A stretch of DNA of 64,000 nt from Armatimonadota bacterium (lineage in GTDB: Bacteria; Armatimonadota; Fimbriimonadia; Fimbriimonadales; Fimbriimonadaceae). Position 1 is the first letter of the stretch; each line of letters begins with the position of its first letter. Positions 1 to 64,000 of this stretch are shown here, piece after piece. Location of the stretch: the NCBI GenBank assembly GCA_018268255.1, contig JAFDWX010000004.1:1-64000 (forward strand). Direction: 5' to 3'. The translations under genes were made by a program, and so were the position numbers. The notes under the pieces are model-generated. The model did no database searches, was not told the DNA's origin, and saw nothing but the letters and a program-made list of their open reading frames with translations.

Positions 1-183
1 GCCCTTGACGTCGGCCATGAACACTGGAACTCCCTGGAGTGCAAAGCCCTCCGCGATACCTTGCAGGGTGACAGTCTTACCAGTTCCAGTGGCACCCGCA
101 ATTAAGCCGTGGCGGTTGCCATATTTTGGGAGCAGATAGATGAAATCTTCGCCTTTGCCGATGAGGATGGGGTCAGCACTCAT
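1..183 (-). CDS. HerA-like helicase / DUF853 ATPase, N-terminal part
   Basis: The first 61 codons of a P-loop ATPase run off the left edge. The start is ATG at 183. A Walker A motif (GATGTGKT) falls at residues 30-37, preceded by a stretch ([18 protein letters not shown]) typical of the DUF853 / YjgR group of HerA-FtsK-type ATPases, where the family is expected to continue with an ADVKG segment; that segment is visible just before the edge. It follows era on the same strand after 26 nt, so it is probably the last gene of the HAD phosphatase-glycosidase-era unit. The family is poorly characterised; DNA translocation is assumed from homology. The rest of the protein, including Walker B, is outside the window. 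Confidence 0.8.
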
Positions 184-209
184 TGGGCAGAAGCGTACCC
201 GGCGGTTGC

Positions 210-1124
210 TTATTCCATCTCAAGTTCTTGCAGCATGCGCGGGTTTTGGCGCCAATCTTCTCGAACCTTCACGTGCAGTTCCAAACGAACATGCTTGTCC
301 ATCATGGGTTCCAGTTCCTTGCGGACTGTGGTTCCGATGAGCTTGAGCATCGAACCGCCTTTCCCAATCAAAATTGCCTTTTGGCCTTCTTTCTCCACGA
401 TGATCGACATCGCGATCCGAACCTTCTCATCGTCTTCTTCCCACAGGTCGACCAAGGTTGCCACGGCGTGCGGAACCTCTTGTTTGGTCTGGAGAATCGC
501 TTGTTCTCTGACTAGTTCCGCAGCCAGTTGCCGCAACGACTGGTCGGTGACCATCTCTTCTGGGTAGAGTGGTTCGCCCTCCGGCAGACTCTGGACAATC
601 ATCTCGACCAACTCGTCCACGTTCTGTTTTTTTGTCAAGCACGTGAGCATATAGCGCTCTGTTTTGAACAGCTTGCAGTACTCCTCCACGTTTTCGATGA
701 CGTACTCGGCTTTCAGCATGTCCATCTTGTTGAGACACAGCAGCACGCCGTTGAAATCGGGATTCTCGTCAGCGTAGGGGTATCTCCAAGCCCGTTCCAA
801 CAAACCAGCGATCTCTTTGTCATCCGTGTCGGGTGGCTTGTGGGCATCCACCACGATGAGAACCAGATCAACATCACCCAACGCGGTTCTGGCCGCGTCA
901 TTCATCTTTTTCCCGAGATGTGTGTGTGCTTCGTGAATCCCCGGAGTGTCCACCAACACCAGCTGATGTTCGGACTCGGTGCGGATACCGCGGATTCTGT
1001 GCCGAGTGGTCTGACGACGGGGGCTAACAATGGTCACTTTCTGACCCACGACCAGATTTACGAGCGTGCTTTTGCCCACATTGGGCTTACCGATCAGCGC
1101 CACTGCGCCTGAGCGAAATCCCAT
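210..1124 (-). CDS. era: GTPase Era
   Basis: Ribosome-assembly GTPase that binds the 3' end of 16S rRNA during 30S maturation. The 304-residue length is normal. G1 (GKPNVGKST) lies at residues 12-20, the Era-type switch ([11 protein letters not shown]) at 36-46, G3 (DTPG) at 59-62 and G4 (NKMD) in the middle. The C-terminal third holds the KH RNA-binding domain, with the GKGG loop visible in the segment [12 protein letters not shown]. The start ATG lies 1 nt past the stop of the upstream 1115-residue gene, so the two are probably co-translated. This is one of the surest calls in the window. Confidence 0.97.
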
Positions 1125-1125
1125 C

Positions 1126-4100
1126 CTACACTCGTTTCCTGAACACGACGTTCATTGATAGATCGTTAAACGGCTCGCCGGAGTCAGCCTCAATCACCGC
1201 CGTAGACACCCCGTTCCCCCCATTGGGGCGCTGTCGTCGTCCACGTTTGCGGCGACGGCCACTGGTCTTGCTCCCGGACGGCTTGTCCAGTTCGGCGAGA
1301 CCCTCCGGTAGCTCCGTATCCAACTGGCCGGGCTTGAAGAGCAGACCGTCTGCCAAGTCATCTGCAGAACCCTCTTCTACCCACTCATCCAGTTTCATGA
1401 TGGGGATATCGAAATTGATCGCATCCAAATGCAGCGTGTTTTCGGGCCGAGTGGGAAGTTCTTCGATCATTTGGAGCTCATCGAGTGGCTTGGACAAGAT
1501 CGATTCCAACTCGCTTTGCGGCCCCACCAAGTAGGTGTACGTGGCCCCATCCAAGGCTTGGAACCTCAGATGCGTTGCATCACGGGCCGCCCACTCGCCG
1601 TGAGAAAGGCTGTAGGCAGCCCATTTGTTCGGGAGCGTGATCATTCGCCCACCCGGGCTCGTGCAGTGGATCGAAAGGAACGGGACACGAACGTGGACCA
1701 CGTCGTCGTTGTAATTCCATGCCTGGGCGCCGGCCATGGCACCCAAAGCGCGAAAGAGTGCCGGGGTGACAACAGGTTCACCTAGGAACACAGAAGTCCA
1801 TTCGTGCTCGTTGGTCTGCTCGTCGCGGAATTCTCGGACCACGTAGCTTGGGAGGCCAGTCTGGCTGTACTCTCCCAGGACCAGAGAATCCTCAGGAATC
1901 GCAAAATAGCTTGGCTCCAATTGACTCCCCGTGGCCAGGACTCGTTCGGGTAGCGCTTCGCCGAGCGGATGCCGACGATTCAGCAAGGTGGTGCCAGACT
2001 TGCACGCGAACGGTTGCGGCTTAAGGGCAATGCCGGTGACCTCGCGTACCCTTTCCAAGGAATCGCGTCCGGAATCGAACAACCCAGCCGCGTAGAGCCA
2101 GAAAAGGACCTTTCCCTTGCACTGCAGGCGGGACTTGATGGCGCTCCGAACCTCGGGCCGAATATCCCAAGCATTTACAAACACGTGCAGCTTGCTTTCG
2201 GGGAAATTCTCACGGTGAGCCAGATCGCTCAGCAAGTAGAACCCAGCGCTGAGACCACTGCGCAAGACGGCTTCGCGAACGTTTTGGACCAGTAGAGAGA
2301 AAGCCTCTTGATCGGCCAAATACGCGAGCGACCGCTCATCGATAAAGACTGCAACATCGGGGTCGGCTTGTGGGGTGCCACTTCTGCGGAACAAGCTTTC
2401 GAGACACTGTTTTCCGCGTTGCCAAATTCCCGGAGAACTCAGCCACCCGTTGCCCCAGAGGTCCATCCAACAAACGCCGCTTCCGTGGGCCATGGCTGAA
2501 CCTAGGCCGCGCCATTGGACGTTTTCCAGAGCCTGAGGAGTCCGAATGACCGGATTGAAATCGTCCGGTTCTGGAGTTCCGCTCATCGGCGTCTTGAAAT
2601 CCTCTTCGCTGACGTACATTTTGTTGTTCAAAGCGAAGCTGTCGATTGGACACGGGAACGAGCAGCTTCCGCCTGGCTCTCGATTGCGATAGCTCGGGGG
2701 ACCTGCGATGATATCGAGTTCGGGAGTGCGAAGAAGTTTGCCGAGGGACAAATGGCCGCTGGCAGCGTGATTCCATTCGAACGTGTAGCCGTAGGATACG
2801 CCCACCAGGTAGCGGCCCTCGCTCGCCTTTTTGGCGACGTAGGCAAGGCTTTGAATTCTCTCGCAGGCCATGTCGCTTAGGAATAGGTGATAGTCCACCC
2901 AGCGACGAGCTTTCCTTCCGTTTCGGATAAAGTCTTCGGTTCGTTCAGTCTCAAATGGAGGCACCAAGAGGGTTTCGAATTTGGCGCGACCATCGAACCA
3001 ACTTGCCCTGAGCGCAACGATATCGTTGCGATAGCGAACTCGAAGCCAGTCGCGGAATTTCTTTGTCGCAGCCTCCGAGTTGTCATAACCTGAACCGGCG
3101 GCGTAGAACCACTCTCCACGCTCGAGGTGCACTCCCAAAACCGCGTTGTGAGTATCGACTACTCGAAGTTTTGCGACAAATTTCTCCAGGCATTGCGCTG
3201 CGACATCCCAGAAGTCGTCATCTGAGAAACTCGGTTCTGCGATGGTGTTGTCGGCCATCACGTACCGCGCGGCAGGGAACTTTTGTTCCCAGTTGGCAGG
3301 AGCGGTGAACACCACACGGAACATCACATGGGCGCTCGGATCAATTTCCCGAGTTTTGTTGAGCAGGTAGCCCGCGAATGCTACGGAATCGCTGACAGAT
3401 CCCGTTTCGACTTCGAGTTCGACATAGTGGATGAACGTGTGAACACCGTTCTCCGATGCCATCCTGATCTGCTCAAAGACGTTTTCGGCTCGTCGTTCGT
3501 CCAGCGCGTTCCCGAAGAAAAAGAGCGGTGGGATGAGCTTCCTATCAAACGCAATGAGCGGCACGCCATCTCGAACGACCACTTGGGGAGCATCCGACGG
3601 GACCGCAATAGTTTCGCGGATCGGTTTGGTGGGCGCGGGGGGAAGAGGAATTTGACTTTGAACGACAGGCTGGTCTGCAACTCGGGTGTCATGCTTGCGG
3701 CGATCCCGTCGGCCCGATTTGACATCTTCGGTCGACATGGGCTTGATCGCTTCCGCTGCCGTGATCGGGCTCTCAGACTCATCGTCTCGACGCCTCTTGC
3801 CCTTTCTCGGTGCCAAATTCTTGGAGTCCGAAGAGCTAGATTCCGACTGTTTGGATGACGAACGCCATTTCAAAACCACCAATTCCTCATTGCCGATGGA
3901 GATGGTCTGTGGCTGTTGATCCCCGAGAATTGGTTGCGCTTTTTCAGCCTTAGGAGCTCTCTGATCCTTTCTTGAACGCGGAGCATTGCTGCGCGCCGTC
4001 TGCTCCGGCCCAGTGGTGCTCGCCTCACTGGACCGTGGTCGAAATCTCACCGTCACGCGCTCATCTTCGTCAACGGGCAGACTCAATTCCAACTGAGCTT

Positions 4101-4473
4101 GGGAAACAGTGGACGCTGGTTTGGCTGGTTTCCGAGATGTCCGCCTGTTCCTTGCAGGAGACGCTGGGGGTGCCTCGACTACCTCCGGAACAGCAGGCTC
4201 GTTGGCACTTTGTGGTTTTCGCCGGGTCCGACCCTGCTTGGGCGTGGGCGCGGTTTCGGGGGTAACAGGAGCTTGTGCCACTTCAGGCTCCTTGGCAACG
4301 GGAACTTTGGTGGTTCTCGTTCGGCGGGGCGCCGGAGTCGTCTCGATTTTAGGGGCAGCTTCAGGCGCTTTTTCTTCCGTTCCCTTGGGAGCTGCTTTGC
4401 GAGTTCGTGTCTTGGGTTCTGGATTAGGTGTCGGGCTTAATTCTTCCGACGGAATGAGTTTCTTTCTAGCCAT
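1126..4473 (-). CDS. Large glycosidase-like protein with basic low-complexity tails
   Basis: A 1115-residue protein with no signal peptide. About the first 280 residues are low-complexity, rich in Lys, Arg, Pro, Ala and Glu, with repeated basic clusters (RTRKAAPK, RRTRTTK, RTRRKP, RKGKRRRDD). A long folded region follows that resembles the beta/alpha-barrel of GH42-type glycosidases or beta-galactosidases: the segment GVHLERGEWF and, later, YVSEEDF carry Glu residues placed like an acid/base and a nucleophile. The C terminus has another Arg/Lys-rich patch (RRRKRGRRQR). I chose ATG 4473 (MARKKLIP) because it overlaps the upstream stop by 8 nt; an in-frame start at 4560 would add 29 residues inside the phosphatase gene. 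The function is not established. A sugar-acting enzyme retained in the cytoplasm and bound to nucleic acid or ribosomes is only a guess from the tails and the neighbour era. Confidence 0.75.
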   Translation of the reverse strand: MARKKLIPSEELSPTPNPEPKTRTRKAAPKGTEEKAPEAAPKIETTPAPRRTRTTKVPVAKEPEVAQAPVTPETAPTPKQGRTRRKPQSANEPAVPEVVEAPPASPARNRRTSRKPAKPASTVSQAQLELSLPVDEDERVTVRFRPRSSEASTTGPEQTARSNAPRSRKDQRAPKAEKAQPILGDQQPQTISIGNEELVVLKWRSSSKQSESSSSDSKNLAPRKGKRRRDDESESPITAAEAIKPMSTEDVKSGRRDRRKHDTRVADQPVVQSQIPLPPAPTKPIRETIAVPSDAPQVVVRDGVPLIAFDRKLIPPLFFFGNALDERRAENVFEQIRMASENGVHTFIHYVELEVETGSVSDSVAFAGYLLNKTREIDPSAHVMFRVVFTAPANWEQKFPAARYVMADNTIAEPSFSDDDFWDVAAQCLEKFVAKLRVVDTHNAVLGVHLERGEWFYAAGSGYDNSEAATKKFRDWLRVRYRNDIVALRASWFDGRAKFETLLVPPFETERTEDFIRNGRKARRWVDYHLFLSDMACERIQSLAYVAKKASEGRYLVGVSYGYTFEWNHAASGHLSLGKLLRTPELDIIAGPPSYRNREPGGSCSFPCPIDSFALNNKMYVSEEDFKTPMSGTPEPDDFNPVIRTPQALENVQWRGLGSAMAHGSGVCWMDLWGNGWLSSPGIWQRGKQCLESLFRRSGTPQADPDVAVFIDERSLAYLADQEAFSLLVQNVREAVLRSGLSAGFYLLSDLAHRENFPESKLHVFVNAWDIRPEVRSAIKSRLQCKGKVLFWLYAAGLFDSGRDSLERVREVTGIALKPQPFACKSGTTLLNRRHPLGEALPERVLATGSQLEPSYFAIPEDSLVLGEYSQTGLPSYVVREFRDEQTNEHEWTSVFLGEPVVTPALFRALGAMAGAQAWNYNDDVVHVRVPFLSIHCTSPGGRMITLPNKWAAYSLSHGEWAARDATHLRFQALDGATYTYLVGPQSELESILSKPLDELQMIEELPTRPENTLHLDAINFDIPIMKLDEWVEEGSADDLADGLLFKPGQLDTELPEGLAELDKPSGSKTSGRRRKRGRRQRPNGGNGVSTAVIEADSGEPFNDLSMNVVFRKRV

Positions 4474-5155
4474 GGTGCGTTGAAAATTCGTTTTCGAACC
4501 ACTCCTGGAGATCCTCCGGGGTTTCGAATAGGTAGGTAGGGCTTTCAGCGGCGAGTGCATCTTTCTCGCCCGCGCCGTAAGTCACAGCCACGGGCACGCA
4601 GCCTGCCGCTTTGGCGCATTGCATGTCAAAAATCGAATCGCCGACGAACATCGTTTCGGCGGGGGAGACTCCCAGCTGTCTGCACGCTTCCACTGCGGGG
4701 TCTGGAGCAGGCTTGCCCCGGTCAGTATCTCCAGCGCAGACAGTCACGAGGTCCTTCAGCGATGGGAATTGGGACCAGAAAATTTCAATCTCTTGGCGGC
4801 ACTTGCTTGTAACCAGACCGACTCCCCAGCCACGTTCGGCAAGTGAAAGCACCGCATGTACGGCAGGGCAGAAGCTCGTCACGCGGTCCTTGTGCTCAAC
4901 AAACCGAGCCCGAGCGAAATCGCACCGCTCTGCCAAAGTTGTGTTTTCACAAGCATCCAAGCCCATCATATTCATTTGCTCATCGAGCGGTCGGCCGATG
5001 AGGCTCCTAACGAATTGGTCGGTTGGCCTCGTGCCAGTGAATCGCTCGAACGCATCTTGCAGACCGGGGATGATCATTGCCACGGAATCCACAAGCGTTC
5101 CATCGATGTCGAAAAGCACGGCGCGGATACGCACTGTGCAGTTCGAAATCGGCAT
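4466..5155 (-). CDS. HAD-superfamily phosphatase (PpaX/phosphoglycolate phosphatase-like)
   Basis: A 229-residue haloacid dehalogenase-type hydrolase. The nucleophile motif DIDGT is at residues 16-20, the Lys motif is in GKPAPDP, and the acidic motif IV (VGDSIFD) follows. A helical C1 cap sits between the first two motifs, as in phosphoglycolate phosphatase and pyrophosphatase PpaX. The substrate cannot be read from sequence. ATG 5155 is preferred, with GAGG close upstream; ATG 5164 in frame is an alternative. The stop overlaps the next gene's ATG by 8 nt, so it is the first gene of a four-gene unit ending with the HerA-like ATPase. Confidence 0.85.
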   Translation of the reverse strand: MPISNCTVRIRAVLFDIDGTLVDSVAMIIPGLQDAFERFTGTRPTDQFVRSLIGRPLDEQMNMMGLDACENTTLAERCDFARARFVEHKDRVTSFCPAVHAVLSLAERGWGVGLVTSKCRQEIEIFWSQFPSLKDLVTVCAGDTDRGKPAPDPAVEACRQLGVSPAETMFVGDSIFDMQCAKAAGCVPVAVTYGAGEKDALAAESPTYLFETPEDLQEWFENEFSTHHG

Positions 5156-5164
5156 GTGCCTCAT

Positions 5165-5493
5165 TATGACTGAGATGCTTAGGCGGAATGGGATTTTGTC
5201 TCGACAGCCTGCAAAAATGCCCACATAAATCACGGAACTTGAATATTTGATATAACGTTATTGTATGCTGACGTAAATCGAAACTCAGATTCAAGCGGTC
5301 TTCACTTAAAGTCGTGCTGCATCTGAATTTTCAATTACGGTAAAGTACCAGGAAAAAATAAATAATTATGGGTGGTTACTGTCAAGTTGCGGTAATGTTA
5401 ACCAATGTTTAAATTCGGGGATCTTTTTGCAATTGAAATTCCATCCAGGATCTAGTCACTCAGTCGTCGGATGAAGTCCTTCTTGACGAAGGG
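5165..5493. other. AT-rich intergenic region
   Basis: About 330 bases without a convincing gene, clearly richer in A and T than the flanks. It should hold the promoter of the minus-strand phosphatase unit, but I see no good -35/-10 pair. A perfect inverted repeat TGGTTA / TAACCA lies at 5373-5378 and 5399-5404 with a 20-nt loop; it could be an operator or chance. Confidence 0.4.
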
Positions 5494-5835
5494 TTGAGTC
5501 CGCAAGGTTCATCTCAAAGTAGAGCGGCAATAACTGTGAATCGAATACAGAATATCGAGGAGGGCATGAAAGCTGCTTGGAGAAGCACAATTGCCCCATC
5601 GCAAAAAGTAGATCGCCTGAGGATTCACCGAAGGCAACTTGTCGACACGCGTGACCTCATCCTCAGCGAGCTGATGGGGGCAAATCTCGATCTTTACCAA
5701 TTTGCCGAAATTCAGCGAAGGGTGAGTTACATCGAGACTCTTGAGCATGACTGCGACCTGCTCTGCACTTGTTTAGAGTCAGTACCCCAGGTGCAGTCTG
5801 TGGCTCACAGACCAAGAGAGGCGCGGCACGGTTAA
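5494..5835 (+). CDS. Small hypothetical protein
   Basis: A possible 113-residue protein with a TTG start at 5494; GTG at 5537 or ATG at 5567 (behind GAGGAGGG, but only 1 nt away) are other starts. The sequence is mostly helical and charged, with Cys residues near the C terminus, and resembles no family I recognise. It is the only plus-strand candidate between two minus-strand units. Its TAA overlaps the lysS stop by exactly 4 nt (TTAA), the same tail-to-tail arrangement seen at well-supported gene pairs here, which raises the chance that it is real. Confidence 0.35.
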   Translation: MSPQGSSQSRAAITVNRIQNIEEGMKAAWRSTIAPSQKVDRLRIHRRQLVDTRDLILSELMGANLDLYQFAEIQRRVSYIETLEHDCDLLCTCLESVPQVQSVAHRPREARHG

Positions 5836-7334
5836 TCCGGTCTCATCATCGGAAACAACATAATTTCACGGAGCGAATCGGCTCCCGTCAGCATCATCGC
5901 CATGCGGTCGATGCCAATTCCGCATCCCCCGGTGGGCGGCATGCCGGATTCGAGGGCAAATAAGAAGTCCTCGTCCATCACGTGGGCCTCATCGTCGCCC
6001 GCCTCACGCTGAGCCAGCTGATCCGCAAAGCGCTCGCGCTGATCCAGAGGATCGTTGATTTCGCTAAAAGCGTTGCAAACTTCTCGCCCTCGCACATAGC
6101 CTTCGAATCGACGCGTAAATCCGGGACGGTTCGGGTCCTTTTTGGCAAGCGGGGAAGTCTCGATCGGATATCCCACGATAAAGGTGGGCTGGATCAGAGT
6201 TTCTTCAACAAACACTTCCAGTAGTTTCTCGATCAGTCCGCCCAAATTGTGTTCCTTTGCCAGGTTGATTTCCTTACCATTGACCGGGTTGACAACAACG
6301 CCCCCTCCCAGCGCCGACTTCAGCGAATCCAGCGAGCCGAATGCATCTTCTGAGACGCCTGCCTTCTCACAGATCGAACTCAGTAGATCAACGCGTGGCC
6401 AAGCTGGGCCGAAGTCGATTTCGACCCCGTCGGTGACGACCTTGGTGCTGCCGAAAACATCCTGGGCAACTGATCGAAACATCTCTTCCACCAGCGCCAT
6501 CATGTCTTCGAGGTTGGCGTAGGCCTCGTAAAACTCCAGCAAGGTGAATTCCGGATTGTGCCGATTGCTCACGCCTTCGTTTCGGAAGACCCGCCCGATT
6601 TCGTACACCTTCGGCACATCGCCGCAGATAATTCGCTTGAGGTAGAGCTCAAGCGAAATCCGGAGCTTCACTTCGATGTCGTAGGCATTGTAGTGGGTGA
6701 TAAACGGCCTTGCAGCGGCTCCTCCGGCCTCCAGTTGCAGAAGAGGCGTTTCGACCTCTAAATAGCCTCTGCGATCCATGAAACGCCGAACGGCCGCGAC
6801 GATGCGCATGCGATTCAGGAGCATCGCTCTCGCTTCGGGGTTGGCGATCAAATCCAGATGACGATGGCGATAGCGCACTTCGGTGTCGCTGAGGCTGTAC
6901 CACCGCTCACCGTCCTTTTCCTTGCCCAAAGGGAGAGCATGGAGTGCTTTGCTCAATGGGGCCAGGGTTCGAACGTGAATCGAGCGCTCGCCTGTTTTGG
7001 TGACGAAAAGATATCCTTCGACACCCACATGATCGCCAATGTCGAGGAGCTTGACGACCTCCCATCCCAGTTCTCCCAGATCATCGGCCTTAAAGTAAGC
7101 CTGGATCTTGTCGTCTCCATCGCTTAGGTGGCCAAATGCGGCTTTCCCCATAAGGCGAAACGACACCAGACGTCCCGCAAATTTGACATCTTTGTTTTCC
7201 TGAAATGCGTCCAGAATCTCCGCGGCAGTCCCGGACTGCTCAAAACGCTCGATCGCATATGGATCGGCGCCCAGCTCACGCAGCTTGGCGAGCTTTTCGA
7301 GACGCTGATCGAACAAAGACACTTCTTCTGACAT
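5832..7334 (-). CDS. lysS: Lysine--tRNA ligase, class II
   Basis: Charges tRNA-Lys. The 500-residue length is normal for the class II enzyme. The N-terminal anticodon-binding OB fold covers roughly residues 50-150 (KFAGRLVSFRLMG...GHLSD). Class II motif 1 is around the segment RRGYLEVETPLL, motif 2 is FRNEGVSNRHNPEFT and motif 3 is the near C-terminal GIGIDRMAMML. The lysine-binding segment (GGAAARPF) is present. A TACAAT hexamer lies 11 nt before the ATG together with an AGGAAG Shine-Dalgarno sequence. It appears monocistronic. Confidence 0.97.
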   Translation of the reverse strand: MSEEVSLFDQRLEKLAKLRELGADPYAIERFEQSGTAAEILDAFQENKDVKFAGRLVSFRLMGKAAFGHLSDGDDKIQAYFKADDLGELGWEVVKLLDIGDHVGVEGYLFVTKTGERSIHVRTLAPLSKALHALPLGKEKDGERWYSLSDTEVRYRHRHLDLIANPEARAMLLNRMRIVAAVRRFMDRRGYLEVETPLLQLEAGGAAARPFITHYNAYDIEVKLRISLELYLKRIICGDVPKVYEIGRVFRNEGVSNRHNPEFTLLEFYEAYANLEDMMALVEEMFRSVAQDVFGSTKVVTDGVEIDFGPAWPRVDLLSSICEKAGVSEDAFGSLDSLKSALGGGVVVNPVNGKEINLAKEHNLGGLIEKLLEVFVEETLIQPTFIVGYPIETSPLAKKDPNRPGFTRRFEGYVRGREVCNAFSEINDPLDQRERFADQLAQREAGDDEAHVMDEDFLFALESGMPPTGGCGIGIDRMAMMLTGADSLREIMLFPMMRPD

Positions 7335-7345
7335 GGGAACTTCCT

Positions 7346-7351
7346 ATTGTA
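7346..7351 (-). promoter_or_regulatory. Putative -10 (TACAAT) of lysS
   Basis: TACAAT on the minus strand, 11 nt before the lysS ATG. Transcription would start within about 4-5 nt of the coding sequence, so the leader would be extremely short. greA has the same hexamer at the same 11-nt distance. No good -35 is seen. Confidence 0.4.
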
Positions 7352-7370
7352 CTAGAGGCTCAAAGTCAAC

Positions 7371-7407
7371 AACCCAGGGTCTGCCGGTGACGGCCAAAAC
7401 CTGGGTT
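7371..7407 (-). terminator. Hairpin downstream of the fasciclin gene
   Basis: An 8-bp stem (AACCCAGG / CCTGGGTT) encloses a smaller GCCG/CGGC hairpin, 24 nt after the fasciclin stop. No T-run follows, so it may be a weak terminator or an RNA-stabilising 3' hairpin. Confidence 0.4.
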
Positions 7408-7431
7408 GCGAGTCCACTCGAAGGGAAGTGG

Positions 7432-7950
7432 TTAGTGATGGGACTTCTGGGCGAGCATCTTCTGCACGGAGGGCGGAATCAGCACGTTATCAATAATGTG
7501 GATGGTGCCGTTTGTTGTCGAAACGTCTGTAGTAATGACTTGTGTCTTGCCGTTGAGGAATACCTTGCCGTGCTTCACTTTGATCTTCACGGACTCACCT
7601 TCCACCGTCTTCGCAGAGTTGAGCTTCACGACATCCGCAGCCATTACGTTGCCAGCAACTACATGATAGGTCAGCACCTTCTTGAGAGCCTCTTTGTTGG
7701 AGCCCAATGCGTCGAGCACGCTCTTAGGGACTTTGTTGAAGGCAGCGTCTGTCGGAGCGAATACGGTAAACGGTCCGTCACTCTTCAGGACTTCGACAAG
7801 TCCAGCCTTGGTCAGAAGGGAAGCGAGGGTTTTGAATTTTCCTGCGGATACGGCGGTATCCACGATGTCCTTTGTCGGTGCTGCCGCGATGCTGGAGAGT
7901 GCGGTCATGGCCACTAGAGAGAGAAGTGAGATGGTTTTGGTAAGTTTCAT
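7432..7950 (-). CDS. Secreted fasciclin-domain protein
   Basis: A 172-residue protein made of a signal peptide ([20 protein letters not shown], cleavage near the following AAA) and a single fasciclin (FAS1) domain. The FAS1 hallmarks are visible: [11 protein letters not shown] in the H1 region, LTYHVV in the middle, and the closing [11 protein letters not shown] segment. Such proteins are exported or surface-attached and mediate adhesion or matrix interactions; the partner is unknown. The ATG at 7950 has a clear AAGGA 7 nt upstream, which rules out the 17-codon in-frame extension. It appears monocistronic. Confidence 0.92.
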
Positions 7951-8086
7951 AGCGTTTTCCTTGAAGGTAGTGTGCCCGGGCTTTCTCTCAGAACTACACA
8001 TGAAACCATCACGCCAGTTTCAAAATCATCAGTGAAAAATGATGATTGCCCAACTCTCGGCAATATTGTAGACTCGTGCTAACGCT

Positions 8087-8665
8087 ATGGATTTGCTCCA
8101 GTGGGACCGCAATATTTTTCGGGCAATCCATCACGATCTGCGGGTCGCGTGGCTGGATCCCGTGATGATCCTGACCACATCCACGGGACTCGGCCAGGTT
8201 CAAGCCCTGGGGTTGCTTGTGGCATATTGGCGGTTACCGCAATGGCGGCGCCATGTGCTTTTGATCGGGTTAGGGGGCATTGTCGCAGGTATCGTGCGCT
8301 TGCCGATGATGCGAGCTTTGGGGCGCATGAGACCCAGCAACTTCGACTTCGCCCGGCCCATGGAAAGTGTCTTTGGGAACTCGAGCTTCCCGAGCGGACA
8401 CACGACAACGACATTCGCCATCGTAGCAATGGTCGCACTGCTCATACCCTCCGAATACAGGCTCCTAAAAGCAGGCCTTGTGCTCTGGGCGTGCCTTGTC
8501 GGCTTTTCCAGGATCTACCTCGGCGTCCACTATCCGCTCGACGTTCTCGGGGGGATGGGGCTTGGCGTGGGTATCTCTGGTGTTACTTACCTAGTGGCAG
8601 ATCGGATGGGCTGGCTTCCCGAAGACCATCGACAGATCGAAAACGCTCGTACCGATGCTGTTTGA
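8087..8665 (+). CDS. PAP2-family membrane phosphatase
   Basis: A 192-residue integral membrane protein of the type 2 phosphatidic acid phosphatase superfamily. All three signature motifs are present: RALGRMRPS (related to KxxxxxxRP), FPSGHT, and SRIYLGVHYPLDV (SRxxxxxHxxxD). The family removes phosphate from lipid phosphates such as undecaprenyl pyrophosphate or phosphatidylglycerol phosphate; which of these applies here cannot be told. Its last 83 nt run antisense through the 3' end of accA, an unusually long tail-to-tail overlap. Confidence 0.9.
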   Translation: MDLLQWDRNIFRAIHHDLRVAWLDPVMILTTSTGLGQVQALGLLVAYWRLPQWRRHVLLIGLGGIVAGIVRLPMMRALGRMRPSNFDFARPMESVFGNSSFPSGHTTTTFAIVAMVALLIPSEYRLLKAGLVLWACLVGFSRIYLGVHYPLDVLGGMGLGVGISGVTYLVADRMGWLPEDHRQIENARTDAV

Positions 8666-9590
8666 GCGCGTCCGGTGACATCTTGCACAACTGATCGAGG
8701 TGCATCTGGATTGCGGCACCAACGCTTTCTGCTGCGACGGCAGGATCTCGGTGGGCGCCACCACGAGGCTCGGGAATGATCTCATCTGCCAATCCCAGTT
8801 CCAAAGCAGATCGAGAGGTAAGCCTCAGAGCGTCCGCCGCTTCTGCTCCCCTCTCCGGCGCACGCCAGAGGATGGCGGCGCACCCTTCGGGCGGAATAAC
8901 GCTGTAAATCGCGTGTTCCATCATCAGGACCTTGTTACCGATACCGATCCCAATAGCGCCCCCGCTTCCGCCTTCACCGATCACGACGGCGATGGTCGGG
9001 ACCCGGAGTTCGAACATGGACAGCATGCTCGCCGCTATAGCCTCGCTGATGCCACGGCTTTCGCTTTCCACGCTGGGGTCTGCGGCCGGAGTATCGATAA
9101 AGGAGATTACGGGCAGATTGAACCGGTCGGCCATTTCGAACAGGCGGATAGCCTTCCGGTAGCCTTCGGGCCGACTCATGGCGAAATTCCGGTGAGTTCG
9201 TTCGCTGATAGTGCGGCCCTTTTGGTGTCCCACCACCATGACCCGCTGTCCATTGAAAAACGCCGGACCACCCAAAATAGCGTTGTCAGGCCCATGGCGC
9301 CGATCTCCCTGGAGTTCGATAAAGTCCCTGAACAGAGCATTGATATAATCCAGCGTGTAAGGGCGAGGCTCTGCCCGAGCCAAGAGAACTTCTTCCCAGG
9401 CAGACAGGTTGTGATATTTGGTGTCGAGATACCGATCGCGACGCTTCTCGAAGCCTTTGATTTTCTCAAGGAGTCGGTCTCGTTCGGTGCCGGTTGCTCG
9501 ATTGGCGAGTTCCTGAAGTTTCCCCAGGGCCTCCTCCAGTTCGATGAGGGGCTTTTCCCACTCCTTCCATGTTTTGGGGGCTGTGCTCAT
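8583..9590 (-). CDS. accA: Acetyl-CoA carboxylase carboxyltransferase alpha subunit
   Basis: The 335-residue alpha subunit pairs with AccD to transfer carboxylate from carboxybiotin to acetyl-CoA, the first step of fatty acid synthesis. The oxyanion/CoA segment GEGGSGGAIGIGIGN and the PPEGCAAILW segment are typical. The C terminus extends about 15 residues beyond the usual RYERFRS end, into the sequence that overlaps the PAP2 gene. The ATG overlaps the accD stop by 4 nt (ATGA), so the two subunits are translationally coupled. Confidence 0.96.
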   Translation of the reverse strand: MSTAPKTWKEWEKPLIELEEALGKLQELANRATGTERDRLLEKIKGFEKRRDRYLDTKYHNLSAWEEVLLARAEPRPYTLDYINALFRDFIELQGDRRHGPDNAILGGPAFFNGQRVMVVGHQKGRTISERTHRNFAMSRPEGYRKAIRLFEMADRFNLPVISFIDTPAADPSVESESRGISEAIAASMLSMFELRVPTIAVVIGEGGSGGAIGIGIGNKVLMMEHAIYSVIPPEGCAAILWRAPERGAEAADALRLTSRSALELGLADEIIPEPRGGAHRDPAVAAESVGAAIQMHLDQLCKMSPDALKQHRYERFRSVDGLREASPSDLPLGK

Positions 9591-10399
9591 TTGCCACCCC
9601 CCAGCAAGGCAACCAACGACTCAAGGGTGTCCCTGAGTTCCTTGCGAGGCACGATCCGGTCGATCATCCCATGTTTGAGCAAAAACTCCGAGGTCTGAAA
9701 ATCGTCGGGAGCCTTCACGACCTGAGCTTGCTTACTAACCCGGGCACCTGCAAACCCGATCAATGCCCGCGGTTCGGCAAGGATGACATCCGCGATGCTG
9801 GCGTAGCTCGCAAGAACGCCCGCCATAGTCGGATCAGTGAAGACGGCAATGTAGGGTGTTCCAGCACTGCGACATCGTTCGACTGCTGCAGTCGTCTTTG
9901 CCATCTGCATTAAGCTCAACAGCCCTTCTTGCATGCGGGCTCCACCAGAAGCGCAGAAGATGATCGAGGGTATTCCTCGGTCTGCGCCGCGCTCCAAGGT
10001 GCGAGTGATCTTCTCTCCAGCGACCCGACCCATCGAGCCGCCCATGAATCCAAAGTCAGAGACCGCGATGCTGACCGGAAGTTTGCCGATGGTGGCCGTG
10101 CCGCACACAATCCCGTCTAGCCTGTCCGACTTGGCCACCGCGCCTGCCAACTTCTCGGAGTATTCTGGAAAGGATAGCGGGTCATCGGAAGCCAGGTCAG
10201 AGTCCAGTTCGACGAAGGAATCAACATCGAAGGTGATCGCAATTCTCTGCGCCGCAGAGAGGCGATGGTGGTGCGAGCAGTAGGGACAAACAGAGAGGTT
10301 GGCTTCGAACTCGCGTCGAAACAGCGTTTTCTTGCAACGTGCACACTGCAAAAAAGCATCGGAAAACGTTGGAGTTTTCGATTTTGCCCCAAGCCGCAT
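9587..10399 (-). CDS. accD: Acetyl-CoA carboxylase carboxyltransferase beta subunit
   Basis: A 270-residue beta subunit of the acetyl-CoA carboxyltransferase. The four-Cys zinc ribbon is complete (C19, C22, C38, C41 when started at ATG 10399), followed by the crotonase-like fold with DFGFMGGSMG and CASGGARMQEG. A TTG at 10444 would add 15 residues, but the ATG is the better start: it gives the usual family length and has a -10-like TATTCT 7 nt upstream. accA follows with an ATGA overlap; pafA is read divergently only 44 nt away. Confidence 0.96.
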   Translation of the reverse strand: MRLGAKSKTPTFSDAFLQCARCKKTLFRREFEANLSVCPYCSHHHRLSAAQRIAITFDVDSFVELDSDLASDDPLSFPEYSEKLAGAVAKSDRLDGIVCGTATIGKLPVSIAVSDFGFMGGSMGRVAGEKITRTLERGADRGIPSIIFCASGGARMQEGLLSLMQMAKTTAAVERCRSAGTPYIAVFTDPTMAGVLASYASIADVILAEPRALIGFAGARVSKQAQVVKAPDDFQTSEFLLKHGMIDRIVPRKELRDTLESLVALLGGGK

Positions 10400-10406
10400 G
10401 GATGGC

Positions 10407-10412
10407 AGAATA
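10407..10412 (-). promoter_or_regulatory. Putative leaderless -10 (TATTCT) of accD
   Basis: TATTCT on the minus strand, separated by 7 nt from the accD ATG at 10399. A transcript from it would begin at or next to the start codon. There is no Shine-Dalgarno sequence at this start. Confidence 0.4.
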
Positions 10413-10443
10413 CCTAACGGAGAAAAAACCGTAGAAACCCACA

Positions 10444-11919
10444 ATGGACCGTAAAGATCGTCTGAGAATCATTGGAATCGAAACTGAGTTCGGTTGTCTG
10501 GTGATGGACGACAATCTGGGTCAGCCCGAGGACATCGTTGAGGCGATCAAAGACTACATTTTTCGTACGCGGAAACTGGGTCTTATGGACATCCACGCGC
10601 GCGATGAGGTTTTCGAGCCGGCACAATCTGGAGGGTTCCTGCTCAACGGTGGAAGGCTCTACATCGATGCTGTAGGTTCACATTTGGAGTACGCAACACC
10701 CGAATGCATCTCCCTAAAGGATCTTGTCGCAAGCGATCGGGCGGGCCAGCGCCTGATCGTTCAGGCTCTGAATGAACTAGGGTTGAGCGACGCCGTCAGC
10801 GTCTACAACAACTCGATTGACCATTTTGGAGGGCACACGTTCGGTTGTCATGAGAATTTCTTGGTTCCCATGGATGAGGACTTCTTCGCTGACACTGTCC
10901 AAATGCTGTTTCCGTTTCTCGTAACTCGGCAGATTTTCGCAGGAGTTGGCCGCGTGGGTGGCCACGTTCTTTCTTCGGAAGAATTTCGCCCCGACTATCA
11001 GCAAGTGGTCGAGAATCCCATCGACTACGTGTGGGTGAGTCATGTGTATGGGGTCTACCCCGATACCTCCGTGGCATACCAACTCTCACAACGTGCGGAT
11101 CACATCTTGAAAGGCGTGGCGAGTCGTGTCCGCTTTAACCGAGCTTTGATCAACCCGAAATGGGAGCATTTCTACAGCGTCGGCCAGATGCAGCGACTCC
11201 ACCTGCTCTTCGGAGAATCCAACCAAAACGAATATGCCTATGCTCTGAAGGCCGGGACCACTCGACTCGCGCTTTGGATGATCGAGGATCGCGTGATGCC
11301 GTCGAATCTGCGGCTCGAGAATCCCCTGTCGGCATTGCGGGAAATCAGCCGGGATCCGTCGCTTAAGGTTGGAGTGAGGCTTGCTGACGGGTCGTGCGCC
11401 ACTGCTATTGAAATCCAGCGCCGCATTCTGGAAATCGCAGAGGGTTACCGCGGGTGCCATGAAGAAACGGACTGGGTTCTGGATCAATGGGCGGAAGTTC
11501 TTGATGGACTGCAACAGGATCCGAATTCCATGGCGGACAGAATCGACTGGGTCGCCAAATACCATATGGTGGATGCCTATCGCAAGGAAGAAGGTCTGGA
11601 CTGGGGTGATGACGCCCTCCATTCGGTCGATTTGGAATATCACAACATTGATCCGGAGAAAAGCCTCTTTCATGCTCTCCAGCAGTCCGGTGAGACCAGG
11701 CGAGTGGTGTCAGATCTCGACGTCCTGGATGCCATGACCGATCCGCCTCAAAACACGCGAGCGCTTGGCAGAAGTCGGCTCATTCGAAAGATATTGGAAC
11801 GTAAGAACCCCAGATTCTATGTGGTCGATTGGAATGCTGTCGCCTTGGATCGGTACAACATCATCGACTTGACCGATCCATTTGAAACCTATGCGGATGT
11901 CTCGCTCCCTGGGATTTAG
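10444..11919 (+). CDS. pafA: Pup-ligase-like protein, PafA/Dop family
   Basis: A 491-residue carboxylate-amine ligase-like protein of the PafA/Dop family. PafA links the C-terminal Glu of Pup (or the Pup-like UBact) to lysines of target proteins. The sequence shows the ATP/Mg-binding N terminus (IGIETEFG), NGGRLYIDAVGSHLEYATPEC with the key Asp, the NNSIDHFGGHTFGCHENF segment and the C-terminal DWV/EYHN region. Only about 50 residues separate EFG from NGGRLY, so the long Dop loop expected in the depupylase is absent; this and the VGSHxEYATPEC wording favour PafA. Some C-terminal segments (ISRDPSL, TDPPQNTRA) look equally Dop-like. No pup, dop, mpa or proteasome gene is in the window. The stop overlaps the ispH stop by 4 nt. 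Confidence 0.8.
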   Translation: MDRKDRLRIIGIETEFGCLVMDDNLGQPEDIVEAIKDYIFRTRKLGLMDIHARDEVFEPAQSGGFLLNGGRLYIDAVGSHLEYATPECISLKDLVASDRAGQRLIVQALNELGLSDAVSVYNNSIDHFGGHTFGCHENFLVPMDEDFFADTVQMLFPFLVTRQIFAGVGRVGGHVLSSEEFRPDYQQVVENPIDYVWVSHVYGVYPDTSVAYQLSQRADHILKGVASRVRFNRALINPKWEHFYSVGQMQRLHLLFGESNQNEYAYALKAGTTRLALWMIEDRVMPSNLRLENPLSALREISRDPSLKVGVRLADGSCATAIEIQRRILEIAEGYRGCHEETDWVLDQWAEVLDGLQQDPNSMADRIDWVAKYHMVDAYRKEEGLDWGDDALHSVDLEYHNIDPEKSLFHALQQSGETRRVVSDLDVLDAMTDPPQNTRALGRSRLIRKILERKNPRFYVVDWNAVALDRYNIIDLTDPFETYADVSLPGI

Positions 11920-12863
11920 GACTGAGCCATCGCGAGCTGAATGAGGTTGCGGGGAGGCAAGAACTTGACGTCTTCCTTGACGGTTTCAAGGATCTCAACC
12001 GGCGCACCTGGATTAGCCTCGAGGAACTTCCCGATGATTGACTCAACCAACGACTCCGGCGTGGAGGCTCCGCTGGTGACGCCCACGATGGGATAGTCGC
12101 GAACCCATTCCGGCCGGATTTCGTCTGGAGAGAGCACGAGAAACGCATCACAGCCAAGCGATTCGGCAACCTCTCGAAGTCTATTTGAGTTAGACGAAGT
12201 GCGAGAGCCCACCACAACCACGAGATCGCACAAATTGGCAAGTTCTCGAACCGCGCCTTGGCGATTGGTGGTTGCGTAGCAGATGTCTTCCTTTGCAGGG
12301 GTCTCCAAGTGCGGGAATCGGCGCTTGAGAACTTCCATCGTGGATTGGACTTCGTCGACGCTAAGAGTGGTCTGAGTCAACACGGCCAGCTTCTCATGGT
12401 GGGGAAGTTTAAGGCGTTCTGCATCGACAGGCGTTTCGACCAATACCATTCGGTCTGGCGCCTCGCCCATGGTTCCCTCGGCCTCCACGTGACCCTGGTG
12501 CCCTATGTAGATGAAGTGATAGTCTTTTGCGGCGAACCGTTTGGCCTCGTTGTGGACCTTGGTGACCAAGGGGCAGGTTGCATCGATAATGGTCAGCTGC
12601 CTTGCAGCAGACTTCTGCCTCACTTCGGGAGACACGCCGTGGGCGCTAAACACGACCGGTGAGTTGGGGGGAATCTCTTCGATGTTCTCGACGAAAATGA
12701 CGCCTCTTTCTTCAAAGCTCTTCACAACCCACTCGTTGTGGACGATGGCATGCCGGACATAGAGCGGCGCACCGTGGATTTTGAGGGCGAGATCAACGAC
12801 CTCGATCGCATACGCGACTCCGGCACAGAATCCTCTGGGGGCAGCGAGGAGAAGCTTGTCCAC
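11916..12863 (-). CDS. ispH: 4-hydroxy-3-methylbut-2-enyl diphosphate reductase
   Basis: Last enzyme of the MEP isoprenoid pathway; reduces HMBPP to IPP and DMAPP with a [4Fe-4S] cluster. Conserved cluster Cys residues are visible in PRGFCAGV (C13), DATCPLV and EDICYATTNRQ. The open frame extends to 13103, but that extension contains a strong terminator hairpin and lacks homology. GTG 12863 (MDKLLLAAPRGF) gives the usual IspH length (315 residues) and sits 6 nt after a TACAAT hexamer. GTG 12890 is a less likely alternative. Confidence 0.95.
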   Translation of the reverse strand: MDKLLLAAPRGFCAGVAYAIEVVDLALKIHGAPLYVRHAIVHNEWVVKSFEERGVIFVENIEEIPPNSPVVFSAHGVSPEVRQKSAARQLTIIDATCPLVTKVHNEAKRFAAKDYHFIYIGHQGHVEAEGTMGEAPDRMVLVETPVDAERLKLPHHEKLAVLTQTTLSVDEVQSTMEVLKRRFPHLETPAKEDICYATTNRQGAVRELANLCDLVVVVGSRTSSNSNRLREVAESLGCDAFLVLSPDEIRPEWVRDYPIVGVTSGASTPESLVESIIGKFLEANPGAPVEILETVKEDVKFLPPRNLIQLAMAQS

Positions 12864-12869
12864 CAGCTT

Positions 12870-12875
12870 ATTGTA
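12870..12875 (-). promoter_or_regulatory. Putative leaderless -10 (TACAAT) of ispH
   Basis: TACAAT followed after 6 nt (AAGCTG) by the GTG at 12863. No Shine-Dalgarno sequence precedes that GTG. The spacing fits a leaderless transcript and helps to settle the ispH start. Confidence 0.5.
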
Positions 12876-12904
12876 CCGGCTGAGGTTCACCAGACATGCA
12901 AAGG

Positions 12905-12934
12905 CGGGCGGGAGCCATGACTGGCTCCCGCCCG
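12905..12934 (-). terminator. Strong hairpin after PEP-CTERM gene 1
   Basis: A perfect 13-bp GC-rich stem with a TGAC loop (arms 12905-12917 and 12922-12934), 26 nt after the stop of the PEP-CTERM gene. Only three Ts follow on the minus strand, so it ends transcription imperfectly or acts as a 3' stabiliser. It also separates that gene from ispH. Confidence 0.7.
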
Positions 12935-12960
12935 AATCTTGCAGCTTGAAGGGTAAGGTC

Positions 12961-13566
12961 TTACTTTCGTCGGCGTCGGCTGACGATAAGTCCACCCAAT
13001 CCAAGTACAGCGAGTGTTGCTGGCTCTGGAACGGGTGCAGTCTGAATCGATTGGTTAACGACTGCGACAGCTGCGATGTCGAGATCGTTGGTGTCTGGGG
13101 CATTCAAGTCAAAGCTCTTCAGGACCCGAATGCATTTAACTTGGGATGAAAGCGAGATATTTCCGCTGAACACTGTTCCCGAGTTAACATCGAACGAGTG
13201 GCTGATGCTTCCGAGCAGACCCAGAGTCTGACCCGTGTTGCAATCCAACTCCCACACCTTCTCCGTGAAGTTCACTGTTCCGCTGCCCAAGACGGGTGCG
13301 CCGAGTGATACCAACACTCCAACCGAGACCACACTGACTCCAGCGTCGGCATCGTATTGGATGCTGAGGTTGCCGGATCGGAGAGTCGAGGCATCTCCGA
13401 CGATCGCATTGGGAGTGAAGAAGCTGATGGAGTTGCCACCAAACGACTGACTCGCGCCATCCGAGAGTGGCGACGAAGTATAGACAAAATTGCTGAACGT
13501 AACTGCGTGCGCTGCGCCGACAGCCGCTACAAGAGCAGCCAAGGCGATAACCTTAGTCCGTACCAT
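12961..13566 (-). CDS. PEP-CTERM sorted protein, copy 1
   Basis: A 201-residue exported protein. The signal peptide ends at AHA (residues about 1-21). The C terminus has the full sorting tag: VPEPAT, a hydrophobic stretch (LAVLGLGGLIV) and a basic tail (RRRRK), as recognised by exosortase/EpsH systems. The middle is a beta-rich domain shared with the next two genes, with NSISFFTPNAIVGD, FTEKVWELD and IRVLKSFDLNAPD. The domain has no function known to me. The gene has its own promoter, an AAGGAG ribosome site and a terminator, so it is monocistronic. Confidence 0.92.
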   Translation of the reverse strand: MVRTKVIALAALVAAVGAAHAVTFSNFVYTSSPLSDGASQSFGGNSISFFTPNAIVGDASTLRSGNLSIQYDADAGVSVVSVGVLVSLGAPVLGSGTVNFTEKVWELDCNTGQTLGLLGSISHSFDVNSGTVFSGNISLSSQVKCIRVLKSFDLNAPDTNDLDIAAVAVVNQSIQTAPVPEPATLAVLGLGGLIVSRRRRK

Positions 13567-13610
13567 TTTTTTCTCCTTTTCAGTGCTGCAAGATGCAACA
13601 AAACTAAACG

Positions 13611-13640
13611 ATTGTAGTCTACATCAAAAAGTCAGTACAA
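13611..13640 (-). promoter_or_regulatory. Promoter of PEP-CTERM gene 1
   Basis: TTGTAC and TACAAT separated by 18 nt on the minus strand; the -10 lies 44 nt before the ATG, leaving room for a leader with an AAGGAG site. It is the best -35/-10 pair I found in the window. Confidence 0.5.
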
Positions 13641-13704
13641 AGGCCAGTATTTATATCTGGTTTTTGCTATTTGATATGGACGTAAAGAATTGTGATTTGG
13701 ATGT

Positions 13705-13740
13705 AAAAAAGGCCTCATTCTTACACAGAACAAGGCCTTT
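13705..13740 (-). terminator. Rho-independent terminator of PEP-CTERM gene 2
   Basis: An 8-bp stem (AAAGGCCT / AGGCCTTT, arms 13708-13715 and 13733-13740) followed on the minus strand by six Ts, 18 nt after the stop codon. It is a textbook intrinsic terminator apart from its 17-nt loop. Confidence 0.75.
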
Positions 13741-13758
13741 CACCAGCTTTGAGAAGAT

Positions 13759-14352
13759 TTACTTTCGTCGCTTACGTGCGATGAAAGCCAAACCAGCGCC
13801 AAGTGCAGCGATGGTAGCAGGCTCCGGAACAGTCTTGACAGACTGGTTCACGATTGCGACTGCTGCCAAGTCTACGGCTGTGGTATCCGGTGCGAGCAAA
13901 GTGAACGCCTTCTTCACGCGAATGTTATTCACGCTCTTGGACAGATTGATCTGGCCGCTGAACACGCTCGAAGTGGAGGCATCGAACAGATGGGTCAAGG
14001 AACCGATCGGACCACCGACCTCGTTTCCGCCGCCATCCAATTCAAAAACCATTTCTGTAAAGGCAACTCGGCCTGAACCAAGGCAAAGCGTTCCAAGGTT
14101 CACGAAAGCCGTGACAGCGTAGGCTGCGTTGGGGCTTGCGTAATCGTATTGGATATTAACATTGCCTGCTCGTAGGGCAAGGGAATCACCTACGATGGCG
14201 TTGGGGAGGCTGAAGCTGATCGAGTTCGCGATCGTTGTGTAGCTCGAGCCATTGGAAAGTGGTGGCGAAGCAATGGTGACATTGCTAAAGCCGATCGCTT
14301 GCGAGGCAGCGACGCTACCTACAAACGCAACTAGTGCTGCAAGTTTCTTCAT
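13759..14352 (-). CDS. PEP-CTERM sorted protein, copy 2
   Basis: A 197-residue paralogue of the flanking genes. It has a signal peptide ending near SQA, the same core motifs (NSISFSLPNAIVGD, FTEMVFELDGGGNEVGG, IRVKKAFTLLAPD) and a C-terminal VPEPAT-hydrophobic-RKRRK sorting tag. A strong AGGAGAG site lies 8 nt before the ATG. It has its own terminator. By eye it is closer to copy 3 than to copy 1, for example in the shared GNEVGGPIGSL/TLTH segment. Confidence 0.92.
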   Translation of the reverse strand: MKKLAALVAFVGSVAASQAIGFSNVTIASPPLSNGSSYTTIANSISFSLPNAIVGDSLALRAGNVNIQYDYASPNAAYAVTAFVNLGTLCLGSGRVAFTEMVFELDGGGNEVGGPIGSLTHLFDASTSSVFSGQINLSKSVNNIRVKKAFTLLAPDTTAVDLAAVAIVNQSVKTVPEPATIAALGAGLAFIARKRRK

Positions 14353-14407
14353 ATTCGATCTCTCCTCTAACGGCCTGGTGATAAAACACCAATATTGGAC
14401 TGCCGTT

Positions 14408-14413
14408 ATTGTA
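14408..14413 (-). promoter_or_regulatory. Putative -10 (TACAAT) of PEP-CTERM gene 2
   Basis: TACAAT on the minus strand, 55 nt before the ATG; the hexamer 17 nt further upstream (TGGGAT) is a poor -35. Confidence 0.3.
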
Positions 14414-14480
14414 TCTTGCAGCGGAGCTAAATCCCACAGTATGTTTACTGGGTTTTGACAAGTTCGTCAAGTATGAAGAA

Positions 14481-14516
14481 GCCCCTACCAGGAGTGCTGT
14501 GTGCTCCTGGCAAGGG
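14481..14516 (-). terminator. Hairpin terminator of PEP-CTERM gene 3
   Basis: Two stacked stems (GCCC/GGGC outside, CCAGGAG/CTCCTGG inside, arms about 14481-14494 and 14503-14516) followed on the minus strand by TTCTTC. It lies 21 nt after the stop codon. Confidence 0.6.
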
Positions 14517-14537
14517 CAAATGTTGTATATTTTGCGC

Positions 14538-15140
14538 TTACTTGTTGCGGCGTCGAAGGGCAGCCACTGCGCCAAGTGCCAATACTGACAGAGTTGCTGG
14601 CTCTGGCACGGTGCTCACGACAGATTGGTTGATTACCGCGACCGAAGCATAGTCAAACTGATTGGCCACGTCTGGTGCTGCGAGCGTGAACGACTTCTTG
14701 ACTCGGATGTTCTGAACTTGCTTGGAAAGACTGATCCATGCGGAGTAGAACGGCTGGTTCGTCACGTCGATCGTGTGGGTGAGGGTGCCGATCGGGCCGC
14801 CAACCTCGTTACCCATCGAGTCGAGTTCGAAAACGAGCTCAGTAAACGCGACTGCGCCGGAACCTGCGACAGGGGCGCTAACGTTGGCCCAAACCTTGTC
14901 CACCTTGAGACCAGAACCTGCATCCGCATCGTATTGCATACCTGCAGTACCCGCTGCTGCCATGCCATCTCCAACGATTGCGTTGGGAGTCATAAAGCTG
15001 ATTGAATTGCCGAGCGTGGTGTAAGAGCTGCCAGCCATCAGGCTGCCGCTACCAAGAACCACGTTCGAAAAAGTGACCGCGTGAGCGTTGAGGGCCGCGG
15101 CGCCCAAGACAGCAATTGCGCTAAGAGTGCGAATATTCAT
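14538..15140 (-). CDS. PEP-CTERM sorted protein, copy 3
   Basis: A 200-residue third member of the tandem family. The signal peptide ends at AHA; the core motifs are NSISFMTPNAIVGD, FTELVFELDSMGNEVGG and IRVKKSFTLAAPD; the sorting tag is VPEPAT, a hydrophobic stretch and RRRNK. A GAGAGG site precedes the ATG. Gene length, orientation and the 185-190 nt spacers match those of copies 1 and 2, so the array arose by tandem duplication. Confidence 0.92.
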   Translation of the reverse strand: MNIRTLSAIAVLGAAALNAHAVTFSNVVLGSGSLMAGSSYTTLGNSISFMTPNAIVGDGMAAAGTAGMQYDADAGSGLKVDKVWANVSAPVAGSGAVAFTELVFELDSMGNEVGGPIGTLTHTIDVTNQPFYSAWISLSKQVQNIRVKKSFTLAAPDVANQFDYASVAVINQSVVSTVPEPATLSVLALGAVAALRRRNK

Positions 15141-15288
15141 TTTTTCCTCTCCGAATCAAAAAACAAGAACAACGTTGGTTGCCCAGATCATAGTATACGA
15201 AAGTGTGCTCAATTTTACCTGGCAACTATACGTGGTTTTTTGATTTCATGTCACATTTTCGGCGTAGCTGTGACCGTGCGGTAGAGAA

Positions 15289-15846
15289 TTAAGTGAATAT
15301 TTTCCGAATTACAGGGATTGGTACTTCCTCAAGACGTCCCTCGACCAAGCCGGCCAAGTTCACTGGACCAATTTGAAACCGAATGAGGCGGAGAGTAGGA
15401 AAACCGATGGCGGCGGTCATACGGCGAACCTGTCGATTGCGCCCTTCCCGAATCGAGATCTCCAACCACGTGTCACGAATGTTCTTTCTCGTCCGCAGAG
15501 GCACGGTTCTGTCTGGTACCGAGGGCTGATCCACGATTCTAGCAAGGGCTGGAAGCGTCGAGCGGTCATTCAGCTGCAGTCCCTGACGGAGTGGCTCCAG
15601 ATCGGCCTCGGTGGGCTCGCCTTCCACCAGGACCCAATATTTCTTGGTCAGTTTGTGTTTTGGGCTCGCGAGGCGATCTTGCAGGAAACCGTCGTCGGTT
15701 AGGAGGAGCAGACCCTCGCTGTCAAAATCCAGTCGTCCAGCGGGATAGATGTTGGGAATCGGAACGAAGTCGGCCAGAGTTGGGCGACCGTGCGCGTCAG
15801 AAAACTGTGACAAAACTCCGAACGGTTTCCAAAAGCGAATGAGCAT
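15289..15846 (-). CDS. RluE/RsuA-family 23S/16S rRNA pseudouridine synthase
   Basis: A 185-residue enzyme of the RsuA/RluE group that isomerises a uridine in rRNA. The catalytic motif GRLDFDSEGLLLLT holds the essential Asp at about residue 40. The family motif KKYWVLVEG and the C-terminal REGRNRQVRRM are present. It lacks the N-terminal S4 domain found in RsuA and RluB, which points to the RluE type (E. coli U2457 of 23S rRNA), but the target site is inferred only. Confidence 0.9.
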   Translation of the reverse strand: MLIRFWKPFGVLSQFSDAHGRPTLADFVPIPNIYPAGRLDFDSEGLLLLTDDGFLQDRLASPKHKLTKKYWVLVEGEPTEADLEPLRQGLQLNDRSTLPALARIVDQPSVPDRTVPLRTRKNIRDTWLEISIREGRNRQVRRMTAAIGFPTLRLIRFQIGPVNLAGLVEGRLEEVPIPVIRKIFT

Positions 15847-15922
15847 GGTTAACCATCACCGCATCCAAAAAGAGCGCGCGGAATATCTCCGAGCGCCCTT
15901 TCTCAGACCTATGAACTTTGGA

Positions 15923-16192
15923 TCAACCGCCGACTTTGCCGTCGCCGTCCAAATCCTTGTGGGTGACGTTCTCCGCCACTTCCACAGCCTTGTCCTTAGC
16001 CGTTTCCAGCATGTCTTTCGCTTTATCCAAAAGTCCTCCGCCGTGCTCCTTGCCAGATTCGACGGCGTCGCCAGCCTTTTCTTGGGCTCCCTCAGCCAGA
16101 TCCTTTGCCTTGTCGACAGCATCGCCTGCAACGTCCTGTACTTTTTCCATGGCGTCTTTCGCCATTTCCTTCGCTTTATCAAACATGCTCAT
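15923..16192 (-). CDS. Small amphipathic helical protein with Ca-loop-like tail
   Basis: An 89-residue Lys/Glu/Ala/Asp-rich protein made of repeated helical units (DKAKEMAKDAMEKV, DKAKDLAEGAQEKA, DKAKDMLETAKDKA), like LEA, CsbD or YtxH-type stress proteins. The C terminus carries DLDGDGKVGG, which matches the first half of an EF-hand or dockerin calcium loop. I chose ATG 16192 because GGAG lies 9 nt upstream; the longer frame begins at a GTG. It is probably cytoplasmic and perhaps a desiccation or envelope-stress protein, but this is inference from composition. Confidence 0.7.
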   Translation of the reverse strand: MSMFDKAKEMAKDAMEKVQDVAGDAVDKAKDLAEGAQEKAGDAVESGKEHGGGLLDKAKDMLETAKDKAVEVAENVTHKDLDGDGKVGG

Positions 16193-16227
16193 ACAATTTG
16201 TCTCCACTGCCGGTCATGCCAGCAGTA

Positions 16228-16256
16228 CGATCAGTATAGATGACAAAAAGTGATCG
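16228..16256 (-). promoter_or_regulatory. Possible operator/promoter of the small helical protein
   Basis: A perfect 6-bp inverted repeat (CGATCA / TGATCG, 17-nt spacer) encloses a -10-like TATACT on the minus strand, about 40 nt before the ATG at 16192. A regulator binding both arms would cover the promoter. There is no good -35. Confidence 0.3.
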
Positions 16257-16287
16257 TTCGTTCCCACCAGTTCGCAAGTTTTGCGCC

Positions 16288-17481
16288 CTAGTCTGCGAAC
16301 GGCCAGGTCGGCAAAGTCCTGCTCAGAGCCTTGTCGGATCGATAGCCCAACTCGTACTCCGCCTGCATCAGCGTATGGATTTCGTGAGTTCCTTCATAAA
16401 TCATCGCACCGCGGGAATTTCTGAAATAGCGCTCGACCGGGAATTCATCGCAATACCCATATGCGCCATGAATTTCGATCGCCTTGTTGGCAGCATCGAA
16501 CGCTGCTTCACAATTCACCCACTTAGCCATGCTGACTTCTCGGGTGTGTCTTAACCCCTGGTTCTTCATCCAGCCCACCTGGTAGTAGAGAAGGCGTCCG
16601 ATGTCTCGGCCTCGCACCATACTTGCAATCATTTGCTGCACGAGCTGCTTCTTACCAATAGCCTCGCCCTGAACCGTTCGCTCATTCGCATACTTGTTGC
16701 AAGCGTCCAAGCAGGCAGTGACGATGCCCACCGCACCCGAGGCAACGGTATACCGACCGTGATCAAGAGCACTCATTGCAATCTTAAAGCCATCGCCCTC
16801 TTCGCCGAGCATGCAGTCTTTGGATAGCCGCAGGTTTTCCATCGTGATCTCGCCCGTGTTTCCGGCTCGAACTCCGAGCTTGCCTTTGATCGGCCGGCTT
16901 GAGAACCCTGGCAGATTTCGATCCACGATAAATGCTGCATAGGGTGCTTTCGCACTCGTTTGGGCGAGGCGTGCGATCACCAAGAACTGATCTGCAAAGT
17001 CAGCCAGGCTGATCCAAATCTTCGATCCGTTGAGCACATAGCCATCGCCATCTCGGGTGGCTGTGGTCTTTAGGCTGCTCGCGTCAGAACCCGCATTGGG
17101 TTCGGTTAAGCCAAAGCCCGCGATTTTCTTTCCAGTGGCAAGGTCCGGCAGCCAACGTTCGTGCTGCTCAGGCGTCCCCCACTGCATCAGCGTCATGCTA
17201 TGCAACCCGACATGAACGCTCATGGCGACTCGAGCGGTCGAATCAGCTCGTTCCAACTCCTCGCAAACCATGCCCATGCTGATGTAGTCTGCGCCCATGC
17301 CCCCAAATTTCTGGGGGATACATACACCCAACAATCCGGCTTCTCCCATTTTCTTCAGAATCACGGGGTCTGATTCATGGGCTCGATCTCGCTCCGCTAG
17401 GCCATTGAGGACCTCGTTCTGGCCGAACTTGTAGGCGGCTTCGCGGATGAGTTGTTGTTCTTGCGTCAGGGCAAAATCCAT
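16288..17481 (-). CDS. Acyl-CoA dehydrogenase
   Basis: A 397-residue FAD-dependent dehydrogenase of full family length. The N-terminal helical domain, the FAD-binding segment FGLTEPNAGSD, KIWISLADFAD, and the C-terminal IYEGTHEIHT with the catalytic base Glu are all seen. That Glu position is typical of short/medium-chain and glutaryl-type enzymes, not isovaleryl-CoA dehydrogenase. The chain-length preference is not readable. No other beta-oxidation gene is nearby. The start has a -10-like TAAACT 6 nt upstream and no Shine-Dalgarno sequence. Confidence 0.95.
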   Translation of the reverse strand: MDFALTQEQQLIREAAYKFGQNEVLNGLAERDRAHESDPVILKKMGEAGLLGVCIPQKFGGMGADYISMGMVCEELERADSTARVAMSVHVGLHSMTLMQWGTPEQHERWLPDLATGKKIAGFGLTEPNAGSDASSLKTTATRDGDGYVLNGSKIWISLADFADQFLVIARLAQTSAKAPYAAFIVDRNLPGFSSRPIKGKLGVRAGNTGEITMENLRLSKDCMLGEEGDGFKIAMSALDHGRYTVASGAVGIVTACLDACNKYANERTVQGEAIGKKQLVQQMIASMVRGRDIGRLLYYQVGWMKNQGLRHTREVSMAKWVNCEAAFDAANKAIEIHGAYGYCDEFPVERYFRNSRGAMIYEGTHEIHTLMQAEYELGYRSDKALSRTLPTWPFAD

Positions 17482-17487
17482 AACTTT

Positions 17488-17493
17488 AGTTTA
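17488..17493 (-). promoter_or_regulatory. Putative leaderless -10 (TAAACT) of the acyl-CoA dehydrogenase
   Basis: TAAACT on the minus strand, 6 nt from the ATG at 17481. It faces away from the lhr -10 only 30 nt away, so the 55-nt gap would hold two back-to-back promoters. Confidence 0.4.
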
Positions 17494-17523
17494 CCGGTGG
17501 CAGTATATGAACGTTTGTCCACG

Positions 17524-17529
17524 TATAAT
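17524..17529 (+). promoter_or_regulatory. Putative leaderless -10 (TATAAT) of lhr
   Basis: A perfect TATAAT, then 7 nt (CGGGTAG), then the lhr ATG at 17537. Transcription normally starts about 7 nt after a -10, that is, at the A of the start codon. No Shine-Dalgarno sequence is present. Confidence 0.55.
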
Positions 17530-17536
17530 CGGGTAG

Positions 17537-19993
17537 ATGGCCTCGCCGGATGCACTCGATATGTTTTTTGAGTCGCGTGGGTGGGTCCCCTTCCAATTTC
17601 AGAGGGACTGCTGGGACGCCATCGCCCGGGGCGAATCCGGGTTGCTCCACTCAGCTACGGGAACAGGTAAGACCCTTGCCGTATGGCTCGGGATTCTCGG
17701 ACGCTTTGCAGGGAGGCCGATCGCTCCCGGGCTCAAGGTGCTGTGGATCACCCCGTTGCGAGCCCTTGCTCACGATACGCGGGCAGCGCTGGAGAAGGGA
17801 TGCGAAGGTCTGGGATTGCCCTGGACCGTCGAGATTCGAACCGGAGATACGGGCTCTTCTGAGAAGCGCCGCCAGCGGATCGCTCCTCCAGATGTGCTGG
17901 TCACCACGCCAGAGAGTCTAGCAGTCATGCTTTCCAACGCGGACCACAAGGGGGTGCTTTCGAACCTGGAAGCTGTGGTAGTGGACGAATGGCATGAGTT
18001 GCTCTCCACCAAGAGAGGTGTGCTCAACGAACTATGCATGTCTCGAGTCCGCGCGCTATGTCCGAGTTTGATGACCTGGGGCATTTCGGCGACATTGGGC
18101 AATTTGGACACTGCGCGTGATGTGCTCCTGGGTGTTGGGCGAACAGGTCCAATCATTCGTGGCAAGAGCGATAAGGAAACAGTGATCGATTCGCTGCTTC
18201 CCGAAAGCGTGGATCGCTTTCCCTGGGCTGGACATCTGGGGCTGAACTTGCTACCCATGGTGCTGGATGCGATCGAGGAAACCGGGACAACCCTGGTATT
18301 CACGAACGTTCGCAGTTCCACGGAACTCTGGCACCAGGCGATACTTGCTGCTCGGCCAGATTGGGAAGGAACGGTGGCCATTCACCACGGCTCGTTGGAA
18401 CGAGAGATCCGGGATGACGTGGAAATCGGACTCAAAACCGGCCAACTGCGTGCTGTCGTCTGCACGTCGAGCCTCGATCTCGGAGTCGATTTCTCCCCTG
18501 TTGATCGAATCATCCAAGTTGGCTCTCCCAAAGGCGTCGCTCGGCTTTTGCAGCGGGCGGGAAGAAGCGGCCACGCTCCCGGTCAAGTCAGCCGTGTTTC
18601 CTGCGTACCCTCGCATGCGCTGGAACTGGTGGATATTGCCAGCGCTCGGTTTGGAGCCGATCACGAGATGATCGAAGGGAGGGAGCCGCTTGAACGACCT
18701 TTGGACGTCCTCTGCCAACATCTGGTGACCTTGGCGACCGGTGGCGGTTTTCTGCCGGATGAAATCCTTCCCGAAATTCGTACCGCCTACGCTTATCGAG
18801 ACCTGGAATTAAGCGAGTGGGATTGGGCCTTGGCCTTTATCACGCAGGGAGGAACAGCGCTCGGGGCATACCCGCAATTCAAACGCGTTGGTGTTCTGAG
18901 CGATGGAACACATATCATAAAGGACCGAATGATGGCAACTCGCCATCGGCTCAATATTGGCACGATCACCAGCGAAGCCAGCATGTCCGTCCGAATGCAA
19001 GGCGGAGGCAACCTGGGCACCGTCGAAGAAGGATTTGTAGCTCGATTGAGACCTGGAGACACATTCCTGTTTTCGGGGAAACTGCTCGAATTCATCCGCG
19101 CGAAGGAACTGGTCTGCTACGTCAAAAAGGCAACCAAGAATCGAGGGACGGTTCCCAGGTGGGCTGGAGGTCGAATGCCGCTCTCGAATGAACTTGCACA
19201 AGCGATTCGTGTTTTGCTGGATGAGGCTGTGGACGGTGTTCTGGACGGCCCCGAAATGCAAATCATGGCTCCGCTTTTGGACCTTCAGCACCGGTGGTCG
19301 GCGGTTCCTCGAAAGGATGAGTTCCTCGTGGAACAAGTCCAGAGTTCGGAAGGATTTCACCTCTTCTTCTATCCCATCGAAGGCCGACTCGTGCATCAGG
19401 GACTGGCTGCGCTCTGGGCCTATCGCCTTTCAAAAGAGACCCCCATCACGTTCACCATGGCTGCCAATGACTACGGGCTAGAACTCTTCAGCGATTTGCC
19501 AGTGGAACTCGACGGCGATCGGATGGCGCGGCTTCTGAGCTCGCATCAACTTTACGACGATATCCTCAGCAGTTTGAACGCAACCGAATTAGGACGTCGC
19601 CAGTTCCGGGAGATTGCCCGCATCGCGGGATTGGTTTACCAGAGCTACCCTGGAGAAAAACGTACTTCCAAACAGCTTCAAACTTCAAGCAGTCTCATCC
19701 ACGATGTATTTGTGAACTTTGATCCTGAAAACTTGTTGCTTCAACAAAGCAGGAGGGAAGTGCTGGAGAGGCAATTAGAGTCGAACCGACTCAGCAAGAC
19801 CCTTCATCGGCTACGAGAAAGCACGTGCAAAATCACACAGCCTCCCAGGCCCACACCGTTCGCATTCCCGATACTGGTGGACCGGCTGAGAGAGTCGGTT
19901 TCAAGCGAGAGCGCTTCGGATCGCATCGAAAGAATGGCCAAGAGTTTGGAATTACTCGCGGACGTCACCGGTACAGTAGCAGGGAAGAGCTAG
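17537..19993 (+). CDS. Ligase-associated DEXH-box DNA helicase (Lhr-like)
   Basis: An 818-residue superfamily 2 helicase with the Lhr core: Walker A (ATGTGKT) near residue 42, the DEWH box, helicase motif III (SATLG), the C-terminal RecA domain ending with QRAGRSGH, then winged-helix and Lhr-specific domains. The length matches the ligase-associated DNA-damage-response helicase group, which is half the size of long Lhr. pdeM follows after 6 nt, the usual partner. The DNA ligase and exonuclease that complete the module elsewhere are not here. Confidence 0.93.
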   Translation: MASPDALDMFFESRGWVPFQFQRDCWDAIARGESGLLHSATGTGKTLAVWLGILGRFAGRPIAPGLKVLWITPLRALAHDTRAALEKGCEGLGLPWTVEIRTGDTGSSEKRRQRIAPPDVLVTTPESLAVMLSNADHKGVLSNLEAVVVDEWHELLSTKRGVLNELCMSRVRALCPSLMTWGISATLGNLDTARDVLLGVGRTGPIIRGKSDKETVIDSLLPESVDRFPWAGHLGLNLLPMVLDAIEETGTTLVFTNVRSSTELWHQAILAARPDWEGTVAIHHGSLEREIRDDVEIGLKTGQLRAVVCTSSLDLGVDFSPVDRIIQVGSPKGVARLLQRAGRSGHAPGQVSRVSCVPSHALELVDIASARFGADHEMIEGREPLERPLDVLCQHLVTLATGGGFLPDEILPEIRTAYAYRDLELSEWDWALAFITQGGTALGAYPQFKRVGVLSDGTHIIKDRMMATRHRLNIGTITSEASMSVRMQGGGNLGTVEEGFVARLRPGDTFLFSGKLLEFIRAKELVCYVKKATKNRGTVPRWAGGRMPLSNELAQAIRVLLDEAVDGVLDGPEMQIMAPLLDLQHRWSAVPRKDEFLVEQVQSSEGFHLFFYPIEGRLVHQGLAALWAYRLSKETPITFTMAANDYGLELFSDLPVELDGDRMARLLSSHQLYDDILSSLNATELGRRQFREIARIAGLVYQSYPGEKRTSKQLQTSSSLIHDVFVNFDPENLLLQQSRREVLERQLESNRLSKTLHRLRESTCKITQPPRPTPFAFPILVDRLRESVSSESASDRIERMAKSLELLADVTGTVAGKS

Positions 19994-19999
19994 TCTGGG

Positions 20000-20713
20000 A
20001 TGAGCGAATTGACGATTGAATTTGGCGGCGAAGAATTGACACTTATGCCCAGCGGAGGTTGCTTTTGGGCTGCGAAAGGCACTCTGTTTGTCGCCGATCT
20101 CCATTTGGGTAAGTCTCAGTCGTTCCGCGCACGAGGACTTGCAGTACCGACGGGATCCTCGGCCGCCACGCTTAAGAAGTTGTACGTTGATTTGAACTCC
20201 ACGGGGGCGAAAACAGTGGTCATTCTCGGTGATCTCTTCCATCATCGTGACTCTCACTGCGAAGCGCTCCTGGCGCAAGTCTTGGAATGGCGCTCTCGGT
20301 GCTCGAATCCTAACTGCCTTCTAGTCGAGGGGAATCACGACCTGTGGGCGGGCGTCCCTAACGAATACGGATTCACGCTTATTCAACAGGACCACTTCGA
20401 GCCATGGGCAGTGTTTCACGAGCCGGATTTCTTGGATGATAGGCTGGCTTTGGCAGGTCACATTCACCCCGGAGTGAAAATCGCTCTGGATTCCCGCACG
20501 GCCATAAAAGCGAAGGCGTTCTGGAGAACATCCAACCGCCTGGTCCTCCCTTCATACGGTCAGTTCACCGGAAGTTCAACGATCGAACCCAAACCGGATC
20601 ACGGAATCTATCCCATTATTGAAGATAGAGTCATTCGCATCTCCCACGCATTGCTTGCCAAAGAGATTCCACCTTTCGGTAGATCGCGACGATTCGCCGC
20701 TTCAGAGCTGTGA
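20000..20713 (+). CDS. pdeM: Ligase-associated DNA damage response metallophosphoesterase
   Basis: A 237-residue calcineurin-like phosphoesterase with a complete dinuclear metal site: DLHLGK (residues about 33-38), GDLFHH, GNHD and GHIHPG. In the lhr/pdeM/lig/exo repair module this enzyme is thought to process DNA ends. It begins 6 nt after the helicase stop and is clearly co-transcribed with it. Both members of the pair are intact. Confidence 0.92.
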   Translation: MSELTIEFGGEELTLMPSGGCFWAAKGTLFVADLHLGKSQSFRARGLAVPTGSSAATLKKLYVDLNSTGAKTVVILGDLFHHRDSHCEALLAQVLEWRSRCSNPNCLLVEGNHDLWAGVPNEYGFTLIQQDHFEPWAVFHEPDFLDDRLALAGHIHPGVKIALDSRTAIKAKAFWRTSNRLVLPSYGQFTGSSTIEPKPDHGIYPIIEDRVIRISHALLAKEIPPFGRSRRFAASEL

Positions 20714-21212
20714 GCGTTGCAATAATCTAAAATTAGTCATAATATTTATTATCAGAAACATAGATGTCCTGGTGACATCGCTTCTTCGCACCCCCGTTTC
20801 GGTCCACACACAAAGGTTTCCAAAATGGACACAAAGGGCTCCGATGTTTCCTCATGTGAATTGTTTGTTCTGTCGAGCTGTGTCGCCATAAGCCAATCGA
20901 CGCGACACCAATCTAGTTCGATACAGTGTTTTGGCGTGCGATGTAGGCGCCTAACTCGATGCTCTGGCTCCGAAGCGCGGTACGTCTGGAATCTCCTGCG
21001 CACTTCCTGGCAATAGTAAGCCTGAGAGTGCTCCGTATCCAAGCCACATTCTTAACGACCACTTCATTCACCCAATTTGGATCGACAACGCTCCTGCTGC
21101 CCTGTACGTACTCCACGCAAATGCGAAAAAGACATAATACATATGGAGGAACGGGACAACTGGCTTGAACCAATTGCCCCATCTTAACTAGGAGAAGAGA
21201 CTACCTGCTGAT
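20714..21212. other. Gene-poor intergenic stretch
   Basis: About 500 bases between pdeM and a small minus-strand gene. The short open frames here have no ribosome site and no recognisable protein. The first 50 bases are AT-rich. I see no tRNA; the string GTTCGAT near 20920 recalls a T-loop, but no stem forms around it. It may be decayed sequence or the remnant of a lost member of the repair module. Confidence 0.4.
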
Positions 21213-21428
21213 TTAGCTGGCTCTACGTTCCAACTGGTCGGATGCGCGATCGCACACGCCGATGAGTTCATCAATGAAGTCTCCGAACTCCTCGCCTCGC
21301 TTGGATTTTGAGAGTGCGTACATGACAGCTCCGGTGCCAAGCAGAATCAACCCGGCCATTACCGGGAGTTTCCATTTGCGACCGTGGCCCGCTTCTTGAG
21401 AACAATCATCCATGGCGTATTCGTACAT
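21213..21428 (-). CDS. Small single-pass membrane protein
   Basis: A 71-residue protein with a short polar N terminus, one hydrophobic segment (PVMAGLILLGTGAVMYAL, residues about 22-39) and a charged helical C terminus. The architecture resembles YtxH-type small proteins, but the family is not recognised. The ATG at 21428 has AGGGA 9 nt upstream, which is a good ribosome site; an internal ATG five codons later has none. Confidence 0.7.
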   Translation of the reverse strand: MYEYAMDDCSQEAGHGRKWKLPVMAGLILLGTGAVMYALSKSKRGEEFGDFIDELIGVCDRASDQLERRAS

Positions 21429-21535
21429 CAGTGCATCCCTGAGAGTTGGACGACTTTTCAGCCCAACTTGTTAATATAGTCGGCGGAAATACCACGATTC
21501 GTTAAGGAAGTTTTGCATTCATAATGAGGAAATCC

Positions 21536-22330
21536 ATGGCCCGAAAGCCGACCCTCAGCCCAACCAAAATCACCACGTATTTAGCTTGTCCAACCAAATA
21601 CCATTGGACTTACGTCGATAGCCGTGGCCGCTATTTCTTGCGGAGTAAGAGCTACTACAGCTTCGGCTCGACCCTTCATTCAGTCCTCCAGCGTTTCCAT
21701 GACCAAAATGATAGTGGCGTGGAGACCGTGGCGCAGGCGGTGGCGAGCGTCGAGGAATCTTGGATCGAGGCTGGGTATAGCAGCGCCCAGGAAGCCGAAG
21801 AGGCTCTTGGAGAGGGCAAGGAGATCATCGCCACGTATGTAGGCCGATATCTCGAAGAGCCAAGCGAAGGAGTGCCGATTCTGGTTGAGAAACTTCTCCG
21901 CTTCGACTTGGGCGATTTTGCTTTGATTGGACGCGTGGATCGCGTGGATGAACATCCGGACGGATCACTGGAAATCATCGACTATAAGTCCGGCCGGTCA
22001 GATGTGAGTGCCACCGACGTCGCCAATGACCTCGCGATGGCGTGCTATCAACTCCTCCTCAAGCGGATGTACCCGGATCGACAGGTGCGAGCAACCATCA
22101 TCGCGATTCGTACCGGAAATCAAGCTTCAGCATCCCTGCCTGTGGCAGCTCTCGACGAATTTGAGCAGGACATCAGGGTGCTTGGACAGGAGATTCTGAA
22201 TCGCAATTGGGAAGACCACGTCGCCGTAGCGAAGAGCTTATGCAATGGATGCGACTTCCTGGCGCTCTGCCGGCGCGGAGGTCTTATCCTCCCGGAAGAC
22301 GATCCGGAATCCAATGTGGTGTTTGAGTAA
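21536..22330 (+). CDS. RecB-like PD-(D/E)XK nuclease with putative Fe-S cluster
   Basis: A 264-residue stand-alone nuclease of the RecB/AddB/Cas4 type. The core shows GRVDRVDE and EIIDYKSG (the D...(D/E)XK site) and a C-terminal YQLLL segment after it (the Q-Y motif). Cys at about residue 18 (LACPTKY) with the C-terminal CNGCDFLALC gives the four-Cys arrangement that holds a [4Fe-4S] staple in AddB and Cas4. ATG 21536 follows AGGA at 5 nt; the ATG 12 nt earlier lacks a well-spaced site. There is no cas1/cas2 or helicase partner. The 3' end overlaps the M16-like gene by 47 nt. Confidence 0.88.
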   Translation: MARKPTLSPTKITTYLACPTKYHWTYVDSRGRYFLRSKSYYSFGSTLHSVLQRFHDQNDSGVETVAQAVASVEESWIEAGYSSAQEAEEALGEGKEIIATYVGRYLEEPSEGVPILVEKLLRFDLGDFALIGRVDRVDEHPDGSLEIIDYKSGRSDVSATDVANDLAMACYQLLLKRMYPDRQVRATIIAIRTGNQASASLPVAALDEFEQDIRVLGQEILNRNWEDHVAVAKSLCNGCDFLALCRRGGLILPEDDPESNVVFE

Positions 22331-23489
22331 TCAGATCGAGAGCTTCCGATTTCACATCCGCCAGAGGAACCTTATTCAACGACTCCCGAAACTCGTCCAG
22401 CGACGTTTGTCGCCCCATCAGAACAGAAAGCATCTCCCAGATGGTGCGCGATCGGATGCTCCCGTCCAAAGAGTCGTCTGGACCAAGAAAGAAGAGGCCG
22501 TAGGAACTCTTCCCTTCTATTGAGGCTGTCACCTTAGCCCGCAGACTCAATAGGTCTTGGTCTGTTAAGTTTTCCAGCTGCAACTTGATTTCATTGATCG
22601 CTGGAGACCATCCCGATTGCCGATCAGGAGCACTTAATGCTGCAATTCTGGGTTCCCAGCCGGTCAAGCTGGGCCAAGCGAACGCCATGCTTTGATAGCA
22701 GAGTCTTTCCTGCTCGCGAGCGATCTGAAACAGCGAGGAACTCTTCCCTACACCCAACTTGGCCAAAGCCAGAGCCAATGCGGCCATTCGGTCGGGCGTA
22801 CTCGGGACTGGTTTCCCTGTCAGAGACCAGACCGCAAACCCACCTCGAGTTGCATCGACCAGGGGCACATCGGCCTTACTTTGGTCGGCGGGACGCGATT
22901 CCTTGGGTGCCCAGTACGCAAATGCATCCTCGATTGCTTGCCCGGCTGATCCAGCGGGATAGTTCCCGGACACCAGGAACTGGAGACGTGACCGGACGAA
23001 TCGCTCGTCATACAACCTCTTGACTCGTGCCACGCTGACCGACGTCCAATTTTTGCGAATGGGGTAGACGCCAAGATCGAAGGTTGAGGGAGTTTGGGAT
23101 TTCGCAGCCTCAATCAGGCTGCTGACCTGGTCGTCAAAGAGATTTGGCACCTTGATCATCTCGGAGATAACGTCGATCGCGACGTTCATTCCCTCTTTTC
23201 CGCCGGGTGCTTGGACCGTCAGAATCAGCCAACGGCCGCACACGGTCACGGTTGGCGCAACTCCATCCTGCCCCCCATACGACTGAATTTCCTCTCGGGT
23301 GTAGTTCCGCGTTCCCTGCATCAAGGACTTGCCCAGGATCGGCAACGAAAGCTGATCTTCTGGCCCAAGATCCGGCATTTTGAGTGCAGCGCAAACCACC
23401 ACCGATTTGGACCCCGGATCGCGAGACTCAGCAACAGGAAGAGGGGTTGCCGAGGGCTGTAAGGTCGCGAGCAAAAGTGCGTGGATCAT
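22284..23489 (-). CDS. M16-family peptidase-like partner, no catalytic motif
   Basis: A 401-residue insulinase-like protein with a short hydrophobic N terminus (MIHALLLATLQPS) that may act as a signal. The HxxEH zinc motif is absent. A segment with RVKRLYDERFVRSRLQFLVSGN, typical of the M16 fold, is present. It starts with an ATGA overlap inside the stop of the catalytic M16 gene. Such A/B pairs usually form heterodimers in which one subunit holds the zinc and the other helps to bind the peptide. Confidence 0.8.
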   Translation of the reverse strand: MIHALLLATLQPSATPLPVAESRDPGSKSVVVCAALKMPDLGPEDQLSLPILGKSLMQGTRNYTREEIQSYGGQDGVAPTVTVCGRWLILTVQAPGGKEGMNVAIDVISEMIKVPNLFDDQVSSLIEAAKSQTPSTFDLGVYPIRKNWTSVSVARVKRLYDERFVRSRLQFLVSGNYPAGSAGQAIEDAFAYWAPKESRPADQSKADVPLVDATRGGFAVWSLTGKPVPSTPDRMAALALALAKLGVGKSSSLFQIAREQERLCYQSMAFAWPSLTGWEPRIAALSAPDRQSGWSPAINEIKLQLENLTDQDLLSLRAKVTASIEGKSSYGLFFLGPDDSLDGSIRSRTIWEMLSVLMGRQTSLDEFRESLNKVPLADVKSEALDLITQTPHWIPDRLPGG

Positions 23490-24637
23490 CTCACCACCTT
23501 GCCGACGCCGACGTCCAAGGCTTTGCGCAGTTCAGATTCGACCGAACCGGCTGAAATAGCGTCAACTTGAGCAACTAGTGCGTCGGGTTTGATGTCGGAC
23601 CCTTCGGCGAGCAGTGGACCCCAAACCATGACAAGTCCGCTGGGGCTGGAGATGACTCTTCTTACCCAAGCGCGCGCAAGCCGCAATCCAGTATCCGCCG
23701 TGGTTTCAGCAGAAGTTTCCAGATCTTTGGTGACCCTCGACCACTGCTGGTAACTCGGCAGAGTCACGGACAACGCGGAAACTTGAGAGCTGGGGGTGAA
23801 TGAAATCTGAACATCCGGCTCAACAGACTTCAATCCGAGTGCACACGCGAGCGCTCGCGCTGCCGTAGGTGAGTCGAGGCTGGGAACACTCCAAGCCCAA
23901 AAGGGTCCAGAAGGTCCCCTTTCTGCTGGGGGAAGTTCAGGGCCAGCCGGTGGTGCGGCGACAGACTCCGAAACCGCCGCATCCAAGGGCCGCAAGGCCT
24001 CCAGCATGTCAGCAGAAGTACCGGGGCCAGCGGCGCAGATGGCAACATGGGTTCCGGTGATCAAGTGCGACCACAAGTCGCTCAGGTTCTGGGCGGTTGC
24101 CATGTCGAGCCAAGCGGGTTGGCCAAATGGATGTGGAAAGGAGCATGCGGCGTTCCAAGCGTCAATCGCCGGTTGTCGATCGAATTTAACTTGAAACCAT
24201 TCCTGCCGGAGAGTCAGCTTTTCTTTTGACACCATCTCCTCCGTGATGGCGAAAGGCTTCAACAGAGTTTGGATAGCCTCAACGGCGAGCTTAAAATCAC
24301 TCCCAGACCCTTTGACCTCAAATCGGATGGAAGTCGCCGTGGTCGAGGCCGTAAGACTCATCCCTTTGGATTCTAGCCGCTCATCCAGAGCAGGATCGGC
24401 ATGGCTTGCGATGAGATGCTCCAAGAAATGGGGCCAGCCTGCTCGCCGAACGCTTTCGGGAACATCTTTGAGCGACAAAAATAGCCCGACCGATACGGTT
24501 TGAGCCTCGGGCATGCTTTGCACTCCCGCACGAATCCCGCTGGGGAATGTCTCCGTGAGTCGGGGAGCGGAGGACACCTGGCCCACAGCAAAGACTGCCG
24601 CCATTAGGGCAAGACTAGTGGAAGTAGCTCGCACCAT
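23486..24637 (-). CDS. Secreted M16-family zinc metallopeptidase
   Basis: A 383-residue peptidase. After a signal peptide (residues 1 to about 24), the inverted zinc motif HFLEH is at residues 70-74; the third ligand is probably E139 or E146 in the segment KEKLTLRQEW. The start at ATG 24637 gives a proper signal peptide; the longer frame only reads backward into the SDR gene. It overlaps that gene by 23 nt and its partner by 4 nt, so three genes form one unit. The fold looks shorter and more diverged than pitrilysin. Confidence 0.85.
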   Translation of the reverse strand: MVRATSTSLALMAAVFAVGQVSSAPRLTETFPSGIRAGVQSMPEAQTVSVGLFLSLKDVPESVRRAGWPHFLEHLIASHADPALDERLESKGMSLTASTTATSIRFEVKGSGSDFKLAVEAIQTLLKPFAITEEMVSKEKLTLRQEWFQVKFDRQPAIDAWNAACSFPHPFGQPAWLDMATAQNLSDLWSHLITGTHVAICAAGPGTSADMLEALRPLDAAVSESVAAPPAGPELPPAERGPSGPFWAWSVPSLDSPTAARALACALGLKSVEPDVQISFTPSSQVSALSVTLPSYQQWSRVTKDLETSAETTADTGLRLARAWVRRVISSPSGLVMVWGPLLAEGSDIKPDALVAQVDAISAGSVESELRKALDVGVGKVVR

Positions 24638-25358
24638 TGATGTCGATGACGTTACCACTGAGGTAGGCAGCGCCATCCGACAGCAAGAACGCTGCCACAC
24701 TGGCGCAGTCTTCGGGCTTAGCCATTCGGCCAAGCGGAATATCTTTCAAAATAGATTCGAGTTTGGTCTCCATTCCTTCTCGAGCCATGGCGGTCTCCAC
24801 CCATCCCGGCGCAATCCCGAAGAGCTGAATGTTTCGTGGTGCTAGTTCGACTGCCAAGGATCGAGTGAGGTTGATCAGCGCTCCTTTGGATGCAGCATAG
24901 AGAGCGGCTCCACCTTCTCCTTTGAACCCAACTCGGGAAGCAACATTAAGGATCTTGCCTCCGCCGTTGACATCAAAATGCTGGGCCGCATACCGCATGA
25001 TACGCATGGGAGACTCGAAGTTCACGGAAAACGTTCGCCGGAAGGTTGCCTCAAACTCTGCCTCACCCGATTTCACATAGCTCATGGGCATATAAACTCC
25101 CGCGTTGTTCACCACCGCATTCAGCGGGCCGTCCCTCAGCGCCTTATCGATGAGCTCTTTCGCAGATTCAGCCAGGTTCAAATCAGCCTGGTACCGACCT
25201 GATGCACGAGGTCCCATATCACTTTCGGTATGGCGAGCTTCCGCCTCGTCGTTTACATAGTGAATCGCGACATCCCAACCATCGAGTGCGAGACGCATCG
25301 CAATCGCGCGTCCGATGCCGCGCGACCCTCCCGTGACCAAAACTCTGCGTGTTGCCAT
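24615..25358 (-). CDS. Short-chain dehydrogenase/reductase (FabG-like)
   Basis: A 247-residue classical SDR with TGGSRGIG (NAD(P) binding, residues 9-16), NNAG, and the catalytic Ser-Tyr-Lys in ASRVGFKGEGGAALYAASKGA. It resembles 3-oxoacyl-ACP reductases, but the substrate is unknown. It is first in a unit with the two M16 genes; that link may be positional only. Confidence 0.9.
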   Translation of the reverse strand: MATRRVLVTGGSRGIGRAIAMRLALDGWDVAIHYVNDEAEARHTESDMGPRASGRYQADLNLAESAKELIDKALRDGPLNAVVNNAGVYMPMSYVKSGEAEFEATFRRTFSVNFESPMRIMRYAAQHFDVNGGGKILNVASRVGFKGEGGAALYAASKGALINLTRSLAVELAPRNIQLFGIAPGWVETAMAREGMETKLESILKDIPLGRMAKPEDCASVAAFLLSDGAAYLSGNVIDINGASYFH

Positions 25359-25403
25359 ACAGCCTTAACTTTGGCATGAAATATCAGGTCTTGTGGTTCG
25401 GAA

Positions 25404-25880
25404 TCAATCTAGATCGGGCTCTGGAGGTGCGACATCGACGACCAAGGTCACGGGGCCATCGTTTTCAAGTTGAACTTGCATGTCCGCCCCAAACTCTCCC
25501 GTGGAAACTCGGGCACCCAAGGCACCCAAGGCCGAAACAAATCTCTGGTAAAGTTCCGTCCCTCGGTCGTATCCCGCTGCGTTGGTGAAACTAGGTCTCC
25601 GACTCTTCGCAGCGTCGCCATAAACCGTGAAGTTCGATATCACCAGGATGTTCGGTTCACGTGTGACAAACTCGATCTGGCTCAGCGACAAGTTCATCTT
25701 GCCATCTCCATCGTTGAAGATCCGCATTCCATAAATCCTGTCCGCAAGCTTAGCTGCCTCAATGTCTCGGTCGTCCTTATGGGCGGACACCAGCACCAGA
25801 AGGCCAGGCCCGCATTCGCCAATGACGGCGCCATCGACCAAAACCTTCGCCCATGAAACCCGTTGGACGACGGCTTTCAC
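25404..25880 (-). CDS. dtd: D-aminoacyl-tRNA deacylase
   Basis: A 158-residue DTD that removes D-amino acids (and glycine from tRNA-Ala) from mischarged tRNA. The fold and length are normal and the NDGPVT motif with the cross-subunit Gly-Pro is intact. The first signature, usually SQFTLxAD, reads SNFTVYGD here, so the conserved Gln is Asn. The start overlaps the relA stop (ATGA), an order common in bacteria. Confidence 0.93.
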   Translation of the reverse strand: MKAVVQRVSWAKVLVDGAVIGECGPGLLVLVSAHKDDRDIEAAKLADRIYGMRIFNDGDGKMNLSLSQIEFVTREPNILVISNFTVYGDAAKSRRPSFTNAAGYDRGTELYQRFVSALGALGARVSTGEFGADMQVQLENDGPVTLVVDVAPPEPDLD

Positions 25881-28117
25881 CGGGTGGACCCCGATCCGCT
25901 CAAGGTTCGCAGAATGCTGATGACGTCGCTAAAGTTGCTGATCTTGGTCATCACCAAGTTGAGTTGGGCGATATCCAAGACATCCACGGTCACTTCGATC
26001 AATGCTGTTTGATTCGGCAATGTGCGGACGTTGGCAGCCGAAATGTTGATCTTGGTCTCGCCGAAGATTGCAGAAATATCCATCAAAAGCCCCTGTCTGT
26101 TGACCGTTTCGATCTTCAAGCTGGCGCTGTAATTGCTCCCATCCGGAGGCCACTGGAGAGCCATCATGCGCTCCGGCTCGGAGGACTGCATCTGGACTGC
26201 GTTGGGGCAAATTCGGCGGTGGATGACCATCCCACGGCCGCGGGAGACGTATCCGATGACATCTTCACCGGGAACCGGCTCGCAACACCGCCCACGCTTG
26301 ACGGCGATCCCGTCGACGCCATCCGCCGAGAGAATGAGTCGGCCCTGCTTACTTGGGGTGACTTGAAAGACTTCTTTTTGCGGCTGTGCATGGCTCGGAT
26401 CGAGCCCCCGCAGCTTGTTGATGACGTTTTGGACCGAAAGCAGCCCCTCGCCAACCTTGGCCAGCAGATCTTGACCTGATTCCAAATCGGAATACGTTGC
26501 CGCTAGCTTTTCTAGGTGATCCTCGCCCAGGAACTCTCGCGGTTCCAAACCGGCTGCTTTGAGTTCGCGCTCCAAAGCGTCTTTCCCGCGAGTGGCATTT
26601 TCCGAACGATTCTTCTTACGGAAGTGATGGCGAAGTTTGCTCCTTGCGTGGGCACTCTTGACGAATTCCAGCCAGTCTAGGCTCGGCAAGGCGTTCGAGC
26701 GCGTGATGATTTCCACCACATCGCCGTTCTGCAACTCGGTGCTGAGTTGGGCCATCTGACCGTTCACCTTGGAGCCAACCAAGGTCATCCCGAGGTCTGA
26801 GTGAACACGAAACGCAAAATCAACCGGAGTCGAGCCTGCTGGGAGATCCAGAACGTCGCCCTTCGGCGTGAAAACGAAGACTTGCTCGCTGAACAAGTCC
26901 GTGCTGATACTGCGGAGGAAATCGCTTGAGGTTCTGTGATCTGTCGACCAGTCAAAAAGTTGCTGCCTGAGAGATGTGATCTGGTTATCAGGTCCCGGCT
27001 TTGCGGCGCCCTCCTTATATGCCCAATGCGCAGCGACGCCGAACTCAGCCACTCGATGCATTTCGTGGGTTCGAATCTGAACTTCCAGGGGGTCTCCGTG
27101 GGGTCCGATCACCTTGGTATGCAGGGATTGATAGCCGTTCGGCTTCGGCTTGGCGATATAGTCGGCAAAGAGCGACGGAATGGGCACCCAGAGATCGTGA
27201 ACGACGCCTAGGGCCACGTAGCAGTCGCTCGACCGATTCACGATGACCCGAAGCGCGATGAGGTCCAGGATTTCCTCAAATTTGAAACCGTGCTTCACGA
27301 TTTTGTTGAAGATGCTGTAATAGTGTTTGGGTCGGCCGTGCACCTCCACACCCATGACGCCTCGCTCCTCCAGCGCCTCTTTCATGATCACGATAGCTTC
27401 CCGGAGCTCAGCCTCTCGCACTTCCCGCTTCTTGCTGACGAGCTCCGAGATTTCCTGAAACTCCTTTGGATGCAGGTGCTTAAAGGCTAGGTCTTCGAGC
27501 TGCCACTTCATCTGCCAGATTCCCATGCGGGCGGCAAGAGGTGCATAAATGTCTTGAGTCTCGCTTGCGATCCTGATTCGTTTTTCAGGCGGAAGGCTCT
27601 CCAGAGTTCTCATGTTGTGAAGCCGGTCCGCAAGCTTTATGACCATGACGCGGACGTCTTTGGCCATCGCAAGGAGCATCTTTCGTAGGGTCTCGGCAGC
27701 TTGGGCGGACTTTGCCGCCGCGCGTTGGCGATCTGTCAGGACTTCCTGCTGCTTGAAGCGGAGTTTCGTGACTCCCTCCACAAGTTCGTACACGGTGCGG
27801 CCAAACTTGGCTTCGATCAACTCTGGCTTGACCATCGGGCAGTCTTCCAGGACATCGTGGAGCAACCCGGCACAGATGGTGTCCTCATCCATCCGAAGAT
27901 CGGCAAGAATCAGGGCCACCGCCAGCGGGTGCATGATATACGGCTCACCCGACTGCCTGGCTTGGCCCGAGTGGGCTTCCTCTGCAAGGAAAAAGGCGTA
28001 TCGAATTCGGCGTAAGTTGGCAGACGGATTTTGCTCCCGAATGATGTTCAGGAGATGGAGCAAACCTTCCGGTTCTTCCCAAGTATGGGGAATTTCATAC
28101 AGAGCCGCCGTTGTCAT
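25877..28117 (-). CDS. relA: Bifunctional (p)ppGpp synthetase/hydrolase, RelA/SpoT
   Basis: A 746-residue long RSH protein controlling the stringent response. In order: the HD hydrolase domain (HSGQARQSGEPYIMHP and LLHDVLEDC, residues about 50-90), the synthetase domain (GRPKHYYSIFNKI, LIALRVIV), TGS (VFTPKGDVLDLPAGSTPVDFA), zinc-finger/RIS with Cys-Cys (GRCCEPVPGE) and a C-terminal ACT domain. The intact HD motif predicts hydrolase activity, so it is a Rel-type bifunctional enzyme. dtd is translationally coupled downstream. Confidence 0.97.
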   Translation of the reverse strand: MTTAALYEIPHTWEEPEGLLHLLNIIREQNPSANLRRIRYAFFLAEEAHSGQARQSGEPYIMHPLAVALILADLRMDEDTICAGLLHDVLEDCPMVKPELIEAKFGRTVYELVEGVTKLRFKQQEVLTDRQRAAAKSAQAAETLRKMLLAMAKDVRVMVIKLADRLHNMRTLESLPPEKRIRIASETQDIYAPLAARMGIWQMKWQLEDLAFKHLHPKEFQEISELVSKKREVREAELREAIVIMKEALEERGVMGVEVHGRPKHYYSIFNKIVKHGFKFEEILDLIALRVIVNRSSDCYVALGVVHDLWVPIPSLFADYIAKPKPNGYQSLHTKVIGPHGDPLEVQIRTHEMHRVAEFGVAAHWAYKEGAAKPGPDNQITSLRQQLFDWSTDHRTSSDFLRSISTDLFSEQVFVFTPKGDVLDLPAGSTPVDFAFRVHSDLGMTLVGSKVNGQMAQLSTELQNGDVVEIITRSNALPSLDWLEFVKSAHARSKLRHHFRKKNRSENATRGKDALERELKAAGLEPREFLGEDHLEKLAATYSDLESGQDLLAKVGEGLLSVQNVINKLRGLDPSHAQPQKEVFQVTPSKQGRLILSADGVDGIAVKRGRCCEPVPGEDVIGYVSRGRGMVIHRRICPNAVQMQSSEPERMMALQWPPDGSNYSASLKIETVNRQGLLMDISAIFGETKINISAANVRTLPNQTALIEVTVDVLDIAQLNLVMTKISNFSDVISILRTLSGSGSTR

Positions 28118-28189
28118 TCCAATGAAGCTTCTTAACTTCTCATCTTATTCCACTTCTGGCGGTGCTCGTCGGTTCCGTGCAGGTAGAGG

Positions 28190-28918
28190 CTAACTTCGTG
28201 GTGCAAGCAACCTTTCGATGTCCAGAAGCTGTTCGGGAGTATCGATACCGGGCGCGGGCTCCGATTCGGTCCATTCAACCCGGATAGGGACGCCTCGATC
28301 GAGAAATCTCAGCTGTTCGAGCCCTTCGGTCGCTTCCAAATCCGATTCTCCCCACGAAGCGAATTCTCGGAGGAGTCGGGGCCGATACCCGTAGATTCCC
28401 ACGTGCCGCTTGAGAACGACCCTTCTCGGATTCCGGGCGAACGGAATACTGTGCCTGCTGAAATAGAGCGCATTTCCCTGTAGATTGGTGACGACCTTGA
28501 CTACTGCTGGGTTGTCTTCGTCTTCGGGGCGACAAGGGCAGGCGATGGTGGTCATCTGAACCGCGGGATCATCCAACAATGGCTGGAGGCACTTTTGAAT
28601 GGTTGATGGCTCTATCAGCGGCTCGTCGCCTTGGACGTTGATGAAAATGTCTGCCTCGACTCGTCCGACCAGTTCAGCCAGGCGGTCTGTCCCGCTGGGA
28701 TGATCTTTCCTCGTTGACTCGACTCGGGCTCCAAAATCCGTCGCGGCTGTTCGAATCTCATCATCTGGAGTAGCGATAACCACAGATTCCACATTTGGGA
28801 CCCGAAGCGCTGCTTGCCAAACCCATTCGATCATCGGCTTTCCGCGCAGAAGTTTGAGTGGCTTTCCGGGAAACCGCGTACTCGCCATGCGGGCTGGAAT
28901 GATGATGGCTGCCTTCAT
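28190..28918 (-). CDS. kdsB: 3-deoxy-manno-octulosonate cytidylyltransferase
   Basis: A 242-residue CMP-Kdo synthetase. It activates Kdo for attachment to lipid A and so implies an outer membrane with LPS. Motifs: IPARMASTRFPGKPL at the N terminus, NVQGDEPLI in the middle, HVGIYGYR and PGIDTPEQL at the end. It is last in the unit greA-lipoprotein-kdsB with an ATGA overlap to the lipoprotein. Confidence 0.95.
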   Translation of the reverse strand: MKAAIIIPARMASTRFPGKPLKLLRGKPMIEWVWQAALRVPNVESVVIATPDDEIRTAATDFGARVESTRKDHPSGTDRLAELVGRVEADIFINVQGDEPLIEPSTIQKCLQPLLDDPAVQMTTIACPCRPEDEDNPAVVKVVTNLQGNALYFSRHSIPFARNPRRVVLKRHVGIYGYRPRLLREFASWGESDLEATEGLEQLRFLDRGVPIRVEWTESEPAPGIDTPEQLLDIERLLAPRS

Positions 28919-29634
28919 TTCTTGGCCTTGGCCGATTGAGAGAGGACCTGTTCGGCACGACTAGCGTCCTTCTCAGCATCACCCTCCGACATCCTAAGCG
29001 CATCCATCACTTCGTAGTGCCCGATCGCAGCGGCAACACCTTGCGTTCCCTTTGGCCCTTTGGACGTACAGATCATCAATCGAGACGATCCTCTCGCCCA
29101 GAACCAATAGTGGCAGTTCTCGGTGATCACCACATCTCGCGTTGACCCGTACACGCGTTCATGGTCGGCAACGAGACCATTAACATAGGATTCCTGAACG
29201 CCTTCCTTGGTCCAGAGTGCCAGCACGACGCGTCCGCCTTGGGTCGTGATGAGCGAAAGCGATTCCTTTGGACCCTCCCAACCCTTGGCCTTGAGGTTTC
29301 CTCCTTCGACGGGAGGCTCTTGCTCGAACGCAAGCGCCCGCTTCGGCTTGGTGATGACCCCGAGAGCATCCTGCTCCAGTTCACCCAGCCTGATGCGCTG
29401 CTCGCCTACCACGAGAGCCAGTGAATCGGGATCTGGATCCGGAAGGGCTCCCAGCGAAACAGTCGGTTTTTCTGCAGAAGCGGTTGCGAGTTGCGGAGTC
29501 GGTGCCGAGCTCGTTCCAGAGACATCAGCGTTACCGGAAGAACCGCATCCGGCGAATACGAGAACGAGACTACTGCACGCCCAAAATGCGATAGCGCTGC
29601 TTGCCAGCCGGGGCATCCACTTCAATTTCTTCAC
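28915..29634 (-). CDS. Predicted lipoprotein, unknown function
   Basis: A 239-residue protein with an n-region KKLKWMPR, a hydrophobic segment and a lipobox ending VFAGC, so it should be lipid-anchored. The mature part begins with a Ser/Thr/Ala linker and is followed by a compact domain I cannot place. The start is GTG 29634 (or ATG 29616), in both cases inside the 3' end of greA: an out-of-frame overlap of 65 or 47 nt. The coupling to kdsB suggests an envelope role. Confidence 0.75.
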   Translation of the reverse strand: MKKLKWMPRLASSAIAFWACSSLVLVFAGCGSSGNADVSGTSSAPTPQLATASAEKPTVSLGALPDPDPDSLALVVGEQRIRLGELEQDALGVITKPKRALAFEQEPPVEGGNLKAKGWEGPKESLSLITTQGGRVVLALWTKEGVQESYVNGLVADHERVYGSTRDVVITENCHYWFWARGSSRLMICTSKGPKGTQGVAAAIGHYEVMDALRMSEGDAEKDASRAEQVLSQSAKAKK

Positions 29635-30040
29635 CTTCTGCGCGACCTAGGAGTCCACCACCCAGCGGCGAAGTGATCGAGATCAGATCGTTCGCTGGAT
29701 CAGCTTCAAAACTACCAACAAGGGTGATGTCCAACTGGTCACCATATTCGAGATCCTGCAACTGGATCTTGGAACCCAAGTGAGCCACGCTGTGGGCGTT
29801 ATCCGGACGCTCGACGATCTTGGCGATCTGCAGCACCTTTTCAAGATCAGCGATTCGTCCGTCCAGCCGAGTTTGATTCAGCTTAGCCTCATGATAGGCG
29901 GCATTTTCGCGCAAATCTCCGTGAGATTTTGCCTCTCGGATTGCATCAGCGATGCGCATGCGCGTGGGACCTCGAAGCTCCTCCAGCTCGGCCTGAAGCT
30001 TGTCGAATCCTGCTTTTGTCAAAAGAATCTCGTTGGCCAT
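29570..30040 (-). CDS. greA: Transcription elongation factor GreA
   Basis: A 156-residue cleavage factor that rescues backtracked RNA polymerase. The N-terminal coiled coil carries the acidic-tip region HGDLRENAAYHEAK, with Asp and Glu as needed for cleavage. The C-terminal FKBP-like domain ends in GKQRYRILGVQ. ATG 30040 gives the family's normal start. A TACAAT lies 11 nt upstream, as at lysS. Confidence 0.96.
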   Translation of the reverse strand: MANEILLTKAGFDKLQAELEELRGPTRMRIADAIREAKSHGDLRENAAYHEAKLNQTRLDGRIADLEKVLQIAKIVERPDNAHSVAHLGSKIQLQDLEYGDQLDITLVGSFEADPANDLISITSPLGGGLLGRAEGEEIEVDAPAGKQRYRILGVQ

Positions 30041-30051
30041 GGAGAGGCATA

Positions 30052-30057
30052 ATTGTA
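30052..30057 (-). promoter_or_regulatory. Putative -10 (TACAAT) of greA
   Basis: TACAAT on the minus strand, 11 nt before the greA ATG; identical hexamer and spacing to lysS. It would give a leader of only a few nucleotides. The glycosyltransferase gene starts in the other direction 10 nt away. Confidence 0.35.
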
Positions 30058-30067
30058 GCACAGCTCC

Positions 30068-30976
30068 ATGTCCACACTCCCCATTGCCGTGGTAATTGTA
30101 AGCTACAACACGAGAGAACTCCTGCGCCGGTGTTTGGGGTCGTTGGGCTCAGTCTCATCCGTTTATGTTGTAGACAATGCCTCCGTAGATGGATCGGCAG
30201 AAATGGTGAGATCAGACTTCCCTTCAGTTCATCTTATCGCAAACAGTGCAAATGTTGGGTTCGGGAGAGCCAATAATCAAGCGCTTGAGGTTGTAAAGGA
30301 ACCCCTGGTTCTATTGCTTAACAGCGACGCTCTGGCCGCCTGCTGCGCCATCGAGCAGCTTTCCAAGGTGTTCGATGATCCCACGGTGATTGCTGCGGGT
30401 GGAGCTCTCAGCTATCCAGATGGCTCACCGCAAGATTCGGCATGCAGCCGGCTAACGCTTTGGCGCGTATTCTGCGAACAAACTTGGATTGAAAAGCTGT
30501 TTCGCAATTCTAGAGTTCTCAATGGCTATTGGCTTAACCGGTGGCTTCCTCGGGATCAGGCTTCCGAAGTTGATCAGGTGATGGGAGCGTGTTTGATGTT
30601 CAGACCAGTTGAGCGCTTTGACCCCAGGTATTTTTTGTATTGTGAAGATACGGAACTTTGCATCCGTCTTCGAAAGCACGGAAGAATCCTGTTTGAACCG
30701 CGCGCCACCTTCATCCACGCCTTAGGAGCAAGCAGTGAGGGCGAACTGCGGTGGAAGTCAATTTCTTATTACAATCGCGGGAAGGAACTCACCTTTGCGA
30801 TCCACAACGGTGCAATCTCGGCCGTAAGTTGCTGGTTCCTCAACCGATTTGGTGCCTTGCTGCGAGTGTTTGTTTATGGAATGGCTACTTTGTTAACTCT
30901 AGGGCTCTATAAGGCTTCCCGAGGCCGTTTAGCCGTTTTTGTTAGGGTTCTGTTCGCTCCTATCTTTGGCCCTTAA
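30068..30976 (+). CDS. Family 2 glycosyltransferase (rhamnosyltransferase-like)
   Basis: A 302-residue GT-A fold enzyme. It has VVIVSYNT, DNASVDGS, NVGFGRANN, LNSD (replacing the DXD metal site, as in WbbL-type enzymes) and CEDTELC with the catalytic acid. The C-terminal hydrophobic helices suggest membrane association. It probably adds a sugar, perhaps rhamnose, to a surface polysaccharide, in keeping with the adjacent polysaccharide exporter, with which it overlaps tail to tail by 4 nt. Confidence 0.9.
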   Translation: MSTLPIAVVIVSYNTRELLRRCLGSLGSVSSVYVVDNASVDGSAEMVRSDFPSVHLIANSANVGFGRANNQALEVVKEPLVLLLNSDALAACCAIEQLSKVFDDPTVIAAGGALSYPDGSPQDSACSRLTLWRVFCEQTWIEKLFRNSRVLNGYWLNRWLPRDQASEVDQVMGACLMFRPVERFDPRYFLYCEDTELCIRLRKHGRILFEPRATFIHALGASSEGELRWKSISYYNRGKELTFAIHNGAISAVSCWFLNRFGALLRVFVYGMATLLTLGLYKASRGRLAVFVRVLFAPIFGP

Positions 30977-31701
30977 GGCGTGCCTAGATATTGTTGCAGA
31001 ACGGTATCGACTGCTCCGTCCATCTCAATCAACCCGTCCTTGAGCCAGATGCAGCGATCGGCAACTTTGCGTACCGCATCCATATCATGAGAGACGAAAA
31101 GTGTGGTTCCACCTGATTTTTGAAATTGATCAAGTTTCTCGTAGCACTTCTTTTCAAACTCGAAATCGCCTACCGCAAGAACTTCGTCCACGATCAGAAT
31201 GTCTGCATCCACATGAACGGCGATTGAAAACCCTAGACGGGCGAGCATTCCACTGGAGTAGGTTCGAACTGGAGCATCGATGTGGTGCGCGATGCCAGCA
31301 AAATCAACGATTTGGCTTGTGCGGCGCTTGGCCTCCGCACGGCTCAATCCGAGAATCACCCCGTTGAACAGGATGTTCTCTGCCCCGGTGAGGTCAGGAT
31401 GGAAACCAGCACCGAGTTCCAAAAGAGGCGCGATGCGCCCACTCACTGTAACGGTGCCAGATGTAGGTTTGTACACCCGCGCGATCAGGGATAGGAGCGA
31501 GCTCTTCCCTGCTCCATTTTTGCCGACTAGCGCGACACATTCTCCTTTGTTGATTTCAAACGAGATTCCCCGCAAGACCTGCAAATGCTCCATCCTGCGC
31601 TTTCTCCACCAGAGCAGCATCGTTTTGAGCGACGCAGATCCGCTGTGGCTGAGCATGAATTCCTTATGCAGGTTTTCGATAGATAGCACAGGATCGCTCA
31701 T
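30973..31701 (-). CDS. Polysaccharide ABC exporter ATPase (Wzt/KpsT-like)
   Basis: A 242-residue ATPase with GKNGAGKSS (Walker A), the signature YSSGMLARLGFSIA typical of Wzt, KpsT and TagH, and DILIVDEVLAVGD (Walker B). It powers export of O-antigen, capsule or a similar glycan. It lacks the C-terminal carbohydrate-recognition domain of O9-type Wzt, so export should not depend on a terminal-sugar cap. ATG 31701 overlaps the permease stop (ATGA). Confidence 0.92.
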   Translation of the reverse strand: MSDPVLSIENLHKEFMLSHSGSASLKTMLLWWRKRRMEHLQVLRGISFEINKGECVALVGKNGAGKSSLLSLIARVYKPTSGTVTVSGRIAPLLELGAGFHPDLTGAENILFNGVILGLSRAEAKRRTSQIVDFAGIAHHIDAPVRTYSSGMLARLGFSIAVHVDADILIVDEVLAVGDFEFEKKCYEKLDQFQKSGGTTLFVSHDMDAVRKVADRCIWLKDGLIEMDGAVDTVLQQYLGTP

Positions 31702-32558
31702 GGCCTTTCGACAAACTTCCATTTCATACTGTTAAAGAAGTTGTATCCAAAAACCAGCAAGGTCAGCGATACAAGCGCTGTGACTCCGAGCAATCCCCAA
31801 TCCATCGGAAGATATGGCAACTGATGGTCGCCAACATACGGCTTGACTGGTGCCAACATCAATTTACGATAAGCGGTGCAGAGCATCGCAATTGGGTTGA
31901 GGTGGTAAATCACATATACCCAATCGGCTGCTGCACCTTTCAAGGAATTGGAAAAGCGAACCTGCTCGCTGAAATACATGATAGGTGAGAGGAAAAAGAG
32001 TAAGTAGAGCCCAACGCCCAGCATGTACTTCACGTCTTCATAAAAAGTATTGAGCGCACTTACAAAAAATGCCAAGCCTGTCACCAACATTAGCTGGATG
32101 ATAATGAGTACGGGCACCCACACCAGGGTTATCGTAAAGGGCGAGTTCTGCGGATGCCTGAGCCAAACAGCGAGCAGGAATACAAAGTAGACGCCCAAAG
32201 AGAGCATGAAATGGATAAAGTTGGAAAGCACCGCTGCGAGCGGCAAGATTTCTCGCGGGAAGTAGACTTTCTTGATGACAGGCAAAGCGCTAATAATAGA
32301 TTGCGAGCAATCCAATAGCGCCATTTGGAAGAACATATACGGCAGATATGCTGCAAAAATATAGGCGCTAAAGCTATCCGTTTTGTTGTTCAAAAAGAAC
32401 TTGAAAACAGCCCACATCACCGTCATGGTGATCAGTGGATTGAGTAGACTCCAGAAAAACCCAAAAAAGCTATTCTTATAGCGGATCCGTAATTCGCGAT
32501 CCACCATGGCAACCAGGAGTTCACGAAAGCGCCAGAGCTCTCTAAGTTCCCGAACCAT
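31698..32558 (-). CDS. Polysaccharide ABC exporter permease (Wzm/KpsM-like)
   Basis: A 286-residue ABC-2 type membrane protein with six predicted transmembrane segments and the cytoplasmic N-terminal helix RELRIRYKNSFFGFFWSLLNPL common to Wzm, KpsM and TagG. It forms the channel for the ATPase encoded next. The start follows TAGATT by 6 nt and has no ribosome site. Confidence 0.93.
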   Translation of the reverse strand: MVRELRELWRFRELLVAMVDRELRIRYKNSFFGFFWSLLNPLITMTVMWAVFKFFLNNKTDSFSAYIFAAYLPYMFFQMALLDCSQSIISALPVIKKVYFPREILPLAAVLSNFIHFMLSLGVYFVFLLAVWLRHPQNSPFTITLVWVPVLIIIQLMLVTGLAFFVSALNTFYEDVKYMLGVGLYLLFFLSPIMYFSEQVRFSNSLKGAAADWVYVIYHLNPIAMLCTAYRKLMLAPVKPYVGDHQLPYLPMDWGLLGVTALVSLTLLVFGYNFFNSMKWKFVERP

Positions 32559-32564
32559 GGGCGG

Positions 32565-32570
32565 AATCTA
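32565..32570 (-). promoter_or_regulatory. Putative leaderless -10 (TAGATT) of the exporter operon
   Basis: TAGATT on the minus strand, then 6 nt (CCGCCC), then the permease ATG. Spacing as at acyl-CoA dehydrogenase and ridA. Confidence 0.35.
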
Positions 32571-32605
32571 CCCTAAACGGAGCCCTTAAGACATACTGGT
32601 GACCA

Positions 32606-33541
32606 ATGGCTGCAAACAGATCGCTCGTTGCCGTAATCGGAAGCACCATTCTCGATCTCGTGTATCGAGTTCCGCGCGCACCGCTCAGTGGTGAGTCGGT
32701 CGTGGCGAAGGAATTCCATCTGTCAGCAGGTGGAAAGGGTGCCAACCAGGCAGTTGCTGCGGCAAAGTTGGGTGCGCCGGTCGCGTTCTATTCTTGCGTT
32801 GGATGCGATCCACTCATCGAGATCGCTCTTAAGCCCCTCTCTGAAGCAGGGATTCCGCTTGGAGGTATCCAGCGCAGTTCCAAATTCGCCACGGGCACGG
32901 CCTCCATAACTGTTTTGCCCGACGGAAAGAACATGATCGTAGTCTCGCCGGGAGCCAACATGGCCTTGGAGTCACGAGCTGTCCTGGATAATCTCGCCCA
33001 ATTGGAGACCTTGGGCATCGTCGTCAGCCAGTTGGAAACGCCCATAGAGTGTGCGGAGTCAAGTTTCGCTCTTGCCCGCAGACATGGTGCAACAACCATC
33101 CTCAACCCTGCGCCCTTCACTCCCATCCCCGAAACTTTATATTCTTTGGTCGACTTCATCACACCCAATGAGGCAGAATGCGAGCTTCTCACGGGTATCC
33201 AACCTACATCAACCAAAGCCTGCCGCGATGCAGCCGATCACCTGCGACGATTGGGGGTCAGCAACGTGGTAATCACCCTTGGCGAGCGTGGAGTCTTCTT
33301 CAAGTCCGGTGAGACAGAGGTGATGATTCCGGCGCGAGCGGTTGAAGCGGTGGATACCACTGCGGCCGGTGATGCCTTCAACGGCGCGTTTGCAGCATTT
33401 CTCGCGTCCGGCTCGGCTGTTTATCCGGCTCTCCAGAGGGCCGTCGCCGTGGCAGCGTTAGCCTGCACGCGACCCGGAGCTCAGGCATCGATGCCAACTT
33501 TGGATGAAGTCGTAGCATTCGCGCCGGATCTTCCCTGGTAG
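32606..33541 (+). CDS. rbsK: Ribokinase (PfkB family)
   Basis: A 311-residue sugar kinase. PfkB signature 1 is in the segment SAGGKGANQAVAAAKLGA (residues about 40-57) and signature 2 is DTTAAGDAFNGAF with the catalytic Asp. The wording is closest to ribokinase, which makes ribose 5-phosphate for nucleotide synthesis. No ribose transporter adjoins it; the BMP-type nucleoside transporter lies 23 kb away. It is monocistronic. Confidence 0.9.
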   Translation: MAANRSLVAVIGSTILDLVYRVPRAPLSGESVVAKEFHLSAGGKGANQAVAAAKLGAPVAFYSCVGCDPLIEIALKPLSEAGIPLGGIQRSSKFATGTASITVLPDGKNMIVVSPGANMALESRAVLDNLAQLETLGIVVSQLETPIECAESSFALARRHGATTILNPAPFTPIPETLYSLVDFITPNEAECELLTGIQPTSTKACRDAADHLRRLGVSNVVITLGERGVFFKSGETEVMIPARAVEAVDTTAAGDAFNGAFAAFLASGSAVYPALQRAVAVAALACTRPGAQASMPTLDEVVAFAPDLPW

Positions 33542-33554
33542 CGAGCTCTCCGGC

Positions 33555-34283
33555 CTAAAGATGGAGCTTGGGTGCCGCCTGGAGCAGCTTCTGCGTGTAC
33601 GGATGCTGGGGTGAGTGGAAAACGGCCTCGGTATCGCCCTGCTCCACAATTTCGCCCTTGGACATCACCACCACTCGATCTGCGATAAACCGCACCGTAA
33701 GAAGATCGTGGGAGATGTAAAGGCAGGCGCATTTCTGAGCCTGAATCATCTCGCGGATGACATTGAGGATCTGCGCTTGAACGCTGAGGTCCAGAGCAGC
33801 CGTGGGCTCGTCACAAAGTAAAAGCGGTGGCTGGAGCGCGACCGCCCTCGCTATGGCGACCCGTTGACGCTGACCGCCGCTCAACTGATGCGGGAATCGT
33901 TCAGCCAGATGAGGTTCGAGTCCAACTCGGTTCATAAGGGCATCGAGATCGATCGTGCGCCTGATGAGCGTGGCTGGCTCCCGAATGGATCGTCCGACTT
34001 TCCAGCGAGGGTCAAGGCTGGCATACGGATCTTGCCAAACGATCCCCACGCGCTCGGATTGGTGAGCTGAAGCACCATGGATGGGCGAACCAGCGACCAT
34101 GATGGACCCACTTTTGAGCGACTGCAAGCCGAGAATCGCCCGAGCGAGAGTCGTCTTGCCCGACCCCGATTCGCCGACCAATGCGACACACTCACCCGGA
34201 GACACGTGAAACGAGGCGGACCGAACGGCAACAAAGTCCCCGTACGCGATCGTTGCGTTTTCGACGATTAGGGCGCTTGTCAA
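33555..34283 (-). CDS. Lone oligopeptide-type ABC transporter ATPase
   Basis: A 242-residue ATPase of the DppF/OppF type: Walker A GESGSGKTT, Q-loop WQDPYASLDPR, signature QLSGGQRQRVAIARA, Walker B LLLCDEPTAALD, then the HPYTQKLLQA end seen in peptide importers. The start is TTG 34283, with GGGAG 7 nt upstream and the nadK stop 1 nt before; the longer frame reads through nadK. The second ATPase and both permeases are missing, so either it serves a distant transporter or it has another role. Confidence 0.88.
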   Translation of the reverse strand: MTSALIVENATIAYGDFVAVRSASFHVSPGECVALVGESGSGKTTLARAILGLQSLKSGSIMVAGSPIHGASAHQSERVGIVWQDPYASLDPRWKVGRSIREPATLIRRTIDLDALMNRVGLEPHLAERFPHQLSGGQRQRVAIARAVALQPPLLLCDEPTAALDLSVQAQILNVIREMIQAQKCACLYISHDLLTVRFIADRVVVMSKGEIVEQGDTEAVFHSPQHPYTQKLLQAAPKLHL

Positions 34284-34284
34284 T

Positions 34285-35145
34285 CTAGTCTCCCACCGGC
34301 GGTTCGCGGCGGTACCAAAACAGCCGGTCATGGATCTTATTCAAAAATTCATGTTCATCCAGCGTGAGAAGTCGAGTGACCCGGTCGCTCTTCTGGATGG
34401 TTACCGAATCGCCGCTCAAGAGCTGCAGGCGGCTTTGGCCATCACAGCTCAGCAGGGCGTCACCGCGCGTCTCAATCCGGATATCGATCACCGATCGCGG
34501 CCCAAGCACCAACGGTCGTGTCCCTAAGCTGTGGGGGGTGATGGCTGTAAGTACCAAAACATCGGTCGAAGGGTCGATGATGGGACCACCCGCGCTTAAG
34601 TTATAGGCGGTGGAGCCCGTGGGTGTCGAAACCAAAACGCCATCGGCCGGATAGGATGTCAGAAATCGGCCATCCACGGTGACCTCGAAGTTCAGCATCC
34701 TTGTGGTTGCGGCTCGCTGGAGCACGGCTTCATTCAGGGAGTGGAGCGACGCCACCGACTTCCCGGCCCGCCAAAGCTCCGTTTGGAGCATGGTCCGCTC
34801 GTGATACGTGGCCTTTCCATCAAAAAACAGACTGAGAGCCGCACCGATTTCGTGTGGTTCGCACTGAGTGACAAAACCGAATCGCCCGTAGTACACGCCC
34901 AAAATCGGTGTGTCATAGGGTGAGCAGATATGAGCCCCTCGAATCAGCGTGCCGTCACCGCCAAAGGTGATCATGAGATCAGCCTGGCCAAGTTCGTGGG
35001 TACCGAGCGCATCGACTCCCACCAACGGAGCTGCTTCACGGTCTGAAGCAATCGAAGCACAGCGAGCTCTAAGAGCGTTCACTGTGCTTCGTGCCGCCTC
35101 AATTGCGTCGAGACGATGAGTATTGACGAGAAGATGTATCCGCAC
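34285..35145 (-). CDS. nadK: NAD kinase
   Basis: A 286-residue kinase making NADP. The nucleotide site has FGGDGTLIRG (GGDGT), the NE pair in LNEAVLQ, and TPTGSTAYNLSAGGPI. The segment usually read as GxNxGxLGFL is GVYYGRFGFVT here. The start is GTG 35145, 4 nt after the TPR-gene stop. It lies between that gene and the lone ABC ATPase in one transcription unit. Confidence 0.93.
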   Translation of the reverse strand: MRIHLLVNTHRLDAIEAARSTVNALRARCASIASDREAAPLVGVDALGTHELGQADLMITFGGDGTLIRGAHICSPYDTPILGVYYGRFGFVTQCEPHEIGAALSLFFDGKATYHERTMLQTELWRAGKSVASLHSLNEAVLQRAATTRMLNFEVTVDGRFLTSYPADGVLVSTPTGSTAYNLSAGGPIIDPSTDVLVLTAITPHSLGTRPLVLGPRSVIDIRIETRGDALLSCDGQSRLQLLSGDSVTIQKSDRVTRLLTLDEHEFLNKIHDRLFWYRREPPVGD

Positions 35146-35149
35146 GAAC

Positions 35150-36613
35150 CTAGTGCGAATTCTTACTCATTCGTTCCAGATTTTTCTTGGCGTCCTCGTA
35201 ATTTGGATCGATCGCCAGTGCTTTCTGCAGAGTGGCCTTTGCCTCAGCCATCTTGTTGAGCCGCTCCAATGTCACCGCGAGGTTGTTATATGCCGGAAGG
35301 AAATTCACATCGAGCGAGACTGCTTTGCGGAACGACGCCTGTGCGTCGGTCAGCTTGTCATGCTCCAGCTGGAAGAGTCCGATGCCGTTGAGTGCGCGGA
35401 CGTTATTGGGATTGGTCTTGAGCGCTTCGACGTAGTGGTACCGAGCCGATTCCTTTTGGCCAGATTTCCACTGAGCTGCAGCTAAATCTGTCCGAACATC
35501 ATCGCGACTGGGGTTCTTGCGGAGGAATACCTTCCACAACTCCATGGCCTCATCGGTGTGGCCTGTTCGAGCCGCGCACGCGGCGCTATTCAGCAGCGCG
35601 TCCTGATTCTCGGGATCGACGTCCAAGAGCTTCTTGAACACAGCACCGGCGTCCTCAAATTTGTTCTCTCGGAACAGGAGGAGTCCGTAGTTGTTCAGCG
35701 CGTCCTTGTTGTTTGGATCAAGGGCCAAGCTCTTTTCGTAGGCTGCGGATGCACCCTCCCAATCCTGGGCTCGAGAGCGAAGGATGGCGAGGTTGTACCA
35801 ATAGGTTCCGTTTTGGCCCATCGCACCTTCGGCCTTTTCAAAGCAGGCTTTGGCCTTCGCGTTGTCGCCCTTCTTCTCGTACAACTCGCCCAATGCCAGG
35901 CAGGTTGTTGCATCATCCTCGGATTCTGAGCGCTCCAGATACTTGATGGCGTTGTCCGTGTCCTTGACTCTGAAGTACGCATAACCCGCGTTTCGGGCAA
36001 AGGTAACGTTTTCCGGTTTGGTATCCGACGCAGCAGCATAGTTCTTTGCCGCTTCGCCATCCTTGCCTAAACCTTCATATGCAACACCGAGATTGTTATA
36101 AATATAGGGATCTTTGCTATTCAGAGCGGCTGCTTTATCGTATGCGGTGACCGCGGCTCCAAAGTCTTTGCGACGCAAGTAAATTCCGCCGATGTTGTAC
36201 CAAGGCTCGTACATGGAGTTGTTCAATTCCGTAATCTTGGAGTATTGATCCAGAGCCTTCTGATCGTCGCCTGTGCTGACGTAAGCGTTACCTAGGTTGT
36301 TGAGAATTTCGATATCATTGGGCCGAGCTTCGTTGGCTCGCTCCAAAACAGGCAACGCTTTGCTCGCCATATCCTTGCGCATGTAAAGGAAGCCAAGCCA
36401 CGAAAGAACATCAGCGTTGTTGGGATAGTCTTTCTCAAGAGCTTCGAAGGCACCCATCGCACCATCGATGTCGCCATTCTTGTAGATTTCCGAAGCGCTG
36501 ACAACCTTTTTGTTGACCTCAGCTAAGCTGGGATCCTGCGCGGTCGCAAAGCCAGAAAGTGCGAAGGTGCAGACCGCCATCGCCGCCAAAAGCCAGTTTC
36601 TCTTTTTGCCCAT
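35150..36613 (-). CDS. Exported tetratricopeptide repeat protein
   Basis: A 487-residue protein with a signal peptide ending at ATA (residues about 1-25) followed by about 12-13 TPR units that cover almost the whole chain (for example NNLGNAYVSTGDDQKALDQY and NNLGVAYEGLGKDGEAAKNY). TPR arrays are scaffolds for protein complexes; with export signals they often serve envelope assembly. It is 37 nt downstream of purL, and nadK follows closely. The function is unknown. Confidence 0.88.
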   Translation of the reverse strand: MGKKRNWLLAAMAVCTFALSGFATAQDPSLAEVNKKVVSASEIYKNGDIDGAMGAFEALEKDYPNNADVLSWLGFLYMRKDMASKALPVLERANEARPNDIEILNNLGNAYVSTGDDQKALDQYSKITELNNSMYEPWYNIGGIYLRRKDFGAAVTAYDKAAALNSKDPYIYNNLGVAYEGLGKDGEAAKNYAAASDTKPENVTFARNAGYAYFRVKDTDNAIKYLERSESEDDATTCLALGELYEKKGDNAKAKACFEKAEGAMGQNGTYWYNLAILRSRAQDWEGASAAYEKSLALDPNNKDALNNYGLLLFRENKFEDAGAVFKKLLDVDPENQDALLNSAACAARTGHTDEAMELWKVFLRKNPSRDDVRTDLAAAQWKSGQKESARYHYVEALKTNPNNVRALNGIGLFQLEHDKLTDAQASFRKAVSLDVNFLPAYNNLAVTLERLNKMAEAKATLQKALAIDPNYEDAKKNLERMSKNSH

Positions 36614-36650
36614 TATCTTTTTCTCTATATTCCCAGACGAAACTCGTCGC

Positions 36651-38906
36651 TTAGAGAACCTCTATATTTTCTGGGATTATTCGACTGTAAGCCAATGCTA
36701 ATTGTTCTAGGTTCACTGACTCACCATCCAAAACAAACGCAACTTGCGCTTGCCCGCTATATCCACATCGGTAGATTTGCAGATTTTTTGAGTCCGCAAG
36801 TTGCATACAAGGACCCAATTTTCCAGCTTGGACGCCTAAAACAACCATCCCGGGAAATTCACCGTAAATTTTAGAGTCGCTCCTCAGATGTTGCACTGAA
36901 AAGACTTGCTCCGTACTAAATTCTATTCCGACTTTGTTTGGAATGGCCATTTCTGCCAAGCAAACCGCCAAACCGCCATCACTTACATCATGTGCGCATA
37001 GGATCAGTTGCTGCTTGCTGGCTTGAACCAGAAATTCGCATAAATGACGCTCGCCTTCCATGTCTGGCGGAACAGGCAGTCCGTTTTCTATTCCATGAAT
37101 TTCGGCCAGATACTCGCTCGCGCCAAGCCCTTCATGTTTTGTGTACCTGACCGGGTAGCAAACCACGAGCAGTTCCAATGGCTCGTCCGCGGGCAGATCC
37201 ATACGAATCCGTTTGGACGCATCTTCGAGGACCCCTACCATCCCAATAAGCGGTGTCGGAGGCACCTCACCAAGGTCGCTTTGATTATAAAAGCTTACAT
37301 TGCCGCTGATTACGGGCGTGTTCAAAACTTCCGCTGCATCAGCAATTCCTTTCACGGACCGTTCGAACTGCCAATAGACGTGCGGCGCCTCGGGAGAACC
37401 ATAGTTCAACCCATCGGTGATCGCGCGAGGCATCGCTCCAGTGCAAGCTACGTTTCGGGCAGCTTCCGCCACGGCCAACTGACCGCCGACGTACGGATCA
37501 AAGTACACCCAACGGGAATTTCCATCGATCTTGATTGCAATGCCCTTCTGTGTGCCTCTGAGGGCCATTACAGCGGCATCTCCCGCGCCTGGACCAACCG
37601 CCGTCTGCGTTTGGACCTCATGATCGTATTGCTCGTAGACCCACTGCTTGCTGGCAATGTTGGGACTCGCGAGAAGTTGAGGCAGAACCTCTAATCCTCG
37701 GATCGGTACTGAATCGAGTCGAAATGCCTGAGCTTCGCGATAGTACTCAGGTTCCTCTAGGTCGGTCGTATAGGTTGGGCAGTGATCTGTGAGGAGCGTC
37801 GCATCGACGTCTGCCTCGAGCTTCCCGTGGCGGAAGACCCGAACGCGCTTGGAATCTGTCACCGTGCCGATCACGGAAACTGGAACACCCCATTTTCGGC
37901 ATACATCGATGACCTCTTGTTCGCGCCCGAGGTGCGCGACGGCGAGCATCCGTTCTTGGCTCTCGCTCAGCATAAGCTCATAGCCCGTCATGTCGGACTC
38001 ACGCATCGGCACCTTGTCGAGGTCGATTTCCATTCCCACCCCGCCTTTGCTCGACATTTCTATGGTGCTGCAGGTCAGGCCAGCAGCACCCATATCCTGG
38101 ATCGCGACTACGGCACCTGTCTCCAGAGCTTCTAGGGTAGCTTCAATCAGGAGCTTTTCCGCAAAGGGATCTCCGATTTGGACGTTGGGCCGGCGATCAT
38201 TGGAATCTTCGCTGAGTTCTTCGCTCGCAAACGTCGCTCCATGGATTCCGTCTTTCCCGGTGGCCGATCCCATGTACAGGACCGGATTGCCCGGCCCAGC
38301 TGCTCCGGCGGTCGCTATCGAATCCAGAGGAACGACACCCACGCACATGGCATTGACGAGCGGATTTCCGCTGTAGCGCCTGTGGAAACCCACCTCGCCG
38401 CACACTGTGGGGACTCCGACGCAGTTTCCATATCCTCCGATCCCCTCGACGACGTGGCGGACCAAGTAATGGTTGCGATCAACGATCGCAGGATCGGCCT
38501 CACCGTCGCGAATGGGTCCAAATCGCAGAGAGTTCCCGAGGGCGATGGGTCGTGCGCCCATCGTGAAGATGTCGCGGATGATTCCTCCCACTCCCGTGGC
38601 TGCGCCTTGATAGGGCTCGACGGCCGAAGGATGGTTGTGGCTCTCGATCTTCATCGTGATGCCAAGGCCGTCGCCGATGTCGATAATTCCCGCGTTTTCC
38701 AAGCCCTCTCCTTCGAGTGCCTCTTTGTATTTGCTAAAGTAGGAGAGAATCGGACGCGAGTATTTGTAGCCGCAGTGCTCGCTCCACATCACCGCAAACA
38801 TTCCCAGTTCGGTATAGGTCGGTTCCCGGCCCATAAGATCGCATATGAGAGAGAACTCTGAATCCCGAAGACCCATGGCTCGATATGCCTCGGGAGCGAT
38901 GGCCAT
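36651..38906 (-). CDS. purL: Phosphoribosylformylglycinamidine synthase, PurL subunit
   Basis: The 751-residue small-type PurL converts FGAR to FGAM in purine synthesis with PurQ and PurS. Motifs: MWSEHCGYKYSRP near the N terminus, SHNHPSAVEPYQGAATGVGGI, DMGAAGLTCST and the second PurM-like half with SGNVSFYNQS. ATG 38906 is preferred over the tandem ATG 38909 because AAGGG then lies 5 nt away. Its 5' end overlaps a divergent lipoprotein gene by about 30 nt. purQ and purS are not in the window. Confidence 0.96.
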   Translation of the reverse strand: MAIAPEAYRAMGLRDSEFSLICDLMGREPTYTELGMFAVMWSEHCGYKYSRPILSYFSKYKEALEGEGLENAGIIDIGDGLGITMKIESHNHPSAVEPYQGAATGVGGIIRDIFTMGARPIALGNSLRFGPIRDGEADPAIVDRNHYLVRHVVEGIGGYGNCVGVPTVCGEVGFHRRYSGNPLVNAMCVGVVPLDSIATAGAAGPGNPVLYMGSATGKDGIHGATFASEELSEDSNDRRPNVQIGDPFAEKLLIEATLEALETGAVVAIQDMGAAGLTCSTIEMSSKGGVGMEIDLDKVPMRESDMTGYELMLSESQERMLAVAHLGREQEVIDVCRKWGVPVSVIGTVTDSKRVRVFRHGKLEADVDATLLTDHCPTYTTDLEEPEYYREAQAFRLDSVPIRGLEVLPQLLASPNIASKQWVYEQYDHEVQTQTAVGPGAGDAAVMALRGTQKGIAIKIDGNSRWVYFDPYVGGQLAVAEAARNVACTGAMPRAITDGLNYGSPEAPHVYWQFERSVKGIADAAEVLNTPVISGNVSFYNQSDLGEVPPTPLIGMVGVLEDASKRIRMDLPADEPLELLVVCYPVRYTKHEGLGASEYLAEIHGIENGLPVPPDMEGERHLCEFLVQASKQQLILCAHDVSDGGLAVCLAEMAIPNKVGIEFSTEQVFSVQHLRSDSKIYGEFPGMVVLGVQAGKLGPCMQLADSKNLQIYRCGYSGQAQVAFVLDGESVNLEQLALAYSRIIPENIEVL

Positions 38907-39309
38907 CATAGCCCTTATTATGACTGGGACCGCCTGCAGTGGACCCAGTGCAAATTGGGTCGGGACCTGGAAAGGAGCCTATTCAAGCGTTGCGACTCAA
39001 GGCGAGCTTGATCCAACCATGATTCGCGGACTCAGCGCGGTGGTGTTGGAAATCAGAGCGGATGCTTCATTCAAGCTGCAGTGGTTCAGCATTCCGCATG
39101 AAGGCACGGTCGAGTTTGGCAAGGATACGGCAATACTCCACGTAACCCGAATAATGGATCGACCGGTATCAGAGGATTCGATCTGGAATCGGGAAACGAT
39201 CAAGCTCCAGATGAAGTCGAATAGCCTCGCCATCATGACTTCAAATGGAGCTCCGGACCCAACGCCCGTTGAACTGAGGCGTCAGGCCGACAAAACGAGC
39301 GATAACTAA
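38875..39309 (+). CDS. Small predicted lipoprotein
   Basis: About 144 residues with a hydrophobic N terminus (ASGAMAIIALIMTGTACSG) and a Cys placed like a lipidation site, though Gly at -3 is unusual for a lipobox. The remainder begins WVGTWKGAYSS and resembles small beta-barrel, lipocalin-like lipoproteins. The start is uncertain: ATG 38845, 38875 or 38899; all overlap divergent purL. The stop shares 4 nt with the small minus-strand gene. Confidence 0.65.
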   Translation: MARYASGAMAIIALIMTGTACSGPSANWVGTWKGAYSSVATQGELDPTMIRGLSAVVLEIRADASFKLQWFSIPHEGTVEFGKDTAILHVTRIMDRPVSEDSIWNRETIKLQMKSNSLAIMTSNGAPDPTPVELRRQADKTSDN

Positions 39310-39482
39310 GCTGCTCGAGACTGATCTGACGCTCCGCCATCCACGATCTGGAGGAGCTGGTGGCCGTTGACAATGTGCAACGGTACAGCGGGATGAGTTG
39401 CCTCAGCCTCTTCCTTGTGAGGCGTCGTCATAACCATCATTCCGTAAAAAGCTGCCATACCCAAAACATACAGGGTCATCAT
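39306..39482 (-). CDS. 58-residue membrane-anchored small protein
   Basis: A short gene below usual length cut-offs. It begins with tandem ATGs at 39482 and 39479 behind AGGTAGGTG and AAGG, and encodes an N-terminal hydrophobic helix (LYVLGMAAFYGMMVM) followed by a polar tail ending SDQSRAA. The TAG overlaps the stop of the convergent lipoprotein by 4 nt (CTAA). Without it, a 284-base gap would separate that lipoprotein from the AraC gene. It is not recognised as any family. It lies 111 nt downstream of the AraC-type regulator on the same strand and might share its transcript. Confidence 0.5.
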   Translation of the reverse strand: MMTLYVLGMAAFYGMMVMTTPHKEEAEATHPAVPLHIVNGHQLLQIVDGGASDQSRAA

Positions 39483-39593
39483 CCTTGCTACACCTACCTT
39501 TTTGTTTTCGGGACCATCCGAAAAAAGCTTCAGTGGTCCCTATTCCTTCAAGGTCTGTGCCGCGCCCACGTATGGCGATGCAAACAGGTATTG

Positions 39594-40817
39594 CTACGAG
39601 CGAGTTGCGGAAGCCTTCATATCGGTTGGAGTCACCCCAAACCGGCCCGTGAAGGCTCGGCTGAAGTGCGCCGAACTCAGGAATCCCGTCGAACGCGCCA
39701 CGGCGGTGATGCTGAGATCCAAATCAAGGAGCATTCTCCGAGCCTTTTCGAGCCGAACCGCAATGAGATACTTGTGGAATGGCTGGCCCGTCGCCTGTTT
39801 GAACAAATAGCGAAAATGCGAGGTCGAGAGCCCCACAGCATCCGCCAACTCCGCGTCGGAGAGCGACTTTGCGAAATTCTTGTCGATGTACGCAAGCGCT
39901 CGGTCAATCGCAGCGTGGGTCGGGTTGTCATCGCGGTCGAACAGAGTCCTCGTGACATCCTCTGCCATGCGCGCGGTCAGAGTCTGGACCTCTTCAAGCG
40001 TGCTTGCCTCTTCGAGCTTTCGTGCGGCAGTCAAGACGAATCGGTGCATCTCTCGAGACGCTCCCAACTCCAGCAAAGCAGCGGCAATCACAGAAAGGAA
40101 GGTCAACGCGATGCCGCGCGCCTCGTCGAGTTCCATGAGTGGAACGCTGACGCTTCCTTCGAACTGCTTGAGAGCTCTCTGGAACCGCACTCGGTCGCCG
40201 ACTCGGATAACCGCCCCCAATTCGTCGAGGGAGACGCCTTTGCTCTGGTGGTGGAACGGACAGCCGGCTCGATTCTCAAAATCGAACCAAACATCGAACA
40301 CGTAAAACTTCGCTCCAGTTCCGCGTTTCGAAAACTGGACCTGTGTCAGGTCCCGAATGCTGGGAATGTCGATCGAGACCAAATCGAGTCTCGCTTTGGA
40401 CCGATCCAAATCCACCTTCCCCACTGTGCTTACTGAGATCCCATCTCCAAACGAGCGGTTGATCGTTTCAACTTCGTAGGGAGAGACAAAATGCACACCA
40501 CCCCGCAGTGGGTAGGTAACTGCCTTCCCAGATTCGGTTGTCACCGTGACGAGTGCACCCGGGGCAGTTCCATTGCGATCTTTAGATTTGAGCTCGCATT
40601 GAAATATTCCCAACAAGTGGATGGCAGTGCATTCACCGCCGATCTTGGGTGGCACCACGGTTAGCACTCCAGCATTGGGCGTTCCAAATTTGTCGCGCCC
40701 TCCCGTTTCCCATGCCGGTAATCCGGCGGATTCGCCTACCGGGGTGCCATAGCCCTTTTCGAGGCGAACACCGTCGACCGGGCGGTCAAACTCCGCCTCG
40801 ACCGTCAAACATCGCAT
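39594..40817 (-). CDS. AraC-family transcriptional regulator with long sensor region
   Basis: A 407-residue protein. The C-terminal 100 residues are an AraC double helix-turn-helix (SDAELADAVGLSTSHFRYLFK and AVARSTGFLSSAHFSRAFTGRFGVTP). The first 170 residues are beta-rich and unassigned; a mid-region of about 130 residues has CPFHHQSKG and helices and may bind a ligand. ATG 40817 follows GGAG at 8 nt and lies 3 nt after the stop of a peptide-binding lipoprotein, so sensor lipoprotein and regulator are co-expressed. Confidence 0.88.
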   Translation of the reverse strand: MRCLTVEAEFDRPVDGVRLEKGYGTPVGESAGLPAWETGGRDKFGTPNAGVLTVVPPKIGGECTAIHLLGIFQCELKSKDRNGTAPGALVTVTTESGKAVTYPLRGGVHFVSPYEVETINRSFGDGISVSTVGKVDLDRSKARLDLVSIDIPSIRDLTQVQFSKRGTGAKFYVFDVWFDFENRAGCPFHHQSKGVSLDELGAVIRVGDRVRFQRALKQFEGSVSVPLMELDEARGIALTFLSVIAAALLELGASREMHRFVLTAARKLEEASTLEEVQTLTARMAEDVTRTLFDRDDNPTHAAIDRALAYIDKNFAKSLSDAELADAVGLSTSHFRYLFKQATGQPFHKYLIAVRLEKARRMLLDLDLSITAVARSTGFLSSAHFSRAFTGRFGVTPTDMKASATRS

Positions 40818-40820
40818 ATC

Positions 40821-42425
40821 TTAATCTCCGAGACTTAACGAAACATGGGGCAAATGGCCGAACGCAGATTCTTTGATGCCCTTTACCCGCGAACTGATCA
40901 GTTCAGCATCTCGCTGAAAATAGAGGGGCAGCCAGGGTGCATCCTGGAGCAGTAAGTCCTCGGCTTGCTGGTATTTCGCATTCCGAGCCGGGCCGTCGGG
41001 CATGATGTCTGCCTCGGCGCAGAGCTTGTCGACAGCCGCATTGGAGTAGCCCATTTTGTTTTCTGGGCCATGAGTGGTGAGCATGATCGTGAGGAAGTTC
41101 TCAGCATCGAGATAATCCGCCGCCCAGCGCATGTGGAAGATTTCCAGCTTCCCTTCGTCTCGCTTTCGCAGATAGGCGCCCCACTCCATACTCTTTAAGG
41201 TTACATTGACTCCGAGATTCTTCTTCAGTTGAGCCTGAATCGCCTCGGCGACGATCTTGATGTCTGGCCTGCTATCTCGGAAATTGAGTTCAAGCGCAGG
41301 CATTTTGCTGGGATCCGCAAATCCCGCGGACGTTAATAACTGCTTAGCCCCTGCAGGGTCGTACGGCAGCGCCTGAGTCACCTCGCGATATCCAGGGACA
41401 GCCGGAGGAAGAATGCTCTTGGCCGGTTTGTTGATTCCGCCAAGGAGTTCCCCAACGATGGTGTCGCGGTCGATTGCCATTGCAAACGCCTTTCGGACGA
41501 GAGGATTCTTGAACGGCTCATAGCTATTCGGGGCGAATCCCACGTACCAAATTGCGGGACGGTCGAAGAATTTCAAATCGCTCTTGAACTTCGGGTCCTT
41601 TTCCAGCGCGGGCACATCTTGCCTTTCCAGCATCACCAAATCGAGTTCACCGTTCTTAAACTTTAAGAGTCTAGTAGCCGCATCTTTGATCACAGGGCGC
41701 TCGATCTTCTCGATCTTCGGCGCGCCACCCCAGTAGTCAGCGTTTGCCGTCAGTTCAAAAAGCTGGTCCACCGCGTATCGCATCGGCTTAAAGGGGCCTG
41801 TTCCCACCATCTGCTCAGTACTGGTGATTTCGCTATCCGGCGGCACACTTTCCTTGGGCAGGACGGCGCCGACCAGATAGGTGAGTTTCGGCAAAAAGAA
41901 CGGAATGGGCCGCGTGATGTGGATCTCGATTGTCTTCTCGTCCACAACTTTGATCCCGGAAACCTCTGCAGCTTTCCCTGCGAGTTTGTCCGCGACTCCT
42001 ACGATGTCGCTTAAGTAGGTGGGTGCGACTGTGGATGCAAGCTTGGGATTGGTGGCTCGCTCATAACTCCACTTGACGTCTTCAGCGGTAACGGCACGTC
42101 CGTTGTGAAATTTTGCCCCTTCGCGGAGGGTGAAAACGTACGTTTGGCCGTTATCTTTCACGTCCCACTTCTCGGCGAGTTTGCCCACAACCTGGTTGTT
42201 TTCATCCCAGCCAACGAGACCCTCGAACACCTGCTGAAGGAGATCGATCGTGTCTCCATCTTCCACCTTGTGCGGGTCCAACGTTGTGGGCGATGTAACG
42301 ATTGGATATCGAAACGTGTTTTCCTTGCCTTTGCTCGCCTGTTTGGAAAAGCTTCCGCCAGGACCACCGCATCCCGCCAGAACAAACAAAGTCAAAATCG
42401 ACAGCAGAGTCAAAATCCGCACCAT
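40821..42425 (-). CDS. Oligopeptide-binding lipoprotein (SBP family 5)
   Basis: A 534-residue extracytoplasmic solute-binding lipoprotein: signal with lipobox VLAGC, then the family 5 fold with TTLDPHKVEDGDT, FEGLVGWDENNQ, LREGAKFHNGRAVTAEDVKWSY and NPLVRKAFAMAIDRD. It binds peptides or other solutes for a DppBCDF-like importer, but no permease is adjacent. The gene pairs with the AraC regulator. A TAACCT hexamer lies 6 nt before the ATG. Confidence 0.93.
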   Translation of the reverse strand: MVRILTLLSILTLFVLAGCGGPGGSFSKQASKGKENTFRYPIVTSPTTLDPHKVEDGDTIDLLQQVFEGLVGWDENNQVVGKLAEKWDVKDNGQTYVFTLREGAKFHNGRAVTAEDVKWSYERATNPKLASTVAPTYLSDIVGVADKLAGKAAEVSGIKVVDEKTIEIHITRPIPFFLPKLTYLVGAVLPKESVPPDSEITSTEQMVGTGPFKPMRYAVDQLFELTANADYWGGAPKIEKIERPVIKDAATRLLKFKNGELDLVMLERQDVPALEKDPKFKSDLKFFDRPAIWYVGFAPNSYEPFKNPLVRKAFAMAIDRDTIVGELLGGINKPAKSILPPAVPGYREVTQALPYDPAGAKQLLTSAGFADPSKMPALELNFRDSRPDIKIVAEAIQAQLKKNLGVNVTLKSMEWGAYLRKRDEGKLEIFHMRWAADYLDAENFLTIMLTTHGPENKMGYSNAAVDKLCAEADIMPDGPARNAKYQQAEDLLLQDAPWLPLYFQRDAELISSRVKGIKESAFGHLPHVSLSLGD

Positions 42426-42431
42426 AGTTAA

Positions 42432-42437
42432 AGGTTA
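42432..42437 (-). promoter_or_regulatory. Putative leaderless -10 (TAACCT) of the peptide-binding lipoprotein
   Basis: TAACCT on the minus strand, 6 nt from the ATG; the same hexamer and spacing occur at ridA. A weak -35 (TGACCA) lies 17 nt further upstream. Confidence 0.4.
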
Positions 42438-42457
42438 CCCTGTATGGTGCGGTATGG

Positions 42458-42850
42458 TCAGCGGCCAAGCTTGAACGAAGGTGGTTCGGTTTCCATACCG
42501 TAGGCGCGCTGAACGGCTTCGCTTCGATAGGCGATGAGAAGCGGCGCGCAGAATGGAGCCCAAATGCAGCCTGCTGCGCTGACACTGAGATTGATCAGAT
42601 GACAAAGATACACCCAAGGTTTTAGCGGCAGAATGGCCATTACAAGGTTGAGAATTGCGAGGATCGCGCCCAGTGCGGCCATGAATATCCGAAGAGAGTC
42701 CCCTAGCATCCCGCCGATCAGATCATCAAGCGAGGAAAATACCGATAGATTAAGCATGACCACCGCGGCCACTGCGTTGAGGACGACCATTACCCAGCAG
42801 AACACCCGATTCCAGAAGATCGCTTTTGGCAGGGATGGTTGTAAACTCAT
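42458..42850 (-). CDS. Small integral membrane protein
   Basis: A 130-residue protein with about four hydrophobic segments (for example VFCWVMVVLNAVAAVVML and FMAALGAILAILNLVMAIL). The polar C-terminal 25 residues are likely cytoplasmic. No family is recognised. It lies 32 nt upstream of the peptide-binding lipoprotein, on the same strand. Confidence 0.65.
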   Translation of the reverse strand: MSLQPSLPKAIFWNRVFCWVMVVLNAVAAVVMLNLSVFSSLDDLIGGMLGDSLRIFMAALGAILAILNLVMAILPLKPWVYLCHLINLSVSAAGCIWAPFCAPLLIAYRSEAVQRAYGMETEPPSFKLGR

Positions 42851-42880
42851 GCGAAACGACCAGTGAGGCTAGAGGAGAAA

Positions 42881-44509
42881 GTGTTGCGCCAGGAATCACA
42901 AGGAACAAAGCCCGTCTTTGACAGCCTATGCCTTGCCTGCGTGGTGCACGAAAACCATGGTCTGCCTGGAGCCAAGGTCCAAAAAATCTGGGCTGTTGAT
43001 CCTTCCACGATAGCGTTTGAACTATACCAACGCCAAGTATTCCATTTGATTGCCAGCTTTGATGCACAGCTGGCCCGAATCGTCACTTCAGGACATCGGC
43101 CGGAAAAACTCGACGAACAGCCACAGTTTGTTCTAGAGCTTCGACGTCGCCTGCTGGATTCAAGAATCGCGGGTTTTGCACAAGTCGGCTTTGACCGTAT
43201 TGCTGAAATTGAATTTGCCCACGAAGACGAATCGCACACGCTGATCTGCGAGCTGATGGGCAAACACAGCAACTTGATTCTGGTTGATGCTGAGGAGAAG
43301 ATGGTCGCGGCGGGGAAATGGCTAGGGTCTTCGAAATCCAGGAGACCGATTCTTCCTGGTCACGAGTACCAGCCGCCGCCACTGGAACCGCGCCCTTCGC
43401 TTCTCAAGGCTCGCCCAGGGGACGATCTAAGGGATTTTGAAGGCGCGAGTCCATTCCTAATCAAGCTCATCCAATCTGCCCAAGGTCCAAGCCTTGCCCA
43501 GGTTCAAGCTGCAATCCAAGCAAAGAAATTTGAGCCTTCTCACACTTCGAATATTGCGTACCCGATTGACATCTCTCCTTTGATTCCAGAAGCGCGCCCT
43601 GCCAGCGGCTACGATGCCGTCGCAGCCACGATTTTTGAGAATTACAGGCGAGAGCGGATCTTCGAATCACGAAGAGGGTCGCTGCTCGGCCAGTTGCGCC
43701 GAACCCAGTTGGCACGCGAGGTTGCTCTTTCGGAGTTGGAACAAGCAGCAGACACCGCGGCTCGAGCACGAGAGCTGCAAGTGCGAGGCGAACTTCTCCT
43801 AGCCTATGCTCGCTCCGTACATCCTGGCACGGACACCGCCAAAGTCTACGACTATGAAGGCGCTGAACTCGAAATAGAAATCCACCCGGATCTGGATGCC
43901 AAAGCCAATGCCCAAAAATACTTCGACCGGGCGAAAAAGGCAAAAGCCAGCGCGGTGCATGTCCAGGAACAGTTGCACCGTATCCACGAGGACTATCGAA
44001 TTCTATGCGACACGATCTTGGAAGTCGAGCGCGCATCCATGCCGATCCAACTGGAACGAGCCGAGCGAACCTCTGATCAGCGTCGCTGGCTCCATCGGCA
44101 GCAGATTCCAGCCGATAAGCCTGAAGATCGACCGTACCAGGGAAAGGCCATTCGAGAACTCCTAGGTCCCGGAGGCTTCAAGGTTCTTTATGGCGACAAT
44201 GCGGAAGCGAACGATTTCTTGACCATGCGAGTGGCTCGCCCTAACGACTATTGGCTCCACGTCCGCGGAGCGCCCAGCTGCCATGTGGTGATCCAGACTT
44301 CCAACAAACCCGAGCGGGTCCAGCCGGATACCTTGACCTTTGCTGCGCTGGTCGCCGCACGCCATAGCCCGGCGAAACACTCCAACTATGTCACGGTGGA
44401 CTATACGCTCAAAAAGTACGTGCGAAAGCCCAAGGGTGCTAACTCGGGCACGGCGGTCTACACCCACGAAAAATCGGTTCACGTCGATCCCACCGCCGCG
44501 CGGGATTAA
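42881..44509 (+). CDS. NFACT/RqcH-like ribosome quality control factor
   Basis: A protein of about 542 residues from the Rqc2/RqcH (fibronectin-binding A) family, which tags stalled nascent chains on 50S subunits with C-terminal alanines. It has the NFACT-N domain with an Asp-Arg pair (GFDRIAEIEF), a coiled-coil middle with many Ala/Glu/Arg, and an NFACT-R domain ending in DYWLHVRGAPSCHVVI and KPKGANSGTAVYTHEKSV. The start is uncertain: GTG 42863, GTG 42881 or TTG 42884; the last two follow AGAGGAG. The N terminus carries about 10 extra residues before the family's usual start. Confidence 0.9.
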   Translation: MLRQESQGTKPVFDSLCLACVVHENHGLPGAKVQKIWAVDPSTIAFELYQRQVFHLIASFDAQLARIVTSGHRPEKLDEQPQFVLELRRRLLDSRIAGFAQVGFDRIAEIEFAHEDESHTLICELMGKHSNLILVDAEEKMVAAGKWLGSSKSRRPILPGHEYQPPPLEPRPSLLKARPGDDLRDFEGASPFLIKLIQSAQGPSLAQVQAAIQAKKFEPSHTSNIAYPIDISPLIPEARPASGYDAVAATIFENYRRERIFESRRGSLLGQLRRTQLAREVALSELEQAADTAARARELQVRGELLLAYARSVHPGTDTAKVYDYEGAELEIEIHPDLDAKANAQKYFDRAKKAKASAVHVQEQLHRIHEDYRILCDTILEVERASMPIQLERAERTSDQRRWLHRQQIPADKPEDRPYQGKAIRELLGPGGFKVLYGDNAEANDFLTMRVARPNDYWLHVRGAPSCHVVIQTSNKPERVQPDTLTFAALVAARHSPAKHSNYVTVDYTLKKYVRKPKGANSGTAVYTHEKSVHVDPTAARD

Positions 44510-44574
44510 CAGGCAAAAATCCCCGCAAATCTGCACCACCTAGCGTACAATGTTCTTCGAGAGAGGGAGAAAAG

Positions 44575-45372
44575 ATGAAATTTTGCACTAAGTTGTTGTT
44601 TCTTGCTGCGGTAATGGCTCCACTGGGAGCCCAAGCCTTAACCATCGGAGGATGGTCCACCACTCGAGGCGGCTCGGGATCCATCGTTTCGGGGATCGAC
44701 GCGAGCCAATTTCGCGGAGGAATCGAAGCGGCGTTTGCAGGCGTGATGTTCGCCAACACCGATACGTTGACCCAGCAATTCCTGAGCGGGATCGACGTTC
44801 TGATGATTTCGTCCACAGTGTCCGGTAACCAAGCCATCACTCCGCTATCCACCGATGAGCAGAACGCACTCGCTTCTTGGGTAGCCAGCGGGGGATGTGC
44901 GATCATCTACGCCGACAACGACACATTTTCCGGCGCAGGCTCTGATGCTGCGAACGAGAGTCTCATCGACCCATTCGGGATGGACATCAGCGGGACGGCA
45001 AACAACGCCCAGCATCTCACTATTACGGATGTGTCGAACCCAATCGCCAATGGAGCCCACGGTGCGACCACCGGAGCCATGTACCTGTTCCCTGGTGCTT
45101 TCGATAGCATTGGCACTGGAACCTCGGTCGGAGTGGTGGATGCGTTCAGCAAGTCCGGCCTTGTGGCATTTGCTCCAGGCTCCTTCGGCGCCGGATCAGG
45201 TGGTGTGGTCGTTTTCTCGGATGCCTCGCCCACGTTCAACGGCTTCACTGATGACGGCTTCCGGATCCTGAGCCTCAACTCGATCGACTACGTTTGCACC
45301 GTTCCAGAACCTGCGAGCCTCGCGATCTTCGGAATCGGACTTGCGGCACTCCGGAAGCGGCGAACGAAGTAA
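44575..45372 (+). CDS. PEP-CTERM sorted protein, DUF4350-like
   Basis: A 265-residue exported protein, unrelated in its core to the three tandem copies. The signal peptide ends AQA. The domain has a GATase/DUF4350-like look (GIDVLMISST, LASWVASGGCAIIYADND). The C terminus has VPEPAS, a hydrophobic stretch and RKRRTK, the exosortase tag. A GAGAGAGGGAG stretch gives a strong ribosome site, and TACAAT lies 32 nt before the ATG. It has its own terminator. Confidence 0.9.
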   Translation: MKFCTKLLFLAAVMAPLGAQALTIGGWSTTRGGSGSIVSGIDASQFRGGIEAAFAGVMFANTDTLTQQFLSGIDVLMISSTVSGNQAITPLSTDEQNALASWVASGGCAIIYADNDTFSGAGSDAANESLIDPFGMDISGTANNAQHLTITDVSNPIANGAHGATTGAMYLFPGAFDSIGTGTSVGVVDAFSKSGLVAFAPGSFGAGSGGVVVFSDASPTFNGFTDDGFRILSLNSIDYVCTVPEPASLAIFGIGLAALRKRRTK

Positions 45373-45384
45373 GCAATCACAAGT

Positions 45385-45409
45385 GGGCGCTTGAATTGAT
45401 CGGGCGCCC
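45385..45409 (+). terminator. Hairpin after the DUF4350-like PEP-CTERM gene
   Basis: GGGCGC / GCGCCC, a 6-bp stem with a 13-nt loop, 12 nt after the stop; TTGCT follows. It is a plausible but short terminator. Confidence 0.45.
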
Positions 45410-45467
45410 TTGCTATGTCAGCTGATCACAACAATTGGAGCTTCGGTGATGCTGGACATCACCGCGG

Positions 45468-46433
45468 CTAGAGTGAACCTTCAAAGGCGGGCATTTCTTG
45501 TATGCGTTTCTGAGCGACTTTGGAGGTGTGCACAGCTTTTATCCGGAGGTGGACTGGATCAAATCGGTAAATTCCTGCCCTCTTCCAACCACCCGTTGAC
45601 TTCGTATAGAACTTGAATGGTCTTGCAGAAAACACGTCAAGAAGTCCATCACTTCTCGCGCGAATCTCAACACTGAACCGATGGACCCAACGCGCCACGA
45701 TTCCCTTTGGTGAGATGATCACCGTGTGGGTCTCAAGATCCGTTTCTCTGGGGCCAGTAACTTCAAATCTGCGCTGGAGAATGAACCTCCGTCTCGGATC
45801 GAATGCGATAGCGCCTACAGAAGAATCAATGGACTCCAACCGCATATTCTCCCTCGACAGTCGTGACAGCAACTTCTGCTCATCGTTTGTGGCACCGATA
45901 CACGGGGGAAATGGCTTACCCGCCGCTATGTTGGAAGCGAATAGAAGAGAGTCTCCTGTAATCCAGGTGCGGTTCAGGAGCGATTTCTCCACGACCGAAA
46001 ACTGTTTCTTCCCTTTATTCAACTTCAGATCAAAACCAATATCCTTGTTGTCTCTTTTGCCCCAGACCAGAATATGCTGTTGATCTTCAGAAACAGCCGC
46101 ATCGATCAGAGCACATTCAAGCCGAGTGTGAAACGTACCGCCATCTCTCCAGACCACATTTAATACCGTGGCCACGCTCGAGTTTTGATTCCAGACTAAA
46201 AAGTCACGTCCGTACGTAAGGCCGTCTTTAGAAGCATCGCCAAATGGCGGAGCCGTAACCTTGCGCACCACGGTTGTGGCATTTTCAAGTGTTGCACCGT
46301 TGACGAGAGTCCATCTTGCATTGAGTTCAAGCTGTCCGCTTTTGTTCATCGGCAGGGGCCACTTTTGAGCCTCACAAGATACATACGTTGTCTGAAGGAT
46401 TGAGCAAAAAAGGGCTAGGCAGACGATGTGCAT
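45468..46433 (-). CDS. Secreted hypothetical protein, beta-rich
   Basis: A 321-residue protein with a signal-like N terminus (MHIVCLALFCSILQTTYVSC). The mature part looks like a repeated beta-strand (propeller-like) protein with no recognised motif. ATG 46433 is used; the longer frame begins with a TTG. The codon choice looks less GC-rich than the neighbours', which could reflect later arrival or weak expression. It stands alone between two intergenic gaps. Confidence 0.65.
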   Translation of the reverse strand: MHIVCLALFCSILQTTYVSCEAQKWPLPMNKSGQLELNARWTLVNGATLENATTVVRKVTAPPFGDASKDGLTYGRDFLVWNQNSSVATVLNVVWRDGGTFHTRLECALIDAAVSEDQQHILVWGKRDNKDIGFDLKLNKGKKQFSVVEKSLLNRTWITGDSLLFASNIAAGKPFPPCIGATNDEQKLLSRLSRENMRLESIDSSVGAIAFDPRRRFILQRRFEVTGPRETDLETHTVIISPKGIVARWVHRFSVEIRARSDGLLDVFSARPFKFYTKSTGGWKRAGIYRFDPVHLRIKAVHTSKVAQKRIQEMPAFEGSL

Positions 46434-46517
46434 CTTGTTACTCAACTCCTATTTCATTCGCAAATACCAAATCCACATAATTAGCTAATGCCGAGGCAGG
46501 TGACGTGAAAGCGTTCT

Positions 46518-46670
46518 ATGCACTTTGAGACCTCGTACATGACATTGCCATTGCCACAACTTAAGCCTACATCAAAACGTGAAGTGAATGACCTACTTGA
46601 CCACTTCGGCACAAACCAGAACGCCAACGTGCTAACACTTGCCCAGTTCGGGCGCACCAAACTGGTTTAA
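46518..46670 (+). CDS. Possible 50-residue small gene
   Basis: An ATG-initiated frame of 51 codons (begins MHFETSYMTLPL, ends FGRTKLV) in the gap upstream of trxB's stop. There is no ribosome site. The only support is that its TAA overlaps the trxB stop by exactly 4 nt, like four other tail-to-tail pairs in this window. It could easily be chance. A 6-bp hairpin (CCAGTT / AACTGG, 46643-46665) lies at its 3' end, just after trxB on the other strand. Confidence 0.25.
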   Translation: MHFETSYMTLPLPQLKPTSKREVNDLLDHFGTNQNANVLTLAQFGRTKLV

Positions 46671-47623
46671 CCGACCACTTGTGCTTCTGCCGAGGCTTCC
46701 AAAGACTCCAGATATCGCTCTGCATCGATGGCGGCCATACACCCGCTGCCTGCGGCGGTGACGGCTTGCCGGTAGACACTGTCGGCGACGTCCCCCGCGA
46801 CAAAGACTCCAGGGATCTTCGTTCGCGTCGAGTTGGGCTCCGGAACCAAATAGCCCGCAGGATCCATATCCAGCACACCGACAAAAAGATCGCTATTCGG
46901 CTTATGCCCGATTGCCACAAAAACACCGTCGATCGGCACTTCCCAAGTTGAATCGTCCTGGGTGCTCCGCAGACGCACAGCGTTGACCTTACGCGGCATC
47001 TCAGTCCCTAGAACCTCGTCGATGGCGGCGTTGTACACCACCTCGATCTTCGGATTCTTGAGGACTCGGTCTTGCATGATCTTGCTGGCTCGGAATTCAT
47101 CGCGGCGATGAACCAACGTGACCTTGCTGGCGTGGCGAGTGAGGTAATTCGCTTCTTCCATCGCCGTATCTCCACCGCCCACAACCATGACTTCCTTGCC
47201 ACGGAAAAAGAAGCCATCGCACGTGGCACACGCGCTGACTCCGTATCCGCCAAACTCGACTTCACCCTTCACACCGAGCCATTTTGCGCTTGCCCCTGTT
47301 GCGATGATCACAGCATTGGCCTGGTACTCGGTCTCGCCCACCCAAACTCGGTGCGGATGCGACGAGAAGTCGACCTTGGTGACGGTTTCCCCAATGATTT
47401 CCGTTCCAAATCGAGCAGCCTGCTTCTGGAAGAGCTCCATCATCTCCGGACCCATAATTCCATCCGGGAATCCAGGGTAGTTCTCCACATCGGTGGTGAT
47501 GGTCAACTGTCCTCCCGGCTGGAATCCCGTGAACATAAGCGGATTGAGACTCGCCCGGCCCGCATAAAGGGCTGCCGTATAGCCCGCGGGGCCAGCGCCG
47601 ATGATAATCACATTTCGAACCAT
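46667..47623 (-). CDS. trxB: Thioredoxin reductase
   Basis: A 318-residue low-molecular-weight thioredoxin reductase. FAD motif GAGPAGYTAALYAGRA (residues about 9-24), the redox disulfide CATC in SACATCDGFF, NADPH motif GGGDTAMEEA, and the closing GVFVAGDVAD are all present. It starts 16 nt after the dsbD stop at ATG 47623, so the two share a transcript. Electrons from NADPH would flow through TrxB and a thioredoxin to DsbD. Confidence 0.96.
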   Translation of the reverse strand: MVRNVIIIGAGPAGYTAALYAGRASLNPLMFTGFQPGGQLTITTDVENYPGFPDGIMGPEMMELFQKQAARFGTEIIGETVTKVDFSSHPHRVWVGETEYQANAVIIATGASAKWLGVKGEVEFGGYGVSACATCDGFFFRGKEVMVVGGGDTAMEEANYLTRHASKVTLVHRRDEFRASKIMQDRVLKNPKIEVVYNAAIDEVLGTEMPRKVNAVRLRSTQDDSTWEVPIDGVFVAIGHKPNSDLFVGVLDMDPAGYLVPEPNSTRTKIPGVFVAGDVADSVYRQAVTAAGSGCMAAIDAERYLESLEASAEAQVVG

Positions 47624-47639
47624 AGTTTCTTGCACTATT

Positions 47640-49622
47640 TTAGCGTTTCGCCGACGTGTCCGTTCCCTCGACCATGGCGATTCCTTCTTCGATGAACTTC
47701 GCGAAGTCCGCGGGCGAGTGGCCAGATCCACCCAGGATTTTCACCGGCTTGCCTGTGTTCGGGTCCAGCACGACATAGACTGGCAACGTTTTGCTGTTGG
47801 TCAGTTTCGTCTGCAGTTCGGCGTTCTTGTCGTCGATCCCGATACGATCTGTGAAAAGCTTGGCCCTCACGACCCGCTTGAATTGGGTCTGAACGGCGCT
47901 ATCCGGAAAGACGTTTGCCTCCATATCGCGGCAATTGGTGCAGGTGACCCCCGTAAAGTCTATGAAGACGGCCTTACGCTCAGCTTTGGCCTGTTCCACA
48001 GCCGTGTCGAAGCTATCTAGCCAGGGCAACTCACTTCCACTGGATTTGGCACGTCCCGCCGCATTGGGATAGGGATCGGGCGGCAAAAATCCACTGAGCT
48101 TGCCGAGGGGCGCGCCCTGGATTCCGGCAAGGCACCAACCGGCTGCGAGAACACTGGCAACTCCGAATCCGCGCCTCAACCATCCGATTTTGATCGCCTC
48201 ATCGCTATGCCCCAACTTGATCCAACCCAAAAGGTACAGGCCCGCGAGGATCATGATGGAGGACCAGATGCTGAGAAAGACTGGACGGGTGATCCATCCC
48301 AGGGTATAGACAAGATCGATGTTGCTGAGGAACTTCAGAGCTGCTGCGAGTTCCAAAAAGCCCATAAACGCCTTGACCGTCGCCAACCAAGAACCTGATT
48401 TGGGAAGTTTGCCGAGCCATTGCGGAAACAGTGCCAACAGGAAAAATGGAAGGGCAAAGGCGGTGCTGAACGAGAGCATTCCAAGCGCGGGGTAAGTCCA
48501 CTCGCCTTGGGTCGCGCTAAGGAGCAAGGTTCCCACAAAGGGAACGGTGCAGGTGAAAGTGGTCAGGCTGAATGTCACGCCCATGAAGATCGGCCCTGCC
48601 AGACCCCCAGACCGCGACTTGGAACTGAATTTGTTCACCATCCCTTGCGGAAGGACGAGTTCGAAGAGACCAAACAGGCTCATTGCAAGGAAGATAAAGA
48701 GCGCGGCAAGGAAGAAGTTGACAATGGGATTCGTAGCCAGTTTCTGGATCCCAGAGGCTCCAAAAATGGCGGTGACCGCAAGCCCCACACCGGTAAAGCT
48801 CAGCAAGATTCCCATGCAATAAGCGAGTGCTCCCCGGATATCGCGACCAGACTCCCCGCCGCGTTTCGTAAAGAAACTCACCGTGATGGGGATCATCGGG
48901 AAGACGCAGGGTGTGAGCAGAGCCGTAAGACCAGCTCCGAATGCCAGCAGGAGGAAGCTAAAAAGTCCGCTCTTCTTGGCCTGCTCAATTTGAACCTGCG
49001 TTGCGTCCTTGGCAGAACTCCCTGAATCGGCAGCTGGCTTGGGTGCGTCGCCGCTATGGCCCATGGAAGTGTTGTTGGGCTGGTCGGGTACCTCCGTGCT
49101 TGCCGAGGCAAACTCGGGCCGAGCCGCGCCTGGCTCGATCGGGAATTCAACGGTCAGAGGAGTTGCATCGGGTCGTGCGCAGGTGGTTTTGGTGCACGAT
49201 TGATACCGCTTGCTGATGACCGCCTTTGCGGTCCCAGTCGCGCCCGCATCGATTTCGATGGGCAACGCCAGCACGACATCGCCTTCGTGGTACTCGACAT
49301 CGATCCCAAAGTTCTTGTCGTGCTTTTTCCCTGGAGGTGGTTCAACAAGCGCACCGGCCTGCTTGACACCTTTCGAGTCCGTCGGATTCAACGCAATTTC
49401 CAGCGAGATCGGCCCCTCATCGTACTTCTTGGTACCGTAAAAATACCAGTCCGGCTGGGTCACTCCAGTGATGAGAATTCTTCCCTTCTCTCCAGCGCGA
49501 AGGCTCGTCTGCTCCAACTTCGCGGTCCATTTCACTGGATCTCCGGTCTGGGCCATGGCAAAAATAGCCATCAAAGCCAGAACTACCGCGAAAAAGGCCT
49601 TTCTCATTGTCAATTGATTCAT
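47640..49622 (-). CDS. dsbD: Thiol:disulfide interchange protein DsbD
   Basis: A 660-residue three-domain transporter of reducing power across the membrane. A signal peptide leads into an N-terminal immunoglobulin-like domain with Cys in SCTKTTC; the central membrane domain has about eight helices with TPCVFPM and TFTCTVPF, the Cys pair that moves electrons; the C-terminal thioredoxin domain has CTNC (TGVTCTNCRDME). A Ser/Ala-rich linker joins domains 1 and 2. ATG 49622 or ATG 49607 is the start. The pairing with trxB fits the pathway. Confidence 0.95.
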   Translation of the reverse strand: MNQLTMRKAFFAVVLALMAIFAMAQTGDPVKWTAKLEQTSLRAGEKGRILITGVTQPDWYFYGTKKYDEGPISLEIALNPTDSKGVKQAGALVEPPPGKKHDKNFGIDVEYHEGDVVLALPIEIDAGATGTAKAVISKRYQSCTKTTCARPDATPLTVEFPIEPGAARPEFASASTEVPDQPNNTSMGHSGDAPKPAADSGSSAKDATQVQIEQAKKSGLFSFLLLAFGAGLTALLTPCVFPMIPITVSFFTKRGGESGRDIRGALAYCMGILLSFTGVGLAVTAIFGASGIQKLATNPIVNFFLAALFIFLAMSLFGLFELVLPQGMVNKFSSKSRSGGLAGPIFMGVTFSLTTFTCTVPFVGTLLLSATQGEWTYPALGMLSFSTAFALPFFLLALFPQWLGKLPKSGSWLATVKAFMGFLELAAALKFLSNIDLVYTLGWITRPVFLSIWSSIMILAGLYLLGWIKLGHSDEAIKIGWLRRGFGVASVLAAGWCLAGIQGAPLGKLSGFLPPDPYPNAAGRAKSSGSELPWLDSFDTAVEQAKAERKAVFIDFTGVTCTNCRDMEANVFPDSAVQTQFKRVVRAKLFTDRIGIDDKNAELQTKLTNSKTLPVYVVLDPNTGKPVKILGGSGHSPADFAKFIEEGIAMVEGTDTSAKR

Positions 49623-49692
49623 ACCGGTGTATGCAGTGAAATCGTTCGCCAGGACGTGGATTCTAATGGATCATCGAGGCTTGAAGTTCCCG

Positions 49693-50586
49693 TCACACGT
49701 GGGCGTTCAGCCAGTCCAGGTTCTTTTGAATCATGTCAGGATGCCAATCGTGTCCCCAATCATACGAGAGGAGGCGCTTGGCACCAGGAAGAGCCCCGTA
49801 GATCGCTTGGACAGTGTCGGGCCGACAAGCGGGGTCCTTCAGTCCGAACGACACTTGTGTCGGGACGTGGCAAGCCGTGGCCTGATTGAGCGTGTCGTAG
49901 TAGCTCAACGTGTGCATGACAAGTTCTCGGCCCAGCGGGCGTGAGTCCATAAAGTCCACGAGTTCCTTCAGAGGATATCGGTAGGCGTTTCTCGTCATCG
50001 TCTCGCGCATCGCCCCAAGGAACGGCATATCCGCGACAACTGCCTTCACCAACGGGCACCATGCTCCCAGCCAAATCGAAAGACCTGCTCCTTGTGAGAG
50101 GCCCATGGAAGCCAACCTTCCTTCGTCTACTTCGATTTGGGCTTGCAGGACTCGCATGGCCATGGCACATCGCTGCCACAAGGTGCGGAAAATCCAGGTC
50201 TCCGGTGATTCCGCGCCTTCTGCAAAATAGCCTCGGGAGGGGTGATATTTCTCTTGATGGAAAGCATCGGCGCCCAGAAGATTGACGCTCAGCGAGACAA
50301 AGTTCGAGCGAGTGCCGTACTGGTCGGGCAACTTGCTCTCCCGGCCGTAAGGCGGCACCCAGAAGAACCCGGGCAACTTAACACCGCCATCGGGGATCGC
50401 AATCCAGCCGGAGAGTCTGGCACCGTCCAGCGCACGAAAGTCGATTCTTTCTACCGAAAATCCGTCGAGTGGGTAGTCGTTGTGCCGCGTGCGAACAAAA
50501 TCCAAAGGCGCAGAGGCCACTTCGGACCACGCCTGACGCCAAAATGCCTCGAAATCCTCGGGCGGATATGGTTCCAGAAGACTCAT
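49693..50586 (-). CDS. Alpha/beta hydrolase, acetyl xylan esterase (CE7)-like
   Basis: A 297-residue cytoplasmic esterase. The nucleophile lies in GLSQGAG (CE7-type GxSQG), the acid in LKDPACRPDT, and the His in WGHDWHPD. The N-terminal wording YPPEDFEAFWRQAW and ARLSGWIAIPDG fits the CE7 (acetyl xylan esterase/cephalosporin C deacetylase) family, which removes acetyl groups from sugars. ATGA overlap with the NIL-domain gene. Confidence 0.85.
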   Translation of the reverse strand: MSLLEPYPPEDFEAFWRQAWSEVASAPLDFVRTRHNDYPLDGFSVERIDFRALDGARLSGWIAIPDGGVKLPGFFWVPPYGRESKLPDQYGTRSNFVSLSVNLLGADAFHQEKYHPSRGYFAEGAESPETWIFRTLWQRCAMAMRVLQAQIEVDEGRLASMGLSQGAGLSIWLGAWCPLVKAVVADMPFLGAMRETMTRNAYRYPLKELVDFMDSRPLGRELVMHTLSYYDTLNQATACHVPTQVSFGLKDPACRPDTVQAIYGALPGAKRLLSYDWGHDWHPDMIQKNLDWLNAHV

Positions 50587-50822
50587 GCGCCGACAGCGCG
50601 CTGCTTTGCTTCAACATGGAGCCCAGTCGTCATCAACCAGGCGGTCGCGCGCTGAACTTCTTCTAGAGGACCTTCCAAAACGACATGTGCCCAGCCGTAA
50701 TCCGTGTCGATATTGGCCTTAACAATATTCACCTTGACTCGGAAATCCTGTCCGAGTTGCCACAGCCACGGTCGCGAAACCGACTCAGCACGAGCAGTGA
50801 TGGTGAGATCGACAGATGTCAT
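50583..50822 (-). CDS. NIL-domain (ferredoxin-like) small protein
   Basis: A 79-residue protein consisting of one NIL/ACT-like ferredoxin fold (VDLTITARAESVSRPWLWQL...WAHVVLEGPLEEVQRATAWL). NIL domains occur at the C terminus of methionine ABC ATPases (MetN) and as free proteins near sulfur-amino-acid genes; they may bind a small ligand. ATG 50822 is used; an extension to 50918 would begin with a TTG and reach into the leuA promoter region. Coupled to the esterase by 4 nt. Confidence 0.75.
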   Translation of the reverse strand: MTSVDLTITARAESVSRPWLWQLGQDFRVKVNIVKANIDTDYGWAHVVLEGPLEEVQRATAWLMTTGLHVEAKQRAVGA

Positions 50823-50932
50823 GACGAAGGAAGTGTATCTCAAAACTTCCTGCATGATGAGGATCGAACCCGGCAACCTTGCTCGGAACCCCGTATACTG
50901 CTCCATACTTCTTCTCAAACTGGAGTATCACG

Positions 50933-52078
50933 ATGAGCGACAAGGTTTATGTATTCGATACCACTCTGCGCGACGGCGAGCAGAGTCCCGGCGTAAGGCT
51001 GAACCTGGATCAGAAGCTGGAAATCGCCCGTGCACTTGAGGACCTAGGGGTCGACATCATCGAAGCTGGCTTCCCTATCAGTTCGCCCGGCGATTTTGAA
51101 TCAGTGCAGACGCTTGCGCGGGAGATTCGAGGCGTGCAGATTTGTGGACTTACGCGTGCCCGTGAGGCCGACATCGACTGCGCTGGCGAGGCTTTGAAGG
51201 GTGCTGCCAATCCCCGCATCCACACGGGGTTGGGTGTCAGCGAAAATCACCTCCAGCACAAGCTTAGGATGACTCGAGAGCAAGCGCTCGAAGTCGGCGT
51301 TAATGCGGTGAGGCATGCTCGAAAGTACACAGACAACATCGAGTACTTCATGGAAGATTCGGGGCGAGCTGATCCCGAATATGTTTACAAGGTCGTCGAA
51401 AGTGTCATTGAAGCCGGAGCCACGACGATCAACGTCCCTGATACCACGGGCTACACCTATCCCAACGAATATTTCCATCTGATCAAGGGCATCATCGACA
51501 ACGTCCCGAACAGCGATAAGGCCATTTTCAGCTGCCACTGCCACAACGATCTCGGCATGGCAACGGCCAACACCCTCGCCGGAGTGATGGCGGGTGCACG
51601 GCAGGTCGAAGTTACGGTCAACGGAATTGGCGAACGGGCGGGCAACACCGCTCTCGAAGAAGTCGTTATGGCACTCTTTATTCGCAACGACAAATTCGGT
51701 GTGTCGTGCGATGTGAAATCACGCAACTTGCTTGCGATCTCGCGGCTGGTTTCCCGCCTCACTGGGATGATGGTCCAACGCAACAAAGCAGTAGTTGGAG
51801 CCAACGCATACGCTCACTCCAGCGGAATCCACCAGGATGGAGTTCTCAAAGAACGCAGCACCTATGAGATCATCGACCCTCTCATGGTCGGAGCCGAAAA
51901 GAGCGAGATTGTGCTCACGGCCCGTTCTGGGCGCCACGGTTTACGGCACCGCCTGGCCGAACTTGGATTCTCCTTTGAGGAGACACGATTCGAAGAGCTG
52001 TACGCGGCGTTTCTCAACATGGCCGACACCAAAATGGAGGTCAACGACGAAGACCTCCGAACTTTAGTATCGGCCTAA
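50933..52078 (+). CDS. leuA: 2-isopropylmalate synthase, short form without regulatory domain
   Basis: A 381-residue enzyme that condenses acetyl-CoA and 2-oxoisovalerate, the first step of leucine synthesis. [12 protein letters not shown] (residues 9-20), [11 protein letters not shown] and [12 protein letters not shown] are the LeuA signatures. The chain stops right after the LeuA helical subdomain ([10 protein letters not shown]), where the usual 510-residue enzyme continues into the leucine-binding dimer domain, so feedback control should be lost. ATG 50933 follows GGAG at 8 nt. The wording is of LeuA, but a homocitrate or citramalate synthase-like role cannot be excluded. Confidence 0.88.
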
Positions 52079-52083
52079 GATCA

Positions 52084-54594
52084 CTAGGACCGTGCGCTGA
52101 TTCCCTTGATCTGGAGGCCAGCGTACGGGTTCGACTGCGTGAGCTTGAAACCGGTAATTCTAGCGGTGCCCAACTCAACGGCGGAAACATAGTTATTCGT
52201 CCAGTGCCGGAATGCGGTTTCCCGATCACCTCGCGCTCGGACATCCCATCCGTAGAACAGCGGCACATCTCGTGTTTTCCCATCAGCCAAGTTCAACGTG
52301 ACGGTGGCGACCTGCTCGCCATCATCCATCTTCACAGTCTGGGTTAGCGCGAGGCAAACACTCGATACAGGCTTGTCGAACACGATTTCCCGGATAGTGG
52401 GAGCTTTTGCTTGTTTTTCTTCCATCGGGCTCTGAAGGTCGAGATTGTCCAACTGCTGGAATTGCCAAACGCCCAGCTTGATTTTTTGGCCACGGTTGCC
52501 TGTCGGCGCCATCGCAAAGCCGAACTCCGCAGCCACGGGCTGCTTGGTGCCGTAGTACCACTCCATCAACACCTTTTCAGGATCGTAGCCAAGCTGTCTG
52601 GGGTCTTGAGTTCGTCCCGACCACGCGTACTCACCCATCAGCACATAGGCTCCGAACTGCTTAAATTCTCGGAGCATGTTTGCCTCACTGCTTTCATACC
52701 CGGCCCAGGTGGTCTGGAGGACTCCGCTTCCCGCATCCTTAGCCGCGTGGGCAAAGCCATAGATGTTGAGAGGCTGGTACCAGGTGCTGGCCACGGACTT
52801 GAACCCATCAGCTTTCAACAAGCCAAGGGATGTGTAAGCTCCAGGATTCATCTCATTCTTGTAGTGCCAATCGGCGATGATGCTTCCTTTGGGTACCGCA
52901 GAACGTCGTTCTGCGGCCACCGCCTTTGAAACGCCGTTTGTGGCATCGGGAGCCTCACCCGGGGCAAGCAGGACATCGCCCCAAAGCATCATTTCGACTT
53001 TGTTCTTGGCAGCGATTTGCCCCAAGAACGGCAGGTGTTGCTTCCATAAGTCGGTCAGCAAACTCTCGTCTCCCGGAAATCCGGTCATGCTGACTTCATC
53101 CAACCCAAAGTGGACGACCTTAGGTTTGAAAACACCGACAACTTCGGACCATAGCTGCTCCAATTTTCGCTGCGTCGCCGCTTTGCGCGGATCGATTGTG
53201 TACGGCTCCTTGGGGTTGAGGGCGAGGTCCAAGTTCTTGCCGTTCGCAAAGAACCACTCCATGTGCCCCATGCTCTGAATGAGGGGAGTTGGTTCGATTA
53301 AGTTGTCTTTGTATCGGGTAACGAGTTTTTCCAAATCGGACTTCGGCATCGTGAGGCCGGTTTCGGTGCCCTTCATGGAATCCCAAGAGGCTCGCTCTGC
53401 TTGCAAAACTACCTGGTTGTATCGCAAGGGGATCAATACGCGATCCATGAGGTCGGATTGGAATTGGAGCGCGCTTGGGCCGACAAACATGTGCACTCCG
53501 CGCCACCCAATGCTGGGCCAGTCTTTAATGGTTCCCATGGGCAGCGCCAAAACGCCACGGGACGGAACTGCAATCTGATTCAGCGTGGTGATTCCGTGGC
53601 GCAATCCAAGTTCGTCTTGTCCGATGACCTCGACGAGGTCGTTTTGAATGTTAATGGCATACCCCTCGGCAGGGAGCTTAATGTCCTCCACCCGGAGCCT
53701 AATTTCGCCTTTGCCTGTCCGAGGGTTATCGATATCATATTGGGTTGTGAGTTGATTGTCCAGAAGCGTGATCCACTTTTCGTGCGTCGCCACCGCTCGC
53801 TGAGGGATTGCGATGCTCGTGGTGCTCAAGCTGCTTTCCTTTGGCTGCGGGATGATCGTTTGCGATGGGTATGGCGACCGGACGATCTCTGATCGCGAAA
53901 CCAACTGCGACTTTTCTACTCGTGGTTGGGCCGAACCTGAGGGCTTCCACTGCAAGGTAATGGTGCCCGTCGCGGGCTTGTCTGAGGTCACGGGAAGCCG
54001 AAGTTGGCCGAGCCACAAAGTCTGTGGCTTTTCGTGAATGATCTCCTGACTGACGCGAGGATCGTTGAAGGCGAACTCATTCGAAGTCGAGTCTATGGAC
54101 AAGGTTCCCGCCGGCCCTTCGACGACTATGCCAGGCTGGCCATCACCTTTGAATCGTGGGTACGTTCGTCCCGGAGCCCCACCAGGAAATGGTGCCCAAG
54201 CCTCTGAATTGGGCTTCAAAACGGTCTTGTTTGGTGCAAATAACGGTCCCCAGACATAGCCAAGGCTATTCTCGACGTTGACTGTCTCGCTGCCTCGCCA
54301 TCCAAACTCGTATTGGATGGTCAGTTTCTCCCCTTTGAGAACGTACGTCAGTTTGGCCCGGACTCCCGAAGGTTCGTCCACAGTGACGGTGATCGTGCCG
54401 TCTGCCGATTTACTCACGCTCTGAGCGTTGTAGTTTGTGCTGTAAAGACCCTTTTCCCAATCGCCCCGATAGTATTGGAACATCGATCCTTTCACCAACG
54501 GATAGCCGTTCTGAATCCAGGAAAGCCCTCTTCTCGGGACGTAGTTGATCGACGATTGCGAATCAAGTTGGGCAACGAGAATTGCGGTCAGCAT
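52084..54594 (-). CDS. GH20-like beta-N-acetylhexosaminidase family protein
   Basis: An 836-residue glycosidase. A beta-sandwich N terminus is followed by a GH20b-like domain (EGYAINIQNDLVEVIGQ) and then the barrel with VHFGLDEV, where the Asp-Glu pair is the substrate-assisted catalytic site of GH20 (normally HxGGDE). A C-terminal beta domain follows. The usual Gly-Gly before the DE pair is Gly-Leu. The N terminus is short (MLTAILVAQ) and barely serves as a signal peptide. It is the last gene of the ridA-to-GH20 run, 21 nt after the SDR, but also has TACAAT 5 nt before the ATG. Confidence 0.8.
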   Translation of the reverse strand: MLTAILVAQLDSQSSINYVPRRGLSWIQNGYPLVKGSMFQYYRGDWEKGLYSTNYNAQSVSKSADGTITVTVDEPSGVRAKLTYVLKGEKLTIQYEFGWRGSETVNVENSLGYVWGPLFAPNKTVLKPNSEAWAPFPGGAPGRTYPRFKGDGQPGIVVEGPAGTLSIDSTSNEFAFNDPRVSQEIIHEKPQTLWLGQLRLPVTSDKPATGTITLQWKPSGSAQPRVEKSQLVSRSEIVRSPYPSQTIIPQPKESSLSTTSIAIPQRAVATHEKWITLLDNQLTTQYDIDNPRTGKGEIRLRVEDIKLPAEGYAINIQNDLVEVIGQDELGLRHGITTLNQIAVPSRGVLALPMGTIKDWPSIGWRGVHMFVGPSALQFQSDLMDRVLIPLRYNQVVLQAERASWDSMKGTETGLTMPKSDLEKLVTRYKDNLIEPTPLIQSMGHMEWFFANGKNLDLALNPKEPYTIDPRKAATQRKLEQLWSEVVGVFKPKVVHFGLDEVSMTGFPGDESLLTDLWKQHLPFLGQIAAKNKVEMMLWGDVLLAPGEAPDATNGVSKAVAAERRSAVPKGSIIADWHYKNEMNPGAYTSLGLLKADGFKSVASTWYQPLNIYGFAHAAKDAGSGVLQTTWAGYESSEANMLREFKQFGAYVLMGEYAWSGRTQDPRQLGYDPEKVLMEWYYGTKQPVAAEFGFAMAPTGNRGQKIKLGVWQFQQLDNLDLQSPMEEKQAKAPTIREIVFDKPVSSVCLALTQTVKMDDGEQVATVTLNLADGKTRDVPLFYGWDVRARGDRETAFRHWTNNYVSAVELGTARITGFKLTQSNPYAGLQIKGISARS

Positions 54595-54599
54595 GCCCT

Positions 54600-54605
54600 A
54601 TTGTA
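54600..54605 (-). promoter_or_regulatory. Putative leaderless -10 (TACAAT) of the GH20-like gene
   Basis: TACAAT on the minus strand, 5 nt before the ATG at 54594. It would allow independent transcription of a gene that otherwise closes a long operon. Confidence 0.35.
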
Positions 54606-54615
54606 GCTGGTGAAC

Positions 54616-55335
54616 CTAGAGGAGTCCCTTAGGAGGCATTACGACTATCTCGTCAATATTCCGATCTTGCGGCAGATTGATCAAATCTCTTAACGTCTCG
54701 GCAATGGCGATTGCGGGCAGCATGTCCTCCACGGCTGGCTTCCACCCGGCACCATCCCAAATAGGCGTATCCGTCGCTCCGGGACACACACTGGTGACGC
54801 GTATTCCCTGTTTCCTGTAACTGGCTGCCAACGACTGTGAGAAGGCGCGTGCGCCTGCTTTGCTCGCCGAATAGGATTCCCCGCCTGGAAACCCACCCAT
54901 CGCCGCGATGCTTAAGACGTTGAGCACTTGCCCGCCACCCTGTTCCAACATCATGTTGATTACCGCGTGGGTCGCATAGAGTGTGCCCAGCAGATTCGCT
55001 TCGATCTGCTGCGTCACGCTCAAAATCGACTGAGTATGAAAGGGACTCATGTCCGCTACTCCGGCGTTGTTGATGAGAACGATGGGGTCTGTCCCCAGTT
55101 CCCTAACTGCATCGTTCAGCTTCTGGCAATCCGGGTAGCTGGTCACGTCGCACGGTACGGGAACTGCGCCAGACGCTCCAAGGTGCAGGCATTCTGCCGC
55201 CAAGTCGTGGATTGCCTTCTCTCGTCGGGCAGCGAGCACAAAACTGTGCCCATCGGCAGCAAGCAATCGGGCGGTGGCCTGTCCGATACCGCTGCTGGCC
55301 CCAGTGATAATGATCCTTCGCGCGGAGATTGCCAT
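54616..55335 (-). CDS. Short-chain dehydrogenase/reductase beside PTPS
   Basis: A 239-residue SDR: TGASSGIG (residues 11-18), NNAG, and the catalytic triad Ser...Tyr...Lys in SIAAMGGFPGGESYSASKAG. It starts 6 nt after the double PTPS, behind AAGGGGAG. Sepiapterin reductase, the enzyme after PTPS in tetrahydrobiopterin synthesis, is also an SDR, so this could be a pterin reductase. The sequence alone does not prove that; a general sugar or lipid reductase is possible. Confidence 0.88.
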   Translation of the reverse strand: MAISARRIIITGASSGIGQATARLLAADGHSFVLAARREKAIHDLAAECLHLGASGAVPVPCDVTSYPDCQKLNDAVRELGTDPIVLINNAGVADMSPFHTQSILSVTQQIEANLLGTLYATHAVINMMLEQGGGQVLNVLSIAAMGGFPGGESYSASKAGARAFSQSLAASYRKQGIRVTSVCPGATDTPIWDGAGWKPAVEDMLPAIAIAETLRDLINLPQDRNIDEIVVMPPKGLL

Positions 55336-55341
55336 CTCCCC

Positions 55342-56184
55342 TTATTCTGCGGAAACCTCGAAAATATTGCGCGCAGTCTCGTGTAACCGCACACGCTCGA
55401 GCTTTACCGGCAGATGCTCGCGCAGCTTTGAAAAGATCGTTTGTGCCACGACTTCGCTGGTGGGATTCTTGTCGACAAACTCTGGAACGTCAACGCTGAG
55501 ATTCTTGTGATCATATCGATCGATGATGCGCTCGTTAACGATCCGATCCATCTCGTTGATGTCCACGATCATCCCAGTAGCGTGATCGGGCAATCCGCCC
55601 ACAGTCACCTCAAGCATGTAGTTATGCCCGTGCCCGGCAACGTTGTTGCATTTGCCAAAGAGCTCGAGGTTGCTCTGTTGGGAAAGGCTTGGCACATGGA
55701 GCCGATGGGAGGCGGCAAATTCATAAACTCGCGTAATCGTCACGTAATTTTCCTTCATGGATGCGTCCCACTCGCCGTACAGGAGAGGCGTTTCCTCAAG
55801 CTTCAGGGCTACCAACTGGGTCGCAGGGTGCATCCCTATTAAGTGAGTACGGAGATACAGCAAGAGGTTCTCCACACTAGGACTTTGGTCTCGGAATGCT
55901 TCGATCTCGTCGTTGATGCTCTTCTGGTCGAATTGGCGCTTCACCCGGTCTCTCAAGACATCGTCGATAATTTTGATATTGACGACCATGCCGGTCTCAG
56001 AATCCACCAACCCTTCAACTGAAACATCCAAAACGTAGTTGTGGCCGTGGTTAAACGGCGAAGACCAAGGACCGAAGAGGGTCTTGTTCTCGGCCTCGCT
56101 CTTGCTGTTCAACCAATATCGGTGGCCGCTACTGAAAGTGATGCGGCGCGTCATGCGGACCGTGAAGGAATGGAGGTCGGGCAT
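55342..56184 (-). CDS. Tandem-fused 6-pyruvoyl-tetrahydropterin synthase/QueD protein
   Basis: A 280-residue protein holding two PTPS/QueD domains (about residues 8-140 and 146-280). Domain 2 is complete: zinc ligands H160, H185 and H187; catalytic C179 (FGKCNN), H226 (YDHKN) and E269 (LHET). Domain 1 keeps the zinc ligands H21, H46 and H48 and E131, but the catalytic Cys is Trp40 and the His is Gln87. The family normally has single domains of about 120-150 residues. Substrate would be dihydroneopterin triphosphate, giving a biopterin precursor or preQ0 precursor. It lies 5 nt after the transporter operon and 6 nt before an SDR. Confidence 0.9.
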   Translation of the reverse strand: MPDLHSFTVRMTRRITFSSGHRYWLNSKSEAENKTLFGPWSSPFNHGHNYVLDVSVEGLVDSETGMVVNIKIIDDVLRDRVKRQFDQKSINDEIEAFRDQSPSVENLLLYLRTHLIGMHPATQLVALKLEETPLLYGEWDASMKENYVTITRVYEFAASHRLHVPSLSQQSNLELFGKCNNVAGHGHNYMLEVTVGGLPDHATGMIVDINEMDRIVNERIIDRYDHKNLSVDVPEFVDKNPTSEVVAQTIFSKLREHLPVKLERVRLHETARNIFEVSAE

Positions 56185-56189
56185 AGTGT

Positions 56190-57053
56190 CTACTTGTTAC
56201 TACGGAGTGGCCGCCCAAGATCCATAGGCGCAGAGGTGCCCTTACCCACGATGATTAGCACCACCAGCGCGAGAACATAGGGCAAGGCGAGGAAGAACTG
56301 GTAAGGCACGATTGGCTGGCGTACCTGGAAATAGAAGCGCAGAAACTCGGCGAATCCGACGAGTAGGCATGCTCCCAATACGCCAAACGGTTTCCACCGG
56401 CCAAAAGAGACCATCGCCAGTGCCACAAAACCCCTCCCAGCAGTCATCTCCTGCACAAAGGTGCCGCCGATGCTCAGGGCAAGATGCGCACCTGCCAGAG
56501 CAGCCAAACTCGCTCCGATTCCCGAAGCCTGCCAGCGAAGTTTGGCCACGGAAAATCCTGCGCTCTCCACCGAGTCCGGATACTCGCCCGCAGCCCGGAT
56601 AGCCAACCCCCACGCTGTTCGATGCAGAGCAAACCAAATCACGGGAGCCATAACGACCATAAAGAAAACAAGCGCATCCAACCCACCGAAGCGAGCAAAT
56701 GTCGGAATCGTGATGAGCCTTCCCGCGTCGCCGTACCTCTGCTGAAAGAGTGTGCTGGTAATGCCGATCGCAGCAAGATTGATTCCTGTTCCTACCACTA
56801 CCTGATCCTGCCGCGCGTGGATGGTGAGCAAGTTTTGAATAATCCAAAGCGGCACGACGCTCAAGACACCCAATAGAAGCCCCAGTGCTGGATTTCCCGT
56901 GATCTCAGCCCCTAACGCGCCGAAATAGGCAGCTGTGAGCATCATGCCCTCCAGGCCTATGTTCAACTGACCTGCTTTCTGATTGACAGTCTCACCCAAC
57001 GCGGCCAGGCCGGTTGGCGTTGAAAAGAACAAGACTTGAATGAACCAACTCAA
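56190..57053 (-). CDS. Nucleoside-type ABC transporter permease 2
   Basis: A 287-residue membrane protein of the BPD_transp_2 (NupQ/YufQ) family with about eight hydrophobic segments. The start GETVNQKAGQLNIGLEGMML and AGAHLALSIGGTFVQEMTAGRGF are family marks. It partners the permease encoded before it; ATGA overlap. Confidence 0.92.
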   Translation of the reverse strand: MSWFIQVLFFSTPTGLAALGETVNQKAGQLNIGLEGMMLTAAYFGALGAEITGNPALGLLLGVLSVVPLWIIQNLLTIHARQDQVVVGTGINLAAIGITSTLFQQRYGDAGRLITIPTFARFGGLDALVFFMVVMAPVIWFALHRTAWGLAIRAAGEYPDSVESAGFSVAKLRWQASGIGASLAALAGAHLALSIGGTFVQEMTAGRGFVALAMVSFGRWKPFGVLGACLLVGFAEFLRFYFQVRQPIVPYQFFLALPYVLALVVLIIVGKGTSAPMDLGRPLRSNK

Positions 57054-58075
57054 GATTCTGCTCCCACAAACTGTGCTCTTCGGGAGCGAAGGTAGTTAAA
57101 GCCCAAGTAGGCGAGAACCGCCATCCCTTGCATGGCGAAAATGATCGACTTTCCCCCAGCGCTGGATCGCGAGAGGTAGTCCGTACCGGCAAGCAGCGCC
57201 CCAAAATACAGTGAGCTCCCGATTACTCCAATCGGATGCAAACCTCCCAGAAGCGCCACGGGTATCGCCAGAAATCCCCAGTTTTCCGCAAAGCTCGGGC
57301 TCAGATATCCCACAAGAGCAGAGTACTGGACCGCACCTGCCAATCCGCACAACCCTCCCGAGAGCATCATCGATTGGAGTTGGACTCGCTCAGCAGGGAT
57401 CAAGTTGGCTCGCGCAACCCGTGGGTTTTCGCCTACCACCCGTAACTTGAAACCTGGAACGGTGCGGTAAAGAAAAAACCAAACGGCAACTGCGACCAAG
57501 ATCGCAACCATCATCCCAGAGTGAAAATCCGTTTGCAGATCGAATTTCGCTAACATCGCGAGTTCAGGGAGTCGGTCGGACTGCGGATTTTGGTGCTTGG
57601 ATTCCTGGAGCGGCCCGGTAACCAGGTAGTCCAAAAGGTACACCGCAATTACGTTCATCAGGATGGTGCTGATCACAACTTGAACTCCGCGTCGAACGTA
57701 AAGCCATCCGGCCAGCCATCCGTATGCTCCTCCACCGATAACTCCGGAAATGAGGATTCCGATGCTAAGGGCTTGCGGGGGCATCGCCGGAAACAGCTTG
57801 AACAACGAAGCAGCGGCCATTCCACCGCATAAATACTGCCCTTCCCCTCCGATGTTGTACATCCCCGCCCGCCAAGCCACGACCATGCCGCAACCCGCCA
57901 GGAGAAGCGGCGTCATCTGCACCATGGTCCGGGCAAATCCGGCACGGGAACCGAAAGCGCCTTCACCAATCTTCTGGACGGATTCCACCACAGGAAACCC
58001 GAAGACCGCCAAAGTAAGACACAAGAATCCGATCAGAGCGCAAAGTAGACCAAATCGAACGCCAGCCTCTCTCAA
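57050..58075 (-). CDS. Nucleoside-type ABC transporter permease 1
   Basis: A 341-residue membrane protein of the same family (NupP/YufP type), with LLAGCGMVVAWRAGMYNIGGEGQ and the long hydrophobic helices. The start overlaps the ATPase stop by 4 nt. Together with the second permease it should form the channel of a purine nucleoside or related importer. Confidence 0.92.
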   Translation of the reverse strand: MREAGVRFGLLCALIGFLCLTLAVFGFPVVESVQKIGEGAFGSRAGFARTMVQMTPLLLAGCGMVVAWRAGMYNIGGEGQYLCGGMAAASLFKLFPAMPPQALSIGILISGVIGGGAYGWLAGWLYVRRGVQVVISTILMNVIAVYLLDYLVTGPLQESKHQNPQSDRLPELAMLAKFDLQTDFHSGMMVAILVAVAVWFFLYRTVPGFKLRVVGENPRVARANLIPAERVQLQSMMLSGGLCGLAGAVQYSALVGYLSPSFAENWGFLAIPVALLGGLHPIGVIGSSLYFGALLAGTDYLSRSSAGGKSIIFAMQGMAVLAYLGFNYLRSRRAQFVGAES

Positions 58076-59505
58076 TCGGTTGCTCCCAGAAGCGTCTCTG
58101 CGGCACCACTACCCACCCTTCCGCGAGACATGAACTGAGTTCGGTGGGCCAGTTCGGCGAGTTCGTCCAGATCCGTCGAGAAGAGGGCGACTGCACATCC
58201 ATTCGACGCAGCTTTCCGTATCTGGGAGTGCACGAATTCCGTGGCTTTGAAATCCAGACCTCGTGTCGGGTTGACCGCAACCAAGAAGTTGGGCTTTCGA
58301 TCCAGATTTCGACTCACCACGATCTTCTGCTGATTGCCGCCGCTTAAGCTCATGGCGGGATCACTAGGATCGCCAACCTTGATCTGGAACCGTTGAATCA
58401 ACTCCGTTGCCCAGTCTCGAACGAGGCCGTATCTCAAAAAGCCGAACCGTGTGAATTCTGGCCGGTCCAGGCCACCTAAGAGCAGATTCGAGACGATCGG
58501 CATGCGGAGTGCCAGCCCATCCACCTGCCGATCTTGGGGGATGTATGCAGCAGGGGGAGCGGAAAGTGTGCCCCTAGACGGCTTTCGGATTCCCGCAAGC
58601 ACCTCCGCCAGTTCGACTTGACCATTCCCGTCCACCCCACCGATTCCCAAAATTTCCCCTGAGCGAATCTCCAGGCTGGCATCGCGCACCGCATCTTCGC
58701 CGCGATCCCCCTTTGCCCAAAGACCCCTCACTGCCACGCGAATCTCGCCTGAAGACACAGCAGGAACCATGATCGTGCTTGGAAGCTCACCGATCATCCA
58801 CTCTGCGAGCTGTTGCGAATTGGTTTCGGCGATGAGGCAGGTGGCAACCTTCTGTCCCTGGCGCAGAACCGTGACGCGGTCGGCGATCGCCACCACCTCG
58901 GAAAGTTTGTGCGCAATGAGAATAATCGTTCGGCCCTGGTCGCGCAAAGTTCTCAAAACACGAAAAAGATCTTCGACTTCATGCTGGCCCAGAACCGCTG
59001 TTGGCTCATCCAGAATGATGATCTGGGGATCGAGAGCAAGGACTTTGAGAATCTCAAGCCTTTGCTGTACTCCGACAGGAAGATCGCCAGTGCGAGTCTC
59101 CATGTCGATGGGCCACTTGAGTTCGTCAGCGAGCTGCCTGCCTCTTTCCGCAAGCGTTTCCGTCGAGATGAACTTCCCCAGAGATTCCACTTTTGCCAAC
59201 GCCAGGTTTTCTGCCACCGAAAACGCAGGAGCCAGCATGAAATGCTGATGAACCATGCCGATACCTTGGCGTCGGCTGTCTGCAGGAGACTCAAACTGCT
59301 GCTCGCGCCCATTTAGCAGGAGTGATCCGCAGTCCAGACGAGTTGAACCTGACAAAATCGACATCAGGGTCGACTTGCCCGCACCGTTCTCACCCAGCAC
59401 AGCATGGATTTCACCTGGGAGAAACTCCGCCGAAACGTCCGTTAGAGCATGAACCGCTCCGAACGACTTGGAAATTCCCCGAGCGGCGAATACCTCAGAA
59501 TTCAT
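58072..59505 (-). CDS. Nucleoside-type ABC transporter ATPase, two domains
   Basis: A 477-residue double ATPase (NupO/YufO-type). Domain 1 has Walker A GENGAGKST and Walker B IIILDEPTAVL; its signature is LPVGVQQRLEI instead of LSGGQ. Domain 2 has the degenerate Walker A GVDGNGQVEL and the canonical LSGGNQQKI signature, as usual in this family. ATG 59505 is used (the longer frame begins TTG); it overlaps the binding protein by 11 nt. Confidence 0.93.
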   Translation of the reverse strand: MNSEVFAARGISKSFGAVHALTDVSAEFLPGEIHAVLGENGAGKSTLMSILSGSTRLDCGSLLLNGREQQFESPADSRRQGIGMVHQHFMLAPAFSVAENLALAKVESLGKFISTETLAERGRQLADELKWPIDMETRTGDLPVGVQQRLEILKVLALDPQIIILDEPTAVLGQHEVEDLFRVLRTLRDQGRTIILIAHKLSEVVAIADRVTVLRQGQKVATCLIAETNSQQLAEWMIGELPSTIMVPAVSSGEIRVAVRGLWAKGDRGEDAVRDASLEIRSGEILGIGGVDGNGQVELAEVLAGIRKPSRGTLSAPPAAYIPQDRQVDGLALRMPIVSNLLLGGLDRPEFTRFGFLRYGLVRDWATELIQRFQIKVGDPSDPAMSLSGGNQQKIVVSRNLDRKPNFLVAVNPTRGLDFKATEFVHSQIRKAASNGCAVALFSTDLDELAELAHRTQFMSRGRVGSGAAETLLGATD

Positions 59506-60511
59506 CCTTGGGGACAACCAATTCGCCCGAGACGATTTTTTTCTTAGCTTCTTCGATTGCAGAAATCAGATCGGCTGGTATCTGATCCTTGAACTTGGGG
59601 CTGACGACAAAGTCGATCGCGCCCTTATCCATTCCCACAAGCCGTACGCCGCCCTGGTACTTCCCTTCTTTAACTTCGCGAGCGACCTCCACAAATGCTG
59701 GCTTCGCGATAATGACCGCGCTGGCGACCACGGCCCCGCTTGAGTCATCGTTCTGGTCGGCATTTGAACCGATTGCATGGACGCCCTTCTCCTTGCAGGC
59801 TCCAAAAACTGCTTGGGCACCTTCGTTCGCCTGGTGAATGATGAAATCTGCTCCGGCGTCGATTGCTTGAAGCGTGGCCTGTTTGACTGCCACAACGTCT
59901 TTTGGATCGGTGATGATCACCGTCTTCACGTCGATGTCCGGTCGGGCGGCTTTTGCCCCGGCCTCAAAACCCTTGAATGTTGACATGATGGACGGAACGT
60001 TAATGCCGATCATCGCGACCTTTCCGGTCTTCGACATTTTGCCAGCCATCATCCCGGCGAGGTAAAAGCCTTGTTCGAGATAGAACCGGAAGGTGCCAGC
60101 GTTCTTGGAAGTCTTTCCACCAGAACTGCTGATGTAGACCGTATTGGGAAACTGACCCGCATACTTGACACCGGGTTCATTGTATTCGTAGCCGTGGCCA
60201 AAGACCAGTGTGTAGCCGTCCTGCCCGTAGGTCCGCATCGCGTCCTCGATCTTCGAACCGGTGGCCTCTGCGTTAGCGACTTTGGCTCCAAGTTCAGACT
60301 CGATCGCCTTTAGGCCCTCGTAAGCCATCGCGTTCCAGCCCGCATCGCTCACCCTGCCGGGAGTGATCAAAGCAACTTTGAATTCCTTTGATGCCGGGCT
60401 ATTTTGCTGCCCCGATTCCGAAGAATTGCCCTGAGCAGCCTCTCGCCCGCCAGAACACCCGGAAGCCACTAGGGCAAAACCGATTCCCATTAACGCCAAC
60501 AGCTTGTTCAT
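59495..60511 (-). CDS. BMP-family basic membrane lipoprotein (nucleoside binding)
   Basis: A 338-residue binding lipoprotein with lipobox VASGC, then a Ser/Gly/Asn linker and the BMP (PnrA-like) fold (VALITPGRVSDAGWN, GHGYEYNEPG, GADFIIHQANEGAQAVF). PnrA-type proteins bind purine nucleosides. The start has AAGG 8 nt upstream. It is the first gene of the transporter operon and follows the upstream lipoprotein by 32 nt. Confidence 0.93.
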   Translation of the reverse strand: MNKLLALMGIGFALVASGCSGGREAAQGNSSESGQQNSPASKEFKVALITPGRVSDAGWNAMAYEGLKAIESELGAKVANAEATGSKIEDAMRTYGQDGYTLVFGHGYEYNEPGVKYAGQFPNTVYISSSGGKTSKNAGTFRFYLEQGFYLAGMMAGKMSKTGKVAMIGINVPSIMSTFKGFEAGAKAARPDIDVKTVIITDPKDVVAVKQATLQAIDAGADFIIHQANEGAQAVFGACKEKGVHAIGSNADQNDDSSGAVVASAVIIAKPAFVEVAREVKEGKYQGGVRLVGMDKGAIDFVVSPKFKDQIPADLISAIEEAKKKIVSGELVVPKDEF

Positions 60512-60543
60512 ATCGCTTACCTTGCTACGTGATTTTGCCTAAA

Positions 60544-61356
60544 TCAGTCGGCGATTGGCGCGGAAGGAATCGTAATCGTTGTTTCGTGCGCCACAAACGC
60601 CGGAATGGGCGTCCCTACTGGGGCATAGACTTGATGGGCAGTGAGCATTCGGCCGAGCTTATCCAGAACGGAGTCTGCAACGTTGGAAACCGTCGTGAGG
60701 GACATCAGCTCCTGGCTGCCGATCCGATCGAATCGTCCGCTGGCCACCTTTTCTCCCAGGGAGGTGATGGGGTCCTTCCCCTTGTTCTGCGCCTTGCCCT
60801 GGATTGGCAGTGTCCCGAGAGCTTGTCGAACTTTTGGATCGTCCAAAGCGGCAAGCCCGTTGTCCGAAAGGTTTTGGAGAGCCGATCGCTGCTCTTCACT
60901 CAAGGGTGCACTCAGTTGGAGCGACAGCGGAGCAACGTGGGTGTTTTCACTCTTGAACTCGTATTGCCTTTCCGCGGTTTTGAGATCGACTTCGACCCCC
61001 GATTGCGCCAAGACCTTCGTGACTTTGATCGCCAGCCGAGCAGGCTGATTCACGATGGCAGACTCAACCCGCCCTCGGCGAGACCAAACCACCTCCCCCT
61101 CAGCGATTGACCCAGCCGGAATGACGATCGAACCGTCGGAACCCTTCACATCGGCCGAGAGAGCCATTTTGAACTTGGTGCCTTCCGCGGATTTTCCCGA
61201 TTCGAGCGGCTCCAGCAAGACTAGGTTAACTGGCGCGCCAGCTTCGAGCCGTGCCATCTTGGGCTTCGGCGTCTCCACTTCGGCAGCCCGCTCTTGGTTG
61301 CTGCCACAACCGGCAACCGCGACCGCCACCATGACCACGAACAAGATTTTTCTCAT
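60544..61356 (-). CDS. Predicted lipoprotein, unknown function
   Basis: A 270-residue lipoprotein with lipobox AVAGC behind a short signal (MRKILFVVMVAVAV). The mature domain has a beta-rich front half (PLESGKSAEGTKFKMALSADV, SIVIPAGSIAEGEVVW) of the kind seen in envelope or type IV secretion-like proteins, then a helical and basic linker. ATG 61356 overlaps the acylphosphatase stop (ATGA). I cannot name the family. Confidence 0.75.
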   Translation of the reverse strand: MRKILFVVMVAVAVAGCGSNQERAAEVETPKPKMARLEAGAPVNLVLLEPLESGKSAEGTKFKMALSADVKGSDGSIVIPAGSIAEGEVVWSRRGRVESAIVNQPARLAIKVTKVLAQSGVEVDLKTAERQYEFKSENTHVAPLSLQLSAPLSEEQRSALQNLSDNGLAALDDPKVRQALGTLPIQGKAQNKGKDPITSLGEKVASGRFDRIGSQELMSLTTVSNVADSVLDKLGRMLTAHQVYAPVGTPIPAFVAHETTITIPSAPIAD

Positions 61357-61625
61357 CGAGTACTCCCAATTACAAATTCCCCCGGTTCTCCCGGTGCAGC
61401 GGACGTGTGCGAGAAGGACGTCACTCGGCCTGGTCCGTTTTGAATCATTTCCAGAAACGTGCGCAGAATGACCGGGTCGTGGTGACCAGCGAGGAGTTCC
61501 ACGTCGCCGGCACGAGTGTTCCACACCTCGCCGCTGATTCCCATCTCACGAGCAAGCCGCTGCACGAAGGCCCTGTATCCGACCCCCTGTACGTGCCCAA
61601 CCAGTCTAGCTTCCTTCCACTCCAT
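61353..61625 (-). CDS. acyP: Acylphosphatase
   Basis: A 90-residue enzyme hydrolysing acyl phosphates. VGHVQGVGYRAFVQRLA holds the catalytic Arg (YR); the second catalytic residue, Asn, is in VWNTRAGDVEL. The start overlaps the upstream gene by 20 nt. It is part of the ridA unit. Confidence 0.92.
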   Translation of the reverse strand: MEWKEARLVGHVQGVGYRAFVQRLAREMGISGEVWNTRAGDVELLAGHHDPVILRTFLEMIQNGPGRVTSFSHTSAAPGEPGEFVIGSTR

Positions 61626-62571
61626 GGGGCACTCGAGCGTCCTCTACCAATGCCTGAGTCGGGTTGAGGTCCATGATTCCTGGTCTCCAACCCAACTGGT
61701 CGATGATCCTGAGGTAATCGGCAGGTGCAATTTGATCCACTGGCTTATTGAGAAAGGTCACCAGTAATGCCTCCATCACGTTCGTGGCGAAGGTCTCGCC
61801 GCCAAAATCGGGCGTGGTCGTGATCAGCTGCTTGAGACCTGCCTGTCTCATCCACTCGACGTTTTTGGATCTGACCGATTGTGTGATTACCGTCTTGCCT
61901 TTGAGGTTATCCGGAGCATAGCGGTTGATATAGAGAGAGTCGCCCGCAATGATGGTTGCCCAATCGAATATTTTGGGAAACTTGGGCTTTCGCACTTCCT
62001 GCTTCTCTCCGGTGGGATAGAACCAGTCTTGGGGCAGATTCGTGATGATCGGGAGCAGGATGTTCCCCAACACGCTCACCGTCTTGTAGCTCTTGACGGC
62101 CCACGGAATCCCCAGACCGAACAGAAAGTCGCCGTATACGACATTGGGGCAGACTTCATGGAGCGCCTCCGCCATTCCGTAACGGTCGACGGAGCTCATG
62201 AGCAAAACTCGCTCTTTTGAGAAGTCGATTGTCCCTTCGCGCTGAAGCCGCAGGATCGTTTCGCGTTCCAGAGTGTTCTTAAGGCCGCTGCCGTCTACCA
62301 GCGGAGTCGTTTTCACTCCGCTCACAAGGTTTTTGATTTCTTTGAATGCGTAACGCTTGCCCCCGGCCACCACGTAAATGTCGCAACCGCCGACACCAAA
62401 GGCGGAGACTTTGCCATCCAGGTCTTTGAGCATGGCTTTGAATTTGGCCTTGTCCCCGTCTGTGCCGATGCGTTCGATGAGGAACTTTTGCCCCAGAAGC
62501 TCTGCTTCAGACGATTTGTTCCGCTGGCTGGTGCCCAAGGACACCGAGACGATCCGCTTCACGTCGTTCAA
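61606..62571 (-). CDS. Conserved protein resembling those annotated quinate 5-dehydrogenase
   Basis: A 321-residue cytoplasmic protein. It has GVGGCDIYVVAGGKRYAFKE, TTPLVDGSGLKNTLERE and a C-terminal PADYLRIIDQLGWRPGIMDLNP segment, a pattern I associate with a conserved family sometimes labelled quinate/shikimate 5-dehydrogenase-like. No clear Rossmann GxGxxG for NAD is seen in the expected place, so that label is doubtful. ATGA overlap with ridA and 20-nt overlap with acyP. Confidence 0.65.
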   Translation of the reverse strand: MNDVKRIVSVSLGTSQRNKSSEAELLGQKFLIERIGTDGDKAKFKAMLKDLDGKVSAFGVGGCDIYVVAGGKRYAFKEIKNLVSGVKTTPLVDGSGLKNTLERETILRLQREGTIDFSKERVLLMSSVDRYGMAEALHEVCPNVVYGDFLFGLGIPWAVKSYKTVSVLGNILLPIITNLPQDWFYPTGEKQEVRKPKFPKIFDWATIIAGDSLYINRYAPDNLKGKTVITQSVRSKNVEWMRQAGLKQLITTTPDFGGETFATNVMEALLVTFLNKPVDQIAPADYLRIIDQLGWRPGIMDLNPTQALVEDARVPHGVEGS

Positions 62572-62948
62572 TAGACCGCGATTCCCTCGATTTCAACGTC
62601 TACGCCCCGCGGCAAACCAGCAACGGCTACCGTGGATCGTGCGGGAGGTTCGGCAGAGAACATCGAGGCATAGACCTCATTTACCGTGGCGAAGTGGTCC
62701 ATCGAACTCAAGAAGATAGTCGTTTTCACGAGGTTATCCGGGGTGAGTCCGGACGCTTGAAGCAACGCTTTCATGTTGCCGACAACTTGTTCCGCTTGGC
62801 TTCGCACATCTCCGGTCACCAACTCGCCGTTAGGCGTGAGCGGGATCGATCCGCTGAGAAAAACGAAGTTGCCAGCAGCTCGAATCGCTTGGCTATAGGG
62901 TCCGATTGCAGCAGGTGCCGAGTCGGTAGAAATGACTTCCCTAGTCAT
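62568..62948 (-). CDS. ridA: RidA family enamine/imine deaminase
   Basis: A 126-residue YjgF/YER057c/UK114 protein that hydrolyses reactive 2-aminoacrylate and related imines. The conserved Arg is in PPARSTV, and PYSQAI and the GEI/GSIPLTP segment are present. It is the first gene of the long run that continues to the GH20-like gene. A TAACCT lies 6 nt before the ATG, with no ribosome site. Confidence 0.95.
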   Translation of the reverse strand: MTREVISTDSAPAAIGPYSQAIRAAGNFVFLSGSIPLTPNGELVTGDVRSQAEQVVGNMKALLQASGLTPDNLVKTTIFLSSMDHFATVNEVYASMFSAEPPARSTVAVAGLPRGVDVEIEGIAVY

Positions 62949-62954
62949 GGCGCG

Positions 62955-62960
62955 AGGTTA
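62955..62960 (-). promoter_or_regulatory. Putative leaderless -10 (TAACCT) of ridA
   Basis: TAACCT on the minus strand, 6 nt (CGCGCC) before the ridA ATG. Identical hexamer and spacing to the peptide-binding lipoprotein promoter. Confidence 0.4.
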
Positions 62961-63078
62961 CCTCTTGCACAGATATCGTGAAAGAATGTTCTCCACGCGG
63001 GTTTCCACCAGACGCTGGGCTAGCGCGTTGTGAAGCGACCAGGAAACCCTATGACGCTCACGATTTTGAGCCCACCGG

Positions 63079-63519
63079 CTACTCGTCCAAGATCAGCGGC
63101 TTCGCGCCCTTGATATTGTTCGCCCACTCGCCAATCTGTGTGTCTCCGTGCTGACCCGCAGTTTCTCTTTCGATAATCTTCCATTTGCCGGACGACTTGC
63201 GAAGAAGGTAGTTGAATCCACTTTCCCAAACACCGCTTTCCCGGCTCTCTTTCCACTCGTTCTTGAGTTTGGTTTTGGTGAAGTCCATCGGCTTGCCGTT
63301 CGGCATCAGCGGTTCCAAGCTCAGATAAGCAAGATCGCCCCGAGCTCGAATCCGGTTGACCTTCCAGAGCACCTTGGTTCCAAGATACTTTTCAGCATCC
63401 GCTCTGGCGACATCGAGGAGAACCTTGCGCAGCTTGTTGGTCGTGGAAATGTCGGCCGGGTGTGCCTCAGCCACAGTTCCAGCTAGCGCAATCGCAAAAA
63501 CGAACCAGGACCTCTTCAT
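63079..63519 (-). CDS. Small secreted hypothetical protein
   Basis: A 146-residue protein with a signal peptide ending EAHA. The mature domain is a small alpha/beta fold (EKYLGTKVLWKVNRIRARGDLAYLSLEPLM...KWKIIERETAGQHGD) that resembles SnoaL/NTF2-like or lumazine-binding-like domains, not firmly assigned. It starts inside the stop of the GNAT gene (ATGA), forming a two-gene unit. Confidence 0.7.
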   Translation of the reverse strand: MKRSWFVFAIALAGTVAEAHPADISTTNKLRKVLLDVARADAEKYLGTKVLWKVNRIRARGDLAYLSLEPLMPNGKPMDFTKTKLKNEWKESRESGVWESGFNYLLRKSSGKWKIIERETAGQHGDTQIGEWANNIKGAKPLILDE

Positions 63520-63989
63520 TTGAGGTGTTTTACCATCCGCCGGTGGGGGATACCGACTTCAACAAAGCGATCTCCTTCGGGTTCGTACCCAATTCGGAGA
63601 TAGAACGGAACGACAGTCTCCCGAGCGTGGAGCACCACCTCGCGTCTCTCGAGTTTCACACAGTACTCCTCCGAGGCAGCCATAACGGCTCGACCCAAGC
63701 CCGAACCTTGGCGGCTAGGATCGACGGCGACCTGACGAATCTTAGCCCAACTCCCATCTAAGGGAGCGACCATCGCCACTGCGACGACAATCCCACCATC
63801 CTCTAAGAGCACCATGGTCTGATCTGACTCACTCTGAAGTTCGTCTGGCGTGAATTCGAGCCCGAGCGGTTGACGCAGAATTTTTCTTCGCAGCTCGACT
63901 CCAGCCGACCACGATGAATCGCCAAATTGAGGAAGGACAACCTCCACCATTGTCTGAAAGTTACCCGTGCAAAACCTTCCGGTGATCAT
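63516..63989 (-). CDS. GNAT-family N-acetyltransferase
   Basis: A 157-residue GCN5-related acetyltransferase. The acetyl-CoA loop is in QVAVDPSRQGSGLGRAV (R/QxxGxG/A), and the C-terminal PFYLRIGYEPEG segment is typical. ATG 63989 has GAGAG about 5 nt upstream; ATG 63950 in frame, 13 codons later, is the other candidate. The substrate is unknown. Confidence 0.88.
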   Translation of the reverse strand: MITGRFCTGNFQTMVEVVLPQFGDSSWSAGVELRRKILRQPLGLEFTPDELQSESDQTMVLLEDGGIVVAVAMVAPLDGSWAKIRQVAVDPSRQGSGLGRAVMAASEEYCVKLERREVVLHARETVVPFYLRIGYEPEGDRFVEVGIPHRRMVKHLK

Positions 63990-64000
63990 CCAACTCTCGT

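Follow-up and report, generated by a model that had tools for sequence, protein, structure and literature searches.

Glycoside hydrolases of the GH42 and GH164 types are known as nutritional enzymes, and GH42-type enzymes are commonly intracellular and act on short oligosaccharides. An asparagine immediately preceding the acid/base glutamate is usual, not universal, in clan GH-A. In the clan GH-A enzyme Bs164 (GH164), the catalytic glutamates are located on strands 4 and 7, and Asn-159 precedes Glu-160. In this work we analysed a window of 64,000 nucleotides from an Armatimonadota bacterium of the family Fimbriimonadaceae (assembly GCA_018268255.1, contig JAFDWX010000004.1, positions 1 to 64,000 of the forward strand), in which a gene placed next to era encodes a protein with a core of this architecture and long tails. 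The explanation that we favour, with a probability of about 0.5, is that this protein is a cytosolic GH-A-type retaining beta-glycosidase, probably trimeric, that is tethered to nucleic acid by disordered Arg-rich tails.

Results

The gene layout given in the initial annotation was confirmed: the end of the HAD gene (4466) overlaps the start of the glycosidase-like gene by 8 nt, and a single nucleotide separates the stop codon of the latter from the start of the downstream era gene at 1124 (Table 1). The protein starts with a low-complexity N-tail of ~289 residues, continues with a glycosidase core of three domains and ends in a basic C-tail. No hydrophobic segment was found near the start of the N-tail, in agreement with the lack of a signal peptide noticed before. 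Promoter and terminator scans gave scores no better than those of shuffled sequences. The HAD-IA phosphatase is of the PpaX/phosphoglycolate phosphatase type, below the equivalog cut-offs, and its substrate might provide a hint at the pathway of the glycosidase. Elsewhere in the window, positions 7432-8001 encode a small protein with a signal-like N-terminus and, as judged by eye alone, a fasciclin-like domain.

Table 1. Features of the glycosidase-like gene, its neighbours and the tails of its orthologs
Feature	Position	Strand	Basis
era	210..1124	(-)	NCBIfam PRK00089.1 and TIGR00436 above cut-off (equivalog, 338 bits)
Glycosidase-like gene	4473-1126	(-)	ATG at 4473, stop 1128-1126, 1115 aa
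HAD-IA phosphatase gene	4466..5233	(-)	Pfam HAD_2, NCBIfam HAD-IA
Disordered N-tail, residues 1-289	3607..4473	(-)	Composition; ortholog constraint; some orthologs carry AT-hooks here
Domain A, (beta/alpha)8 barrel, ~residues 297-700	2374..3585	(-)	AlphaFold2 model, GH42/GH164 matches; boundaries approximate
Glu454, candidate acid/base, just past strand 4 (HLERGEWF)	3112..3114	(-)	Conserved in tailed orthologs and secreted paralogs
Glu623, putative nucleophile within strand 7 (SEEDFKT)	2605..2607	(-)	No substitution in any compared row, tailed or secreted
Domain B, GH42-type trimerisation domain, ~residues 701-920	1714..2373	(-)	AlphaFold2 model; boundary by Bs164 analogy
Domain C, C-terminal beta-sandwich, ~residues 921-1005	1459..1713	(-)	Model secondary structure; boundary by Bs164 analogy
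Arg-rich patch RRRKRGRRQR, residues 1073-1082	1228..1257	(-)	K/R count in orthologs vs paralogs
C-terminal FRKR motif, residues 1111-1114	1132..1143	(-)	Conserved in Fimbriimonadia; six-fold Arg codons switch
AT-hook repeats in ortholog N-tails	L004:5326-5950, L006:2019-2565, L012:2016-2556, L025:1527-2260, L038

The core was modelled with AlphaFold2 from an alignment of 42 tailed orthologs (alignment A2), and the resulting model (pLDDT 89.5, pTM 0.92) bore out the barrel with conserved glutamates proposed in the initial annotation, as part of a confident GH42-type fold. According to Foldseek and VIA-align, the best PDB neighbours across all three domains were trimeric GH42 beta-galactosidases and the GH164 enzyme Bs164; alignment with 3tts extended over 600 residues (Z 22.2, 3.8 A), with VIA-align covering model residues 20-699. 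In the full-length structural matches the order of barrel, trimerisation domain and beta-sandwich was that of GH42.

By sequence, the relationship was distant. The Pfam GH42 profile gave 13.7-14.5 bits for the window protein against a cut-off of 21, so that the GH42-like assignment made earlier holds for the fold, while the sequence stays below the family threshold. A search of the PDB with the single protein yielded zero matches, and profile searches of the PDB reached E values of 0.03 or worse with alignment A1 and of 0.002, to GH42, with alignment A2; no match to Bs164 was obtained by profile search of the PDB. The window protein matched no NCBIfam model, and no anti-phage defence protein in PADLOC-DB at E<=1. 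On the other hand, 30 of the 42 tailed orthologs matched the Pfam GH42 profile at E<=1 (best 9e-10), which makes a distant relationship to GH42 likely.

In the model, the two glutamates appear to sit at the catalytic positions of clan GH-A on strands 4 and 7: a strand at model residues 160-166 is followed by Glu169 (Glu454 of the protein), and the strand at 334-340 contains Glu338 (Glu623). The residue preceding the acid/base is Gly453 in the window protein; in orthologs this position is occupied by Gly, Arg, Glu or Asn. Since this asparagine is not conserved, substrate handling must differ from that of Bs164 and, the window protein being also below the Pfam GH42 cut-off, we describe it as GH42/GH164-like and file it in neither family.

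The loss of this asparagine and the replacement of Glu454 by Asp in one tailed ortholog (L018) could be taken as signs of a pseudo-enzyme using the barrel as a scaffold for the tails, as suggested in the initial annotation. However, L018 is the only tailed ortholog with this change, and Glu623 is invariant. Tailed proteins and secreted paralogs have 33 positions in common, both glutamates among them, and Tyr561, His574, Arg598 and others are likewise kept in the secreted paralogs (L086-L105). In close ortholog pairs, core dN/dS values were 0.01-0.05, with 0.15 in one more distant pair, and those of era were 0.007-0.06 in the same kind of close pairs; purifying selection on the core thus resembles that on era and is of housekeeping level. 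Given the conservation of both glutamates, in secreted paralogs as well, and the low dN/dS of the core, a pseudo-enzyme is hardly credible, and the protein is likely a catalytically competent, unsecreted GH-A-type glycosidase.

The low-complexity N-tail of the window protein (~275-289 residues) is rich in K, R, P, A and E, with R/K clusters such as LAPRKGKRRRDD; it contains 20% K+R, 13% P, 11% A and 13% D+E, and its net charge is +18. In close ortholog pairs dN/dS values were 0.10-0.36 for the N-tail and about 0-0.11 for the C-tail (0.16 in the more distant pair mentioned above), which identifies the tails as real, constrained coding sequence. A misplaced start codon was rejected, as the tails are coding and under constraint in many orthologs. 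The N-tail evolves faster, yet the short motifs LAPR and P.WR are retained in many members. A C-terminal basic patch, defined as at least 7 K/R in 12 residues, was present in 26 of 26 members of the Fimbriimonadia set and 17 of 20 other tailed orthologs (43 of 46 tailed members overall), and in none of 20 paralogs. In a 464 kb portion of this genome, which holds 372 genes of at least 150 aa, no other long stretch of low hydrophobicity was a comparable basic tail, and the window protein was alone among 460 ORFs in reaching 8 K/R in 12 residues. The tails pointed out in the initial annotation are thus conserved, and they set this clade apart from its secreted paralogs. A tail common to RNase E/G was also considered and rejected, since the RNase E/G of the same genome lacks such a C-tail.

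In Fimbriimonadia only one residue follows the C-terminal FRKR, of which a few variants occur (FRNR, FRRK, FRRR). Its Arg codons alternate between CGN and AGR among orthologs, so that a constraint at the protein level is likelier, and a mere by-product of the era ribosome-binding site is disfavoured. The corresponding DNA pattern had a single match in the genome, and other genes there do not end in FRKR.

Regarding the ligand of the tails, AT-hook cores (RGRP between basic residues) were found in the N-tails of five orthologs (L004, L006, L012, L025 and L038), at 3-4 per N-tail against ~0.002 expected by shuffling; the window protein contains none. The N-tails of L016 and L017 carry PAKKA-like repeats in modest excess over the shuffled expectation. 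Pfam domains were absent from the orthologs bearing AT-hook or PAKKA sequences. These motifs favour nucleic acid as the ligand. On the other hand, N-tails are net neutral or acidic in L013, L014, L018, L021 and L026; the N-tail is therefore not uniformly a polycation, and polyphosphate or protein partners stay among the possible ligands. An active cytosolic glycosidase might accordingly use its tails to bind polyphosphate, the inner membrane face or partners, or to form condensates through short linear motifs. It is consistent with this alternative that N-tails are polyampholytes, often near neutral, and that the strictly kept features are short motifs (the RRR patch, the FRKR end, LAPR.. and P.WR), of which the FRKR end would be one short linear motif. 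Precedents are the histone H1-like protein AlgP, which acts on polyphosphate granules (PMC9239181), and the disordered noncatalytic region of RNase E, which recruits partners. AT-hooks and RGG-like stretches are, however, classical nucleic-acid motifs, and we consider a different ligand somewhat unlikely, whereas a role of the tails as a nucleic-acid tether is, on balance, the probable prediction.

The tailed gene is near-universal and essentially single-copy in the order, and has orthologs in other Armatimonadota classes. Among relatives from the order, 21 of 21 genomes contained an ortholog, with one matched locus per genome; the exceptions were two genomes, each with two matched pieces that correspond to different regions of the protein. 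One in-frame stop each was observed in the matched open frame in G002, G010 and G012 (loci L030, L032); these may be sequencing errors, artefacts of the alignment at the tail or genuine stops. In the phylum sample, 111 of 151 genomes had some match, and matches split into two tiers. The first tier (34-42% identity, a single copy in each of about 45 genomes) comprised proteins that, in the 20 loci analysed, had long K/R/P/A/E-rich N-tails and C-tails mostly RRRRRGGRGRGRR-like. The second tier (mostly 25-33% identity, often several per genome) was secreted-looking in most cases and lacked tails. The secreted paralogs L086-L105, with about 26-30% identity to the window protein, contain the same catalytic glutamates, and most of them carry a hydrophobic signal-like sequence; none has the C-terminal basic patch. 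These GH42-like paralogs reach up to ten matches per genome and show several N-terminal extensions; one that was checked against Pfam GH42 was below the cut-off.

In a tree of 63 rows, built by a quick method without bootstrap, a branch with SH-aLRT support of 99% separates the tailed proteins from the paralogs. L026, recovered with the Fimbriimonadia set, groups with the first tier and lacks FRKR; era was not present in the ~0.7 kb of contig remaining after it. A secreted domain lying away from era, named in the initial annotation as an observation that would speak against its reading, was found for the paralogs only, the orthologs being tailed and devoid of signal sequence.

The era gene was adjacent in 24 of 24 Fimbriimonadia loci long enough to judge, and in additional family members. 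It was absent from the flanks of the 20 first-tier orthologs from other Armatimonadota classes, which have the same tails. The linkage noted in the initial annotation is thus strict in Fimbriimonadia and absent elsewhere, which indicates a lineage-specific operon and leaves era linkage as weak evidence of function. A HAD gene was located upstream in many Fimbriimonadia and, outside the order, in family f8 (L056-L063). In three genomes of family f28 (L071, L075, L077) the gene 3′ of the ortholog is mtaB, a tRNA methylthiotransferase confirmed by an NCBIfam profile in one of the three; it is a second translation-related neighbour besides era. A factor for translation or ribosome assembly working with Era would fit the strict adjacency in Fimbriimonadia and the position of mtaB in family f28. 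Nevertheless, era is not near the 20 orthologs of other classes, and neighbours outside Fimbriimonadia vary by family, which makes such a factor very unlikely.

Neither a sugar transporter gene nor any other glycan gene is found repeatedly beside the orthologs. This observation bears on an ordinary cytosolic catabolism of imported oligosaccharides, in which the tails would be a peculiarity of the lineage and serve no targeting. The commonly intracellular action of GH42-type enzymes on short oligosaccharides is in line with this possibility; nevertheless, the near-universal and essentially single-copy presence in the order, the era-like constraint, the lack of recurring glycan genes and the clade-wide, constrained tails render it improbable.

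Discussion

For the nucleic-acid-tethered glycosidase that we favour, the three-domain architecture of GH42/GH164 type would support retaining catalysis, in which Glu454 would act as acid/base and Glu623 would be the nucleophile. The predicted homotrimer would display three pairs of disordered Arg-rich tails, and these multivalent tails may bind nucleic acid, either nucleoid DNA or RNA. Such binding would fix the site at which the enzyme acts. With little confidence, we speculate that the substrate is a sugar on DNA, RNA or a nucleic-acid-bound protein, so that the enzyme would carry out de-glycosylation at the bacterial nucleoid or ribosome.

Much of the phylum keeps an unsecreted, essentially single-copy gene of GH42/GH164 type with tails resembling those of nucleic-acid-binding proteins and an era-like constraint, and this set of features points therefore to an internal glycan process. 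In the open-access literature we found no description of such a process in these bacteria, nor of this protein. The combination of housekeeping-level constraint, lack of secretion and clade-wide basic tails makes the protein worth an experiment, and the proposal is directly testable because the core can be expressed without the tails and cultured Armatimonadota exist.

Among known systems, the GH42 beta-galactosidases (3tts, 5e9a, 1kwg) share the three-domain architecture of the window protein (Z 20.9-22.2 over 576-600 residues) and the glutamates on strands 4 and 7, at 12-15% identity; the window protein differs from them in the lack of the conserved Asn before the acid/base and in its long disordered tails. 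The GH164 beta-mannosidase Bs164 has the same three domains and the clan GH-A Glu pair (Z 20.3, about 10-11% identity), but it has a signal peptide and no basic tails. Op5Man5, a GH5 enzyme with a GH42-type trimer, is alike in its barrel, its trimerisation domain and the glutamates on strands 4 and 7, and differs in having no C-terminal domain; basic tails are not mentioned in the accessible part of its description. RNase E and similar enzymes, whose core is unrelated, offer a parallel only in the way of working, as a catalytic core carries a disordered basic tail for localisation or recruitment.
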